From Prototheca cutis (Eukaryota; Chlorophyta; Trebouxiophyceae; Chlorellales; Chlorellaceae): a stretch of 64,000 nt of DNA. Location: contig BCIH01000001.1 in assembly GCA_002897115.2 (NCBI GenBank), forward strand, positions 2,183,057 through 2,247,056, given 5' to 3'. How positions within the stretch are numbered: position 1 is the stretch's first letter; each line of letters starts with the position of its first letter. Positions 1 through 64,000 of this stretch are shown one piece after another. A program made the translations under genes and the position numbers. Below the pieces are notes generated by a model, which searched no databases, had not been told where the DNA came from, and was given only the letters and a program-made list of their open reading frames with translations.

Positions 1-835
1 GATCAATACGTCTGGTTCCGCAGATGGGGTGATTGAGTGCTGTGGTTCCTTTGCATGGCGTTGGCTGAAAGCAGCTCGACTATGACCCTCAGTGTTGATC
101 TGGATCTGCATACCCTGGGATCACATCCACTGGGGCGCAATCCTATTGGCGGGACACCTTCCACACGAGGCTCTCCCTCTCCACTCACGCAGGGAACTCT
201 CAGCGGTGACAAGAACGAGATGCTGTTTTCCGAGTTTGGAATAAACTACAACAATGTCCCCGCACGTTTCAGAAAGGTGCGATCTGGGTGTATGGGCCAG
301 GTGGTTGGCGGTCGCTGCCCAGTGCTGCTGCTGTTTCCCAGGATCACGGTGGGAGCTGTCGAGGGCGTACTGCTTGGTTCCCCAGCCGCCTCTTGCCTGT
401 GGGTACTGCATCATTCAATACATGGGCACATGTGCTGACGTCCCCAACACGCACACCGTGTGCCAGGGTTCGACTGTCATCCGCCAACCCAAGAGCACCC
501 CCGTGACAAGACCAGACGGCACGACGGGTGCCCGGGAGCGCTGGGTCCCCACGGTTCTGCATGTGGACATCATAGGCGACGGATTCTGGCAAGAACACCC
601 TGAACTGACCGAGCCATGAACATGCATGAGCGATAAGCCTCGTGATGAGCTAGCTGTACTGAGTGATGAACGAGATAACATGGCGAGACTGGAGAGCCCA
701 CAAAACAGGGGTGGGGATGGGGGGACAGGCCGTGCACAAAGTTGCGTCAAGTCAGGTCACGGTGTATTTGTCATCAAGGGAATAACGAAAATTGGAGAAA
801 AGCAAGATGATGCTCAATTTAGACAATACATGCAA
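1..835. other. Unassigned stretch at the left window edge
   Basis: I see no coding region that I can support here. The open frames are short, overlap on both strands and resemble no family I recognise. It may hold the 3' end of a gene starting outside the window. Confidence 0.4.
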
Positions 836-1183
836 TCAATCAGAACCATGCAACGCGCCGGAGCCCAAGGGACCGCCAAGGCCGGTTTGGACGACGATTA
901 GGCAGTACTGCTTGTCGGCGTCCGTGGCTGGAGCGATGAGCACCTCCCCATGCCGACTGCGCACTCGAACGACCTGCAACTCATCGTCGCTCGACAGCTC
1001 CTTGACCATGCCTCGGGCCTTGATAGACAGGGTCGTGGCCAGGGAGGCGTACAGTTGGGCCGTCTCGGCGGCCATCGTCGTCCGGATCGGGACGCCATCT
1101 AGAGTCGTCACCAGCACGCCCGTCACTCCCTTTTGCGACGCCAGGCGCTTGATGGTGTCCTCGACATTTGTAAAACTCGTCAT
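836..1183 (-). CDS. DYNLRB: Roadblock/LC7 dynein light chain
   Basis: Intact single-exon gene of 115 residues. The protein starts MTSFTNVEDTIKRLASQKGV and matches the roadblock/LC7 family almost end to end: the conserved N-terminal helix with a K-R-L-x-S-Q-K-G-V core, then G-V-P-I-R-T-T-M, an ARG-M-V-x-E-L helix and the strand pairs R-V-R-S-R-H-G-E and Y-C-L-I-V-V-Q. Family members are about 96-100 residues, so this one carries a short extra C-terminal tail of about 20 residues. In dynein complexes the protein dimerises and binds the intermediate chain, and it serves cytoplasmic and intraflagellar dyneins. If the host is a coccoid alga, retention of this subunit is of interest because such algae are not seen with flagella. 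The family assignment is firm; the particular dynein is unknown. Confidence 0.9.
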   Translation of the reverse strand: MTSFTNVEDTIKRLASQKGVTGVLVTTLDGVPIRTTMAAETAQLYASLATTLSIKARGMVKELSSDDELQVVRVRSRHGEVLIAPATDADKQYCLIVVQTGLGGPLGSGALHGSD

Positions 1184-2387
1184 AGTGTCCTTATGGATCT
1201 ATGTTTTTGCACTTGAATGTGGATATTCCTTGGTGCTTACATACATGGTTGCCGTGCTTCGAGCTGTGGCCGGCGCTCCACACTGATCGGCGGCCGGGCG
1301 TCCACAGACCACGCGTCGGAGAGTTGACCGACGCTGCCACGGCATCGCGAGAGGCTCGTACAAATGCGCGTATCAACTCTAAGTCGCACTAAAACAGCGA
1401 CGTATAACTTTCATTTCCCTCCCATGCGTTTCCAATCAGATTGCTGGGTAGGCAGGAAGGTGTGGCGAGACACCGAGGCACACCTCGTAGGGACACCCCC
1501 CGTGCGATCAGACCAACTTCGATCCATGGTGCGAGAAGAAAATGACGCAATTTCATCTCATGCACTCATCAAAGCTGCTCAACGTCGCGGAGGACTCCCC
1601 TGTTGAGTTTTCTCAACGGGGTATTCGAGGCATGGCGGTCGAGCGTCTGGTGGGTGTCACCAGAAGCCACTGGTTGGTGCCGAGGTGAACATGTCGCCCT
1701 TCCTTTCGACGAGATAGCCCCATGCATGCTGCAGCACCAGGTACAATAGGCAATTGGATGGCAGGATCATTCGCTCTGATCTTGAAAAGCCTGAGACACT
1801 TGCGGGCGTGTTTGTCTGAAAGGGGAATACTGCCGATCATCCCTGACAACCCAACACCTGTCCACAGCAAAGCTTCCATTATTGGGTGTGGCCGTTCAGA
1901 CACATGAACTTGGAAGGGGGTCATGCTGGAATGCGCGTCCTATCATTTACATGCTGAGGTGGTCAGCTCGCGGCGATCTGATAACGCAACGGAGAGGGCT
2001 CACGAAGACCCGCAAGTCGTTGTTGGTGCCTGCTGTTTTCCATAGTCTGTCAAGACAGTTGACAATGATAATAATGCTGTCCAGTCTAGGAAAATGTTGT
2101 CTGCGCCAGCCTCCAGCAGCCAGATCACCCCGGCTTGGGGGTGCCCTCTGGTTACAGGTCCCAGAACCGAATCCCAGTATGCAGGGCGGAAATCTTAAGG
2201 CACTTTCCTGACCACCGGTCACACAAACCTGCTGTCGCGACTCTCTTCTCTCGTCCCGTCATGTGCAGTTATTTCAACACTGTCAACGGAATGTCGCCTT
2301 GATAGCGCGGCGTACAGTCGGGGCTGGCCCCGGGTGCCCAGTGATCCCCACTTCCCCGCACCCGAGGGTGCCGGGCGCGCCAGCGCC
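1184..2387. other. Intergenic, about 1.2 kb, between divergent genes
   Basis: Lies between the divergently transcribed roadblock gene (left, minus) and the palmitoyltransferase gene (right, plus), so it should hold both promoters. I see no coding exon or RNA gene that I can support. Base composition is less GC-rich than in the neighbouring genes. Confidence 0.5.
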
Positions 2388-4963
2388 ATGTCCAAGGCTC
2401 CAGAGGTTATCGACACTGGTATGCATGGCTGTTTCTGGGTTAGGAAAGTGCGCACAGCGGGCTGCGCCCGGCAGTGGTTCTGGTTTTTGTTTTTGTGTCC
2501 GGAGGGCTTTGCCTGGGGCTGGGGGATCTGTGCGACGAGAGCGGGCGGCATATGGAAGGACGAGGGCAACGGTCTTTGAGGTCTGCGGGGCCCTTTTGCA
2601 TCGGGCCAGTGCGTCATACGCATCGATTTCATTGTATGTACTGCGTGCACCCCATGATTCTGTAGAAAAGCCCCTAGCCCCTGTGCTCCATCCAAGCCCC
2701 ACCCCCGACCCCCTGACCCTTGCAGTGTGGAAGGCAGCGGCGTACGGCGACTACGAGGTGCTGACACGTCTGGCTGCCGAGGACCCGTCACTGCTACATG
2801 CCCCCGATACGCAGGGCTTTTACGCGCTGCAGTGGGCCGCGCTGAACAACCGTTCGTCGGTGCTGGGCTACCTGCTGAGCTCCGGCTGCGCTGTGGGGGC
2901 TGTCGATGGCTCGGGCCAGACGGCACTGCACTGGGCTGCGGTCCGTGGTGCGAGCGCGGCTGCAGACGCTCTGCTGCGTGCCGGGGCCGATCTCGGTGCT
3001 CGTGACGGCCGTGGGTACACGCCCGTCCACGTGGCTGCTCAGTACGGCCAGGCGGCGGTGTTGCGGGCGTGGGCACTGCGCTGGGGCGCCGACCTGGACG
3101 CCCGCGATGGCGACGGCCGCACACCCCTGCACTGGGCGGCGTACAAAGGCCACGCCGACTGCGTGCGCCTGCTGGCGCTCGCCGGCTGCGACGTCGCGCG
3201 GCCCGACGCCGAGCGATGCACGCCCCTGCACTGGGCGGCCATCCGCGGCCACGCTGAGGCTTGCACTTTGCTGGTACAAGCGGGCGCGGGGGCCTGTCTG
3301 GGCCAGGCCGACGACACGGGCGCCACGCCCAGCCAGCTGGCCGCCGAAAAGGGACACCGCATGCTGGGGCTCAGGCTCGCAGCCGAGCGCGAACGGCACG
3401 AACGCAAGGTCGCTGCAAGTTCGGGTTCTTCTTTGGGACCGGGCGGGGGTGGCTCCACCGTCGGCGGTGGTGGTGGTCACGGTACCGGGACCTGGAGCAT
3501 GAGTAGATTCTGTGGCCAACGACGGTGGCGCAGCCTCGGCATACTGTCAACAATCTGCACGAGATTGGCGGGCCTGCACCTGGCACCTGTGGTCTGGGCC
3601 ATCGTGCTGGGCATGCTGACTGCGCTGGCCCTGCGCGTGACTGGCGCCCCCACCCTCCCGGCCCCATCTCCCGCGGCACTGCTGGGCACGTGGCTGTCGT
3701 TCATCTGCGCATGCACGGGGCTGTACTACCTGATCCGCACCACTTCTGCAGACCCAGGGTTTTTGCCCTGCTTTGCCCCCGGGCGTGGGGTGGCTGGTGG
3801 CTGTGGCGGTGGTATCGGTGTGCGTCACGGCGTACAACATGGGAGCCTGGCCGATGGCAGCGGCAAGCCCGGTTCGCCCGGCCCCCACGATGCGGGCATC
3901 CGCATCCTGGCCGGCGCCGGCGGCGTGCTCGTGGACAAGCAGGGCGCGGTGATTGGCGGCGACAAGGCCGGCGTGGGTGCGGGTGGCGGCGGCAAACGTG
4001 GTGCCTCGCTGCCGGGCACGGCTGGCAGTGTCGCAGACGCTGCCACGGCCCCTCCCACCGATGCGCTGTGTGGCCTCGACTCCCCCGCGCTTGCGGCGGG
4101 GCAGTGGTCACAGATTTGCGTGGCCTGCCGCATCGTCCGGCCGCTGCGCGCCAAGCACTGCGGCGTGACGGGGCGCTGCGTCGAGGTGTTTGACCACTAC
4201 TGCCCTTGGGTGGGCAATGTCATTGGGAAGGGAAATCGCGCCGTGTTCTTGACGTTTCTGTGGCTCGAGCTGGCAGCCATCGTCGCCTCCATGGCCGTCG
4301 CTATTGCACGCTTGCATACCGGTTAGTGGGGGGTTGTTTTGGGGGGGGAGGGGGTGGGGGGGCTGTCCTGTCCACATGTTCCAGTTAACAACGAGCATGT
4401 TGGTTAACAACAGACATGACCGGCTCGTCACGGCCCAGGATCACCATGGGAGGGGCAGCTTGTATACATCTTGGCATAACAAAACCAATGCAATCACCAC
4501 CAAGAACATCACGGAAAAACCACAACCCCTCCTCCTCCTCCTCCTCATCATCATCAATCCCCCCACCACCACACACACACACACAGCGGTGACGGTGAGC
4601 AACGGGCGGCTGGGTGGCTCGCGGTCGACGGCAGCGCTGCTGGCCTGGCCCGTGGGCTTTATTGTGGCTGACGCGTTTCTGCTGCTCAGCGTCGCGGCTC
4701 TGGCATTAGCCCAGGCCAGCCAGGTGGCCAGGAATGTCACAACCAACGAGCTGGCCAACTGGCACCGGTACAAGTACCTCCGGGGACCTGATGGCGAGTT
4801 CCACAACCCCTTTGACCACGGCTGGAAGACCAACTGCGCCGACACGTGCCTCAACCCCCGCGGCGAGCCGGCCGTGTACGTCATCGAGGGTGCTGATGCC
4901 GAGAGCGCCCCCCTCATGCCGGGCCGGGGCGGATCTGGGGCCAAGCTTGCCGCCATGGCGTGA
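2388..4963 (+). CDS. TIP1: Ankyrin-repeat DHHC-type palmitoyltransferase (TIP1/Akr1/HIP14 class)
   Basis: Three exons: 2388-2418, 2726-4321 and 4587-4963, with phase-matched GT-AG introns, give about 667 residues. The chosen ATG yields MSKAPEVIDT running straight into the first ankyrin helix (VWKAAAYGDYEVL), the usual start of this class. Six or so ankyrin repeats (T-P-L-H-W-A-A signatures) fill the first 240 residues. They are followed by membrane helices, a Gly-rich cytosolic loop (about 3770-4080), a Cys-rich catalytic domain (about 4117-4230), two more helices and the TTxE-like motif (VTTNELAN). The enzyme attaches palmitate to cysteines of membrane-associated proteins, probably at Golgi or endosomes. 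The catalytic motif reads DHYC, as in yeast Akr1, and two of the zinc-binding cysteines are replaced (Thr at 4168-4170; Val in NVIG). The catalytic Cys is kept. Confidence 0.9.
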
Positions 4964-5398
4964 TGAAGATTGAGGTTGGGGGATGGGATCCCTCTTTGCC
5001 TACCCCGCCTCCTCATTCTTTCTTTCCCTGCAGATACCCTAAACAAGCATTGTCCCCGTTGTGACCCCCCCCCCTCTTTATCGGATCGGCCAAGTTTTAC
5101 GCTCGTACCAAGATCGCATGCCATCTGTGCAGCGCGTGAACCGTTCCGACATCAGAGCCGCCACATGTCATTGAGAGTTGCTCTTGCAGCGTTGCCAGGT
5201 CCAGCCAGAGATGGCACCGCCCCACTTGTGATGATGTCCACAGACACATGGTAAAAATGCCGCAGCACCAGGGTCAGATGGGCTTGATGGGGGGGTCGTC
5301 CATCCCAGGGGGGGTTGTCCATCCCAAGGGGAGGCCTGAAGGTCTTCCACCTCCCTCGTATAATGACAATTTCTCCTTTCCAGTGCCATTTTAGCAAC
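4964..5398. other. Convergent intergenic region
   Basis: Separates the 3' ends of the palmitoyltransferase gene (plus) and SNRNP27 (minus). It should contain both 3' UTRs and polyadenylation signals. It has short C and G runs (around 5070 and 5290) and no coding region that I can support. Confidence 0.5.
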
Positions 5399-6097
5399 CT
5401 AATCGCCGCCGACGCGCTGGTTTGTCTGCTCTGCTGGGAGCGGGCGGTTGAAACCTCCACGGCGGTTCATGTACTGCCGCGCCCGGCGCGTAGACTTGAC
5501 CTTGACGGCCCCCGCTGCCGTCCGGGGGTCGGCAGTCTGCTTGCCCTGGGTACTGTCAAAGTTGAAAGGGATGCCCATGGCAGCCATCATCTGAATCTCC
5601 TCTGGCGACAGCTCCGCATCGAGTTGCACTTCAGCATCATCTTCCGGTGGGGGTGGTGGGGGGGGGAGTGGCGCTCCGTCGTCCCCTTCCGGAGGCGATG
5701 GCAGCGGTGGCGTGGGAAACGGCGGCGGCGGCGGCATCACATCGCCGGTAGCTTCCTCTGGCGGAGGAGGCAGGGGCGGCGGGAATGGCGGCGACCGGCT
5801 CCGACTCCGGGCTCTTCCATGTTGCTTGGGATCGGGGGAGGCACTGCTCCTTGCGGAATAGTCCCGGCCCCGCCTGCCATAGGCATCATCGGTCTCCGAC
5901 CCCCACCGCCGGCCCCGGTCATCCTCGTAGTCTCTCCGACCACGGTCGTCGTCATAATCCCTGCGCCGGCCATCGCCATTCCTGCGCCAGCCGCCGTGGG
6001 AGTCGGCCTCCCGCCGGCCTCCCCGCCGCCGGTCATACTCGCCCCGGCGCCGGTCATCCCGATCATCCCGGTCATCATCACGGCCGTGCCGGCTCAT
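5399..6097 (-). CDS. SNRNP27: U4/U6.U5 tri-snRNP 27 kDa protein (SNRNP27)
   Basis: Single exon of 232 residues starting MSRHGRDDDR. The N-terminal half is an RD/RDD-rich, SR-like low-complexity region. The middle is proline-rich with PPPP runs. The C-terminal 60 residues carry the family signature: an M-A-A-M-G-I-P-F-N-F-D-S-T-x-G-K element, then RRARQYMNRRGGFNRPL. This C-terminal block defines the tri-snRNP 27K proteins, which act in spliceosome activation and 5' splice-site choice. The same frame stays open upstream to 6220, but that part overlaps the last exon of COA6 in another frame, so I chose the ATG at 6097. That ATG is only 10 nt downstream of the COA6 stop codon on the same strand, leaving no room for a separate promoter outside COA6. 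Confidence 0.9.
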   Translation of the reverse strand: MSRHGRDDDRDDRDDRRRGEYDRRRGGRREADSHGGWRRNGDGRRRDYDDDRGRRDYEDDRGRRWGSETDDAYGRRGRDYSARSSASPDPKQHGRARSRSRSPPFPPPLPPPPEEATGDVMPPPPPFPTPPLPSPPEGDDGAPLPPPPPPPEDDAEVQLDAELSPEEIQMMAAMGIPFNFDSTQGKQTADPRTAAGAVKVKSTRRARQYMNRRGGFNRPLPAEQTNQRVGGD

Positions 6098-6107
6098 GTC
6101 CCACTTT

Positions 6108-6771
6108 TTACTCGCGCTGCCTCGCACCGGCCAGGCCTCCCCTCGCGCTGCTCGCACTTTGCTGGATGTTTGACTGCAGGGTCCGGGCCAGCCGCGACCT
6201 GCTGTCGTGCTGCGCGTCAAAATGCTTCACCTGCATTTGTTTTTTGGTTATTTTTTTGCAAGGGATGAGATGGGGACGTGCTCAGGAGGAGGATTATTGC
6301 ATGGTTTCACGGGAAAAGGGTGGGAACTAGTGGCTGCCAAACCACTGCCATCGCTCCCCCTTGAACGGTGCCAAAGCAGTACTGGGGCAGAAAACAGCAT
6401 TTTCTCCACCAACACAGCAAACAATTCCTGTTTTCAGAACATCAAACAGCTACTACCGCAAAAAATGCACCCATCAAGCTTAGGCGTACCCAGGAAGGCT
6501 TGCAGGAGGCCTCAAAAGCCTTGCGCAGGGCCCTGCACTGCTTGGGTGGCTCCTGGCCAATCTGGAAAAGCACGGCGCAGCTTTCCACGCACTCGTAAAA
6601 GGCGTCCCTAGCCTGCACGGTTGTTGGTTGGGTTGGATCTCAGATATAAGACGCGGTGTGACTTTCAGGATACGGGGTCCTGGACCCATGCACCCAGTCC
6701 AAACCAGGCACGCATACCTCGTGGCACTTGCGCCGTGCTTCCTTCAGCACGCTGGCATCCACCGCTGACAT
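6108..6771 (-). CDS. COA6: Cytochrome c oxidase assembly factor 6 homologue (COA6)
   Basis: Three exons on the minus strand: 6718-6771, 6490-6612 and 6108-6230, all phase 0, encode 99 residues. The protein starts MSAVDASVLKEARRKCHE and shows the COA6 coiled-coil-helix pattern exactly: a CX9C pair (residues around 16 and 26) and a CX10C pair, followed by W-V-K-H-F-D. COA6 is an intermembrane-space mitochondrial protein that helps deliver copper to COX2. Compared with the human protein there are about eight extra residues between the two cysteine pairs, as in plant members. The intron 2 acceptor lies about 120 nt upstream of the stop, and that exon overlaps, in another frame, the 5' extension of the SNRNP27 frame. 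The stop codon is 10 nt from the SNRNP27 start, suggesting a shared transcript. Confidence 0.9.
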
Positions 6772-7262
6772 TCCTGGACGACCATGTGCAGGGCGGGGTG
6801 GTGGTTCCGTGAAAGCGATGGCATGCCCCGAGCGCCAGCTGAAGGGCCCGGCATTTGCGGAGTGGAGCGATGGGGCCAATCCCGTAGATCGCCCTCGACT
6901 GACACCGCCGAGGTCCAGGGCGCGACCCTGCTGATGACGACCGTGCATGTTCCCTCCGCGGTGGGTTGACGACTGCAGAAATGCACTTGACCCCAGGGCT
7001 GAGCCACTGCTCCATTCATCAGCGCAGTGTGTGCGAAATTGTGCGCATAGATTGGGACGGTCTCTTGGTCGGAGCGAATCCCGCACAGTCGTCGTTGCTG
7101 GGAGGCCAGCCCCAGGTGTGTGTGTCCGGAGGTGGCTGGCGGTGGCTTGTCCCTCGAATTGCCCTGCAGCCTCTGACTTGGATTGCATATGTATGTGTTC
7201 AACTACGAGAAGTGGTGACTCAGGTGTCGCTTCACACCTTGGATGGCGTGCTTGTAGGCGTG
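6772..7262. promoter_or_regulatory. Shared divergent promoter region of COA6 and isoleucyl-tRNA synthetase
   Basis: 491 nt between two divergently transcribed start codons, so both promoters and 5' UTRs must lie here or run into it. I see no defined element. This is assigned by position only. Confidence 0.4.
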
Positions 7263-10200
7263 ATGGCGGCAGCCGGGGCGACCTGCGGGCTGGAGGATGT
7301 GAAGGAGGGCAAGGATTTCAACTTCCCTCAGGAGGAGGAGAAGGTTCTTGCCTTTTGGACGGAGATTGGCGCGTTCAACGCCCAGCTGGAGCGCACCAAG
7401 GACTTTCCACCCTACAGTTTTTACGACGGCCCGCCCTTTGCCACTGGGCTGCCCCACTACGGCCACCTGTTGGCCGGCACGCTCAAGGACATTGTGACGC
7501 GGTACGCCTCGTGCACGGGGCACCACGTGGTGCGACGCTTTGGCTGGGACTGCCATGGCCTGCCTGTGGAGCACGAGATCGACAAGAAGCTGGGCGTCAA
7601 AACGCGCGAAGACGTGCTAAAAATGGGCATTGCCACCTACAACGAAGAGTGCCGAAGCATCGTCATGCGGTACAGCCGTGAGTGGGAGGCCGTTGTCACG
7701 CGCATCGGGCGCTGGATCGATTTTCGCAATGACTACAAGACCATGGACGTATCGTTCATGGAGAGCGTCTGGTACGCCTTCAAGCAGCTCTATGACAAGG
7801 GCCTGGTTTACCGCGGGTTCAAGGTCATGCCCTACTCCACGGGCCTGTCCACGCCGCTGTCGAATTTCGAGGCGGGCCAAAACTATAAAGACGTCAGCGA
7901 TCCCTGGGTCGCCGTCAGTTTTCCATTGATTGAGGACCCCGACAACGCCAGCCTCGTCGCCTGGACCACGACGCCCTGGACTCTGCCATCAAACCTGGCG
8001 CTGTGTGTCCACCCGGAGATGGAGTACGTTCGTGCCCACGACCCCGCTACCGGCCGTGTGTACATCGTGCTGGAGGCCCGCCTGTCCGAGCTCCCCGGCG
8101 CCGTGTCAGCGAAGAAGAAGGGCAAGGCCCCGACGCCCGGGTTTGACATCCTGGCACGGTTCCCGGGCGCTGAGCTGGCGGGCAAGCGCTACGAGCCCCT
8201 GTTCCCTTACTTTGCCCCAATGGCAGACCACGGCGCCTTCCGTGTCACCGTGGACAGCTATGTCACCGCCGACTCGGGCACGGGTGTCGTCCACCAGGCA
8301 CCGGCCTTTGGTGAAGAAGATTACCGCGTCTGCCTTGCTGCAGGTCTGTGTATTGGGGGTAATTGTTCCTCTGTTTTGTTTTATTTTTGTCGTTTTGAGG
8401 AGGGAAGCGGTGGGTGTTATCTTTGTTTTGTTTCTGTCAAACCGCAGAATTCCTTTACCATCTGGCCTGAAACCCAAAACACCGGGATCAAGCAGGCCCA
8501 GCCTCTGCACCAATGTGGTGATGATGAATCAGCTCTAAACAATTTTTCTGACACCTCTAATGTGAGGGGCGTCCAGCTCCACTGAGCAGACGATGCTGAT
8601 ATCTGAACCCTGCGTGCTTTGCTGTGGTGTTTTTTTGGAACCATCCCGGCATTTTGCTCGGAATCATTTTCCATTCCCAGATCTGGAGAGCGCGTGCGCG
8701 CGCGCACACATACACATATGAACACACCGGACCCCGCAGCAGCCGCGTCGCTGATCCGCACAAGCAAGCCCAATCCGTGCAGGTGTGATTGCCAAGGGCG
8801 AGGGCCTGCCCTGTCCCGTGGACGACGCCGGCTGCTTCACCCCCGAAGTCACGGACTTTGCCGGCCAGTATGTCAAGGTATGCTGCTTTGATTCTTGATT
8901 GGTTGTTCATCAGTTGACGAGCGGTTGCAATTTCGTGGGTGGACAGGAGGGGCTCTTGCAGTGGACGTGCATGCATGTATGTACGGAAGATGGCTGGATG
9001 GTGGGAAGGGAATGCCAAACTAGAAATCCAAACCACGTTGATCCTCACACATTCCCTCTTTCTAACCATGCAATAACAACAACAGGAGGCGGACCGGGCG
9101 ATCATCAAGCACTTGAAGGATGCCGGGCGGCTGGTTGACCAGGGTCAACTGGTGCACTCGTACCCTTTCTGCTGGCGTAGCGACACGCCGCTCCTGTACC
9201 GCGCGGTGCCTTCCTGGTTTGTCCGCGTGGAAGAAATCAAGGACCGGCTGCTGGCCAACAACACCAAGACGCGGTGGGTCCCGGCCTTTGTCCAGGAAAA
9301 GCGGTTCCACAACTGGCTGGAGAATGCCCGGGACTGGGCCATCTCGCGCTCCCGGTTCTGGGGCACCCCCCTCCCCATCTGGACCAATGCGGACTTTTCA
9401 GAGGTCGTGGTCATCGGCTCCATCGAAGAGCTGGCGGCGCGAACCGGCGAGCACGTGGAAGACCTGCACCGCCACTTTATCGACCACCTGACCGTCCCTA
9501 GTTCCGATGGCAAGTCAGTCCTGCGCCGCGTGGAGGACGTCTTTGACTGCTGGTTCGAATCTGGGTCCATGCCCTACGCGCAGCAGCACTATCCCTTTGA
9601 GAATGCCGACGTGTTCAAGGCCTCCTTCCCGGCCGATTTCGTCAGCGAAGGCCTGGACCAGACGCGTGGCTGGTTTTACACACTCATGGTGCTGTCCACT
9701 GCGCTGTTTGATGCTCCGGCCTTCAAAAACCTGGTGTGCTCGGGCCTGGTCCTCGCGGCTGACGGCAAGAAGATGTCCAAGCGGCTGAAGAACTACCCCG
9801 ATCCGATGGACGTGGTCAACAAATATGGCGCCGACGCGCTGCGGCTGTACTTGATCAATTCACCGGTTGTCCGAGCCGAGACGCTGAAGTTCCGTGAGGA
9901 CGGCGTTTTCGGCGTCGTCAAGGACGTCTTTCTGCCGTGGTACAATGCCTACCGGTTCCTGGTCCAGAATGTTCATCGTTGGGAGGCCGAGAGTGGCAAG
10001 GCCTTTGACCCCCTTGCCGAACGTGATGCTTCCCTCCAACCAAATGTGCTGGACGAGTGGATCGAGGCGGCTCTCAGGTCGCTGACGGCATTCGTGCACG
10101 CGGAGATGGGAGCGTACCGGCTGTACACCGTCGTCCCGCGCCTGCTGCGCTTTATCGATGATCTGACAAACGTCTACGTGCGTCTGAACCGCGGCCGGCT

Positions 10201-11248
10201 GAAGGGCCGCTCGGGGCCCGCCGACGCCGCCGCTGCCCTGGGCGTCCTCTTCCGCGTGCTGCTGGACCTTTCGTCGGTGATGTCACCATTCACACCTTTT
10301 TTCGCCGAAGCCCTGTATGGGAATTTGGCAAAAGCTCTCGGCCCCGAGGCCCCCGCCAGCGTGCACCTCCGGGATCTCCCCCCCGTCGCGCCCCCCCATC
10401 CCAACGATGCCCGGCTGCAGGACAGCGTCCGCCGCATGAGTGCCGTCGTCGAGCTTGCACGAACACTTCGTGACCGCCACGGCCGCGGCGTCAAGACCCC
10501 CGTGGCCAACTTAATCGTGGTCCACGCCGATCCGGAGTTTCTGGCAGATATTGCTGGCCCTCTGTGCCAGTATGTGGCCGAGGAAACAAATGCCCGGCGC
10601 GTGGACACGTGCGCAGACCAGCTCAAGTACTGCACGCTGGCCGCCGCGCCGGAATGGTCGGCGCTGGGGAGACGCCTGGGCAAGCGCATGGGCGCTGTGG
10701 CGGCTGCCATTGCCAAGCTGTCCCAGGACGCCGTGCTCGAGTATGAGAGGACTGGGAGCATCACCGTTGCTGAGGAAGAACTTGGCCCAGGCGACTTGAA
10801 GGTGGTCCGGAACTTCCGTTCCGATGTCGCTGGCGCCGAGGGCCGGCACCTGGACGCGGCTGGAGATGGCGAAGTCCTCGTGGTCATGGATTTGACCCAG
10901 GACGAGGAGCTGGCCAGCGCAGGCCTGGCTCGCGAGACGGTCAACCGCGTGCAGCGTCTCCGAAAGAAGGCCGGCCTCCAGCCGGGTGAAGCCGTTGAAG
11001 TTGTGTTGGACCTTTCAGTCAGTGGTACTGGTGAGGATGGTGTCGCCGCCAACGCCTCTGCAGCAGAGGTGTTGCGGGCAGCGCTCGAGTCGCAGGCCGA
11101 GGCTGTGCTCGAGGCAGTGGGCAGGCCTTTGACCCTGGCAACTGCACCGACGGACGGCGATGCACGGTTCATCACACGCGAGGAGCACACCATTCGTGTC
11201 GGTGACGCAGACCTTGCTTTTAGTCTGGCCCTCCTCCGCCTGCAATAA
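7263..11248 (+). CDS. IARS1: Cytosolic isoleucyl-tRNA synthetase
   Basis: Three exons, 7263-8343, 8783-8877 and 9086-11248, give 1112 residues. The order of parts is that of eukaryotic cytosolic IleRS: an N-terminal F-P-x-E-E-E-K-V-L-x-F-W block, the class I HIGH motif as HYGH (about residue 65) in GLPHYGHLLAGT, a long CP1 editing domain (WTTTPWTLPSN, GTGVVHQAPAFGEEDYR), the KMSKR motif (about residue 620), then the anticodon-binding domain. The introns cut the editing domain just after DYR and after QYVK, both phase-consistent. The enzyme charges tRNA-Ile and hydrolyses mischarged Val-tRNA. It lacks the roughly 150-200 residue C-terminal appendix with UNE-I-type repeats of the animal enzyme, ending soon after the anticodon-binding region. 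The start at MAAAGATCGL is the last in-frame Met before homology begins. Confidence 0.96.
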
Positions 11249-12139
11249 GCTTCTTGTCGCACGCACTGCACAAGCCAGTGTTCCTCTGTTTTTATATATT
11301 AAAAACTGTTTTTCGAGGCCGCACTCCGCTGGTTGTGTGAGCACTACCCTTGCTTGTTGGTGGAAAAGAATGTGGCAACTTGCGTGGGGGGGTCCCCAAA
11401 GAACAGCGATACCCGAGATGATCAGCGCTCCGCTGCCCAAGACACCACCCTCCCCCCTTCCTTCGGGACTCCCCGCTGCGCTGCACCGTCTCAACCGAAC
11501 CCCAACTGCCACGGGTCCTGTACATTCCTTGCATGGTGATTTTGTCGAAACACTGTGCAGGAGCTCACCGGTGTTACAGCTTTGCATGAAATGATTCACG
11601 TAGAAAGGAAAGAAAGCGCTAGCAGCAAGAAGGCGCGAACGCTCGTGCCAGGGCGGCATTCCACTCACTCAAAGAGTCGCTGGAACAGTGAAAATAGGAG
11701 GATTCAATTGACTCGGGTCACACAGGAAAGAAAGCAGACGGGGGTGAAGTGACGCCATGCATTTGGCATTGCCAGGGCAAACGCTCCTCTCGGAGAACAG
11801 GATGCTGGGGCTTCAAGTTCTCTGCAATCGGCCCAGGCCGGGCCGCTGCAATTTGAGGCAACAGTTCTTTGTGCGGGTGTGGGTGGCTGGGCGTGGGTAT
11901 AGGGGTGTGCATGCAGAGTGTTGGCGGCGACGAGAGACCCTGGGAGTCCAAACCGTCGAGAACGACTCTAGAAATCGTCGCCGCTGCCGTCATTTCTGCA
12001 TGCGCACGCTCTTGCCACGCCAGGAGTACAGTGGAGGGGGCGGGGGCAACTCGGACCAAGAGAAGCGCTTTAAAAATCCGCACATCAGGGGGGATGGGTG
12101 GGTGGGTGGGCGGGCAATCTGCCAGCCACAAGAGCTCGC
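11249..12139. other. Convergent intergenic region, about 0.9 kb
   Basis: Lies between the 3' ends of the isoleucyl-tRNA synthetase gene (plus) and the CaaX protein gene (minus). It holds an AT-rich stretch just past the synthetase stop (11290-11315), which may be part of its 3' UTR. No exon or RNA gene that I can support. Confidence 0.5.
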
Positions 12140-12925
12140 TCACATGACCACGCAGCAGGCCTGGTGGTCGTCGGGCCGACGCAGTGCCACTTCCTCCGAG
12201 ACCATAGGAAACTCGATGACATCAGCGATGGGCTTGCTCGGTCGGAAATCGATCCAGTGCACCTTTTCCGCTTCAGCGCGACGCTGGCCCCGAAAAATGG
12301 ACGTCCGCAGGGGAAAGCGGCGGCGGGGGGGTTCACTCATTTCCGGCAGCGACGCCGCGCGGCCGGGCCACGGCTTGGCCGTCGAGTCAAATGGCGAGGG
12401 ACCCAGGTTGTCCATGTGCTGTTGTCGTTCCACAGCCGCGAGCTGCCGCGGGCTCGCGGGCTCCGACAGGCTCTTCGGTTTGAGTACAGGGGCTCTAGTA
12501 GGCGCCGTGTGCTTGGGTGTGGGCTTGGCATCTGGTGGTGGCGAGGGCTTGCCATTTGCTGCCGGCTCAGCTGGGGCTTCTGGGGGTGGTGTCACCGCGG
12601 CGTCGCATCCTCCTTTGTCGCTCGGCGCAGCCACATCCTCTGCCAGCTCGTTCCCACCACGTGCATCCTCCTGTGCCACAAGCACGGCGGTACCCGACAC
12701 CCACGCCGCCACTGGGGACTGGGGTGGCGATGCCCCGCCCTCTGGCCCATCGGCGTCGCTGCATGAGCTGCTGCCGCTGCCGTGGATCGTGCTTGCGGAA
12801 TCGCGCTCCTCCGGCACGGACGCCGTGCTCGTACGTCGCGGTCGGACCCAGCCCGTGTTGCGCCGCAGGTGCGGGCGCTCAGGGGCTACTACATCCTGGG
12901 TGGCCGGCGGGATGGCTGTGGTCAT
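12140..12925 (-). CDS. Unrecognised CaaX-box (probably prenylated) protein
   Basis: Single exon of 261 residues starting MTTAIPPATQDVV. Most of it is low-complexity, rich in Pro, Ala, Ser and Glu, and probably disordered. The last 70 residues look folded or constrained: PRRRFPLRTSIFRGQRR, then KVHWIDFRPSKPIADVIEFP. The very end is ACCVVM followed by the stop. CVVM is a good CaaX box with Met in the X position, which is known to favour farnesyltransferase, and the preceding Cys could be palmitoylated, so the protein probably sits on a membrane. KVHW fits the loose RVxF/W consensus for docking to protein phosphatase 1, but that consensus is short. I do not recognise a family. The gene follows kish on the same strand with 111 nt between stop and start. 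Confidence 0.7.
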   Translation of the reverse strand: MTTAIPPATQDVVAPERPHLRRNTGWVRPRRTSTASVPEERDSASTIHGSGSSSCSDADGPEGGASPPQSPVAAWVSGTAVLVAQEDARGGNELAEDVAAPSDKGGCDAAVTPPPEAPAEPAANGKPSPPPDAKPTPKHTAPTRAPVLKPKSLSEPASPRQLAAVERQQHMDNLGPSPFDSTAKPWPGRAASLPEMSEPPRRRFPLRTSIFRGQRRAEAEKVHWIDFRPSKPIADVIEFPMVSEEVALRRPDDHQACCVVM

Positions 12926-13036
12926 CCGTTATGCGGCTTGCTTTGTTGCTCCTGTTGCCGTGTGCTGGTGAAAAGTGGTCCTGGGAGGCGTGGGGTGCGG
13001 TACTGCTCCTCCTTGGACGGTAGCTGCTGTGCACTC

Positions 13037-13529
13037 TTAGACAAATAGGATGGACAGGGCCATGCCCATGCAGGCAAGGGATACCCAGGGACTCAGTCGC
13101 TCGCCAACGCGCGCAAACTTCCAGAACAGGCCTCTAAAACTGCAAACATGCGTCAAGGTGGGGTCGACGGGTAAGCGGGGATGCGAGCGGGCATCGCGAT
13201 AAGCACACGATTACCGCCTGGCACTCGGCCAAGGCCCCACACCTCTGGGGCTGACCAGCGTCAAAACCCTCCAATCCAGGGGAAAACCTCCCAGAAAAAC
13301 GTACCCAGTCTTTTGATTCAGAACGCTGGGAGCTGTGGCAATGGAAGATTGGGAATGGGGCGTGTCACGGTCACCGGGCGGCGTGAGGGAATATACCTTC
13401 CCTGGTCGCACCGCGGGCCCCCCACCCTGACAGGTGGCCACCCGCACCTTTGGTCTTGACATACGTGCACGAGCACACCGCCAACAGCAGGACGATGCAG
13501 AACGCCCTAAAGTCGAACAGAGCCGACAT
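13037..13529 (-). CDS. TMEM167: Kish / TMEM167 small secretory-pathway membrane protein
   Basis: Three exons on the minus strand: 13448-13529, 13305-13332 (28 nt) and 13037-13139, with matching phases, give 70 residues. The protein starts [20 protein letters not shown] and ends in a second helix. It matches the kish/TMEM167 family along its full length: the MSA-F-F start, a first membrane helix, the A-P-S-x-L-x-x-K-T-G hinge, then G-L-F-W-K-x-A-R-x-G-E-R-x-S-P and a second membrane helix ending S-I-L-F. Usual length is 72, so the model is complete. Family members are Golgi/ER membrane proteins needed for constitutive secretion. The 28-nt middle exon is one of the smallest here and would be missed by simple open-frame searches. 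Confidence 0.92.
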
Positions 13530-14269
13530 GGTTGTTATTCGGAACAGAAAGTAGGATGCCGGTGCGCGGAGGAGGGCTTAAACAACGTCGCGAGTGATCG
13601 GGGACGCGAGCATCACGATCAGGAAGAGCTCCTCCCCCCGGCCGTGAAGCCGAGCAAAAATGGCGGGAAAACACCCCGATTTTTGAAACCCAAATGCTGA
13701 GCTTTTTGAATTCCACACATGATCCCCCAGATCAGGCTCAAGGAGCTTATGTTTCGCACCAGGGGTGTCCGTGTACAGACACCCTCAGCCCCACTGTTGT
13801 GGGGTTCTCCATTCAGCGGGTCCGAGTGAGGATCGCCGAGGTGCCGGTGGCCACGCTCGGAGGCAGGCCCTGGAATGCCGAACGCCAGGCCCAAGGGTGA
13901 GTCGCCCCGCATTGCCATCGCCGGCGTTTTGAAAAGCCTTTTGATGGATTTGATATTGGTGTGCGTGCCTGTGGGGATCGGGGAGAGGGCTACGCTGCAT
14001 TCCTGATCCCCCCTGAACCCACCAAAGACCCTGCTTGCTCGGGTATCGCTCATTCCCCGGCCCCGCCCCGATCTCTTGTGCAGGCTATGTCGCTGTCGGC
14101 AGGGAGACTCCGGTAGAGGCTCTCATTTCAGGTACAGATTGGAACTCTCTTATGATTTACATTCCGATTTTTTGATGCCGTGACCTGCTGCACGGCTTGT
14201 GAGCAGGGAAGGAAACTTCCCGGGACTCCAGACCATGACCGAGGAAAGCTTGGGTTCCGCGCAGGTGGC
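13530..14269. other. Divergent intergenic region between kish and MET1
   Basis: About 740 nt between divergently transcribed genes. It should contain both promoters. The open frames on the minus strand at 13.6-14.05 kb have no recognisable content, and I did not call them. Confidence 0.45.
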
Positions 14270-17200
14270 ATGGCCGCGACAAAGACCGGCGACGGCGCCA
14301 AGCGCGTCGCCAGCCCTGCCCCCCGTGCCGACAAGAAGGCCAAGATCAAGGAGGAGAAGCCCGAGATCAAGCAGGAGGGCACCGTGGGATCAGGCCGCCA
14401 GGCCGCACAGGTGACGCTCTTCTTGCATGGTCGCTTCAGGAGGCACCCCACAACAGGACTTTTTTAAGCACGCCCCAAACAAAAAAGAATCCCACGGCCA
14501 TCCTCTGTCTCACAAAAATAGATGGGAAACAAAACCTCACCCGCCGCATCCTCACACAGAATCTGAAGCTTAAGGAGGAGAATGTCAAGGGCGAGCGGTC
14601 CAGCAAGGACTACCTGGTGATCAAAGAGTTTGACCGCGCCGCCGACGAGGCCGAGGCCCTTGCCAAGACGGCCGGCGAGGGCAGCGCCCGACAGACCAGG
14701 CGTCGTCTGGGCGATTTTTCTCTGTCCTCGCCCAACGGCATCTTTGAGCCGCTGGCGGCGCTGGATGCTGGGCGGGAGGACTTGGAGCTTTCCGGCGTCG
14801 TCTACCCCGAGTCGGGCGCAGTGAGCAAAGCCACGGGCGTGACTGTGGCCAAGTTTGGTCCTGCTGCATCATTGGTAGTGGAACTGGACGGTCCGGATGG
14901 GGTGAGGATTGTTGTCTGCACTGCTGCGGCCACTTATGAGCTGCTCAAGCCTGCTCCTGCCTACAAGAAGACCCTGGGCGCTGCCGTCGCCGAGGCTGCC
15001 CTGATGCGTGAGCTCGCCCGGGGCCTCAACCCGGCACTGGGGGGCTCGTTCGACGCGACCCTGGACGAGTTGATCCTCCGCATTGCTCGCGCAAAGATCC
15101 CGCACGGCTACCCCTCGGTCCGGGACGCGCTTCTGCTTGCTGGCCGCTTCGTTCTCCAGCAGGTTTGTTGCATTGTTTGCTGTTTTTTGTGGCGGTAGAT
15201 TTGAGGAAGGAGGGGGGGATTGTTATTGGCTGGCACTGGCACAACACATTCCCCTCGCCAAAAAGCTATCCCCTGATGACTGTGAACCGTTCCATCTACT
15301 TTGCTCTCTCTTGCAGCTGGGCAAACTCGACGCAGTTTCGGGTCCCAAGGACGTCAAGTACCTTGAGACGGACGCCTGCCGCGCCCTCTCCAAGGAGGTG
15401 AGTCGTACACCCGTATGGGTTGGTGGCTGTAGCTTGTCTCTGTGGATCTCAGCGCAGTGGAACAGGCAATGGCTTTCAGCAGCATCGCTGCGGTCACAAT
15501 GCATGCTCACAAACAGACCATCGATGCATGCACAGGTGGACAACTACAAGTACAAGGGTTCCCAGGGCGCCAATGCTGGCATCGTCATCCGCGACACCTC
15601 GGCGCCGGCTGTTGCCGAGTCTTCCGAGGATGCCCCCGCCGACGATGAGGCCGCTGCGGCGCGGGCGGCGGCCGAGGAGGCCGACGCGGCGTTTGCCCGG
15701 CAACTGCAGGCGCAGATGGACACCGCTGCGGTGGCGGCCGCTGGCGGCCGCAGCGGCTCGGGCGCCGCTGCTCGGGGCGCAGGCCAGGCCTATCTCCAGG
15801 TTTCTCCCGAGGAGATTGCTGACGACTACCCCACCCCGCTGGCCTACACCAAGGAGGAAGAGGAAATGGATGAACTGTTGCTTGCCGAGGAGGAAGATTT
15901 CGGTATGGTTGACCCCGACGCACTGCCCCGCCGTGTGCTCACCGACTTTTCAGTCTACAACTCCGAGGGCTGGCTGTCCAGCCTGGAGCTGCTGCCCATG
16001 TGGGCGGGGGTCGACCCGGGCGTCGAGCTTTATGCGTCAGGGGTCGTGCTGGAGGATGACGGCGATATGATCAAGTCTGGACATGCCCTTGCCTTTGGTG
16101 ACAACGGTAGCGATGCTGGTGCTCCTGAAGAGGACAAGGCCGGGTCTTCTTCGTCTGCCGCTGCTTCGCCCGCGGATGAAGCCGCCGGTGGATCTTCCTC
16201 TTCTGGCGCTGGCGGATCTTCTTCGTCTGCCAACACTGCTGCAGGTGGGTCGTCCTCCTCTGGCCCCAACTCTGACAACCAAGGCATGCGACTGTGCCTG
16301 TCGCAGGTCAAGGATTGGGTGGTGGAGATGGGACCCGATGTGCTGCTCATCTCGCTGCGGACGGACGTCGCCTGGTACCGACTTGCGACCCCGGCGCCCC
16401 GTTATGCGGCCTGGTTTGCACCCGTGCTCAAGACGGCCCGCCTGGCTGCACGCGTCCTGACGTGGCTGTCTGGGGAATCCCGTGCGAGCAAGCTTTCGCT
16501 TGCGGACATCATCAAGCGTCTGGTAGCTGAACCGCAGACTTCATCCCTGGCAGTCTCCCGCAACCCCGCCCGCGTCGAGCGCTGGCTGGTCGTGCACGGC
16601 GCCATTCTGCTGAACCAGTTTGCCGCGTGGCCCGTGGCCGCGGTGCGGCGCAGCGCCTTTTGTTCCACGCTCAAGACCCGCATGCTGGACGTGCGCCACA
16701 GCAAGCTTTACCGCAAGGCGGTGGTTCCGGCACGGGTCGGATCCTCGGGGCGCGCGGTCAACCGCAACCCCATGAAGGATCGTGCGGCGGGTGCCCGCTC
16801 CAAGCCCATGACTGCCACTGCCACCGTGATGGTCAAGGCCGTCTGGCGGACATACTTCTCGGCCGGTGGCGTTCTTGCGGCCGAGGATGGAGGGGATGCG
16901 GATGGTGTCAAGGGCGACGCGGCCGAGGCCAAGGCCGCCGCCGAGGCCCTGACGGCAGGGCCACTGGCGCAACCCGTTGAGGAGGACGAAAACGCCGACG
17001 ACGGCGACGACGATGCTCAGGAAGACGCCCTCGCTGAGAAGGGTTCATCCGTCGCTGCTGGTGGCGCCAAGAAGAAGGGCAAGGCCGCTGCCGCTGCTGC
17101 CAAGAAGACGACCGCCAAGGACGATGACACCCCCGTCACACAGGGCGAGCTGGTGGGCGAGGTCATTCGCACCGACAAGTCTGGACTCGAGTACTACCGC

Positions 17201-20182
17201 GCCGCGAAGCTGGGCAACCTGGAGTTTGCCGTGGGCGACGTCGTTCGGCTGGCGGACGAGGAGGCCGGCAGCGACGATGATGATGAGGACGTCGCGGCGG
17301 CGACTGACAAGTCGACGCTCCCGCGCATGGGTATCGTGCAGGCGCTGTGGGTGGGCAAGTCCTCGGCCGTGGGCGGCACCGTCCCCCGGGTCCAGGTCCG
17401 TCTGCTGGTGCACGGCGTGGAGACGGTGCTTGGCGACGCGGCATCCGATGCCGAGCTGTTTTTGACAACCGAGCACACGACGGTGTCGCTGAAATCCGAC
17501 TCGATCGTTGCCCTCGTCGATGCCCCCCGGCTGTCGCGGGCGTGGGACCACCGCCTGCGCGCCGAGCATTTCGCGGAAGACGAGGCGCTGCGTGAAGCCA
17601 ACGCTGCCGCCCGGGCAGAGGGCCGCCCCGCTCGCTACTTTTGGCGGCGGCAGTACGTTCCCTGCGAGGGCATGTTCCGCGACCCTCCCAAGGACCTGGC
17701 ACTCGGAGAGCGCCTGCCAGAGCCCGAGGGGCCCGAGACGGGGCCGGCGACCATCCTCCCAGGTGGCGCGGGCTTCCGCAAGCATGGTGTCGAGTACAAG
17801 GTCGGCGACTGTCTGTTCCTGAGCCCGGGTGTCCTGGACACCGTCGACGGTGCCCGCCCCGAAGTCGCCCTTCCCGAGTACCTCTCAAACTCCCGCTTCC
17901 ACAAGGTACTGTTTTGGGATTTTGGGGTTGGGGGCCTTGTTTGGGGTTGGGGATAGGGGTTGTCAGGGGGCGTTTGTCTCATTCCACCAAGCAAGCAGGC
18001 AGGCACACCCATGAGAACACAATGCGCTCCCACTCATGCACGCACCCAACACATGCACAGGGTTCTCACGTGGGGCTGCGTGCGTGGGGCATTGCCAAAT
18101 TGATCGAAGTCAAGCCCGCGGGCAAGGCTGCGGGCGCCGAGGTCAAATCCCTCGCCGTGCAGCGTTTCTACCGGCCCGAGGACATCAGCGAGGACCTGGC
18201 CTACGCCGCGCCTTCTTACTACGCGGTCTATGCCTCCAAGGCCGAGCGGCAGGAAGTCGATCCCACGGACGTGTGCGGCGCCTGCGCCGTTGTGCCCCGC
18301 GGTGGGCCCGTGTCCATCGAGTCATTCGAGTGCATCGGGACGTACGATCGTGGTGCTGCCAAGGTTGGCGAGGCGCCCGAGGATCTCCGCAGTGGTGACA
18401 TGGAGATGGCTGATGTCGGCGCTGCCACCAAGGCTGATCGCGGCAAGGCGCCCGTCGTCGACCGCGATGCCAGCGATGGCGCTGGCAACACCAACACCAA
18501 TTCGGAGCCCTTCCCCGGGGACGATGGTGTCTCGCTGGCCACAATGGACATCTTTGCCGGGTGCGGCGGGCTGTCGGAGGGCATGCACGCTGCGGGCGCG
18601 GCGCACACGCGCTGGGCGATCGAGTACGAGTATGCGGCGGCCGAGGCTTTCAAGCTGAACAACCCTCGTGCGGCGACATTTTGTGCCAACTGCAACGTGC
18701 TGCTGCACGCGGCCATGGCCAAGGCCGGGCTGGAGGGCCAGTGCGAGGCCAGCGAAGAGGCAGTGGCGGAGTCGGCGGCCATGCCCGAGGACCAGCGCGC
18801 GGCGCTGCCTGCCCCCGGGGAGGTGGACTTCATCTGCGGCGGCCCGCCCTGCCAGGGCTACTCAGGCATGAACCGCTTCAACAAGGGCAACTGGTCCATG
18901 GTCCAAAACTCCATGGTCATGAGTTTCCTGAGTTATGCGGATTTCTATCGGCCACGCTATTTCCTGCTGGAAAACGTGCGCAATTTCGTGAGCCACAACA
19001 AGTCGTTCACGTTCCGGCTGACGCTGCGATGCCTGCTGGACATGGGCTACCAGGTCCGATTCGGCGTGCTCAATGCCGGCAATTTCGGCGTCGCGCAGTC
19101 GCGCAAGCGCACGTTCATCTGGGCGGCGGCGCCGGGCGAAGGGCTGCCGGACTGGCCGCGCCTCGCGCACGCCTTCCGCACGCCCCAGCTCACCATCAAC
19201 CTGCCCAACGGCGTGCAGTACACGGCAGTCGTGCAGACTGCAGGCGCGCCCCTGCGTCCCGTGACCGTCCGCGACGCCATCGGCGACTTGCCCGCGATCG
19301 AAAACGGCGCGGACGAGGAGGTCCAGCCGTACGCCGGCCCACCGACGTCGGCCTTCCAGCGGGCCATCCGCGGTGAGTGCCCCGAGCTGTTCGACCACAT
19401 TTCCAAGATGATGAACCCGCTCAACCTGGAGCGTTGCCGCTGCATTCCCAAGGGCGTGCCCGGGGCCGACTGGCGTGTCCTGGAGCAGATTGTGCGTGAC
19501 GACCCCAGTCGTGAGAAATTCCAGGGTCAACCACTCGTGCCCTGGTGCCTGCCCAACACGGCCGACCGCCACAACGGCTGGCGCGGGCTGTTTGGCCGTC
19601 TGGACCCCCGCGGGCACTTTCCTACTTCCACTACGGATCCGCAGCCCATGGGCAAGGTGGGACAGGTGTTCCACCCGGACCAGGACCGCATCGTCAGCGT
19701 CCGCGAATGCGCCCGCGCCCAGGGTGGGTACCGTTTTTTGGGCGGGGGGCTGGAGCCATTGGCTGATGGGGCCGATGCGTGGATCGGCTTCCGTTGATGC
19801 TGGGCCACGTTCCACACTTCCCAACTCTAACCAATCCATGCACCCCGCCGCAGGTTTCCCCGACAAGCACCGCTTCTGGGGCAATGTGCACAACAAGCAC
19901 AGGCAGGTGGGCAATGCCGTGCCCCCACCCCTGGCCGCCGCGCTGGGCAGGCAGCTGCGCAAGGTAAGCAAGTTGTTTGTTGGACAGGTGTCCCTTTTTC
20001 CTTGCCCCATGCCCAATTTTGGGGCCCTCATTCATTTTCATTTGTGGAGGCAATTCCAGATCGTAAGCTTGGATCCGCACCGATGATGCATGTGGCCTCG
20101 CGGAATTCAACCAAAATACGCATTAAACTCATATCACGTGCAGAAACTGGAGGAAAAGGTGGCGGCCATGGATACGGAGTGA
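14270..20182 (+). CDS. MET1: MET1/DNMT1-type maintenance DNA (cytosine-5) methyltransferase
   Basis: Seven exons: 14270-14410, 14560-15162, 15317-15397, 15536-17905, 18061-19723, 19854-19963 and 20144-20182. All phases agree and they encode 1668 residues. Order of parts: a Lys-rich N-terminus ([15 protein letters not shown]), a first replication-foci domain (about 85-200), an acidic/Ala linker, a second replication-foci domain (about 390-640, interrupted by a poly-Ser/Gly segment at 16140-16260), two BAH domains (about 827-994 and 1027-1155) and the catalytic domain from about 1226. Catalytic motifs are all present: [13 protein letters not shown] (I), [10 protein letters not shown] with the nucleophile Cys (IV), FLLENVRNF (VI), QSRKRTF (VIII) and [13 protein letters not shown] (X). 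The enzyme copies CG methylation to the daughter strand. The double replication-foci layout is that of plant MET1; no CXXC zinc finger is visible. Confidence 0.96.
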
Positions 20183-21322
20183 GTCCGGCTCCGTTTTCCC
20201 GGGCCTCCACGGAGCCCCCGCCCGCAGGACTGGCTTTGCAGCTTCCATACATCGATCCAATGCAGAGGTTGTGCACATTGAAAGAGCATGGATTTGAACT
20301 CGTTTTAGCTTGCGATGTAACCCGGTATTCGTCGTCGTTAATCGGCCGAATCCGTACGGGGTCCCCGGTGGGGTTTCACGTCGTACTACAATAGGTTCGC
20401 GGCAGGGTGCTGTTACCTGCTATTCATCGCCACCGCAGCACCCCGGAAGCCGCGCTGCGCAGTTTTCCCTTCCGTCCCTGGGTCACAACGGCATGCACAT
20501 TCCTGATTGCCGACAAGCTGCAGCTTCATGTCCACTGTGCCGGCTTCCCATGGGACCTTGGATGGAGCACCGGGCGTCCCGACCTAGCTCCCAGGGTGCC
20601 CGGGGCCCCTTGCAGAGGGGGAAGGAAACATCGCAGTGAATTGTCCCCGCGCCAGGTCGATCCCCAAGGCACACCGTCCGCGCTCCCCGTTCAACCCAAA
20701 ATTTAAAATCTCGGATGTGCGTAGAGCAATTTCCTTAGGGTCCTATGCCGGCTACCCTCCGGTGGCAGCCACCATGGACCCCAATTTTAGGGCAGGTCCA
20801 CAGGGTCTTCAGTGATCTGCCGCGCGCTGCACTGCCCCTGATCTGAGTATGACAACAGGGTTGTAAAAGGCGCTTCTCATGTGTTTTGAAAATGGGGCAA
20901 CGCGACGTGTTATTGCGTCGACCTCCGGGGTCAGTGTAAAGTCAGGGCGGCATGGTACCACGTGAAGCTGACTGCCTGTGCCAAGGTTGGCCAAGGATCC
21001 TTGTCCGTCTGTCACAGCGTCTCGTTTCCCCCCTAAAAATTCCTTAAAATCCATTATAACTACAACATTCATATGTGTGGACGGCTGCTCCTGGCAGTTG
21101 CACAGCTGGAGAGGGTGCGCGTAGGGATTACGCTTCCCGTGTCCGACCGGGGGAGTCACCGCGTGGCATGTGAAAACTTTGGCTTGTCCGATCATTGTCC
21201 TGGGCCCTGCCTCTTTTATTACTGGCGGGGCTGATATCCGTTTTTGAGGGCCCTGCATGACGTCTGCACAACATTTTTGCTGTCCTAATTTTTGACAGAG
21301 GAAGGTTGTGCCATAGAGAAGC
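20183..21322. other. Intergenic, about 1.1 kb, no gene seen
   Basis: AT-richer stretch downstream of MET1 with many stop codons in all frames. I find no exon, RNA gene or repeat that I can support. It should contain the MET1 3' UTR and the promoter of the next gene. Confidence 0.5.
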
Positions 21323-22879
21323 ATGGCGGGGAGTAAGAGGCCGCTGGCGCAGCGGCCCCACCGCCGCAGCCTGAGGTTGTCAGGACTGCTGTGCTTCTCG
21401 GCACCCCGGGTTCTGGAAGGCGAAAATGAAATAAATGCACATCAGGAGTCTCGGCGAGCGATAATGCCGTTTCGAGCGGTCGATGGAGGCTCAATCACGG
21501 CGGCTCGCAGGGCTGGGGCCCCACCTTCGCTGGTGTTGGAAAATTACTTGGGCAGGGGGAAGGGTGCCGGCGATTTCCAAGTCGCCGAGTCCACCGTTGG
21601 CGCCTCATGCACGGATGCCGAGTCGGTGCAGGGCGCCGGCTGCTCGCAATGCGGGGCCGGGTCCTACAGCGAAGCCGGGGTTGAACCCAGGGTCGCCCCC
21701 GGCCACTGCACGACCGCCGACGACGCCACCTCCATGTCCGGCCCCCACACCCCCGACGGCCGCCCCGCTCAGGCCAAGCCCAGCATCTCCAGCAGCCCAG
21801 GCCTGGCCCCCAGCAGCTCCTCCGTCGACGAAGGCGGCGCGCCAGCCGCCGCCAGCAGCAGCCACGGACGCAGCCTCAGCATCCCCACGCCGCCCGACAG
21901 CCCCACCCTGCGGCCTGACACCCGTGAATTTTCGCTGGGCCGCAAACTCAATGTCCTGCGGTCCCTGCCCGCCGTCGTGGTGCTGGCTGAAGACCCAGAG
22001 TCGCCGGCGCTGTCGGAGACAGAGGACCGGACCGGCAGTGCTGCTGTCCAACGGAAGCTGTCCCAGGTGGTTGCGGGGCACCACGTCCACTTTACCAAGA
22101 TCCGCCGGCAAATGGGCGACCCAAATGGTGAGTGGGGTTGTCCTTGGTGGGGGGATTGTGGCGGATTTGGGTGGTGGGTTTTTCTGGCCACCCAGGGCAA
22201 CACCTGGCATGGAAGGTGGGGGGAAGCTGGCTGATGGGGCCATGGCACCAGAATGTTCCGGCTTCTACAAAACAACTCGCACATTCCTGGACTCGTCCCT
22301 TTTTGGTGCTTCATTTATTTTTCTATGTTTGAACGAATGCGCGCTTTTTCAGTACTATGATCCCCCCCGGCTAAACTGTTCCCTCTGCGATGCCCGGGCC
22401 CCCTTGCAGCGCCGCCCAGTGACCTGTTGGCCCTCATGGCACGCAAGGTGTTCAGCAAGCAAAACTGCTCATTCAACCAGGTGTGTGTGTGGGGGGGGGG
22501 GCTTTGCACTCGGGGTGCCTGTTGTTGGGGAGGGAGGGACTCATTTTTATTCATGGAAGCCACACCCTGGATGACGAATCCCGACAAGCCGGCCGACCAC
22601 CATGCGTAAAATCACCCCCTCCTGCAGTTGAACAGCCTTGGGGAGATTTCAGACCTCGCAGCGGAGAACTCTATGCCCACTCCCAGCAGCGGCCAGCAGC
22701 AGCGGCGCCAGCAGCAGCAGCAGCTTGCAGCGGTGGTGACGACCATCTCGTCTGCCATGGTCTCGGAGGATGTGCCGACGGCGGCAGTACACAGCTCGTC
22801 GCTGTCCTGCACATTGCCCGCGCTGCCGCCCATCCGGACCCGGCTACCAGAGCGCCACCTTACGAGTCCCCTGACATGA
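21323..22879 (+). CDS. Unrecognised protein, three-exon model
   Basis: Model: exons 21323-22127, 22410-22480 and 22628-22879, phase-consistent GT-AG introns, about 375 residues; the ATG at 21464 is an alternative start. The N-terminal 160 residues are Ser/Ala/Pro-rich and probably disordered. A more constrained part follows: FSLGRKLNVLRSLPAVVVLA, then VVAGHHVHFTKIRRQMGDPN, then a helix spanning the exon 2 junction (SDLLALMARKVFSKQNCSFN) and a SLGEISDLAAENSM segment with a Gln-rich tail. I recognise no family. Support comes from the two good introns and the conserved-looking codon pattern. The antisense frame is also long here, as is common in GC-rich DNA, so strand choice rests on the splice sites. 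The 3' end is uncertain. Confidence 0.5.
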
Positions 22880-23167
22880 GGCTGGGCCAGTATCCCCCCC
22901 ATGTGCTCCCTCGTGGGGACTCCAACAGCTGTCCACCCCGTCAGCTGTCCACCGCCCTTGGATTCTTCATCTGTCCCCATCACGTATACCCGCGGGCCAC
23001 TCCCTGGCCGGCCCCACCGCCGACTCGCCGGAGATCAAGATGTTAAACAGCCCTCCTACACCCCCCCCGGCTCATTGTCGCCGGGGATGATCATTTGTTG
23101 CCTTCCTTGATGCTGTACTTGCATATTTTCGCTCTGCCGATGGGTGTACATGCGGCGGGGCGCCGCC

Positions 23168-25683
23168 TCAGCCCGAACCAAAACCAAACGTGAAGGTGGC
23201 ACCGGCCGACGCCGGCTGGCTGGCTGGCTCCGACTGGAAGATTGAGCTCAGTCTGTTCGCTTCCTGCAGGCATGAGAGAAGCGTTTGACAGGGTGAGTCG
23301 CGGCTGCGGACGCCCTGCTCCCCCGGTCGTGGCCGTTGTGACTCTAGATGTCCTTTGTCCCTGCTTTCCCTGCCCCAAGGCCGCCGCTGCTGTGGCCAGG
23401 GGACGGCCACGTTGAAACCCCCAGGTCCCTGCCGTTTCCACTCAGTGTCGGGTTCCTGCAGCCTAGAAAACCGGCCAGGCAACCCCCCACCTGCCGTTGC
23501 CCCCAGAGGGCTCCCGCATGTCCCCGCTCGCCCTTTCCTGTTCGCACTTTGTCTGCTGTTGTGTGTGAACACGCGCATGCAGGCCAGAAACTGTAAATAC
23601 CCTACAGATGAGATACCAATGTCCCAGAATGTCCCAGAGCACCAGGTATCCTCCTCCCAGAGGACTCCCAGGTATCGATTGGGAGTCTGCGTGAGCTGCT
23701 GCACCGCACATCCTTCCGCCATCACCCAGACACACTACCCTACCACAGTAGCAAACACGGGCCCCCACAAACAAACACACCTTTACTCGTGCCGCCGCGG
23801 CTTGCTCGAGGCGCTCGGCCTCACGCAGCGCGGCGGGATTCTGCTCACGCAGCGCCGCCAAGAAAGCGTTGTGCAGACCTGCCCGCGCATCGTCGCCCTC
23901 AACACCCGAGATCAGAGCGGGGTCCCGGGAGGAAAGGAAGCGCAGCACATGGGACAGGTTGGCCGAGCTCACGTAGTTTTGCGTGACGGCCACGCTTTCT
24001 TCCAGGTTGAGCGCCAGGTGCCACCACTGCCGCGGGACAAACAGCACCTCCCCCGGCCCCACCACGCACTCGGCGGGCGTGCGGCCCTCCGACGCGCGGT
24101 GCTCATAGAAAGAAAGGAACCATTCGGTCAGGGAAACGGGAGACGCGACGTCGGCGCCGTCAGCCGACGCACGGACGCCCGGCGGTGTTACCCCGGGAGG
24201 GTACAGAATCCACTTTTTTGACCCCGAAATCACCGCATTCCATGCGCACGTCGCGTTGGGATCTTGATGGAACGTGGACCCGCTGCCCGCAGGTCCCATG
24301 ATCAGCCAGCGGTAGTCGGGGCGGGCGCTGCCCATCACACTGAACAAGTCTTCTGCAAACACCGCAGGCACCTGCAGAGGTTGCGCGTTTGCTTGTTGGG
24401 AACGGGATTGGGTGCAGGGGATTCAGGCCAAGAGCAGATTTGGATGCAGCATTCAGGTCAAACCCAGCAGCAGGTCCCCCGGCACAGTGAGCGGTTCCAA
24501 TTGATCCCCACCAAGAAACATACGAACCTCGTAGTCTTGTGCCATGTCTGGCGTTTGGTCAGCAAAATGTTTGTCAAACAAATACAGAGGCAGTTCGTCG
24601 GTCTGGCCATCTGAGTACGCAAGGTAGTCGCTGAATCGGACAGGTGCGTCGCCCACAAGCACGGGCCGATCGCCAAACTGCTCTGCCAAGTACCCCCGAC
24701 TCCACTTTTGCAGCGCCGGCCAATTCGCTGCCTGCAGGCTTGTTGCTCAGTGGGGCAAGCTCGTCACCGGGCACATGTGGGCTCAGGTGCTGCGACTGGA
24801 CCCGCATGGTTCTGTGCCTTTCCTTCCCTGATTCCTGCCAGAACACCGCAACCACACCACCACCAAACCAGTAACAGCGACAGCAATCCCATGCCTTCTG
24901 CCACCACCAGCAAGCAGCGTACCCCATCGGTGATGATGACGGGGCGGTTTGGAATCTCAAATTCCTCGCGGAACTGGGCCGGAGTCAGGCCCACCCGGCG
25001 TGGCACGTTCTCCGTTTCCAGCCAAGCCGGGTCTACGGCCAGATGCGCGCAGAGCCAGGAACGATACACGAGCTCCGAATGGAACCCCGCGGGCGCAAGT
25101 GGCGGACTGGGGGTGTACGGTGCCCAGTCTGGTTTGGAATGCAGTGCAAAGGTGGTCCTCCAACTGTCCCGGAACCGCCACCTGCCTTCCAGATTCTGTT
25201 GTTGGGCGGGCGGGACTTTTTGAAGGTGGGGTTGGGAAGAGGCTAGGGTGTATGTGTGCACACTTGTATGTGGAATGGAGAGTGGGATTTTGGCTTTGGG
25301 AGTTCAGTTCCTCGATGGGTCCCACCCCACCCCGCATGCAGGAGTGGGGACCTGGCTGGGCAACGCCCGTGCCGCCCGGTGGTGGCCACCACCCCAGACC
25401 AACTTTCTCGGGGCACAAACCCCAGCACTTCTGGCATGCATGCATGCCCAGATAACAAACCCCCCGCGCCCCGCACCTCGAGAACCAGGGCCTTCCAAAG
25501 CTCGTTGTGCGCTGTGAGAAAGTAGAGTGCTCGGCTGACTATGGCCAGCCGCGCCAAACAGTCGCCAGGGAGCAGCTGCAGAATCTCTAGGATGCACTCA
25601 TCCTTGAGCACAGCCAGTGCTCCCAGCCCCGCCGCCCTGGTGTCCCGCCGGGCCCGCTTCTGGGCGGGCTGGCCCTCGCACAT
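23168..25683 (-). CDS. F-box/JmjC-domain oxygenase (plant JMJ21/22, JMJD6-like)
   Basis: Five exons on the minus strand: 25477-25683, 24923-25195, 24528-24731, 23781-24371 and 23168-23263, all phase 0, give 456 residues. Residues about 25-70 form an F-box (LKDECILEILQLLPGDCLAR). The JmjC domain follows with a complete iron site: His and Asp of HQDPNA (about residues 263 and 265) and the distal His in QWWHLALN (about 346). The lysine pair in GSKKW fits the 2-oxoglutarate contact. The last exon ends in GATFTFGFGSG. Plant proteins with this order of domains demethylate or hydroxylate histone or other protein residues, and the F-box suggests a link to an SCF ubiquitin ligase. The substrate cannot be told from sequence. 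The small last exon is the least certain part. Confidence 0.9.
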
Positions 25684-26418
25684 GGCAGGGGGCGGGCGTG
25701 CTGTCACGTCACACCCACAGCCGCCCCGATAACAGCGTCCGGGACAACACAAATGTTTAGAGCATATAGTCCTTATAGTTTTAAATTTTATTTTGTGGAT
25801 ATAAATCTGGAACACGCAGTAGCTGCGCTGTGTTTACAGGATTTGCGTGCAGCACTACTGCTACGGAGGGAGGGACGGATCCCAAGACGTAGGGGGGGGG
25901 GGTTCCCCACCCATCCGCCCCACCCACCCGCCCAGCATTGCCACCACTGCAGGCAGCACATTCGCCGAGCTATGCAATGCATTGGTCCAGTATCATTGAG
26001 GGAGTCCATGAAGAATGGTGCATGGATTTGTGCTGGAGCATGCACTAATTGAGAGAGAGCTGGGGCCCTGAGTTTGGAGGGTTCGGGAGGATTCGGAGGA
26101 TGACGTACTCGTTGGGGCGTCCCTTTGGATAGCACATCGCCATCGCCATCATCACCCGCGCTGGATTTCAGCTTCCCGTATTCATCCCCTGGAACACTCT
26201 CACCCATTTAGTTGTATTACGCTGATAGTGTGTACATATTGGGCGCGTTGCGAACCGGCGTGCCAAGGCGTGTGGGCAGATTGGGTTCCGCCATTGCTTC
26301 TTCTGGGTCCGGCACGCGCCCCAAACCCTCGCGCACCATGACCAACTCCCTCGACGCTTTTCTATTCCTGAAACTGCAGAATTCATTGTCAGCTTGGACG
26401 CATCGTCTTTGGGACAGC
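25684..26418. other. Divergent intergenic region
   Basis: About 735 nt between the F-box/JmjC gene (minus) and the copper chaperone gene (plus). It is AT-rich near 25760-25820 and has a G-run at 25890-25902. No coding exon that I can support. Confidence 0.45.
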
Positions 26419-26734
26419 ATGTCTGAGACGGTCCTCCGCGTGGACATGGCCTGCGAGGTGGGCAGTGTGCGTGCGTGGGGATGCGGTGAGTCCCGCCAAT
26501 GCCGCGTGGCGCTCGTCCCAAGGGTGTATCTGGACTCAAGCAACACGCCTATCCAACGAATTTGTGCAGGGCTGCGCCGGGGCTGTGCGGCGTGTACTGG
26601 GCAAGCTTGATGGGGTGGACAAGGTGGAGATCAGCGTGCCTGAAAAAAAGGTCATAGTGACTGGCTCTGCCAGTCCCCAGGTCATTAAGGAGACTGTTTC
26701 CAAGACCGGAAAGAAGACAGAGTTCTGGGCCTGA
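26419..26734 (+). CDS. ATX1: ATX1-type copper chaperone
   Basis: Two exons, 26419-26457 and 26570-26734, encode 67 residues: MSETVLRVDMACE joined to GCAGAVRRVLGKLDGVDKVE. The heavy-metal-associated fold is complete and the Cu(I) site MxCxGC reads M-A-C-E-G-C. It is split by the intron between E and G. The conserved Lys of loop 5 of the ATX1 family (here in the KTGKK segment) is present. Such proteins carry Cu(I) from importers to the P-type ATPase of the secretory pathway. The length is near the usual 68-73 residues and there is no plant-type C-terminal extension. Confidence 0.93.
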
Positions 26735-27084
26735 GGCACGGTGTGCAAAGGATGTTGGCTGTGGGCTGCCACAGCGCACGGTGACTTCCTTCGATCCAGG
26801 GGCCTGCATGCCCTGAAGGTCCTGGACCCCGAGCTGTAATGGAATTTCATTGAGACTTGTGGAATGCACTGGGCAAGCCGGTATCACAGTGGTTGACCGC
26901 GGCGCTGGCTTCCTGTTACCCCGTGTCCGCCAGGTTCCGGGGCGACCAACAGGCCGATCTCGGGGGCCNCCCCACCTGCCCCGCCGCTTCGGGACGGGAC
27001 GACGGCCTTGAACCTCATCACGGCGGCGATTGCCAGCGACAATGCAGTCTTTGTTCCTCGTTTGCTATTGTGAATCGTAGTGAC
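26735..27084. other. Short intergenic region with an ambiguous base
   Basis: About 350 nt between two plus-strand genes. It holds an N at 26969 next to a G/C run. No gene seen. Confidence 0.45.
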
Positions 27085-28211
27085 ATGATCGAATTGGCGC
27101 CAGAGGAGCGGCGGCATGCCGTGACGGCCGGTGTCTGCTTCGGCAGTCTGCTGCTGTATTACGGGCTCTACTACTGGCGAAGGATCGTCATCGCCAAGCG
27201 CACGACGACCCATATCCGTCGTGCATGGATCCAAGAAACCATGGAATCCCAGGACGACAACATACTTGTGGTGCAGACGATGCGAAACCTCATCATCGCC
27301 GGTGTGTGGGGGTGGGGCCTCTGATGGCTGGGTTAAAGATAGGGTACCTGTGGCAGACTCTCACAAATGGGGATCCCGGGGGCGATGCCGCGTGATCGGC
27401 ACTCCCTGCATCATTAGAACGTGATGGTGGTGCTTTTCATATGCGGATGAGCAGCGGGATGGAGAGGATGCAGGTCACCCCTTAACCTGCCACACTCCTG
27501 GTGGCCCAGCATCGCCACATGAACAAATGCCTCCCTGATCTCTCACTCTTCCCCCCGCCCACCCATCCCCAATGCACATGTGCAGCCACACTGATTGTGA
27601 TGGGGATTGCGCAGATCCTGGGGCGGCTGATCATGGTGCTGACCAAGCCTCCCAAACCGCACCCAGGCAAGCTGATCACGCCCCAGGGGAAAGTGACACT
27701 GGCAGTGGCGGTCCTCTTCTTCTCCATGATCATGCTGGCCTTTAGCGTCCGCCTGGCAGTACACCTGGTGAGCGTTTGCTTTTTTTGGGGGGGGGGGGTT
27801 AGGGGCCCGCCGGGGAGTGAAACACGTGGTAGGGCCCCCCCCTCAACACCACCCTCAGCACCACCGGAACCCCCCACACACACCCACACCACCACGTCGA
27901 CAACACAACAGAGTTTCATGATCCCGCTGAAGAGCCGGATGCGTGAAGCGGGCTGGCTGCGGCGGCGTGCCTCCACGGCCATGGCCCGGTGCACCTGGTT
28001 CTTCTCAGCCGGGCTGCGGCTATTGGTCATGTCGTTTCCTGTGCTGAGCTGGGTGGCCGGGGACGCCTTGCTCATTGTATGCACCATCCTGGTGCTGCTG
28101 CTGACCATGTCCATCGACCGCAGATTTGAAGGCGGGGACGACGACGGCGACATCCTCGATCTCAGGGACCCAGTGGAGATACCCTCGTTCCAGGGGCCCA
28201 TGAGCGCATGA
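27085..28211 (+). CDS. DUF599 family membrane protein
   Basis: Three exons, 27085-27301, 27586-27767 and 27912-28211, phase-consistent, give 232 residues. The protein has four hydrophobic segments: near the N-terminus (CFGSLLLYYGLYYW), at the exon 1/2 junction (IIAATLIVMGIAQILGRLIM), in exon 2 (VAVLFFSMIMLAFSVRLA) and a long one in exon 3 (VMSFPVLSWVAGDALLIVCT). The segment R-R-A-W-I-Q-E-T-M-x-S-Q-D-D-N-I-L-V-V-Q-T-M-R-N before helix 2 and G-K-V-T-L-A before helix 3 match the DUF599 family of plants and bacteria. Its function is not known. The Asp/Gly-rich C-terminal tail is specific to this protein. Intron 2 contains a G12-13 run. Confidence 0.85.
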
Positions 28212-28569
28212 CAAAATTATTGGTGACCTTGTTCTTGATATTTTCTTCCTTTCCTTGATGCACTGGAGAAAGGGGCCATCTTTCTTCTGCGCTGGGGCTG
28301 CTTCTGCTGCGTCTGGCATTTCAGGCAACCACAGCATCAGGACCCTGCAAACTCCTATACTTTGGTGACTCTGTCAAGACGAATACCTCTTTTTTTGGAA
28401 AATGGACAGGCTTGATCTGATGGGTCGATGGGTGAATGGGGGTCTGTCTAGACCATCAGGCACGGGCAGCCACCACACCATCCGCCCGTCCATGCTTGCT
28501 CTTCAAGTTATAACCCCAAGCAGACTCCCAGGTGCAGGCACTCATTCAACATCGCCGCTCGCTCACACT
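28212..28569. other. Convergent intergenic region
   Basis: About 360 nt between the 3' ends of the DUF599 gene (plus) and the TPR gene (minus). No exon seen. Confidence 0.5.
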
Positions 28570-30787
28570 CTAGGTGGGCGGCTTGCGACCCACCTCTTCC
28601 AGTGCCGCATGTACATTGAGGCGGAGTCGCTCGGCGGCTTGCCGCCACCGAGCAGTCGCTGCGGCAGCCGCCGCCGGGACGTCCTCCGCCGCTGCCGCAG
28701 TCGCCATGCCACCAGCGTCTTGGAGCCAGGCATCCAGGCCCGCCACGGTTTCTTCCAGTAGCGCCCGCCCCTCGGCGCTGCGGCCGGCGGCCGCCAGCGC
28801 ACGCGCCAGCGTCGTGGCGCACGCTGCGCCTTCCAGCCGGGCTTGGACGCACGCGTGGCGCCGCGCGAGGCGGTCGAGTTCGCCCGACGGCTTGAGCATG
28901 GTCACGAGCTGGGTCAGAATGCCGGGGTTTTCCAGGTTCCTTTGCACTTTTGCGGCCAGTGCCATTGCCTCCTCCGCATCCCTTAGCGCCGCTGCATGAT
29001 CGGCCTTCGCCTCCCGTGACGATGGCACAGCGCCTTTGTCGCCGCTGCTGCTGCTGCTAACAACAGCATGTGCACCCTGCAGCAGAGCCTCTGCCCGCCG
29101 GCGCAGCGCCGCTGCCAGCGCCACTTGTTCCCGCACGCCAGCCCCCGCGGCCTGTGCCGCACCCCGCCGCGCATCGACCCCGGCCCCCAGCAGCCGTGCC
29201 GCGCGCCGCGGCTGCCCGGCGCTCACCAGCCAATCTGCCAACGACTCGAGCGCCGCCGCATAACTCCCCAGATCCGTCTCCTACGGACGTGCTTGTTTTA
29301 TGTGTGAAACGGGGATGACGAGTTGTGCGCTCAGGCATGCATGTCTGTGTGCTCAGGTACACACCTGTCCACACAAAACCCCAAGCCAGCAACGCAATGG
29401 GCCCCATACAAGAACAGGCAAAACAACTGAATAGACAACAGAATCAATAAACAAGCAGACAACAAAGACCGATCTCAAAAAAATCTTACTGGAGCGTCGC
29501 GGGCGTACGCCAGGATTTCCTCCAGGTGCCCGTCAGCTTCCTCCAGCCGACCCGCCTGGAGCAGCATGGTCGCCAGGCGGCCCCGCCGACGCAGGCTGGC
29601 CGGTGTGACGGCCGCCCCGGGTGCCCCCGCGGCCGCAGCGGTGCGCCGGGCATGGACCAACGCCCGCTCCCGTTCGCCTGCTGTCCAGAGCACCTCGGCC
29701 AGCCGCGCCTCCGAGTTGACCGTCTCCTCGTGCGACGGGCCCAGCGCGCGGCGTTTGACCCCGGCCGAACGCTCGTACAGATCGGCTGCTGCGCGCCAGT
29801 CACCGCGAGCTGCCTGGAGACTGCCAAGATTGTGAAGCGCAAAGGCCACCCTCACGTCCTCGGCGCCATACGCCGCCACCAGCAGCCGCAATGCCTGCGG
29901 GGCTTTGCGGGGCCAATGTAATTTTGTGCAGACATGCAGGCAATCATTGGGCAGTGTGAGTTGTATGGCCGTTCAGCCGTGTTTTGTCAAAATGCATGGG
30001 TTGTTACAGCACCACCCCCAACACGCGGTCGCCAATTGAAAATAGTCCCCATCCTCTAGCCCGCCCCAACCCCAAAAAAGGGACCAACTGACTTCCTGGT
30101 ACAGAGGCTCCGCGGCGGCATAGTCCTTTTGCACGCGATAGAGCTCGGCCAGGTTGTGAATGGCCGAGCCGACGTGGGGGTCATCCGGCCCAAACCCCAC
30201 CCGGGCCATCTCCAGTGCCCTTTTGAGGTACCGCTCTGCCTCCTCTGGTCGGCCCTGCGGGTTATTGGGGGCGACGGCTTTGGCAAATGTGCATAAACAT
30301 TGTAGTATTGGGGCGTCGGGAGGACGTGCACTGCGGCCTTGAGCTGAACTGTGCCAGCAGCATTGGCGGCATGCCACCCACCCACCCGCTGAGGGCACCG
30401 GATCATCCGCCAGCAACAGTCCTCCAACCCAAATGGCGAGCGTCCCCGCCCCTTCCAATGAAAACAACTCATTCCTATTCAAAATCTCTACATCCTGCGC
30501 ACTTGGGCGACAAGATCCCGCCCCATGTCTGTGTACAATCGCCACTGCGCGGTGGCGTCGTTGCCCGGCACGGGAGCTTGGGCTCCCGTGCTCGCCCGGG
30601 GAGGCGGGCTGGCAGCGGGAGCCGGCTGGCTGTCCCCATATGCCACATTCGTAAGCCCAGCGGAGGCCAGCACTGCGCTGGCGACGGCAGCGCCCACTCC
30701 GGGGCGCCATTCCCTCGCGGCAGGGCCAGCAGCCGACACCCGTGTGGCACCCCGAATAAGGAGGCGGCCCAGCTGGGAAAGCATCAT
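28570..30787 (-). CDS. TPR-repeat protein with probable mitochondrial presequence
   Basis: Four exons on the minus strand, 30503-30787, 30093-30254, 29490-29894 and 28570-29280, all phase 0, give 520 residues. The first ATG (30787) yields MMLSQLGRLLIRGATRV, basic and free of acidic residues, which suggests import into mitochondria (or plastids). From exon 2 on come TPRs of the 42-residue kinesin-light-chain/NPHP3 type: GRPEEAERYLKRALEMARVG, then FALHNLGSLQAARGDWRAAA, then LATMLLQAGRLEEADGHLEE. The C-terminal 230 residues continue as Ala-rich helices. TPR arrays bind partner proteins; no catalytic domain is visible. The last intron uses a TAG acceptor. Similar organelle TPR proteins of algae have no assigned function. 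Confidence 0.82.
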
Positions 30788-31634
30788 ATCAAATGGTGCC
30801 AATCAGTAATAACCGTTGAAATAAACACAACTCGTGAGACCGGTTTCTATTCTTGTGCCCGGTATCGCAGGCAATCACAACGATATGATCTCGGGTGCAG
30901 GATCCTCAACAATTCACCAGGACAGCGATCTCTGCGGGTGCCACCGCCGGCGACCACCTCCAAATCTCGCTGCACGCGGCGACGCCAATATACCACCCAT
31001 GAGAACGAGAACAGGGAATTGGAGTGGGGATCGGGCAAACAGCTGGAACCATGCAAGGGAGCGCTGCAGGCACCCCCTGCCCAATTCTGGCGAAAGCGGC
31101 TCACAGGAGCTGTCTGGGGCAGCGTGGCAGTGAGATGACCATTACACCGCAAAGTGTCGGCCCGAGATGCGCCCATGAAGGCAGATCTATGGTCTTTAAG
31201 GTTTGGGATGCGCCCCTGGATCGGGCTTGATTATGAGCACGTCAGGACTGCCAGACGAAGCAGCCAGACAGAGTAGCCAGAAGCCGGACCAGAACGTGGG
31301 CCGGAGGCCGCCGTGAGCATGCCCTTTGGATTGTCTCGCATAGCACAAACGCTAGTTTCATGCGATAATTCAGACGAAACAATCCCAGTGCGCCTCCGGA
31401 CCGGTGCGTAGGCTGTACTAAGTTGTGATCAGGACAGACCGCGGCGCCACGGGTCGCGCGAATCTTGCCCTCCTGCTGCCCCGGACGGACCCGCACGTGC
31501 CGGAGGCGGGCAATAGCCCTGCTATCAACGTGTACTTGAATAACACCTCGCGTCACAAGCTGTAAGGTCTTGCACACGTTGAATTCTTGGATGCAGAGTG
31601 AACAATTGCTTTCTAACTAGCCCGGCCACGCCCG
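30788..31634. other. Divergent intergenic region upstream of the gag-like gene
   Basis: About 850 nt. It should carry promoters of the TPR gene (minus) and of the gag-like gene (plus). I looked for a long terminal repeat matching the region after 33311 and saw none by eye. No other gene seen. Confidence 0.45.
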
Positions 31635-33311
31635 ATGTCCGTTTCGGGAGCGATGGTCGCGAGCTCCAGACTCTCCCTGCCCAATGCAGCCCCTAGGCGC
31701 CTGCACCCTCCTGCTTACAGGCAGCTTCCCGAGCCCTTTTTCCGGGTCTTTATGGCAGATGGCGGCGAGGACGTTTCCGCCTGGCTAAAGGATCTGGAGG
31801 CCGCGCTGGAGGAGGCCGGGACGACATGGGATTCCGGCACCATTGCCCAGGCCATGCAATGCCTCAAGGGCCTTCCCAATTGGTGGGCCAACGCCTGGAT
31901 ACGGGCCATCCCCAAGACCCTGCAGACATGGCAGACCTTTCGCAGCGACTTTGAGCACAGGTTCAGGGTCTTGCCGTCCGGGCCCCAGGAAAGCCTCGCG
32001 GCGCAAGGCTTTGGAAGCCAGGACAATACCGGGGCGGCAGCTGGAGAAGCCGACGGCCAGGTGGCTGCTCATGGAGACGACAGCGTGGACCCAGCACAGA
32101 GGGACATCAATGGTGTCCCGGAGGGAAACGGAGCCAGCGACCCCGGCGCAGTCTCAGCCGGCGGTCCACGCCGCCGGCCACCGCCACCTCCCCGCGCACA
32201 CCCCGACATCGACCCCTCACTGTGCCAGACAGGGAGCGTCGAAGACTATGTCGCCCGCTTCCGCGCGGCTGCAGCAGACTGGGAGGCCACCGACTGGCAG
32301 CTGCGCGACCGGTTTTACTCGGGTCTGCGCCTGCGCCTCCAGCGCAGCATGCCCGTCCGCACCGCCCCCAGCCTGGACTGCATGACCGCCGCGGCACTTG
32401 CGGTTTCCGAGAGCGGCGGCGCCGGTAGTCGTGGTAGCGTGGGCCCGCGGCAGGGCGTTTCTGCGGCAGGTGCACCCCCCCGAGGTCCCCNCCCCGGGCG
32501 GCGCAGCGAGAGCGGCCCGCTTCCCCGCGCTCCCCCCCAGCACGCGTCTCATCATGCACTTCCGATGCAGTACTACCACGGTGGGCAGCCGACGCAGTAC
32601 TGCCATGGTGGACCAACATCATCGTTCATCAACGGCCAGGCAGCACACTACAACACCAGCGGACAAGCGCCACTTTGCCGGACGGGGTCGGACAGCTCCT
32701 CACGCAGCGGTAGCCGGCCGGGCAGCGACTGCGCCGTGCCGCTGCACATGCCAGGGCCCTCGCCGCCCGCCGCCCGCCCGCAGCAGGCGGCGGTGCCACG
32801 CACAGGGCCTGGCGTGGCACCACATGCGCTGCGCCCCGTGGATGTGCTGTGTCTTCAGAGCTCGCCGGAAGCCGAGGACGAGCTGCGGCCGCGGAGACTG
32901 GGACCCGAGGAGTGTTCCGGCGCAGTAGCCGCTGCAGCCGCCGCGCCCACTACAGTGGCCTGGATCCAGGGATGGCCCGTGGCGTGCCTGGTCGCCAGCC
33001 AGGCGGACAGCTGTCTCATCGATCAGGACCTCGCCGCACGGCTCGATTTGACCCTGGAACCCTGCAGACGGGCTGTCGCCTGGGACGGGCGTGGCGGCAG
33101 GGGGAGTGCAGGCGGCGCCGGTGCTGGCGCTGGCGCACCTGCAGCGCAGGCGGGGCACCGTGCGGAAACCACCCCGGCTGCCGGCGTGGCCAGGGAAGTG
33201 CCGGTGGTCGTGCAGGGCAAGTCATGGGCCGTCAGCTTTGTAGTGGCACCGTTGGGCATGCCGCTGGCGGTGCTGGGCCAGCCCTGGATCAACACCATGC
33301 TCGCCGGGTGA
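31635..33311 (+). CDS. Gag/retropepsin-like protein, probably a domesticated Ty3-type retrotransposon gene
   Basis: One uninterrupted frame of 558 codons (one ambiguous base at 32491). Residues about 45-115 and 200-262 together match the retrotransposon gag domain: VSAWLKDLEAALEE, GLPNWWANAWIRAI, TFRSDFEHRFRVL, then VEDYVARFRAAAADWEATD and FYSGLRLRLQRSM. An 85-residue low-complexity insert separates the two halves. After a Pro/Gly/Ser-rich linker, residues about 435-558 have the retropepsin order: GWPVACLV, ARLDLTLEP, EVPVVVQGKSWAVSFVVAPL, VLGQPWI. The catalytic D-S/T-G is replaced: the frame reads CLVASQADSCLI, with ASQ at 32994-33002. No CCHC knuckle, reverse transcriptase, RNase H or integrase follows before the stop. 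The closest analogy is animal gag-derived genes, which keep capsid and a dead protease fold. An ATG at 31752 (MADGGEDVSAW) is an alternative start. Confidence 0.8.
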   Translation: MSVSGAMVASSRLSLPNAAPRRLHPPAYRQLPEPFFRVFMADGGEDVSAWLKDLEAALEEAGTTWDSGTIAQAMQCLKGLPNWWANAWIRAIPKTLQTWQTFRSDFEHRFRVLPSGPQESLAAQGFGSQDNTGAAAGEADGQVAAHGDDSVDPAQRDINGVPEGNGASDPGAVSAGGPRRRPPPPPRAHPDIDPSLCQTGSVEDYVARFRAAAADWEATDWQLRDRFYSGLRLRLQRSMPVRTAPSLDCMTAAALAVSESGGAGSRGSVGPRQGVSAAGAPPRGPXPGRRSESGPLPRAPPQHASHHALPMQYYHGGQPTQYCHGGPTSSFINGQAAHYNTSGQAPLCRTGSDSSSRSGSRPGSDCAVPLHMPGPSPPAARPQQAAVPRTGPGVAPHALRPVDVLCLQSSPEAEDELRPRRLGPEECSGAVAAAAAAPTTVAWIQGWPVACLVASQADSCLIDQDLAARLDLTLEPCRRAVAWDGRGGRGSAGGAGAGAGAPAAQAGHRAETTPAAGVAREVPVVVQGKSWAVSFVVAPLGMPLAVLGQPWINTMLAG

Positions 33312-33862
33312 GCCAAGAGAGCCGGGGCGCGACCATCCAAGCCACGGCTCGACCCCTCGAGAGTCCCCCATCTTTTCTTCACATCGTAACCTGGCACCGC
33401 CACAACACACTTCACCATTGTCAATTCATTACACGAAACTGTTCCCGGCATGCTACGGTTGTACTGGCTGGAAGGACCAGCCACCCATGTCTTGTAGCCG
33501 GCGGCTGCGGCTGTGACCCGCCGCATTCCATGTTCTTTGCATTGAAACGAAACATGCTGTGCCTTTGAAGAACTGTGCTTCTCCTACCTTTCAGGCTCCA
33601 TCGGCACGCATGGCGCGCTCCCATACCTTGCCTTTTTCCAATGCCCTCCCCCCTGGCCCCTGTTCTCTCGGATGTCCTGATTCCCAGCAATTGGCTGGGC
33701 ACGTGATTTCTCTCGTCTGGCCCCTGGTGCGGCAGAGCCGATGTGCTCGCACTACATTGTCAAGGCCGAGTGTTTCAAAAACCCCAGAGGCGTTTTACAG
33801 GTTCATGGGACCTGGCGTCATGTAGTCTAGTGCAGGAAGAGGGACCTCGATCGATACCGGAC
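33312..33862. other. Intergenic region after the gag-like gene
   Basis: About 550 nt with stops in all frames. No remnant of reverse transcriptase, RNase H or integrase and no terminal repeat is visible, which matters for reading the preceding gene as isolated. Confidence 0.5.
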
Positions 33863-35656
33863 ATGGGGAGGCAGAGTCTCGGGACACTCGCGGTCACGGC
33901 CGCCCTGGCCTCCTCTGCAACCTTGGTGCGTCAAGGGTTACCATCGTCGTTGATTATATGAGTGATACATTGGTCTGTGGTGTTGGCATGAGCATCCCGG
34001 GGCTGGATGCGTTGGTGGCCCAATGTATTGCTAGTCCATATTGATGGGGGGGCCAGAGCCTCCCATTCTTCATGGTGATGGCTCCCATGGTGGTGAAACC
34101 CCATGTTGACCTCATGCGCGCACAGGTGACGGTGTGGCTGCTGTCAAGGCGGCGTGGCACAAAGACCAAGGGAGCACAGGAGGGCGATGGGCGCTGCATC
34201 AGGGACGGCCTGCTGGGTCTGATAGGCAACACACCCCTGGTCCGGATCAAGAGCCTGTCCGAAGCCACGGGCTGCGAGGTGGGCCATTATCTGGAATTTT
34301 TTGGGTTCTTTCTTGACAGCTGCTTGGGTTTTGCATGGCAACACAGGCATGCGAGGACAGCAGACAACGCCTTGGCGAGCATGCACCCCAGCAACAGCAA
34401 TGATATCAACAGACATCACGCACACACACGAACATGTCAACCCCCCCCCCCCCCNCCTTTCCAANCAATCAATCAATGATTAGATTCTTGCCAAGGCGGA
34501 GATGCTCAACCCTGGCGGGTCGGTGAAGGATCGTGTGGCGGCGCAGATCCTCCGTGAGGCGCTGGCATCCGGCGCGCTGGGCCCGGGGGGTCTTGTGGCC
34601 GAAGGCACGTCTGGGTCCACGGGCATTTCGCTGGCACTGTGCGCCCGTGCAGCTGGCGCGAGGGCCTTTGTGGCGTTGCCGGACGACGCCGCGGCGGAGA
34701 AAGCTGCCACGTTGCGGGCGGTCGGGGCTGACGTGAGGACCGTGCGCCCCGTGTCCATCACACACCCAGAACACTTTGTCAACGTGGCGCGTCGCGCGGC
34801 GGCCGAGGCGCCCAGCTCTGGCCTGTTTGCCGACCAGTTTGAAAACCTGGCCAATTTCAGGGCGCACCTGGCCACCGGGCGGGAGATCCTGGCACAGACG
34901 GGGGCCAGACTGGACGCCTTTGTCTCCGGTGCGGGCACAGGCGGCACCATTGCAGGAGTGTCAACCGCCCTCAAGTCTGCTGACCCCTCCATCCAAGTCT
35001 TCCTGGTGGATCCCCAGGGCAGCAGCCTGTTCAACAAGGTACGCTTCGGATGTCCGGGGGTTGGGTGCGTACTGGGGGGCAAGGCGCCCGCCAGAACTGG
35101 GCACCTGTCCTGCCAAAGGCAGCTCTGCACCAGGACGTTTTATTGCTTGTCTGATCTACCAGTGATCGGCGACCAGCCGACCCAAGCTTGCATCTCCCAC
35201 GATAACATAAAGGTGACACGGGGGGTGACGTTCACAAGGGAAGAAGCAGAGGGCCGGCGGCTGCGCCACCCGACCGACACGATCCTGGAGGGCGTGGGCC
35301 TGAATCGGCTCACGGCGAATTTTGCTCGGGCGCGACTGGACGGCGCGTGGCCCTGCTCGGATGCTGAGGCTGTGGAAATGGCGGGATATTTGTTAAGAAA
35401 CGATGGGCTGTTTGTCGGGTCATCGGCGGCGCTGAACTGTGTCGGTGCCGTGAAGGCCGCTCGGCGGCTGGGACCGGGGGCTACTGTCGTCACCGTGTTG
35501 TGTGATGGTGGGGCGAGACACCTGTCTCGCTTTCACAACCCCGAGTTTCTAGAGCGAGAAGGACTCACCCCAAAGGCTCAGGGCACTGCGCTGGATTTCG
35601 TCGCCCAAGGGGGATTCAAACCCGCCCTGCACCGGGGGGGCCGTGTCCAAGTCTAG
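33863..35656 (+). CDS. Membrane-anchored cysteine synthase (O-acetylserine sulfhydrylase family)
   Basis: Four exons: 33863-33925, 34126-34278, 34484-35038 and 35213-35656, all phase 0, giving 404 residues. Exons 1 and 2 join into a hydrophobic stretch (LAVTAALASSATLVTVWLL) followed by RRR, a typical N-terminal membrane anchor. The fold type II PLP enzyme follows: IGNTPLVRIKSLSEATGCE, the PLP lysine in NPGGSVKDR (about residue 87), the substrate loop EGTSGSTGISLA, the PLP-phosphate loop SGAGTGGT and the distal serine motif GSSAALN. Known relatives with an N-terminal helix are the fungal and algal 'cysteine synthase 2' proteins, found at the mitochondrial outer membrane in yeast. The enzyme would make cysteine from O-acetylserine, though activity of that subgroup is uncertain. 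Intron 2 ends in a C-run with N bases (34455, 34465). Confidence 0.9.
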
Positions 35657-36131
35657 GAGGGGGTTCGGAATCTGAGGATGCAGCACATCAAATCTTCTGG
35701 TTCCTTTTGTGGTTCGGCTCCCACCATCCGCTGTGTGATATTTGATTGGGCCACCTCTCATGTTGTGGTTTGCCCCCCCCCCCCAACCCCCAACCCCCTG
35801 CCTGTCTGGACTGGAGTGATTGCAGCAGAAGATTACAATATCACATCATCATCATGCACACTCGCTCGCGAAAATGCGTTCCTCCACGGAAACAAATGGC
35901 CACAACAAAAGAAATCTCGGCCAGCACAGTCAAACTGACATGGGGTAGGACGCAGCACCATAAAAATGCAGTGCGGGTTTTCTTGTTTGGAAACAGTGAA
36001 TTGCCTGGTGCCCTCCGGAGTGCACATGTGGATGGATGGGTGAACACGCGCTCAAGACCATAATCTCAAGAAAGAAAGAAAGAAAGAAAAGAAACAGACC
36101 CCGCAACCAACGGACAAATCTCCCAGCCTTT
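35657..36131. other. Convergent intergenic region
   Basis: About 475 nt between the cysteine synthase 3' end (plus) and the reductase 3' end (minus). It holds a C10 run (35776-35785) and an (AAAG)n tract near 36070-36092. No gene seen. Confidence 0.5.
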
Positions 36132-37182
36132 TCAGTAGCCTCGCTCCCGGTCAATGTATTGACCGGGGTGCAGTTCGCGGCCAGCATCAAGTGCCAGGAG
36201 GTTGTCTCGCATCTGTTGCACCCCTTGGACAGCATTCAGGGTGGCAGCAATGTGCGGAAACACTCTGACCTTGGGATGGCTCCACAGCGGGGAGTCAGCG
36301 GGCAGGGGTTCCCGGTCAAAAACATCGAGCACCGCAGCCGAGAGATGACCCGCATCCAGGGCTCGGAGCAGATCGGCTTCGACAACATGTTCGCCCCGGC
36401 CGACGTTGATCACCAGGCCGCCAGGTGGCATGATCTCAAATAATGAGCCACACAGCACCCCGCGTGTGGCCGGCGTAAGCGGTAACAAGCAAACGAGAGC
36501 GTCAGACTCACGCGCCATGTCCTTGAGTCCCTCGCTGCCGCAAAAGTAGCGCACCCCGGGAATCAGACCGTTGGTGCGTGCGGAGCGGGTCCACCCGGCG
36601 ACGGGGTACCCCGCCGCCACCAGCAGGCGTGCCGTGGCTTCTCCCATCTTGCCCATTCCCAGCAGGCCCACTCTGACCGTCTCATTATCGCGGATCACAA
36701 AGTTCTCGATGGCCTTGTCCCACCGCGCCTCCCGCTCTGCCGCCGCATAGTCGTCGCTGCAGGGTGGTAGTGGGGGGGGGGGGGGGGGGGGGGNGTTAGT
36801 CATNGGCAATGGGACCCGACCAACAACAAGCAAGCAGACAAAGACAAACACATGCACACCATTTGCGCTGCCAATTGATGAGTGCCCAAAGTGAAAATGT
36901 GGCGATGCGCTGGGCGACTCTGGGATCGATGATGCGGATGATTGGGACGCCCGGCGGGCAGACGTCCGGCTGCAGCATGGCTTCCGTGACGCCGGCGCCC
37001 ATGCACTGCACGGCACGCAGGTTTGGGCAGGCGGGGAGCAGGCCACGCTCTGGGTTATAGGACACAGCGTATCGCACCCGGGTCAAATCAGTGCCGGGGC
37101 CGGCCTGGCAAGCTCTAAAGCCCTGCTCTTCCAGCAATCGACACCAAAAATCCACGAAGTCCTTTTGCCCGAAATCTGGCAT
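36132..37182 (-). CDS. ghrA: Glyoxylate/hydroxypyruvate reductase, GhrA type
   Basis: Two exons, 36860-37182 and 36132-36756, phase 2, give 315 residues, close to the 312 of E. coli GhrA. The protein belongs to the D-isomer 2-hydroxyacid dehydrogenases: an N-terminal domain with VQCMGAGVTEAML, the Rossmann signature GLLGMGKMGEATARLL and the three catalytic residues Arg (NVGRGEHVVE), Glu (DVFDREPLP) and His (VFPHIAA). The ending, Q-Y-I-D-R-E-R-G-Y, is that of the GhrA group (VDRARGY in E. coli). It would reduce glyoxylate and hydroxypyruvate with NADPH. In an alga this would fit the photorespiratory pathway or its clean-up. The GhrA resemblance suggests a bacterial origin, but introns show it is settled in the nuclear genome. 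The single intron contains a G-run of about 25 with N bases at 36794 and 36804. Confidence 0.92.
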
Positions 37183-38223
37183 AAATTATGAGAGGTGTGG
37201 GGTTGTGCTAGGTGGATTGGGAAGGTCGAGGGCATGGTACGGCAAGGGCAGGGTATCCAAAGGAGAGCACAACAGGACTCACTCCATGCTTCACCGACCA
37301 GACTCCGGCGGGACACAGAGATGCGCAGTGATCACCAGCATTGCAACCCATCTGTCAGACCCTAACATACTATATTATGAAACCCACGCTTGATCAGCCG
37401 GCCGCTCACCAGTGGCTACCAAAACGGTATAATCATCGGCGGCTGGCCCCTCGTGACCTGCTTCGTCGATGCTCGCGGCTTGCTCATTCACCATCTTTGG
37501 CACACTTACCAGTGCGTAAGCTTGGTTGCAGTCACTGAAACCTCTTTAAAAAATGTGACGTCAAGGTCCAAGAGGGTTTCCTGCTGCCAATTCACAACAT
37601 GCGAAGACCGCGCGGGCCGGGTGACGTCATGGGTTACTGTGCCGTCAGCATTGGGAAATGCACGAAGCAGCAGTGGAAATGACAGGCTCTCATCCCGCAC
37701 ATTACTGGTAATTCACTGCGATTTTGGTGCGAGGATACAGATTCCTCATCAAGGGGATCGGTTGGGCTTCTCCACCCACCGTGAGCGGGATTCTCCGAAA
37801 CCCTAGCGGATGAGGGTTCTGGGACCGCTGGCAGTCAAAGAGGGGCAAGACCTTCGATCCGCCCGCTCCTTCGCTCCAGGCATGAAAATCCAGCTTGTCA
37901 GGCCATGATACAGGGCTCACTTGTGCCTCGCATTACAAACTGAATCCGTCCCAATTTGGGACTACTTGGGAGTCTCAGCTGGGCAGAGGCATGTAGGTGG
38001 GATGGAAACAGTGTCCTATGCACTCTGGTCGGATGGGACAACAGACAAGACCCAGCTCAACATCGGCTTTCCAGAAAATGTAATTCCAACATAGCTCCTG
38101 TGTGGACCAGAAATCGCACGGCGTAACCTCCCCTGCCTGAATGAGGTCTGTGGGCGCACAGTTTCCCTGGAGCTACCTGAGGTTTACCATGCGGCCGAGC
38201 AAAGCTGGCGGACCTGGTGGACA
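37183..38223. other. Intergenic, about 1 kb, no gene seen
   Basis: AT-richer stretch between two minus-strand genes: upstream of the reductase start and downstream of the RING gene stop. The short open frames are not convincing and I recognise nothing in them. An upstream exon of the reductase cannot be excluded. Confidence 0.45.
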
Positions 38224-39551
38224 TCACAGGTAGAGCAGTTCGGCATGGCTGATGGCGTTCTGGGCTCCCTTTTGCGCCTCGGCCTCGATTTTCTCTCGCT
38301 CATATCGTGAATCGTCCGTGGGAAGCTCGTGCCTGAATGTTTTTTGGGGGGGGGACCGGGGACAGACACATTATCAATCATCGCTGCCATATCGGCACTG
38401 CAGTCATGTAAATAGGGTGCCAAGTCCACCACCTTGGGCAGCTCTACTGGGCCCATGTTCTGCACTGGGGGAAGCCAGCCAGCCGTGGGTCGCCCCCATG
38501 CAACCCTAGTACACCCAAGGCGCACCTGCATATGGGACAGGAATTGTGTTTCTGCAGCCAGGGCGCGAGGCATGGCACATGCAGGACGTGGCCACAAGGC
38601 AGCTTCTGCACGACTTCCCCGGGTTGCAGCTCTTCCCTGTGAGTTGGGTCAGTTGAGTGAGGGCAGGGTCGCAAGGTCGATGACAAGTGTCCTGCAGGCA
38701 CTCGGCGACAGGGAGTACCATAGTCCCCATGGCACAATTCCACATTGGCCCCCATCAAAGAGCCCAGCACTGGCCTTGGCCCGTCAACCCCCTTCCCTCC
38801 CCCTGGTTTATCAAACCCCTGCGCTCTCCCTCAGCAACTTCAACAATCACCACTAGCTCTTCCCCCAGCGCACACACATGCAGATGGTGCAAGCTGTTTC
38901 CGGCCCAAATTCTGTATCGGTTCCTGGCTTGGGCACGATGTGCCTTGGAAGGCGCTCCACGATGGCTCTGGAAGCCGGAGGCGCAGCCGATGCTGCCGGA
39001 ATGGCTGCTGCCGACTCTTCCAGCGCCCGAAGTAACTGCTCGTCGAGGAGTTCCACGGGTGTGCCAGCTGACAAGGGCGTTTCGGTGCCATTCGAGCCGG
39101 TGGTCACGGCCGCAACAAGCGCGGCCAACAGTTCTTGCGCGGCTGGTTCCTCCACTCTGGGAGCCTCTGCAGTGGACAGCTGTCCCTGGAAGCTGTAGGG
39201 CGGTGGTGCCACGCCGGCCAGGGTGGGCTCCTCGCATTCTGTGCTGACGGCCAGCTGCGCTTGGCAGTCCTCGATCCAGCCCTTTAGCCGCCCAGCCAGG
39301 GCATCTACGGGACAGCACGCCGCGGTCTGGAGGTACAGATCTCGCGCTGCGTTCCAGTAGGCGGGCGTGTTGTACCTGCTGCGGAGCAGGGCGTGGCACC
39401 GGGCCAGGAGCCTGGTAAACGCTTCCTCCTCGACCGCCCGCCCGCCCGAGTCATTTAAATACTCTCGCAGCGCGGCGACACCTCGTTCAAAAGTCGCTTT
39501 CTTCTCCAGAAGCGCCTTGATGTCGGGCAGGGAGGTGGTCGACACGGCCAT
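38224..39551 (-). CDS. AIP2: RING-H2 E3 ubiquitin ligase, AIP2-like
   Basis: Three exons on the minus strand: 38878-39551, 38526-38636 and 38224-38332, phases matched, giving 297 residues starting MAVSTTSLPDIKALLEKKAT. The N-terminal 200 residues are helical and Ala/Glu-rich. A conserved lead-in (RLPRHIVPKPGTDTEFGPE) precedes a complete RING-H2 finger: CTIC at the exon 1/2 junction, CGHVLHVPC and SCPIC. The last exon then gives RHELPTDDSRYER and an acidic helix ending in the Y-L terminus, which is the hallmark of plant AIP2 (ABI3-interacting protein 2) and its animal relatives of the RNF181/RNF126 kind. It transfers ubiquitin to unknown targets. Assignment to the AIP2 group rests on the HELPTDD block after the finger. 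Intron 2 starts close to a G9-12 run. Confidence 0.88.
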
Positions 39552-40701
39552 TGGAAGCCTCTCGAACCGAAGACCCCCCCTGTCTCCCCGAGTTGGATCT
39601 AGGCAATGCCAGACAGAACAACAGTGTTCATAATGGGTATGAATAGAACAGTTTTGATGATGCGTGCCCGTTGTATGCGGAGGGCATGACGCTGTGGTCG
39701 TTCCACCACATGTGATCGCGGGGAGAGCTTCTGTGGCTGGCCAGCAGTTTCTCCGGTGGACATACCAGTCATCAGAATGGACCAGTGCTCCTAGGATAGT
39801 CTCTACATAACCAAACTGCTCTATCATGTAGCTTGTAGGAGATTTATAGATGTCGAAATGGTCAGCAAGTTTGTCGCTGCCGCGGTGCGCGCTTCTGGCC
39901 GCAACTCTAGCAGCTCGCCGCCGCCCCGAAAAGGCGGCGTACCAGGGCCCGGCCAGGAGTCTCTCGCCCGCTCAAACATTGGCATGCTTCTGGGTGTTAC
40001 GAACGATTCTGGTCTACTGTCCCGTCGTTAATTTGGTTGTACTGCCGTAATGAGGTTACGCCGACGCCCCATCTCAAACTGAACCATGTGCGTTTGCGCT
40101 GCATCGGTTGCAGAACGACGTCATGGGCAAAGGAAGCTTGGACACCGGTCCGATACATTGTCCAGCAGGCTGCAGAACCTTTCATGTGGCATTCAAATCC
40201 GTTGGTAAAAAAGGTTTGGCAAAGTCACCTGCATTCCCTGCACGACGGTGAATGCGCCCAGGGGAGGCCACGGGATGTGGGAGACCGTGCAACCAAACAC
40301 ATCTGGGATGGAAGGACAATGTTTCTGTCCGGTGCTGGCCAGGAGACACAGTCTTGTGCATTGGTCATGAACACCTGTGATGGGTCTATAATTCCTTGGG
40401 AACTGATGAGTAGCAGCTGGCGGAATGGGCAACAGGGTGCCCCGCGACACCTTCCACAGGAAGCCGCTGTCATGCAGGTGGGCTGAGCCTATCGAGAGAT
40501 CAGATCTGGGCAAGTGCGGGACCAGTGATCGCCATGCTTCCCTGGCACACGGACGAATTGCGCATAAGATCTACGTCTAGGGGATTGCTCCTATCACAAA
40601 TGTCCGGCCATGAGTCCCGGCATGGCGGGCACAGGGCCGCGCTGACTCCGGGTGGCAAGTGATCTTTGGGTCCCGGGGTGAGTCCCCCGCTGTCCCTCCC
40701 G
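39552..40701. other. Divergent intergenic region, about 1.15 kb, no gene seen
   Basis: Between the RING gene (minus) and SEC15 (plus). No exon, RNA gene or repeat that I can support; promoters of both genes should be here. Confidence 0.45.
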
Positions 40702-43700
40702 ATGGGCGCCAATGAGGCAGCCCGCCACAGCATGCGGGATGCCGTGGAACAGGTGCTGGACACGGGCGACACGGCACAGCTGGTTCGTCTGGTCTTCGCG
40801 TCGGCCTCCTCTCGCTGGCTACCGCACCCGCCCGCCCAGGACTCCGAGACTGCGACCACGAGCATAGGGGAGGGCGATTTCCTAGGCTACAATGCCCTGG
40901 AGTCGGCGCTGGAGGCCCTGCAGGAAGTAGCAGAGGACAGGGAGGACGAGATCGAGGACATCTGCAGGTCGGGCCTGGGCCGGGGCAGATAGGGGGTCTG
41001 TGGGTGGTGCGTGGAAGAGTGTGGTGGCCGTCACAACTAGCAACCAGTCCACCCACCCCTTGTTGAACAAACCCATGTCTGTCACAGTGACCACGGGCTG
41101 GAGATTGCCCAGGCGCTGTCAGAGCTGGGGCCCCTGCGGGACGTGGTCCGCCGGCTCAGGTCCGTTGGCACAGAGGCGGCCACGCAGTACCAGGCGCTGG
41201 GCACACAGTACCTTGACCTCCAGTCCCGGGCCGAGGGCTGGACGAGGACGATGGGCCGCCTGGTTCCAGCACTGCAGGCACGCATGCTGGGCCGGGAGTT
41301 GGTGATCCGTTTCTCTGTCTCTGTCGGGGGGGCCAGGGGGAGGGGGGGATTGCAGGGTGTCGCATGGGGTAAATTGAGATGTCTTTGACTTTACCTCACC
41401 GCGAGGCCGTTCCCATCACCTACTGCACCCAAACCCAAAAGCCGCTCTGCACACATACATCAACACATGCGCCAACCCTGCAGGCGGTGGATGGGCAGGT
41501 GGGGGCGTGGAAGCTGTGCCTACAGGCGGCAGAAGCCGAGGCCGGAGGCAAGTTGTACCGGGCACATGTTTTGTTGGAGCAGGCGCTGGGCTTGCCAGCC
41601 GGCGCAGCGGCGCCGGGGCTGGTCTCCCACGCTGCGGCGGCCCAGCGCCGGATTGGTCAACGCCTCACCACCGAGCTCAATGCCTGGCTGGCTCATGCGA
41701 GGTCACAGGCTCCCAAGCTGGGCATGATGGCACTGCGCGATGCTACGGCAATGGCGGGGGAAAGGTCTGCTGGTGCTTCGGCAATACCTACTGCTCACAT
41801 GTCGGGTGCCGGCAAGCCCCGGATCCAGGCTCTGGCGAGGTCCACCACTGAAGGCGAGGGGCCTGGCAGTGAAGCGGGTTCTCCCACGAGAGCAGCAGGA
41901 TCTCCCACGAGAGCAGCAGGATCTCCCACGAGAGCAGACTCGCCTGCAGCAGTCTCCGCGACCAGCAGTGGCTCATCATCATCATCATCAGAAGCTGCCC
42001 TGCGCCTTCCAACCCTGGAGCAGGCAGCTCGACTGTACGAGCGCCTGGGTCGTGGAGACGAGTTCCGGCAGTATTTCTGGAGCCACCGACGGCAACAATT
42101 GGCCACAGAGGTGGCAGCACTTGATGATGGGGGAAATGCTGGGCGCAAGGGAGTTGTTCCCGGAGCATCCCCTCCCTTGCCAGTGCCGAACTCGAGTACT
42201 ATTGACCCCCTCACCACCATGATAGCGACGGCAGAGGCGCTTGTACACAAGGTGGTAGGACACTTGGTGGTCGATGATGTCGCGGCACGGTTTGTCCCCG
42301 GGCTCAGGGCGCCATCTAGCATGGGCAATGCCAGCAAGGACCTTGGTCCGGCGGTCGACGTCGCTGCTGCGGCCACCCTGGACACTTGTCGCAAAGTGAT
42401 TGACGCTGTGCACGGCAGGCGCGGAGCCGTGGAAACGCTGTTTCGACTCGTGCTCGCGGCAGGTGCGGCGCTTGGAGCGCTGGACACCTGTATGGCGATA
42501 TCTGAGGATTCCAAGGCGACTTTGCAGCCCCGGACTATGGCCCATGTCATGAACGCCGGGTTGGAAATGGTGCTGTGCACGCTGGGCGACGATCTGCTGG
42601 CCGAGACGAGGACAGCTGTCGCCGGCAGCATGGCGCCAGGGTCCAACAAGGGTGCGGCAGCGGGCCCCAACCTCACAGCTGCCACTTCTCGCCCCAGGCA
42701 GCCACCAGCACCACTGGTGCCGTTCGTGATAGAATCGTTGGAGGACGAGATCGGTCTGTGGTCCATGGGTTTGCCGACCGCCTCTTTTCAAGAGGCCGAG
42801 GGACCCCTGACGCTGGACGGAGCGATGGCCCGTCAGTCGGCACTCCACGAAAGGCCGCTGCCACGGCCTGCTCGCTATGCCTCGATGGTCCCCGCGCAGG
42901 CCGCCAGCTGCGCAGCCGCGGTGCGGCAATGGGCCCGCTGGGCGAAGCGGGGAGGCCTGGCTGGGGTACCGGAGCATGTGGCCGCCGTTCAGGCATGGGC
43001 GGGCCGGCTGGCGACAGAGGTGTTGATCCCAGCCTGGCGGGACCGGCTGGATGATATCGGGGGCGTCAATGACGATGGGCAGGCGTCACCACCGCACTCG
43101 GTGGCCGCCGCCGCTGCTTCTTCTTCTTCTGCACGGCACCAACCATCGTCATCGTCGCCCAGTGCTGATGCCGGCCTCACGGAATCCATTCTGGCAGTTT
43201 CCAGCATTGCAGCGTTGGGCTCAGCCCAGCGTGTCTGGGTGGCTGCGTCGCTGGCGGGTATGGTGGCGGAAAATGGTGATGATGGTGCGGAGCATGTCGG
43301 GGGGCCCAGCAACGCACCCACGTTCAAGCCGTCGCCAACACCGTTGCTGCCGCAACCGATGGTGGGATTTCAGTTGCCCACCGAGGGACCCTGGGCGACA
43401 CTGCTGGCAGCGGCCGAGGAGCAGCTGGAGCAGGCGGTGCTGCGGCGCTGGCGCCGGGCCCTGGAGCCCGCGGCCCGTCTGGACTGGGCGCCGGCCGAGC
43501 CGCACAGGGGGGCGGGCGGCTACAGCACCTACATGCAAGACCTCATCGCCTCTGTCAAAGTGAGTCACTGTGCTTTGGTTTCCCGGCGGGGGTGGGCCGG
43601 ATTGTGTGGTTGCAGCACTGAGAAAAGAGTGTTTCAACCCCCCGCACAAGAATCACAATCAACATATAGGAGGTGCACAGTCTGGGGGCGAGGACGCTGC

Positions 43701-44360
43701 CCGAGGCCGTGGCAGAAAGGGTGGAGGCCCGGTGCCTGGCCGCGGTGTGTGGAGATGTCTTAGATGTGGTGGCCGGGGCTGCACGGCTCAACATGTTTGG
43801 GCTGCAGCGCCTGCTGTCGGACGCAGGGGGTCTGCAGGAAGCTGCGCGGAAGCTGGGCCTCGACGAGGCCACGGTCGACACGCCCGTGGTCTTTGCGCGG
43901 GCAATGGTGTTTGGCCAGCTCGACCCGGAATCGTTCGCCGCAGTGCCGCGCGAGAGGCTGCTGCGACTGCTCGCGCGGTACTGCGAGGTACCGCGCAGCT
44001 CGGGATTTGCAGGGCAGCACTTGCCCGGCGACAAGGGAGGGGCTGGTGCCCGCAGCAGTCCCGAGGTCCGGCGGGTGCATGGTGGCAGTGAATCGTTTTG
44101 TCGGCTGTGCACAATGGTGTGGATTGCAATTATGCACGTTGGTGTTCTGGGTCTGCTGCCTATGGGAGGGACCTTGGATGGATGCACGTTTCCCCCAGTG
44201 AACATGATCAGCCAGCCAGCATTTCCCTCGGATCGACCGATCACCCCGACCATCCCGACCGCGCATGCAGCGCTTCTTGAGCAAGAAGAGTGTGGACAGC
44301 TTTGCAAAACTGTTGCAGCGAGAGGCCAGCCCCTCGCTGGCCCCAGGCCGGAGACCGTGA
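40702..44360 (+). CDS. SEC15: Exocyst complex subunit SEC15
   Basis: Five exons: 40702-40967, 41088-41301, 41484-43559, 43670-43987 and 44271-44360, phases matched, giving about 987 residues. The pattern is that of SEC15/EXOC6: an N-terminal coiled coil (EALQEVAEDREDEIEDICSD), the RLTTELNAWLAHARSQAPKL block, the repeat-like segment YFWSHRRQQLATEV, a KVVGHLVVDDVAARF block, YSTYMQDLIASVK, and the final basic tail RFLSKKSVDSFAKLLQRE, which matches the end of plant SEC15. SEC15 links the exocyst to Rab GTPases and guides exocytotic vesicles to the plasma membrane. It is about 190 residues longer than usual because of Ser/Ala/Gly-rich inserts. One insert carries three copies of a 21-nt unit coding PTRAAGS at about 41880-41938 and a TCA run coding Ser at 41971-41985. 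The start ATG is the first in frame; the family match is moderate in the N-terminal 100 residues. Confidence 0.82.
41880..41938 (+). repeat. 21-nt tandem repeat in SEC15 coding sequence
   Basis: Just under three copies of a 21-nt unit (TCTCCCACGAGAGCAGCAGGA), in frame, coding SPTRAAG repeats. The copies are nearly identical, so the array is young and could vary in copy number. Confidence 0.85.
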
Positions 44361-44482
44361 CATTGTGCACTTTTGTTCTGTCTGCTGATTGGAGAAAGGG
44401 TTTCATGCACACGCTGTGTAATGCCACATCATTAGAGTACAGAGACGGTGATGCACAGGCAATTAGAACAAAACCCTCCCCC

Positions 44483-47278
<2,796 letters not shown>

Positions 47279-47670
47279 TGCCTGGGGCCAGCGCCACACC
47301 CGGCCAGAGGTCTGGGTGACGCAAGCTGCGAAAGCCTATATGCAAGACTCACTCCATGACCTCATAAAAACGACTCGAGTAATTACAGTGTCAATACAGG
47401 CGCTGCATGCATGCATGTCCCTTGCCCGAGGCCGTCTGATTTGTCGGGGCTAGACTGCTTTTTGGGAGCGCAAATCAGAGAGTGCCCCAAATCCCTTCTC
47501 TCGCGCCCACGGGGCGGGGCGCCTGGCAACTGCGGTGCATTCCCCGTCCAAAGAGGACGGGGGATGGCGTCCAGGCCGGCTTGAATTGATTTTTACCGTG
47601 TTGGAACAATCCATTTCCATTGACTGGGCGCATAGCCGGTTTCTGTCGGCCGGCAGAGCCGTAGGCGGCC
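47279..47670. promoter_or_regulatory. Divergent promoter region of RIO1 and eRF1
   Basis: 392 nt between two divergent start codons of ribosome/translation genes, which suggests a shared bidirectional promoter. No defined element recognised; assigned by position. Confidence 0.4.
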
Positions 47671-50364
47671 ATGGCGGATCAGCGGTCGGACGCCGACCAG
47701 CAGGTTGAGATTTGGAAAGTCAAGCGGGTACGTGGACATTTATGCAGCAGTTTTGTGGTGCTTGTGGCGTGAGAGTGGGATGCTTTGGTGGGGGGCAGGC
47801 TCACGCTCAAGAGCCGGCCAGTCGCCGCACCGCCGCGGCTGGACTGGCATGCGCATGGAGGCAGGGAAGGACGCCGTTCTCAGACTCTTCCAACCCCTCC
47901 ACCTTCCCCTGCAGCTCATCAAGGCCCTTGACAACGCCAAAGGCAATGGCACCTCCATGATTAGTCTCATCCTGCCCCCCAAGTCCCAGGCATGTTGGTG
48001 CTGTTGGTGGTGGGCTGCCGTGTGACGGGGCGGGGGCGGGGCACCACACACGCCACTCCATTCTCTTCTACGCATCCGCCTTGGGAACATGAGAACCATA
48101 CAGTCATACAACATAAATGCGTGCAGATTGCTCAGACGCAGGCGATGCTTGCGAACGAGTATGGTACCGCGAGCAACATCAAGTCTCGTGTGAACCGGCA
48201 GTCGGTGCTGGCAGCGATTACATCTGCCCAGCAGCGCCTCAAGCTGTACAGCAAGGTCCCTCCCAACGGTCTGATTGTCTACACCGGCACAGTCCTGACT
48301 GAAGACGGAAAGGAAAAGAAGCTGAACGTTGATTTCGAGCCATTCAAGCCCATCAACACCAGTCTGTACCTGTGTGACAACAAGTTCCACACCGAGGCCC
48401 TGGGCGAGCTGATGGAAGCGGATTCCCGGTACGGTTTCATCGTCATGGACGGAAACGGCTCCCTGTTTGGCACGCTGTCTGGCAACAACCGCGAGGTGCT
48501 GCACAAGATCTCCGTGGATTTGCCCAAGAAGCACGGCCGTGGCGGGCAGTCGGCGCTGCGCTTTGCACGCCTGCGCATGGAAAAGCGGCACAATTACGTC
48601 CGCAAGGTCGCCGAGCTGGCCGTCCAGTTTTTCATGACGAATGACCGGCCCAATGTCGCTGGGTTGGTGCTCGCTGGGAGTGCCGACTTCAAGACGGAAC
48701 TGTCCCAGTCAGACATGTTTGATGCTCGGCTCCAAGCCGTCGTCCTCGCCGTCGTCGATGTCTCCTATGGTACAGTGGTTATTTCTAGATGGTTTTTGTT
48801 CTTTCTTGACAGTAGGCAGGGAGGTTTCTGGCTGAGGGGCTTTCCTGGCCATTATTTGGCTGTTGTTCCGTCCGCCTTTCACACCACAGACAACCTACGA
48901 CACAACAAAACCGCTGGGGTGCCTTTACCAGTTTCCTGCCTGATTCTCCGTGGCAGCAGATTAAATGGCGGTCACCCAACAGCAAGCCCGCCCCCTACCC
49001 TAGGGGGTGGGCACTGCGCTCTCGCACAGGCCGTTGCACGGGGGGGTTCCTCCCTCCACATGCGTGTGCTTTGGCCACTTTTACAGAGCGCTGCACATGT
49101 CCAACACACCCTCTGTTGCAATTTCCACACCCGCACTTTTGGACTGCCTGGATCCTCTCCAACCAATCAATCAATGCTGTTCTCCAGGCGGCGAGAACGG
49201 TTTCAGCCAGGCCATCGAGCTGTCGGCGGATACCCTGGCAAATGTCAAGTTTGTCCAGGAGAAGCGGCTCATCAGCAGGTGTGGACTGTTGGCGATGGGG
49301 GTGATTCTGCGTATGCATTGACCGACACATGCACCGGTCAGGAATGAAGATTTTGAATCCCAAGAACGAACGAGCGAGCAAGCGATTTGCCTTTCCAACC
49401 CCCCCCCCTCCTTATGCACACACTCTTTCTGTGCAGCTTCTTTGACCAAATTAGTCAGGACACGGGCAAGTACATCTTTGGCGTCAAGGACACGCTGGCC
49501 TGCTTGGAGATGGGTGCCGTGGAGACGCTCATTATCTGGGAGAACCTGGAGGTCTCGCGATACGTTTTCAACAACTCTGCTGGTACGGGGATTTTTGCAG
49601 GGTTTTTTGGGGAAGGGAAGGGCCCTGCGTGTGTAGGGTGCGACTGCCTGGTGGAGTGGCGTGAAATGGCAAACCCAAGTCCCAGGGCTGGGCGGGCACA
49701 TGGGGACTCTCCAATGGGCACCCCGAGCCCTTTGCACGACCCAAACCCTTAAACCCATGTCATCATTGTCAGGTGAGCAAGAGGTGAAGATGCTTACAAA
49801 GGAGCAGGAAACGGACAGCAAGCTGTTCAAGGACAAGACAACGGGTCAGGACCTGGATGTCGTGGACAAGGTGTGATGGATGGAGGGTGGAAAGAGGGAA
49901 TGGCCTGGGGCCCTGTCATTGCTCACCAAGACACAGACAACGCATGCCATCCAACAACTCCACACCACCACCACCCTCTTGCAGCAACCATTGCTAGAGT
50001 GGCTTGCCAACAGCTATAAAAAGTTTGGCTGCGCTCTGGAGTTTGTGACCAACCGGTCGCAGGAGGGGTCCCAGTTTTGCAAGGGTTTTGGGGGCATCGG
50101 CGGCATCCTGCGATACGCAGTGCGTGGATCTGTTTTCGTTGTAGTACAAGGGGTGGAAAGCTGAAGAATGCCGCACGTGGAGCCATGCTCAACAATTGCA
50201 CGCACAGACCCCCCCCCCTCCACTCGTTCAACTGCCACCACCACCAAACAAACGGAAGAAATGAATATCTAAACCCGCAGGTCAACATGGCAGAGTTTGA
50301 GGAGCCTGACGAGTACGACGACGACGGCTCTGGCGACGAGTGGACTTCTGATGAGGACATCTAA
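47671..50364 (+). CDS. ERF1: Eukaryotic release factor eRF1
   Basis: Eight exons: 47671-47727, 47915-47989, 48127-48769, 49188-49278, 49437-49582, 49773-49870, 49985-50119 and 50281-50364, giving 442 residues. All three functional sites are present: NIKS in [14 protein letters not shown] at residues 61-64, the YLCDNKF stop-codon pocket, and GGQ in [13 protein letters not shown] at about residue 184. The C-terminal domain ([15 protein letters not shown] to GGIGGILRY) binds eRF3, and the end is the usual acidic tail. eRF1 reads all three stop codons and triggers peptide release. The standard TASNIKS and YxCxxxF motifs fit an unchanged genetic code, as do the stops of the other models here. Intron 2 does not start with GT: the exon ends CAG at 47989 and is followed by GCATGT, so it is a GC-AG intron. 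Confidence 0.97.
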
Positions 50365-50925
50365 AGCAGCCCATGCTGCCCCCCGTCAACTGCCTCAGCT
50401 GTCTGGGTGCCTGAAAGAGAACCAATGCCTGTATTTTGTTGCTCCTGCAGGGGCCCTCTTCCCTCCTTGTATACCCTTGCATTGCTGCCTTGCTGGACCT
50501 TGTGTGATGTGACTGACAGAGTGGGTCATAGCGGTAGCAGCAGCAGCAGCAGCAGCAGAGATTGTTCATTGGTGATGCATGACAAGGGTCGTTCTTTTGG
50601 GGGAAGGGGGTAGCTGCCAGGAACGAGTGCTGCTGTGTGGGACTGTGACAGTCCCACACAGACTCGTCACCTGAATGAATCTTTGTGGACGAGAGTGCAT
50701 CGCCTCCGCCAAGCACACCCTCACGCCCCTGTTTCCTCCCCATCCAGTCTCTTGCTCTCTCATACTCTCACACAGGAGCAAAAGCAGTGTGCACGACGAA
50801 ACAGCCAGCGTGTTCTCGCCGAACGCACGACAAAATCTTCCAAAAAACGGGCAGCAACAAACCGCTCTTCCAAGCCGGGTAAACCCCAGTATGCTCCAGG
50901 GACAGGAGCTGTCCCCACTGCCCAT
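50365..50925. other. Convergent intergenic region of eRF1 and MCCB
   Basis: About 560 nt holding both 3' UTRs. It contains an (AGC)n run at about 50535-50560 and a perfect hairpin at 50633-50661 (listed separately). No coding region seen. Confidence 0.5.
50633..50661. repeat. Perfect 13-bp inverted repeat with a 3-nt loop
   Basis: Left arm CTGTGTGGGACTG (50633-50645), loop TGA (50646-50648), right arm CAGTCCCACACAG (50649-50661). The arms are perfectly complementary. It lies almost midway between the stop codons of the convergent genes eRF1 (269 nt away) and MCCB (265 nt away), so a transcript from either side that reads this far would fold it. Whether it works in 3' end formation is not shown. 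Confidence 0.85.
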
Positions 50926-53840
50926 TCACATGCGGAACACACCAAAGGTCGAGGGCTGTGGTCCACGCTGCATGGCGGCAGTGAGGCTCAGCCCCAGCAC
51001 CCGCCGAGTATCGGCCGGGTCAATGACGCCGTCGTCCCACAGCCGTGCCGAGGCAAAGGATGGTTCGCCCTCGTGGTCGTACCTATCCCTCAGGGCCTTC
51101 TTGAAGGCCTCCTGCTCCTCTGCAGGCCACGGCCGACCCTCACGCTCGCGCTTCTCGCTCTCAAGCAGGTGCAGCACCGTCGCCGCCTGCTCCCCACCCA
51201 TCACGGAAATCCTGCCATTTGGTGATGAGGGGGAGGATTGTTATATCTTTCCATTGGCTGGGCTTTTCTAATTAAACAATTTCCCAAAGCGTATTGCCTG
51301 TTGCGATGCAGCATTTTTTTGCGCAGTGCTCAGTGCTTTGGTCACCCTGGGCGACCACTGCATGTCTTGAAACAGCACAGTTCCCAAGCTCCAACCCCCC
51401 TGGGACAAGCCACTCCAGCCCACCTGGCATTGGGCCACATGTACAAAAAGTCTGGGGAGTAGGCGCGGCCACACATGCCGTAGTTGCCCGCACCAAAGCT
51501 TCCGCCCATGAGCAGGGTCAGCTTGGGAACCGCGGCATTGGCCACAGCCATCACCATCTTGGCCCCATCCTTGGCAATGCCACCGGCTTCATATTTTTTT
51601 CCCACCATGAACCCGTTGATGTTCTGCACAGTTGGGTTGCTCGAGTGTCGGTGGATACGTGATAGTGGTGCTGCCTGTGGATTGACTCCGGGATTGACTC
51701 CGGGACTGACTCCGGGACTGAATCCGGGACTGCACCGCCACCCCCCGCGCCCCCCCCCNCCCNCACACACACACAACAAACCTGGAGGAACAGGAGCGGG
51801 ATGCCACGCTGGCTGCACAGCTGCACAAAGTGCGCGCCCTTGAGAGCCGATTCCGAAAACAGGATGCCTGTTGTTTGTTTGTTGATGGACGAATGAACAC
51901 ATGTGGGCTTGACGCACCGGAATATAGACACACATTCATTCAGGTAAACAGCAAAGTCAACGTCGCCCAAACACACCATTGTTTGCGACGATGCCGACGG
52001 TTTGACCGTAGAGCTTGCCGAATCCTGTGACGAGCGTGGGCCCGTACTGGGCCTTGAATTCGTGGAATCGGCTGCCATCCAGGATCCGGGCCAGCACTGC
52101 CCGCACATCCCATGGCTGTCGGGGATCTGCCGGCACCACACCGCGGAGCTCGGTCGGGGAGAACTTGGGTTCTTCAAATTCGGTTGCGCCGCCCCACCCC
52201 CGCCCAGGAGCTTGGCCGCTCGTCCCCGGCCCTAGGTTCCGCACGACGCTGCGTGCCAGGCTCAGAGCGTGCGCCTCATTCTCGGCCATGTGATCCGTGA
52301 CGCCCGAGGTGGCGCAGTGGAGCTCAGCGCCTCCGAGCTCTTCAGCACTCACGTCCTCACCCGTGGCCGCCTTGACCAGTGGCGGCCCACCCAGGAAGAT
52401 TGTACCCTTGCCCCGAACGATGATCGATTCGTCAGCCATCGCAGGAACGTACGCCCCGCCCGCCGTGCAGCTGCCCAGCACCACCGCAATCTGGAGTTGT
52501 CAAAGTGGGGTTGCATTGCATTGTATTGTGCTGTGCTGGTCTTGCTTCTTCTCGTTGTTGCTGTTGTTGTTATGAATGGCCAGGCAAAGATTACCTGGCT
52601 TCCATGTTTCATCATCATCGCTGCCTCAGACACCCCCCTCAAACACCCACCCCCATTCATGCAAACCCTCCAAACCTCACCTGGCCAATGCCGGCGGCCG
52701 ACATGCGGGCTTGGTTGTAGAAAATGCGGCCGAAATGATCGCGGTCCGGAAACACATCAGCCTGCCGGGGCAGGTTGGCGCCGCCTGGAGAAAGGAAGTG
52801 AGGAAAGGTGTTGTCGCGAGTAACAGAGGAAAACCAGGTGTTTGACAAGCAGGAGCATGGGGGTTCCAAAGCAATGGACCAGATCTGGCCAAGCAGCGCA
52901 TGATTCACCACCACCACCCTAAACACATGCACATGCATATGCACCTGAATCTACGAGGTAGATGCAGGGCAGACCGCAGCGCTCGGCAATCTCCTGCATC
53001 CTCAGATGCTTCTGCGCAGATTGGGATGATGGTGAGGAAGACGGCTCATGTGAAGGTGGTTCCAGCACAATAAAACACGGCCGGCGCCACCACAATTGGG
53101 CTCCACCAACCTACTGGGACAATGAGCATCCAAATAGGATCGATGATCTGGTCAATCACACCCCCATCAAATCCCCCTTCCATGGACCTCTTGTGAGATC
53201 ACACGCATGACATACTTTGACTGTAATGGGGTAGTAGGTGCCTCCCTTGACCGTGGCATCGTTGGCTACAATGGCCACGAGCCGGCCCTCCACCCGGCCA
53301 ATGCCTGTGACCACGCCGCCCGCAGGCACGTCGTCCTTGCCTATGCACAAGTGTGTGTGTGGGGGGGGGGAGGGTTGGAAATTGGGGCAAGCTGGGTGCA
53401 GCTTGCGCAGTCACCCCACCAGCACGGTTGCTGGGCCCAAGCGTGCCACCAAGGAGACCATCCATCACCCTCCCAAAGCATAGGCTCAAAACACAACTGC
53501 TATTCTCACCATACAGGCCCTTTCCAGCTAGCTGTGAGAATTCCAGGAAGGGTGATCCAGGGTCGAGCAGTGCCTGGATGCGCTCGCGTGGGAGCAGCTT
53601 GTCCCTGGCGTGGTGCCTCTCCACGGCCTTGGGCCCTCCGCCCTGGAGGGCGTGCTCGACGTCCTTGCGCAGGTCGGCCAGCAGGCCATCCATGCGCTCC
53701 ACGCTGGTAGCGTAGGCATCGGAGTAGACATCCAGGCCACAGGAGCCCAGGACCTGGGAGGCGTCAATCGGTGCGGCGCTGGAGACGACCCCGCGTGCCA
53801 AGGCCGGCACCGCCCTCCGCAACCGGCCGATGGCCAGCAT
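50926..53840 (-). CDS. MCCB: Methylcrotonoyl-CoA carboxylase beta subunit, mitochondrial
   Basis: Eight exons on the minus strand: 53510-53840, 53216-53340, 52945-53011, 52681-52784, 51977-52490, 51782-51867, 51424-51623 and 50926-51211. All phases match, 570 residues. The ATG gives [20 protein letters not shown], a good mitochondrial presequence. The carboxyltransferase fold follows: [33 protein letters not shown], the N-domain oxyanion region [16 protein letters not shown], then the C-domain block [37 protein letters not shown] and [17 protein letters not shown], ending near [13 protein letters not shown]. With the biotinylated alpha subunit (not in this window) it carboxylates methylcrotonyl-CoA in leucine breakdown. 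The C-domain motifs favour MCC over propionyl-CoA carboxylase. Intron 6 has a 12-nt repeat (around 51683-51735) and N bases at 51759 and 51763. Confidence 0.96.
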
Positions 53841-54877
53841 TCTCGCCGCGATGCTGGGATCTCCTGGCCAGTCACCCCAGCAAGACACTGATAAAAATGC
53901 GTGGGAATGTGTCTGCCCGCCTAGAACCCAGGCAAGTCACATCATCAGAATTTTCATGGACCCGCGTGCCGTCATTATTGGCGAGTTGGTGTCGGAAAGT
54001 TTTCGTGCGTCGGCTTTTGACGACATGATTGGCGGGGTCCAGCCAGGCTTTTGACTACGTCGTGGGCTCCGCAGACAAACAAACATGGCGAATGGGCCCA
54101 TATCTCATAAGCGAAAAAGAAGTGTCAAAGTCATACCAGCAAGAGTATAAGCGGACTGTGAGTAGAAAAACACTCAGCTTCAAGGGAAGAGAACAGTGCA
54201 TTCCTAGGCCTGTCTATCATGAGGGGCAATCAACTTGGGCAGCTTGGAAGAGGGGGCCGCCAATGCTGAGAGTGCTTCCTGTCGGTACATCCGGCAGAGC
54301 CTCTCCCCCCCCCGACAGAGGAGCAACATACTAGTGGTAAATCGAGCAGGACATCTGCTCCTGGCATGCTATTATGCGGTCACTGCTGGTGCTCGAGCAG
54401 CAGCCCACGGCGAACGACAGCGTCATAAACCTCGTCAAGGTTTCTTGAAACCTGCTCCGGGTCAGGCTGCCAATCCCGAGACAGGCTTCTCAGATCCTGC
54501 CAGGTTTTGTCCTGCAGTGAACAAAGTGAGATGAGATGGGGGTTGACAGCCTCTGTCGTGTAGGGTGCAGTGATGAAATGTTGCTGCATGTTCCCGTGCA
54601 AAAGCGATGGGCTCCCCGGTCATGACATCAACATATGCACTCACAGAAACGGATACAGCCATCCCAGCAACAACTTTATAAATAGAACCGTCCCACTGCA
54701 CACGAAATCCGTACCCAGAGTTCGTTGGACAGTCGATGGTCGAACTCCAACTGACGGCAAGGGATCATTGAGAGGGGATGGTCGTTACTTGTCTGATGTT
54801 TCTTCCTTTCTATTCTGGACGCCACTCATTCCACAGCCATGCCGACTCACACAACAACCCCCCAACGGCGCTGCCAG
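53841..54877. other. Intergenic, about 1 kb, holding one possible alternative exon
   Basis: Between the MCCB start and the nicotinate phosphoribosyltransferase stop (both minus). The MCCB promoter must be in its left part. At 54380-54511 on the minus strand an open segment with a good CAG acceptor codes DKTWQDLRSLSRDWQPDPEQ and continues to a stop. It is phase-compatible with a donor near 54896 and might be an extra last exon of the upstream gene. Confidence 0.4.
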
Positions 54878-57787
54878 CTAATAATCATAAACAACCTTGG
54901 CATGCGCTTCATCGTCCCCGATCTTCACGGCTGAAGGACTGGCCGTGGCAGCAGTGGCCCAGTGCCGGGCTTGCACGCACTTCATCACGACGCTGGCCAG
55001 CGCCGGCGGCGGCGCTGGTTTCTTCCCGTTGCTCGGGGTGCCTAAAAACTGCAAGAACCCATCCGCCAGCGTGCCAAATGCAAAGCTGGATGGCCGCAGC
55101 CGCTCAGGAAGTCTGTGCGTATGGGTGGGTGGCGGGCGGGTGTCAGATTTCATGAGCAAGCTGCCTGGTTTGCAATGAATCTTACGGGCAGCAGCGCAGG
55201 CAAGGCAGCGCGTCTCCCTCCATTCACTAGCCTGCCCAAACCCTGCAACCCCCTCCCCAAAAAAGGGACGCACTCGCTGAATCGGATGATGGATTCCCAG
55301 CTGTCCAGGTTTGAGTGAATGAGTCGGGGGCATGGTGGCCGGGCATTCGGCGCGACATCCCGCCACCGCTCCTCCCACGCACTGATGACCACATCCGCCT
55401 TTTTTTTTTGTGTCATGGAAGGGGTTAGTCATCGTAGCTTCGGAGGGGGATTTTGTGAAGCAGCCGTCTTGCATGGTCGCTCTATTTCTGCCTCAAGAGT
55501 GATCGCTGCATTTCATGCATGCGCACGCACGGGGAGTCCCACCACGTACGCCAACGAGCGACCTCACCATTTGCTCATAGTCTCCTGAATCCAGGCGCCA
55601 GACGGGGAACAGGTCAAACACGCGGGAGCCTGCAGGGTGGGGGGCACGTGCCACGGGACCCCGGGCCCAGTCGTCGGGGTACGCCGCCGACATGTCCTCG
55701 CGGAAGCCGGACGGAAGGTGGGCGGCCAGCGCCGCACGGACAAACCCCCGTGTGCCTTGCGTGTCGGCCAGCGCAGTGAAGCCGGCAAAACCGCCGCCTG
55801 CCGCCGCCAGAAACAAATGGCCCGCCAAAGCTGTTACTTGAGCCAGATGTTGTTGGGAGCACTGCCTCTGGTGCAGCTGTGTCGGTGCCAGTGATGAACG
55901 CTCGCGTTTCGTGCCGTTACCATTGGCGTGCAGGGCATCATCAGCTGTGGCGGCAGCCCCGTTGCAGGATAAAGCGCCGTTTTGGTTGCGCTCCACATTC
56001 TCGTCATCGTCATCACTCTCCGCAATAATATTAAACGTGTGCAGCATCTGGCTGCTGGCCATGATGACCTCATGGGCCAGCGTGCCGACCAGCGGGCCAA
56101 AGTCCACCCCGGGCGGAAGCTGCCGGCCATCAGCGACGACGTCATCCAGTACGGCACAGGCCAGTACGGCCGAGGTGCCCCCCCAGCCGCACAGCCGCCT
56201 TGCGCAGTACCAGTTTTGCAGGACCAGGAACCGGCGGGAACTGGCGCGCCGCCCCGCAAACAGGAGCAGCGGCGTGCCGGGGGGGATGCGCTGACAGACG
56301 CCTGCGACGCCGGCCGCCAAGCGGGCCAGAGCCGAAGCCAGGAGCGCGTCGGGCGCCGGGGTCGCCAGCCCCGCCGCCCGCCAGCGCCGGAGCTGCGCGG
56401 CGACCACCAGCTCCTGCACGGTCTGCGTCAGCGTCGTTTCCACGTGTGACGCCGACTCGATGGGACCCCGAGCCCAGCCCTCCAGCTGCCTGTCGGGCGA
56501 CGACTCCCACGACACCGCCGCCACGCCGTCACGCCTCGCACGAGCCAGCATGCTCTGTTCAGTAGAGGGGGAGTTGGACTTGCATGATAACGGCTGTTTT
56601 CTTTTTTGGGGGGAAGGGGGGGTTATATACAGCATGTTTGCACTGCTGGATAGCCATGGATTATCCTTGCTGGACGGCATCTCGCGAGGTGTCTGAGCTC
56701 ACCTCAACCCCTATCCCGCACCTCCCCCTCTCCCTCCACAATACCTCTGTGACTTTAAAGCCGTGAAAGTGACGCTCCAGCGTGGCACAGACAGTGGGAG
56801 GGTATGGGTCCACAGCTAATCGTCGGTCCAGGACCTCGAGGAATGCTGCCCACAACTCCGGATCCTGGTTTGGGACACCAAGGGATGGTTGATTGGGGGG
56901 GGATAATGGTACGTTGCATGTGTTATGCATGTGCAACGCTGTGTTGCGTGTCACACACGTGCAGGGGGGGTCGCTTTGGTGTGCGTATGCAGTGGCCCGT
57001 GGTACCAGTGTAGGAAGTGCATTTGTCAGAGGGCAACTGGCTGCCGCTCCTGTCATCCCCAAATCCCTCTACCCATGCACCGGCCAAAACAACATTAAAA
57101 AANCACCCGCCACTATTCTTCCATACCTCATCCCGAATGTCGGCGAGTGGGATGGGGGAGTGGCGCATGGTCAGCTTAAACTCTGCTTCAACACCGGTGA
57201 AAAACTGGGCATACATCCTGCATGCTTGCTAGGGGGTGGTGCTGGATCAGGGCCGGCATCACAGACAGACACCATCGACTGCCTCAACACATGCAAACTG
57301 GGGCATTAGCGCCGGCCTTGAGCTTTGCCAGGGGGATCAAGGCCACCCTTGCCCCGAAGGAAAGGCATGAAAACGCTTCACGTGGCCCGGCCACCCTTCC
57401 TCGCAAGAAGCATGGGGTGTGTCCATGTTGCAACACCCACCCACCCACACGCACCTGTGCATGCGGGGTTTGTAGACGTCATTCACAAGGTAGGCCTCGA
57501 GGGTGGCATCGGGCATGGCCAGGATGTCCACCGTCGTGCCGTCCCGAAGAAACTCATCAAGGTGGGCTGCCGGTGGGAAGGCAGCCAGGGGTTGGACGGA
57601 TCGTGGAGATCAGTTGGGCCCGCCGGGTTCTGCATACATGTCACAGTCGAGCTCATTTCAGAGGGTTTCATCCATGCATCGCACCGAGTGTCTCGGCGTC
57701 CACGCCGTGCTCCCTGGCACAGGCCAGCGTCAGCTCCCGGAACCGCCCCACGTCCTCCACAGCCCGGACGGTCTGCATGGCAGCCAT
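54878..57787 (-). CDS. NPT1: Nicotinate phosphoribosyltransferase (PncB/NPT1 family)
   Basis: Seven exons on the minus strand: 57685-57787, 57455-57566, 57127-57217, 56745-56864, 55568-56554, 55274-55398 and 54878-55112, phases matched, about 590 residues. The conserved order follows yeast NPT1 and E. coli PncB: NDVYKPRM (for D-x-Y-K-x-x-M), FFTGVEAEFK, WARGPIESASHVETTL (for G-P-W-x-E), FAGRRASSRR, VGTLAHEVIMASSQ (the phosphorylated-His loop), ALADTQGTRGFVR, LDSGDYEQM, LIHSNLDSWESI and FAFGTLADGF. It joins nicotinic acid and PRPP in the Preiss-Handler route to NAD. Unusual parts are about 55 residues before the NDVYKPRM motif and an insert of roughly 70 acidic/Asn-rich residues after the histidine loop (AESDDDDENVERNQNG). 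The start is the first ATG; the terminal exon is uncertain because an alternative 3' exon exists at 54380-54511. Confidence 0.85.
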
Positions 57788-58148
57788 GCCGCCAGTACAG
57801 CTCTGTCCGACAGACTGTATTGCATGTAAAAATGATATCGTCGATGGAAGCTCCCGAATTTCGGGCTGGTGTCGTCTTGGCAGGCTCCTCTGATGAGCCC
57901 GACGCCTACTGGCAGGGGAGGCCAGCGCCGAACAAAGCCCTCGGCGTCCGACAAATCGGCAGCAGATTGCCGCAAGGCTCCCCACTTTTTGAAGGGGCCA
58001 CCTTGTTCGTAGCCAAAGCCTCCAACTGTCCTGTCCCTAGGCTTGTAAATGCTGTACTAGGGATTTCATTTCCAAACCTTGTCCTTGAGCGTCAACGGCA
58101 ACCATTGGGCGCGTGCTGCCATTCGGGGTGGGCGACGGGTCGTCGGCC
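57788..58148. promoter_or_regulatory. Divergent promoter region
   Basis: 361 nt between the divergent starts of the nicotinate phosphoribosyltransferase gene and the GDT1 gene. Promoters for both must lie here; no element recognised. Confidence 0.4.
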
Positions 58149-59713
58149 ATGGCGCTGACATCCTCGCGGTTCCTGGAGGGTTTCCTCAAGTCATGGGGCG
58201 TCATCCTCGCGTCTGAGATAGGTACAAACCCACATATTGCGGACCTTTATTGGATGGCGTGGTGAACAGCCCGCTGTGGCCGCGGCCACTGTGGCTCGGC
58301 TGGGTGGCCGACGCGTCGCCGGCTTGGGGTTGCCGCCTGCAAGTTCCTTGGCACCAAAGCTCGCACCCCCTTCCCCCAAACTCGGACCTGTCGCAGGGGA
58401 CAAGACCTTTCTCATCGCCGCCGTAATGGCCATGAAGCACTCCCGACGATACGTGAGCATGAGTGGTGTAGGTCGGCTTGAACGGCGTGTCTTGGAAGGG
58501 TGGGCCACCACTGCGGTACGCCTTGCGTCATCATGATGATTATCCATTTCATGATGCTCTCCAGCCTGACCCCAAATACAGGTGTTTGCAGGGGCGATGT
58601 TAGCCCTGGCAGTCATGACTGTCCTTTCGGCCGCCATGGGCTGGGCGGCACCCAACCTGGTGAGTCGGGCGATGCATGGATTTGTGTTTGTCCTGGTGGC
58701 ACGCTTTCGCCAGTGCATGCACCGCGATGTCATTCAGTGCAGTCATCTGCATTACACTGTCTATTGCGGTGTTCCCTTGCGGACAGAGGAACCCCCCCGA
58801 TAAAACAGACTCCCCCCCCCCCGGGATGGCCCATCGATGTCTCCTCCCTGTACCCATGCCTCCCACGCTCCCCCACCAACAGATCTCGCCCGTGTACACC
58901 CACTACGCCGCGACGCTGCTGTTCTTTGTGTTTGGGGCACGGCTGCTCTGGGACGTAGCCCGCGGCACCATTGAGCCCGAGGGCGATCTCGACGAAGTCG
59001 AGAAAGAGATCGAAATGGTCTGTTTCCAAGCTTGGTCTGTGGATGGTCATTTTTCGGGTGGTCATGCGGCAGTGTTCTGGCATAATCCCTCGGCCGTGAA
59101 CCCCCCAGCACTGCCTCCACCCTCCCACCCAGGCGCAGGCCGGGAGGGGCAAGGGCGCTACCGGGTCTGGCGCGGCCGGCGCGCCGGTGGCAGAGGGCGG
59201 CCTTGCCCGGGCCCTGGCGGCCATGTCTGGCGCGGCTCGTGGCATGCTGCCGCCCATCATCTTCCAGGCATTCACGCTCACTTTCCTTGCCGAGTGGGGC
59301 GACCGCAGCCAGATCGCCACGATCGGTCGGTCTTGAAATTTGCCAGGCTGGGGTATTTTTGAGTGTTTTATTCTCTGCAGGCAGATCGGGGCTCCTGTAC
59401 TCTGCTTTTCCTCTGATGAAACTGCCGAAGCCGACAACCCTCCCCCCCTCCTCCCCATACAAAGACACACATGCTCACAAACAAATCACTCCAAAACTGC
59501 ACCCAAACGCGCACAGGTTTGGCTGCCGGGTCGGATGTCGTAGGTGTGACGCTGGGTGGTATCCTCGGCCACACCTTGTGCACCGGCGCCGCCGTGATGG
59601 GCGGCAAGCACCTCGCGGAGCGCGTCGACGAGCGCATGGTCACCGCCGCCGGCGGTGTGCTGTTCATGATCTTTGGCCTGCACTCCCTCTGGGCGGGGCC
59701 ACCAAAGTTCTGA
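58149..59713 (+). CDS. GDT1: GDT1/TMEM165 (UPF0016) cation/proton antiporter
   Basis: Six exons: 58149-58221, 58397-58452, 58582-58659, 58883-59017, 59133-59325 and 59517-59713, phases matched, 243 residues. The two signature motifs of the UPF0016 family are both present, once in each half: E-I-G-D-K-T at the exon 1/2 junction and E-W-G-D-R-S in exon 5. Each is followed by membrane helices, and the protein ends in FMIFGLHSLWAGPPKF. The central loop is acidic (EPEGDLDEVEKEIEM). Members move Mn2+ or Ca2+ against protons into the Golgi or, in plants, into chloroplast compartments. The N-terminus here is short, without a clear transit peptide, and six-helix length argues for the Golgi form (GDT1/TMEM165, PAM71-like proteins being longer). 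Exon 2 is only 56 nt. Confidence 0.93.
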
Positions 59714-60355
59714 GGCAACCCCGGACTGCTCTCCGATTTGACTGGTTGGTAGCGGCAGACCCCTTTGACAGAGGCCCCAATCAATCAAAAAGAAAACAAG
59801 AACAAACACAAACCCCCGTGGCGAGCAGGGTGCCACTTGCTCTCCCATATTAACTGTCCTGCGTTACAGCGGGGCGGGAGAAGTTCCAACAGACACAGGG
59901 CCGGCGGCCGCAAAGGCCCTTCTCCCCCTGCTTTTGCTATGGGCAATCGCGGCCTGGGCGCCCCGGATCATCCGCCAGCGATGTGCCTTCCGGAGCAGCC
60001 CAAGACTGCCACGTATGCGCTCCCTCCTATTGCTTTGCGCCGCTCCTGAACGAATTTGAAGAATACTGACATGCAAGGCTCGTTCTGTATCCGTTGCCAG
60101 CTCCCCCCGTCTGTGCAAGTAGGGTGGGTGTGAATGCCCAGTCCAGCAAGCATTTGTCGGGAAAGGGGAAGAGGACAGAGTCTGTCGGGTGCTGTCCTGG
60201 TCAGCAAGCAAGCGTGCTGTCTTGGTCGTTCGAGGTCGGGGAAGGAGGGTTCTGGGTCAGGCCAAATGCCTCCAATTATGTCACTAGCTTCAGTCAGAAA
60301 AGAGGGCATGGGGTCTGGGAATCAAGCCGCCCGCCCGCCGCAGTCCTGAACGCCA
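59714..60355. other. Convergent intergenic region
   Basis: About 640 nt between the 3' ends of GDT1 (plus) and the seven-helix protein gene (minus). No exon that I can support. Confidence 0.5.
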
Positions 60356-60956
60356 TCAGCGGCCCTGCTTGCCGGACCGAGGCGGCTCCAGCGCAAAGCT
60401 CGCGGAGCTGTGACCTCTGTACAGAGATGACGGCGCCGATGGCACTGGCGGAATGTACGAGTGCGTGGTGACAGAAGAAGCGGACCTCGGGCCAAACGGC
60501 GAGGCCAGTGCCGCTGCCGATGGCTCGTCGTCCGAGCGGCGACTGTATGCCCGGATCAGTGCCCCCGACGGTGTGGAGCCCGTGCTGCCGCTGCCGGACG
60601 TCACCGCATTCCAGAATGCCACGCGCTGTGTTGGTACGTGAGGTGTGCGTTTGTTTTGGAGCTGGCGGGAAGGTGGTGGGAAGCTGGTTGTGTGCCGACC
60701 ACACAGCAAGCCACCCAAACCGCCAAGTCACCCACTCGACTGACCTTGACGAGGGCTTGGGCGCTGCCAACGGGCCGAAGGACGAGCAGCCACTCCAGGA
60801 GGACCAGCTGCAGCACGAGGCTGCCAAACGCAATCAACCAGCAAATCTGGTTGGGCCAGCCAAAGGGTGAAAAGGGCAAGCTCGCCCCCGTCGCACTGCA
60901 CTCTGACATTATTTTTTATTTATTTCATTTAATTTTTTTTATTTTTTTTTTTTGGG

Positions 60957-61019
<63 letters not shown>

Positions 61020-62397
61020 TGGGTGAAGTCGGACTGGTGCACGATGGACCTGGAACATCAAGCGACCATCACAGTCCCAGCGGATGCCTAGACAGATATC
61101 TGCAGTCGGAAAGTCCCTGAAACGAAAAAACCCAATGTTAAAACACACATACCGACAACCACCAGGATGACCAATATCAGTTGGAAAGCGCGAACACGGC
61201 GGCGTTGCTCGGGCTCGTCGCGCAGACCCGACGCGGCGGCGCCGGCCGCGCGCCAGGCGACAATCAGGAAGATCCCCCTCCAGACGACCAGCGCAATCAC
61301 CGCGGCGGCGGGGAACACGCAGAGCGTACACCCGCGGTCCCCCGAACACTGCTTCTTCGAGCCGTACCAAAACAGCGCAAAGAACCATCCCAGGACGCTG
61401 CGGGGCTCCGACTCGAGCGATCCACCATTGGGTGCGTCCAGTGCCAGCCCTATCCAGGCAATCACCGCCTGTGCCGCGGCCACCGGCAGCACCCAGAGCA
61501 GTGCTGAGCCGTGCAGTGCCAGCGATGACCGAAAACCCCTGATTTGATTGCATCGCGTTTGGGCGGTGGAGCACAGTCGGGGCCAGAGGACCGCGGTTGG
61601 ACATCTCCTCGTCAGAAATCACCCCCTCTCCATGCACACACACACATACTCAACAACACACGCACCCTGTGCGCAGGTGCTCCAGAGGTGCAGTGACGGC
61701 TGTAAAGGCAAACAACGCTGCGAGAGCGGCCAGGGGCTCGAGCACTCCCATGGATATCGTGACGTACAGCCGGCACGTCCCTCCCGCGCCGGTCCAGTCC
61801 GTCACGTCATCCTCAAACACCACCGAACCATAGCCAAACACCGTGGGCAGTCGCAGAGTCTGGCTGGCCTGCAGGGTGTGTGTGGGGGGGAGGAGGGGAA
61901 TGGTCATGCCCACCGGCACCCACAAGACGGGGAATAGGAAGTGGTCGCGTCAGGAACCAGACACAACTTTGCGACTTTGATCAAAAACATTCCACAGAAC
62001 ATAGCAGAATTCACAACAACCTCATGCCACATTGTCCCGAACATGATCGCACCATGAGGAGGATAAAGGGGACTTGAAGCAGGAGCAGAGCCCAGCGGAA
62101 CGGCCTGGTCGCGAGGGTTGGGCAGGCGGCCGTGGTTGCCCGGCGCCATGGTATGAGGACCAGGATGGAGCACAGGCAGAGGAGAATTGTCGCTCCTGCG
62201 ATGGGATAAGGGGAAGCACGTCCCGGTGGCCGCCTTGACCTCGACCAGCAATACCACGTGGGCCCTCCACCGGGGGGACCCCACCCGACCCTCAGCGCAC
62301 TGCACCAAAACACTCGTGTCCAGCAATCAAGTCACGTACCTATGACAGCGAGCACTGCATAGTCCGCGGGGCGGACCGAGTTGACGCTGAAGGACAT
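60356..62397 (-). CDS. Unrecognised seven-helix membrane protein
   Basis: Six-exon model on the minus strand: 62340-62397, 62053-62195, 61666-61868, 61153-61538, 60745-60902 and 60356-60625. All phases agree, giving 405 residues starting MSFSVNSVRPADYAVLAVIG. Hydrophobic helices are visible at the exon 1/2 junction (AVIGATILLCLCSILVLIPW), in exon 2 (WALLLLQVPFILLM), in exon 3 (MGVLEPLAALAALFAFTAV), at the start of exon 4 (LLWVLPVAAAQAVIAWIGLA), in mid exon 4 (VFPAAAVIALVVWRGIFLIV), at the end of exon 4 (FQLILVILVVV) and in exon 5 (CWLIAFGSLVLQLVLLEWLL). A Ser-rich, probably cytosolic tail of about 90 residues follows. Two cysteine-containing loops (GAGGTCRLY; KKQCSGDRGCTLC) could be disulfide-linked outside. 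The topology resembles receptors, but I see no motif of a known receptor family. Intron 4 contains a 58-nt G run; the exon 5 start is the least sure junction. Confidence 0.65.
60961..61018. repeat. 58-nt poly(G) tract in an intron
   Basis: An unbroken run of 58 G on the plus strand, preceded by GGGGGAG and by a T-rich stretch. On the transcribed sense of the seven-helix gene it is a C-run in intron 4. Such a run can form G-quadruplexes on one strand and is hard to sequence, so the true length is uncertain. Confidence 0.95.
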
Positions 62398-63590
62398 TCG
62401 GGTGTGCCACCGTGGTTAACCGCCCATCGAGGTCCTGGCCGGATCCGCCAGGCCGGCCAATGCCTTGACGGATTCCTATCGAGTCCCTGAGCTTACAAAT
62501 CAGACAATGTCATCGGCATTCCTTGATGTCACCTTGTCCTCTGTTGTGAGGATGGGTTGTTTGGGCGTGTGCCGCCTTTGCCGGCCAAGCCCTCCGCCCG
62601 TCAGGTGCTGGACAGTTTGAAATGCAATGCGTGCCATTCACGACGAAAACATTCGGCGGTCGCGCCATTTCCTCTCTGAAACGGAGAGCGTTGGAGCTGG
62701 AACTGATGCGTTCAAGCTCTCCACCTCGGATGCATCTGCATGGAAAATACATCATTACGATGCACATGTTGATAATCTGGCGTCTCCGCGACGCTGCTGC
62801 CCACGGTGCTTCGTAATGCACGGACCATTGAAGCTGGTTGTCAAGGCAGGATGTACCATGCAGGGCCTCACTTGGGCCCAGAGCAGCTGCAGCGAGCAAA
62901 GGCGGTCCATGGCAATGCATGTATTAACACTCATGGAACATGGGCGCTGTTATGACCTGCATTGCTGTCCGTAGAGGCGGACCTCTGGTTGCTCGTACCC
63001 GGCGGCGAACCGGCCGTTCGGGCGACAAGGTGTGGCGGGTTGGCACGCCATTACCGCAGCACGCCGTCTAGAGCTTTTGCATACAACCTTACAGCGCAAA
63101 GAGTCCCCAAAGTCACATCTATACCAAAGATGATGGGCCGTGGCGAGTGCGCCTGGATCGCACATCTACTTGCCGCAGCCAGGCGAACCGGCCATGGGAC
63201 GGCTGCCGAAACCCTGCATCGTCCAGGTCAACGCTTCCCAGATGCACACTGGCACAATGCCGTATACATCATTGTTAGAAGGCGAGCAGGTGACCATTTA
63301 TTGCAGGCGGACGGGGGAACAAGCTCCCTGGTATCCTGGGCCCACCCCTAGGGTTACGTCAAATAGTGGGCACATCATTACCACACCATCGGCGCAGACC
63401 TTGCTCATCGGCATGTACACCCCCCTAAAACATCCCGGCTGACTAAAGGCTGAAGAGACGCCAACCTCCATCGTCTTTTGCGATGACCATCATTTAAGGA
63501 AAAAAGGTCCAGGAACGGGACTGTGGCTTCATCCCCAGCTCCGACACGGAACCGTGCCTGCAAGCGGCATCCCATCTTTTATCTTCCGTC
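62398..63590. other. Divergent intergenic region, about 1.2 kb, no gene seen
   Basis: Between the seven-helix gene (minus) and the gene starting at 63591 (plus). Stops are frequent in all frames and I see no exon, RNA gene or repeat that I can support. Confidence 0.45.
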
Positions 63591-64000
63591 ATGGCCACCA
63601 CGCCCGCTGGGGACGTGGAGGACGGGCACTCCACGGCAGGGCCAGCGCCGAATGGCACGACGATTTCCGAGGTCCCGTCCGTCAACAAACTGAGCGATGG
63701 GAAGAGCGATCGGGAGCTGGAGCGGATGCGGGGCTTCCCCGTGGTGATCCAGGTATTTGCCGGCACCCGCGCATGCGCACCGCTTTTCGAGGGGGAGCCT
63801 TTTTTGCGGAGGGGCTGCAGGACCCCTGCGGCATGCCGTCTCCACATCTTGTTTGGCCACTGCACTGCTAGCACAGTGGCAACTGCCTTGACAATTGTGT
63901 ATTTATACACTGCCATTGTCCACACTCTCTGATGTGCACAGAACGTGAGCTGCTCGGTGCGCAACACCCACAACAAACGTGAGACGATCGTGATTCTGGA
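63591..64000 (+). CDS. 5' part of a possible ABC transporter (cut by the window end)
   Basis: Exon 1 is 63591-63752 (54 codons, phase 0), starting MATTPAGDVEDGHSTAGPAP. A second exon begins at 63942 after a CAG acceptor and runs past the window end. The joined sequence reads ERMRGFPVVIQ then NVSCSVRNTHNKRETIVIL. This is like the start of a nucleotide-binding domain of the ABCG/PDR kind, where a strand pair V-x-V-x-N/D is followed by T-I-L and then the Walker A region. Walker A itself would lie outside the window, so the family is only a guess. The gene model (start and first intron) is better supported than the name. Confidence 0.45.

Follow-up and report, generated by a model that had tools for sequence, protein, structure and literature searches.

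Does the gag-like and retropepsin-like fusion ORF at 31635..33311 belong to the alga or to a retrotransposon? The ORF lies on the forward strand of the 64-kb window, by which we mean the whole stretch of DNA analysed, and reads as one frame of 558 codons plus TGA from an ATG at 31635, with the coordinates and length originally predicted for it. We see about an even chance that it is a single-copy gag-derived host gene. Domestication is plausible but unproven, and in our judgement it is better supported than plain decay.

The frame runs stop-to-stop from 31617 to 33311, encodes a product of 558 amino acids, and contains neither an internal intron nor a recognised host domain. Work on P. wickerhamii reports introns in 97.4% of genes (PMC7941945); should the present genome resemble that one, few host genes would be expected to lack introns as this frame does. 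The locus sits in a 2.47-Mb contig between an upstream TPR-like gene on the reverse strand (matched by Pfam only weakly, at 11.8 bits) and a downstream gene for a PLP-dependent enzyme on the forward strand (Pfam PALP, 185 bits). Just 5' of the ATG, GTAAGG ... CTAACTAG (31562-31620) resembles an intron and possibly lies in the 5' untranslated region. An upstream exon joined through this 59-base interval, from the donor-like GTAAGG at 31562 to CTAACTAG ending at 31620, was rejected: by hand count its frame fails to join the ORF, and the interval would therefore be at most a 5' untranslated intron. The ORF itself contains a single N at 32491, in a C-rich run, and its capsid and protease parts share one frame only if this N represents one nucleotide. 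The window (1-64000) holds 109 N bases, with single Ns in C runs, for example near 32491 and 34455, which suggests unresolved homopolymers in the assembly.

The N-terminal half of a Ty3/Arc-type capsid domain occupies residues 28-116 (31716..31982, forward strand, as are all features of the ORF) and has a W..WW..W..F pattern. The C-terminal half covers residues 191-262 (32205..32420) and is marked by QTGSVEDYVARF...FYSGLR. Alignment and composition delimit a Pro/Gly/Ala-rich stretch between the halves (residues 117-190, 31983..32204). Pfam Retrotrans_gag scored 24.7 bits on residues 196-232 of the whole protein, which passes the cut-off of 24.1 and places the domain among Ty3/Metaviridae gag (capsid) domains. 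The same model gave 27.5 bits for residues 28-262 alone, above the cut-off, and 20.5 bits for the C-terminal half alone (residues 191-262), below it. Pfam Ty3_capsid remained under its cut-off of 29.1, with 17 bits on residues 50-111 of the whole protein and 21.6 bits for residues 28-116 alone. Our own gag profile, built from 57 of 120 proteins, gave 16.1 bits for the N-terminal half and 17.8 bits for the C-terminal half, compared with at most 9.0 bits in 600 shuffles. The two gag-domain halves first proposed for this frame are thus both present.

We aligned the window capsid piece with 11 Ty3 Gags (alignment A2). Positions F9, W23, W56, W57 and W72 of the residue 28-116 piece are invariant in all 12 rows, and the window piece is 16-21% identical to the other Gags. 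Residues 117-190 hold an insert of 63-67 columns that is absent from all 11 aligned relatives. An alternative alignment (A1), in which the C-terminal capsid half was scattered into the reverse transcriptase (RT) region, was dropped. A profile of A2, with the window piece included, matched dArc1, dArc2, Arc, PEG10 and Ty3 chains in the PDB; at the level of sequence, these matches show family membership and not the fold of the window protein. The single ORF as a PDB sequence query returned one irrelevant match (E 2.1). The single-lobe entries 6sib (8-86), 7lga (84-168) and 6sid (92-169) put the lobe boundary at about profile position 84-92, and the insert, as aligned, therefore falls just past this boundary. 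Single-sequence AlphaFold models had low confidence for both the capsid part (mean pLDDT 43.1) and the protease part (42.4), and so we make no structural statement from them.

A Pro/Gly/Ser-rich linker (residues 263-411, 32421..32867), which includes the N at 32491 and has no in-frame coding bias, separates the capsid domain from the protease part; there is no CCHC zinc knuckle in the ORF. The retropepsin-like domain spans residues 436-556 (32940..33302), as placed by our own protease profile and the register of A-S-Q, and a Gly/Ala-rich stretch at about residues 483-516 breaks it in two. The profile, for which 47 Ty3 protease fragments were drawn from a set of 120 proteins, gave 19.7 bits for residues 411-558 and 14.5 bits for the whole ORF, whereas 500 shuffles yielded at most 1.8 bits. 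The match consists of two collinear blocks, residues 444-480 and 513-554. A-S-Q (GCC AGC CAG, 32994..33002) stands in register with D-S-G, where the catalytic D-S/T-G is expected, and LGQPWI (33273..33290) aligns with the late LGxxWL element of the profile. The retropepsin-like domain, its ASQ triplet and its retained late element thus all bear out the original prediction. The frame stops six codons past LGQPWI, and the last strand of the protease part may therefore be missing. Homology to retropepsins, with both blocks in order, comes from our own profile; the Pfam models fell below their cut-offs, and the match to gag-asp_proteas (14.8 bits, E 0.044, residues 435-558, cut-off 28.2) is only suggestive. 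A weak alignment with the DTG protease of a Ty3 element resident in the same genome (22% identity over 118 columns, E 0.24) has the same register. With A-S-Q in place of D-S/T-G, the domain does not class as an active retropepsin.

We found no other parts of a retrotransposon beside the ORF. Zinc-knuckle, YxDD-like and D[ST]GA motifs were absent from all six frames of 27000-40000, and neither the motif scan nor tblastn revealed RT, RNase H or integrase in this interval, so the locus does not qualify as an autonomous Ty3 retrotransposon. Among 70 tblastn matches at E<=1, 30 lie inside the ORF in frame; of the remainder, several protease matches overrun the ORF stop and others are scattered on both strands, the best of the scattered ones with an E of 0.009 on the opposite strand. 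No direct repeats of at least 60 bases occur in the 64-kb window, and the three two-copy repeat families seen in 29000-37000, 20-25 bases long, resemble chance matches. The LTR of the resident element has no match beside the ORF. Paired LTRs are thus absent among the repeats detectable, and the locus does not class as an LTR element, although strongly diverged terminal repeats may surround the ORF. The scan, tblastn and the repeat search all agree with the earlier claim that pol, zinc knuckle and terminal repeats are missing here.

The genome (19,886,974 bases in 23 contigs) was searched for further copies, with counts that are lower bounds. The ORF was found once, as was the stretch 30601-34000. 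Many near-identical copies with terminal repeats and pol, the pattern that had been set against domestication from the outset, were not found. Ty3_capsid matched two places, the window ORF and a decayed remnant on contig C9. Retrotrans_gag matched the C9 remnant only; it missed the window ORF itself, which means that the first look of that search was not sensitive. The RVP_2 search gave zero matches, its controls included, and is uninformative. A genome search for a chlorophyll-binding protein, whose control did match, also found none. In this one genome, the ORF has the make-up expected of a domesticated gag gene, a single copy without element parts beside it.

The resident element and the C9 remnant provide a standard of comparison. 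The former is a Ty3 chromovirus on the reverse strand of contig C10 (G000:C10:202734-207032; locus L006 3232-7533, LTRs 2938-3207 and 7505-7796). It appears complete, with DTG protease, zinc knuckle, RT, RNase H, integrase, chromodomain and LTRs. Its LTR pair aligns over 292 columns with 0 mismatches and one 22-column gap; because the LTRs differ by this gap only, the insertion is probably young. Genome searches with RT, rve and H2C2 each hit one place, in every case within the C10 element, though such family searches miss decayed pieces like those at C9. The whole C10 protein as a genome query matched only itself. C10 Gag has no match to Pfam gag models and no detectable similarity to the window Gag. 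The C10 LTR matches 30 pieces genome-wide, its own two included. The 28 further pieces (loci L036-L043 and others) are 71-97% identical to it and some adjoin each other; 21 of them span only the first 70-123 bases of the LTR, and the pieces represent solo LTRs, trimmed ones or a small repeat related to them. The C9 remnant (G000:C9:593544-594825; locus L005 4045-5326, reverse strand), found by the gag searches and tblastn, has a gag ORF, a stop, a zinc knuckle and then integrase-region pieces in a shifted frame, with no RT in the stretch listed. Since tblastn recovers the gag, zinc-knuckle and integrase-region pieces at C9, this locus is a positive control for the empty surroundings of the window ORF.

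An open frame alone is weak evidence of selection here, because stops are rare at the 69% GC of the ORF. Stops number 5, 5, 6, 10 and 11 in the five remaining frames of this stretch. Second-order Markov sequences with the composition of the ORF produced a frame of 564 codons or longer in all 100 runs of 64 kb, and those with the composition of the window did so in 3 of 100. Codon usage carries more information. Twenty 10-kb stretches supplied 172 long ORFs, of which 53 served to train a codon model; it gave in-frame biases of 0.211 and 0.220 bits per codon for the capsid halves and 0.133 for the protease part, and two neighbouring enzyme ORFs scored 0.171 and 0.126. In each capsid half, and over the protease part taken as one, none of the five alternative frames scores as high as the correct one, which ranks first of the six in 15 of 21 sliding windows. 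Bias drops below zero in residues 1-27 (-0.099), the 149-residue linker (-0.055) and the insert of the protease part (-0.012), and in block 436-482 an opposite-strand frame (0.127) outscores the true one (0.098). GC3 reaches 0.80 and 0.83 in the two halves of the capsid and 0.76 in the protease part; it is 0.64 in the first linker, 0.71 in the second and 0.74 over the whole ORF, whose flanks have a GC content of 0.57-0.61. By comparison, GC3 is 0.79 in the young C10 element, and in the decayed C9 gag it is 0.57 over the whole ORF and 0.54 in the later part.

The strongest competitor to a host gene is an unselected, truncated Ty3 remnant that is still open by chance, its pol and LTRs having been deleted in one or a few events. 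We regard this reading as possible, but less probable than domestication. It draws on the low-complexity linkers with little or no coding bias, on the scattered LTR pieces and the one RT-less gag remnant elsewhere in the genome, and on the failure of protein-database searches to recover an orthologue. The frame could also have escaped stops by chance: only about 2.9% of substitutions in the ORF are nonsense, and the probability of no nonsense change is 0.38 at 0.02 substitutions per site. The catalytic triplet is harder to reconcile with this account, because A-S-Q lies at least three base changes from D-S/T-G by hand count, yet there are zero stops elsewhere. At 0.05 substitutions per site, the probability of no nonsense is 0.088 and that of at least three changes in the nine catalytic bases is 0.008; at 0.1 per site, the corresponding values are 0.008 and 0.053. 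Seven divergences were computed, and at none of them are both outcomes likely. With frameshifts added, at 0.05 indels per substitution and two thirds of them shifting, the probability of an intact frame is 0.005 at 0.05 substitutions per site and 3e-5 at 0.1. Under these simple neutral assumptions (equal rates, a D-S/T-G ancestor and no multi-base event), loss of the catalytic triplet without any stop would be unlikely. Three further points count against a remnant: no LTR trace was found at the locus although LTR pieces survive elsewhere in the genome, the codon bias does not resemble that of the decayed gag at C9, and identity to the 11 Gags of A2 is only 16-21%.

The neutral calculation fits selection on a host gene and selection on a non-autonomous element alike. 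The locus could also be read as a TR-GAG-like element with one copy, whose Gag is selected for element function in trans and whose terminal repeats have disappeared or diverged beyond recognition. Plants are reported to have elements of this type, some of them able to mobilise (PMC9784723). Such an origin would account for an intact gag next to a dead protease, and the young autonomous C10 element is a possible helper. We nevertheless think it improbable: 29000-37000 holds no convincing terminal repeats, the genome has no second copy of the ORF or its flanks, and the window Gag lacks similarity to the Gag of the would-be helper. That a GC-rich frame was misread as gag-protease, or that the fusion is an assembly artefact at the ambiguous base, is very improbable and already largely refuted: 564-codon frames do arise readily at this composition and there is one N at 32491, but each capsid half and the protease part beat all shuffles in the right order and the same frame, Retrotrans_gag exceeds its Pfam cut-off, and the locus adjoins an ordinary enzyme gene within a megabase-scale contig.

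Database searches returned no relatives of the ORF. A search of a 5.8-billion-protein database, which contains NCBI, UniRef and EukProt entries but may lack Prototheca or Auxenochlorella, scored 7989 candidates against the ORF with none at E<=1, and residues 28-116 gave 28 candidates with none at E<=10. Viral contigs scanned with the ORF also yielded nothing. No co-opted algal gag gene appears among the literature matches listed, which is compatible with the initial statement that no algal case had been described but is weak evidence of absence. A Cymbomonas paper deals with domestication of other viral genes, not gag (PMC10675990).

We return to the host-gene reading, for which the original argument from an open frame with a dead protease holds in part: the open frame counts for little, and the case rests instead on the single copy, the unique flanks, the lack of pol or LTRs alongside, the codon bias, the contrast with C9 and the loss of the catalytic triplet in a frame that acquired no stop. 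An old Ty3-type gag-protease segment would have lost its LTRs, zinc knuckle and pol, its protease would have died, and the frame would have been kept open because the protein is still useful to the cell. We infer that the ORF is transcribed, translated and under selection. Its product may most likely act as a self-associating, capsid-like scaffold, in which the two capsid halves would supply oligomerisation, their coupling made looser by the long insert. The protease-like domain would be unable to process the protein and would persist as an inert module, folded or serving interaction. Given domestication, interference with Ty3 Gag assembly might, by analogy with DRT2 and Ty1', have a probability of about one third; the lack of similarity between C10 Gag and the window Gag argues against interference through co-assembly with the C10 element. 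The fullest version of the proposal, a first gag-pseudoprotease host gene in a chlorophyte, captured by a colourless alga poor in transposons, whose product forms or blocks capsids and has a dead structural or interaction module for a protease and lobes split by a long flexible insert, is unlikely to hold in every part.

Captured gag genes are already known in yeast and land plants, and those of animals have been studied in depth. Arc is one such gene (PMC6525542), and the animal Arc/dArc, PEG10 and RTL genes, which derive from Metaviridae gag or gag-protease, share the two-lobed Ty3-type capsid domain with the window ORF. PEG10 and RTL3 are reported to have the same CA-PR architecture (PMC11011659). 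However, the PEG10 protease is described as needed in the mouse placenta, whereas the ORF has lost its triad, and unlike in Arc and PEG10 its capsid domain is split by the insert of 63-67 columns. In Saccharomyces, DRT2 is likewise a gag-derived frame in a type of genome with related elements; it stems from Ty1' GAG, contains the capsid C-terminal domain, and has demonstrated Ty1' restriction (PMC10951436). The window ORF differs in being of Ty3 type, in having both halves and in lacking similarity to the resident Gag. Within the green lineage, HadGAG1-3 of sunflower and Ctrg10 (Wang and Han 2021) are described as gag-derived genes outside LTR elements (PMC9784723). According to the same source, the HadGAG genes encode fusions to host proteins, have 4-10 exons and occur as homologues in further plant species. 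The window ORF, in contrast, is an intron-free frame in which no host domain was recognised and for which the searches returned no homologue. The HadGAG2 homologues are also reported to carry a Copia-type GAG domain (PMC9784723), whereas that of the ORF is of Ty3 type. The C10 chromovirus is of Ty3 type too, with its protease in the same register, but it looks complete and its Gag is not similar.

If the host-gene reading is true, the organisms in which capsid genes were turned to cellular use would come to include a unicellular green alga. This small genome offers a built-in comparison in the young Ty3 element and the decayed gag remnant, one of each, that it also holds.
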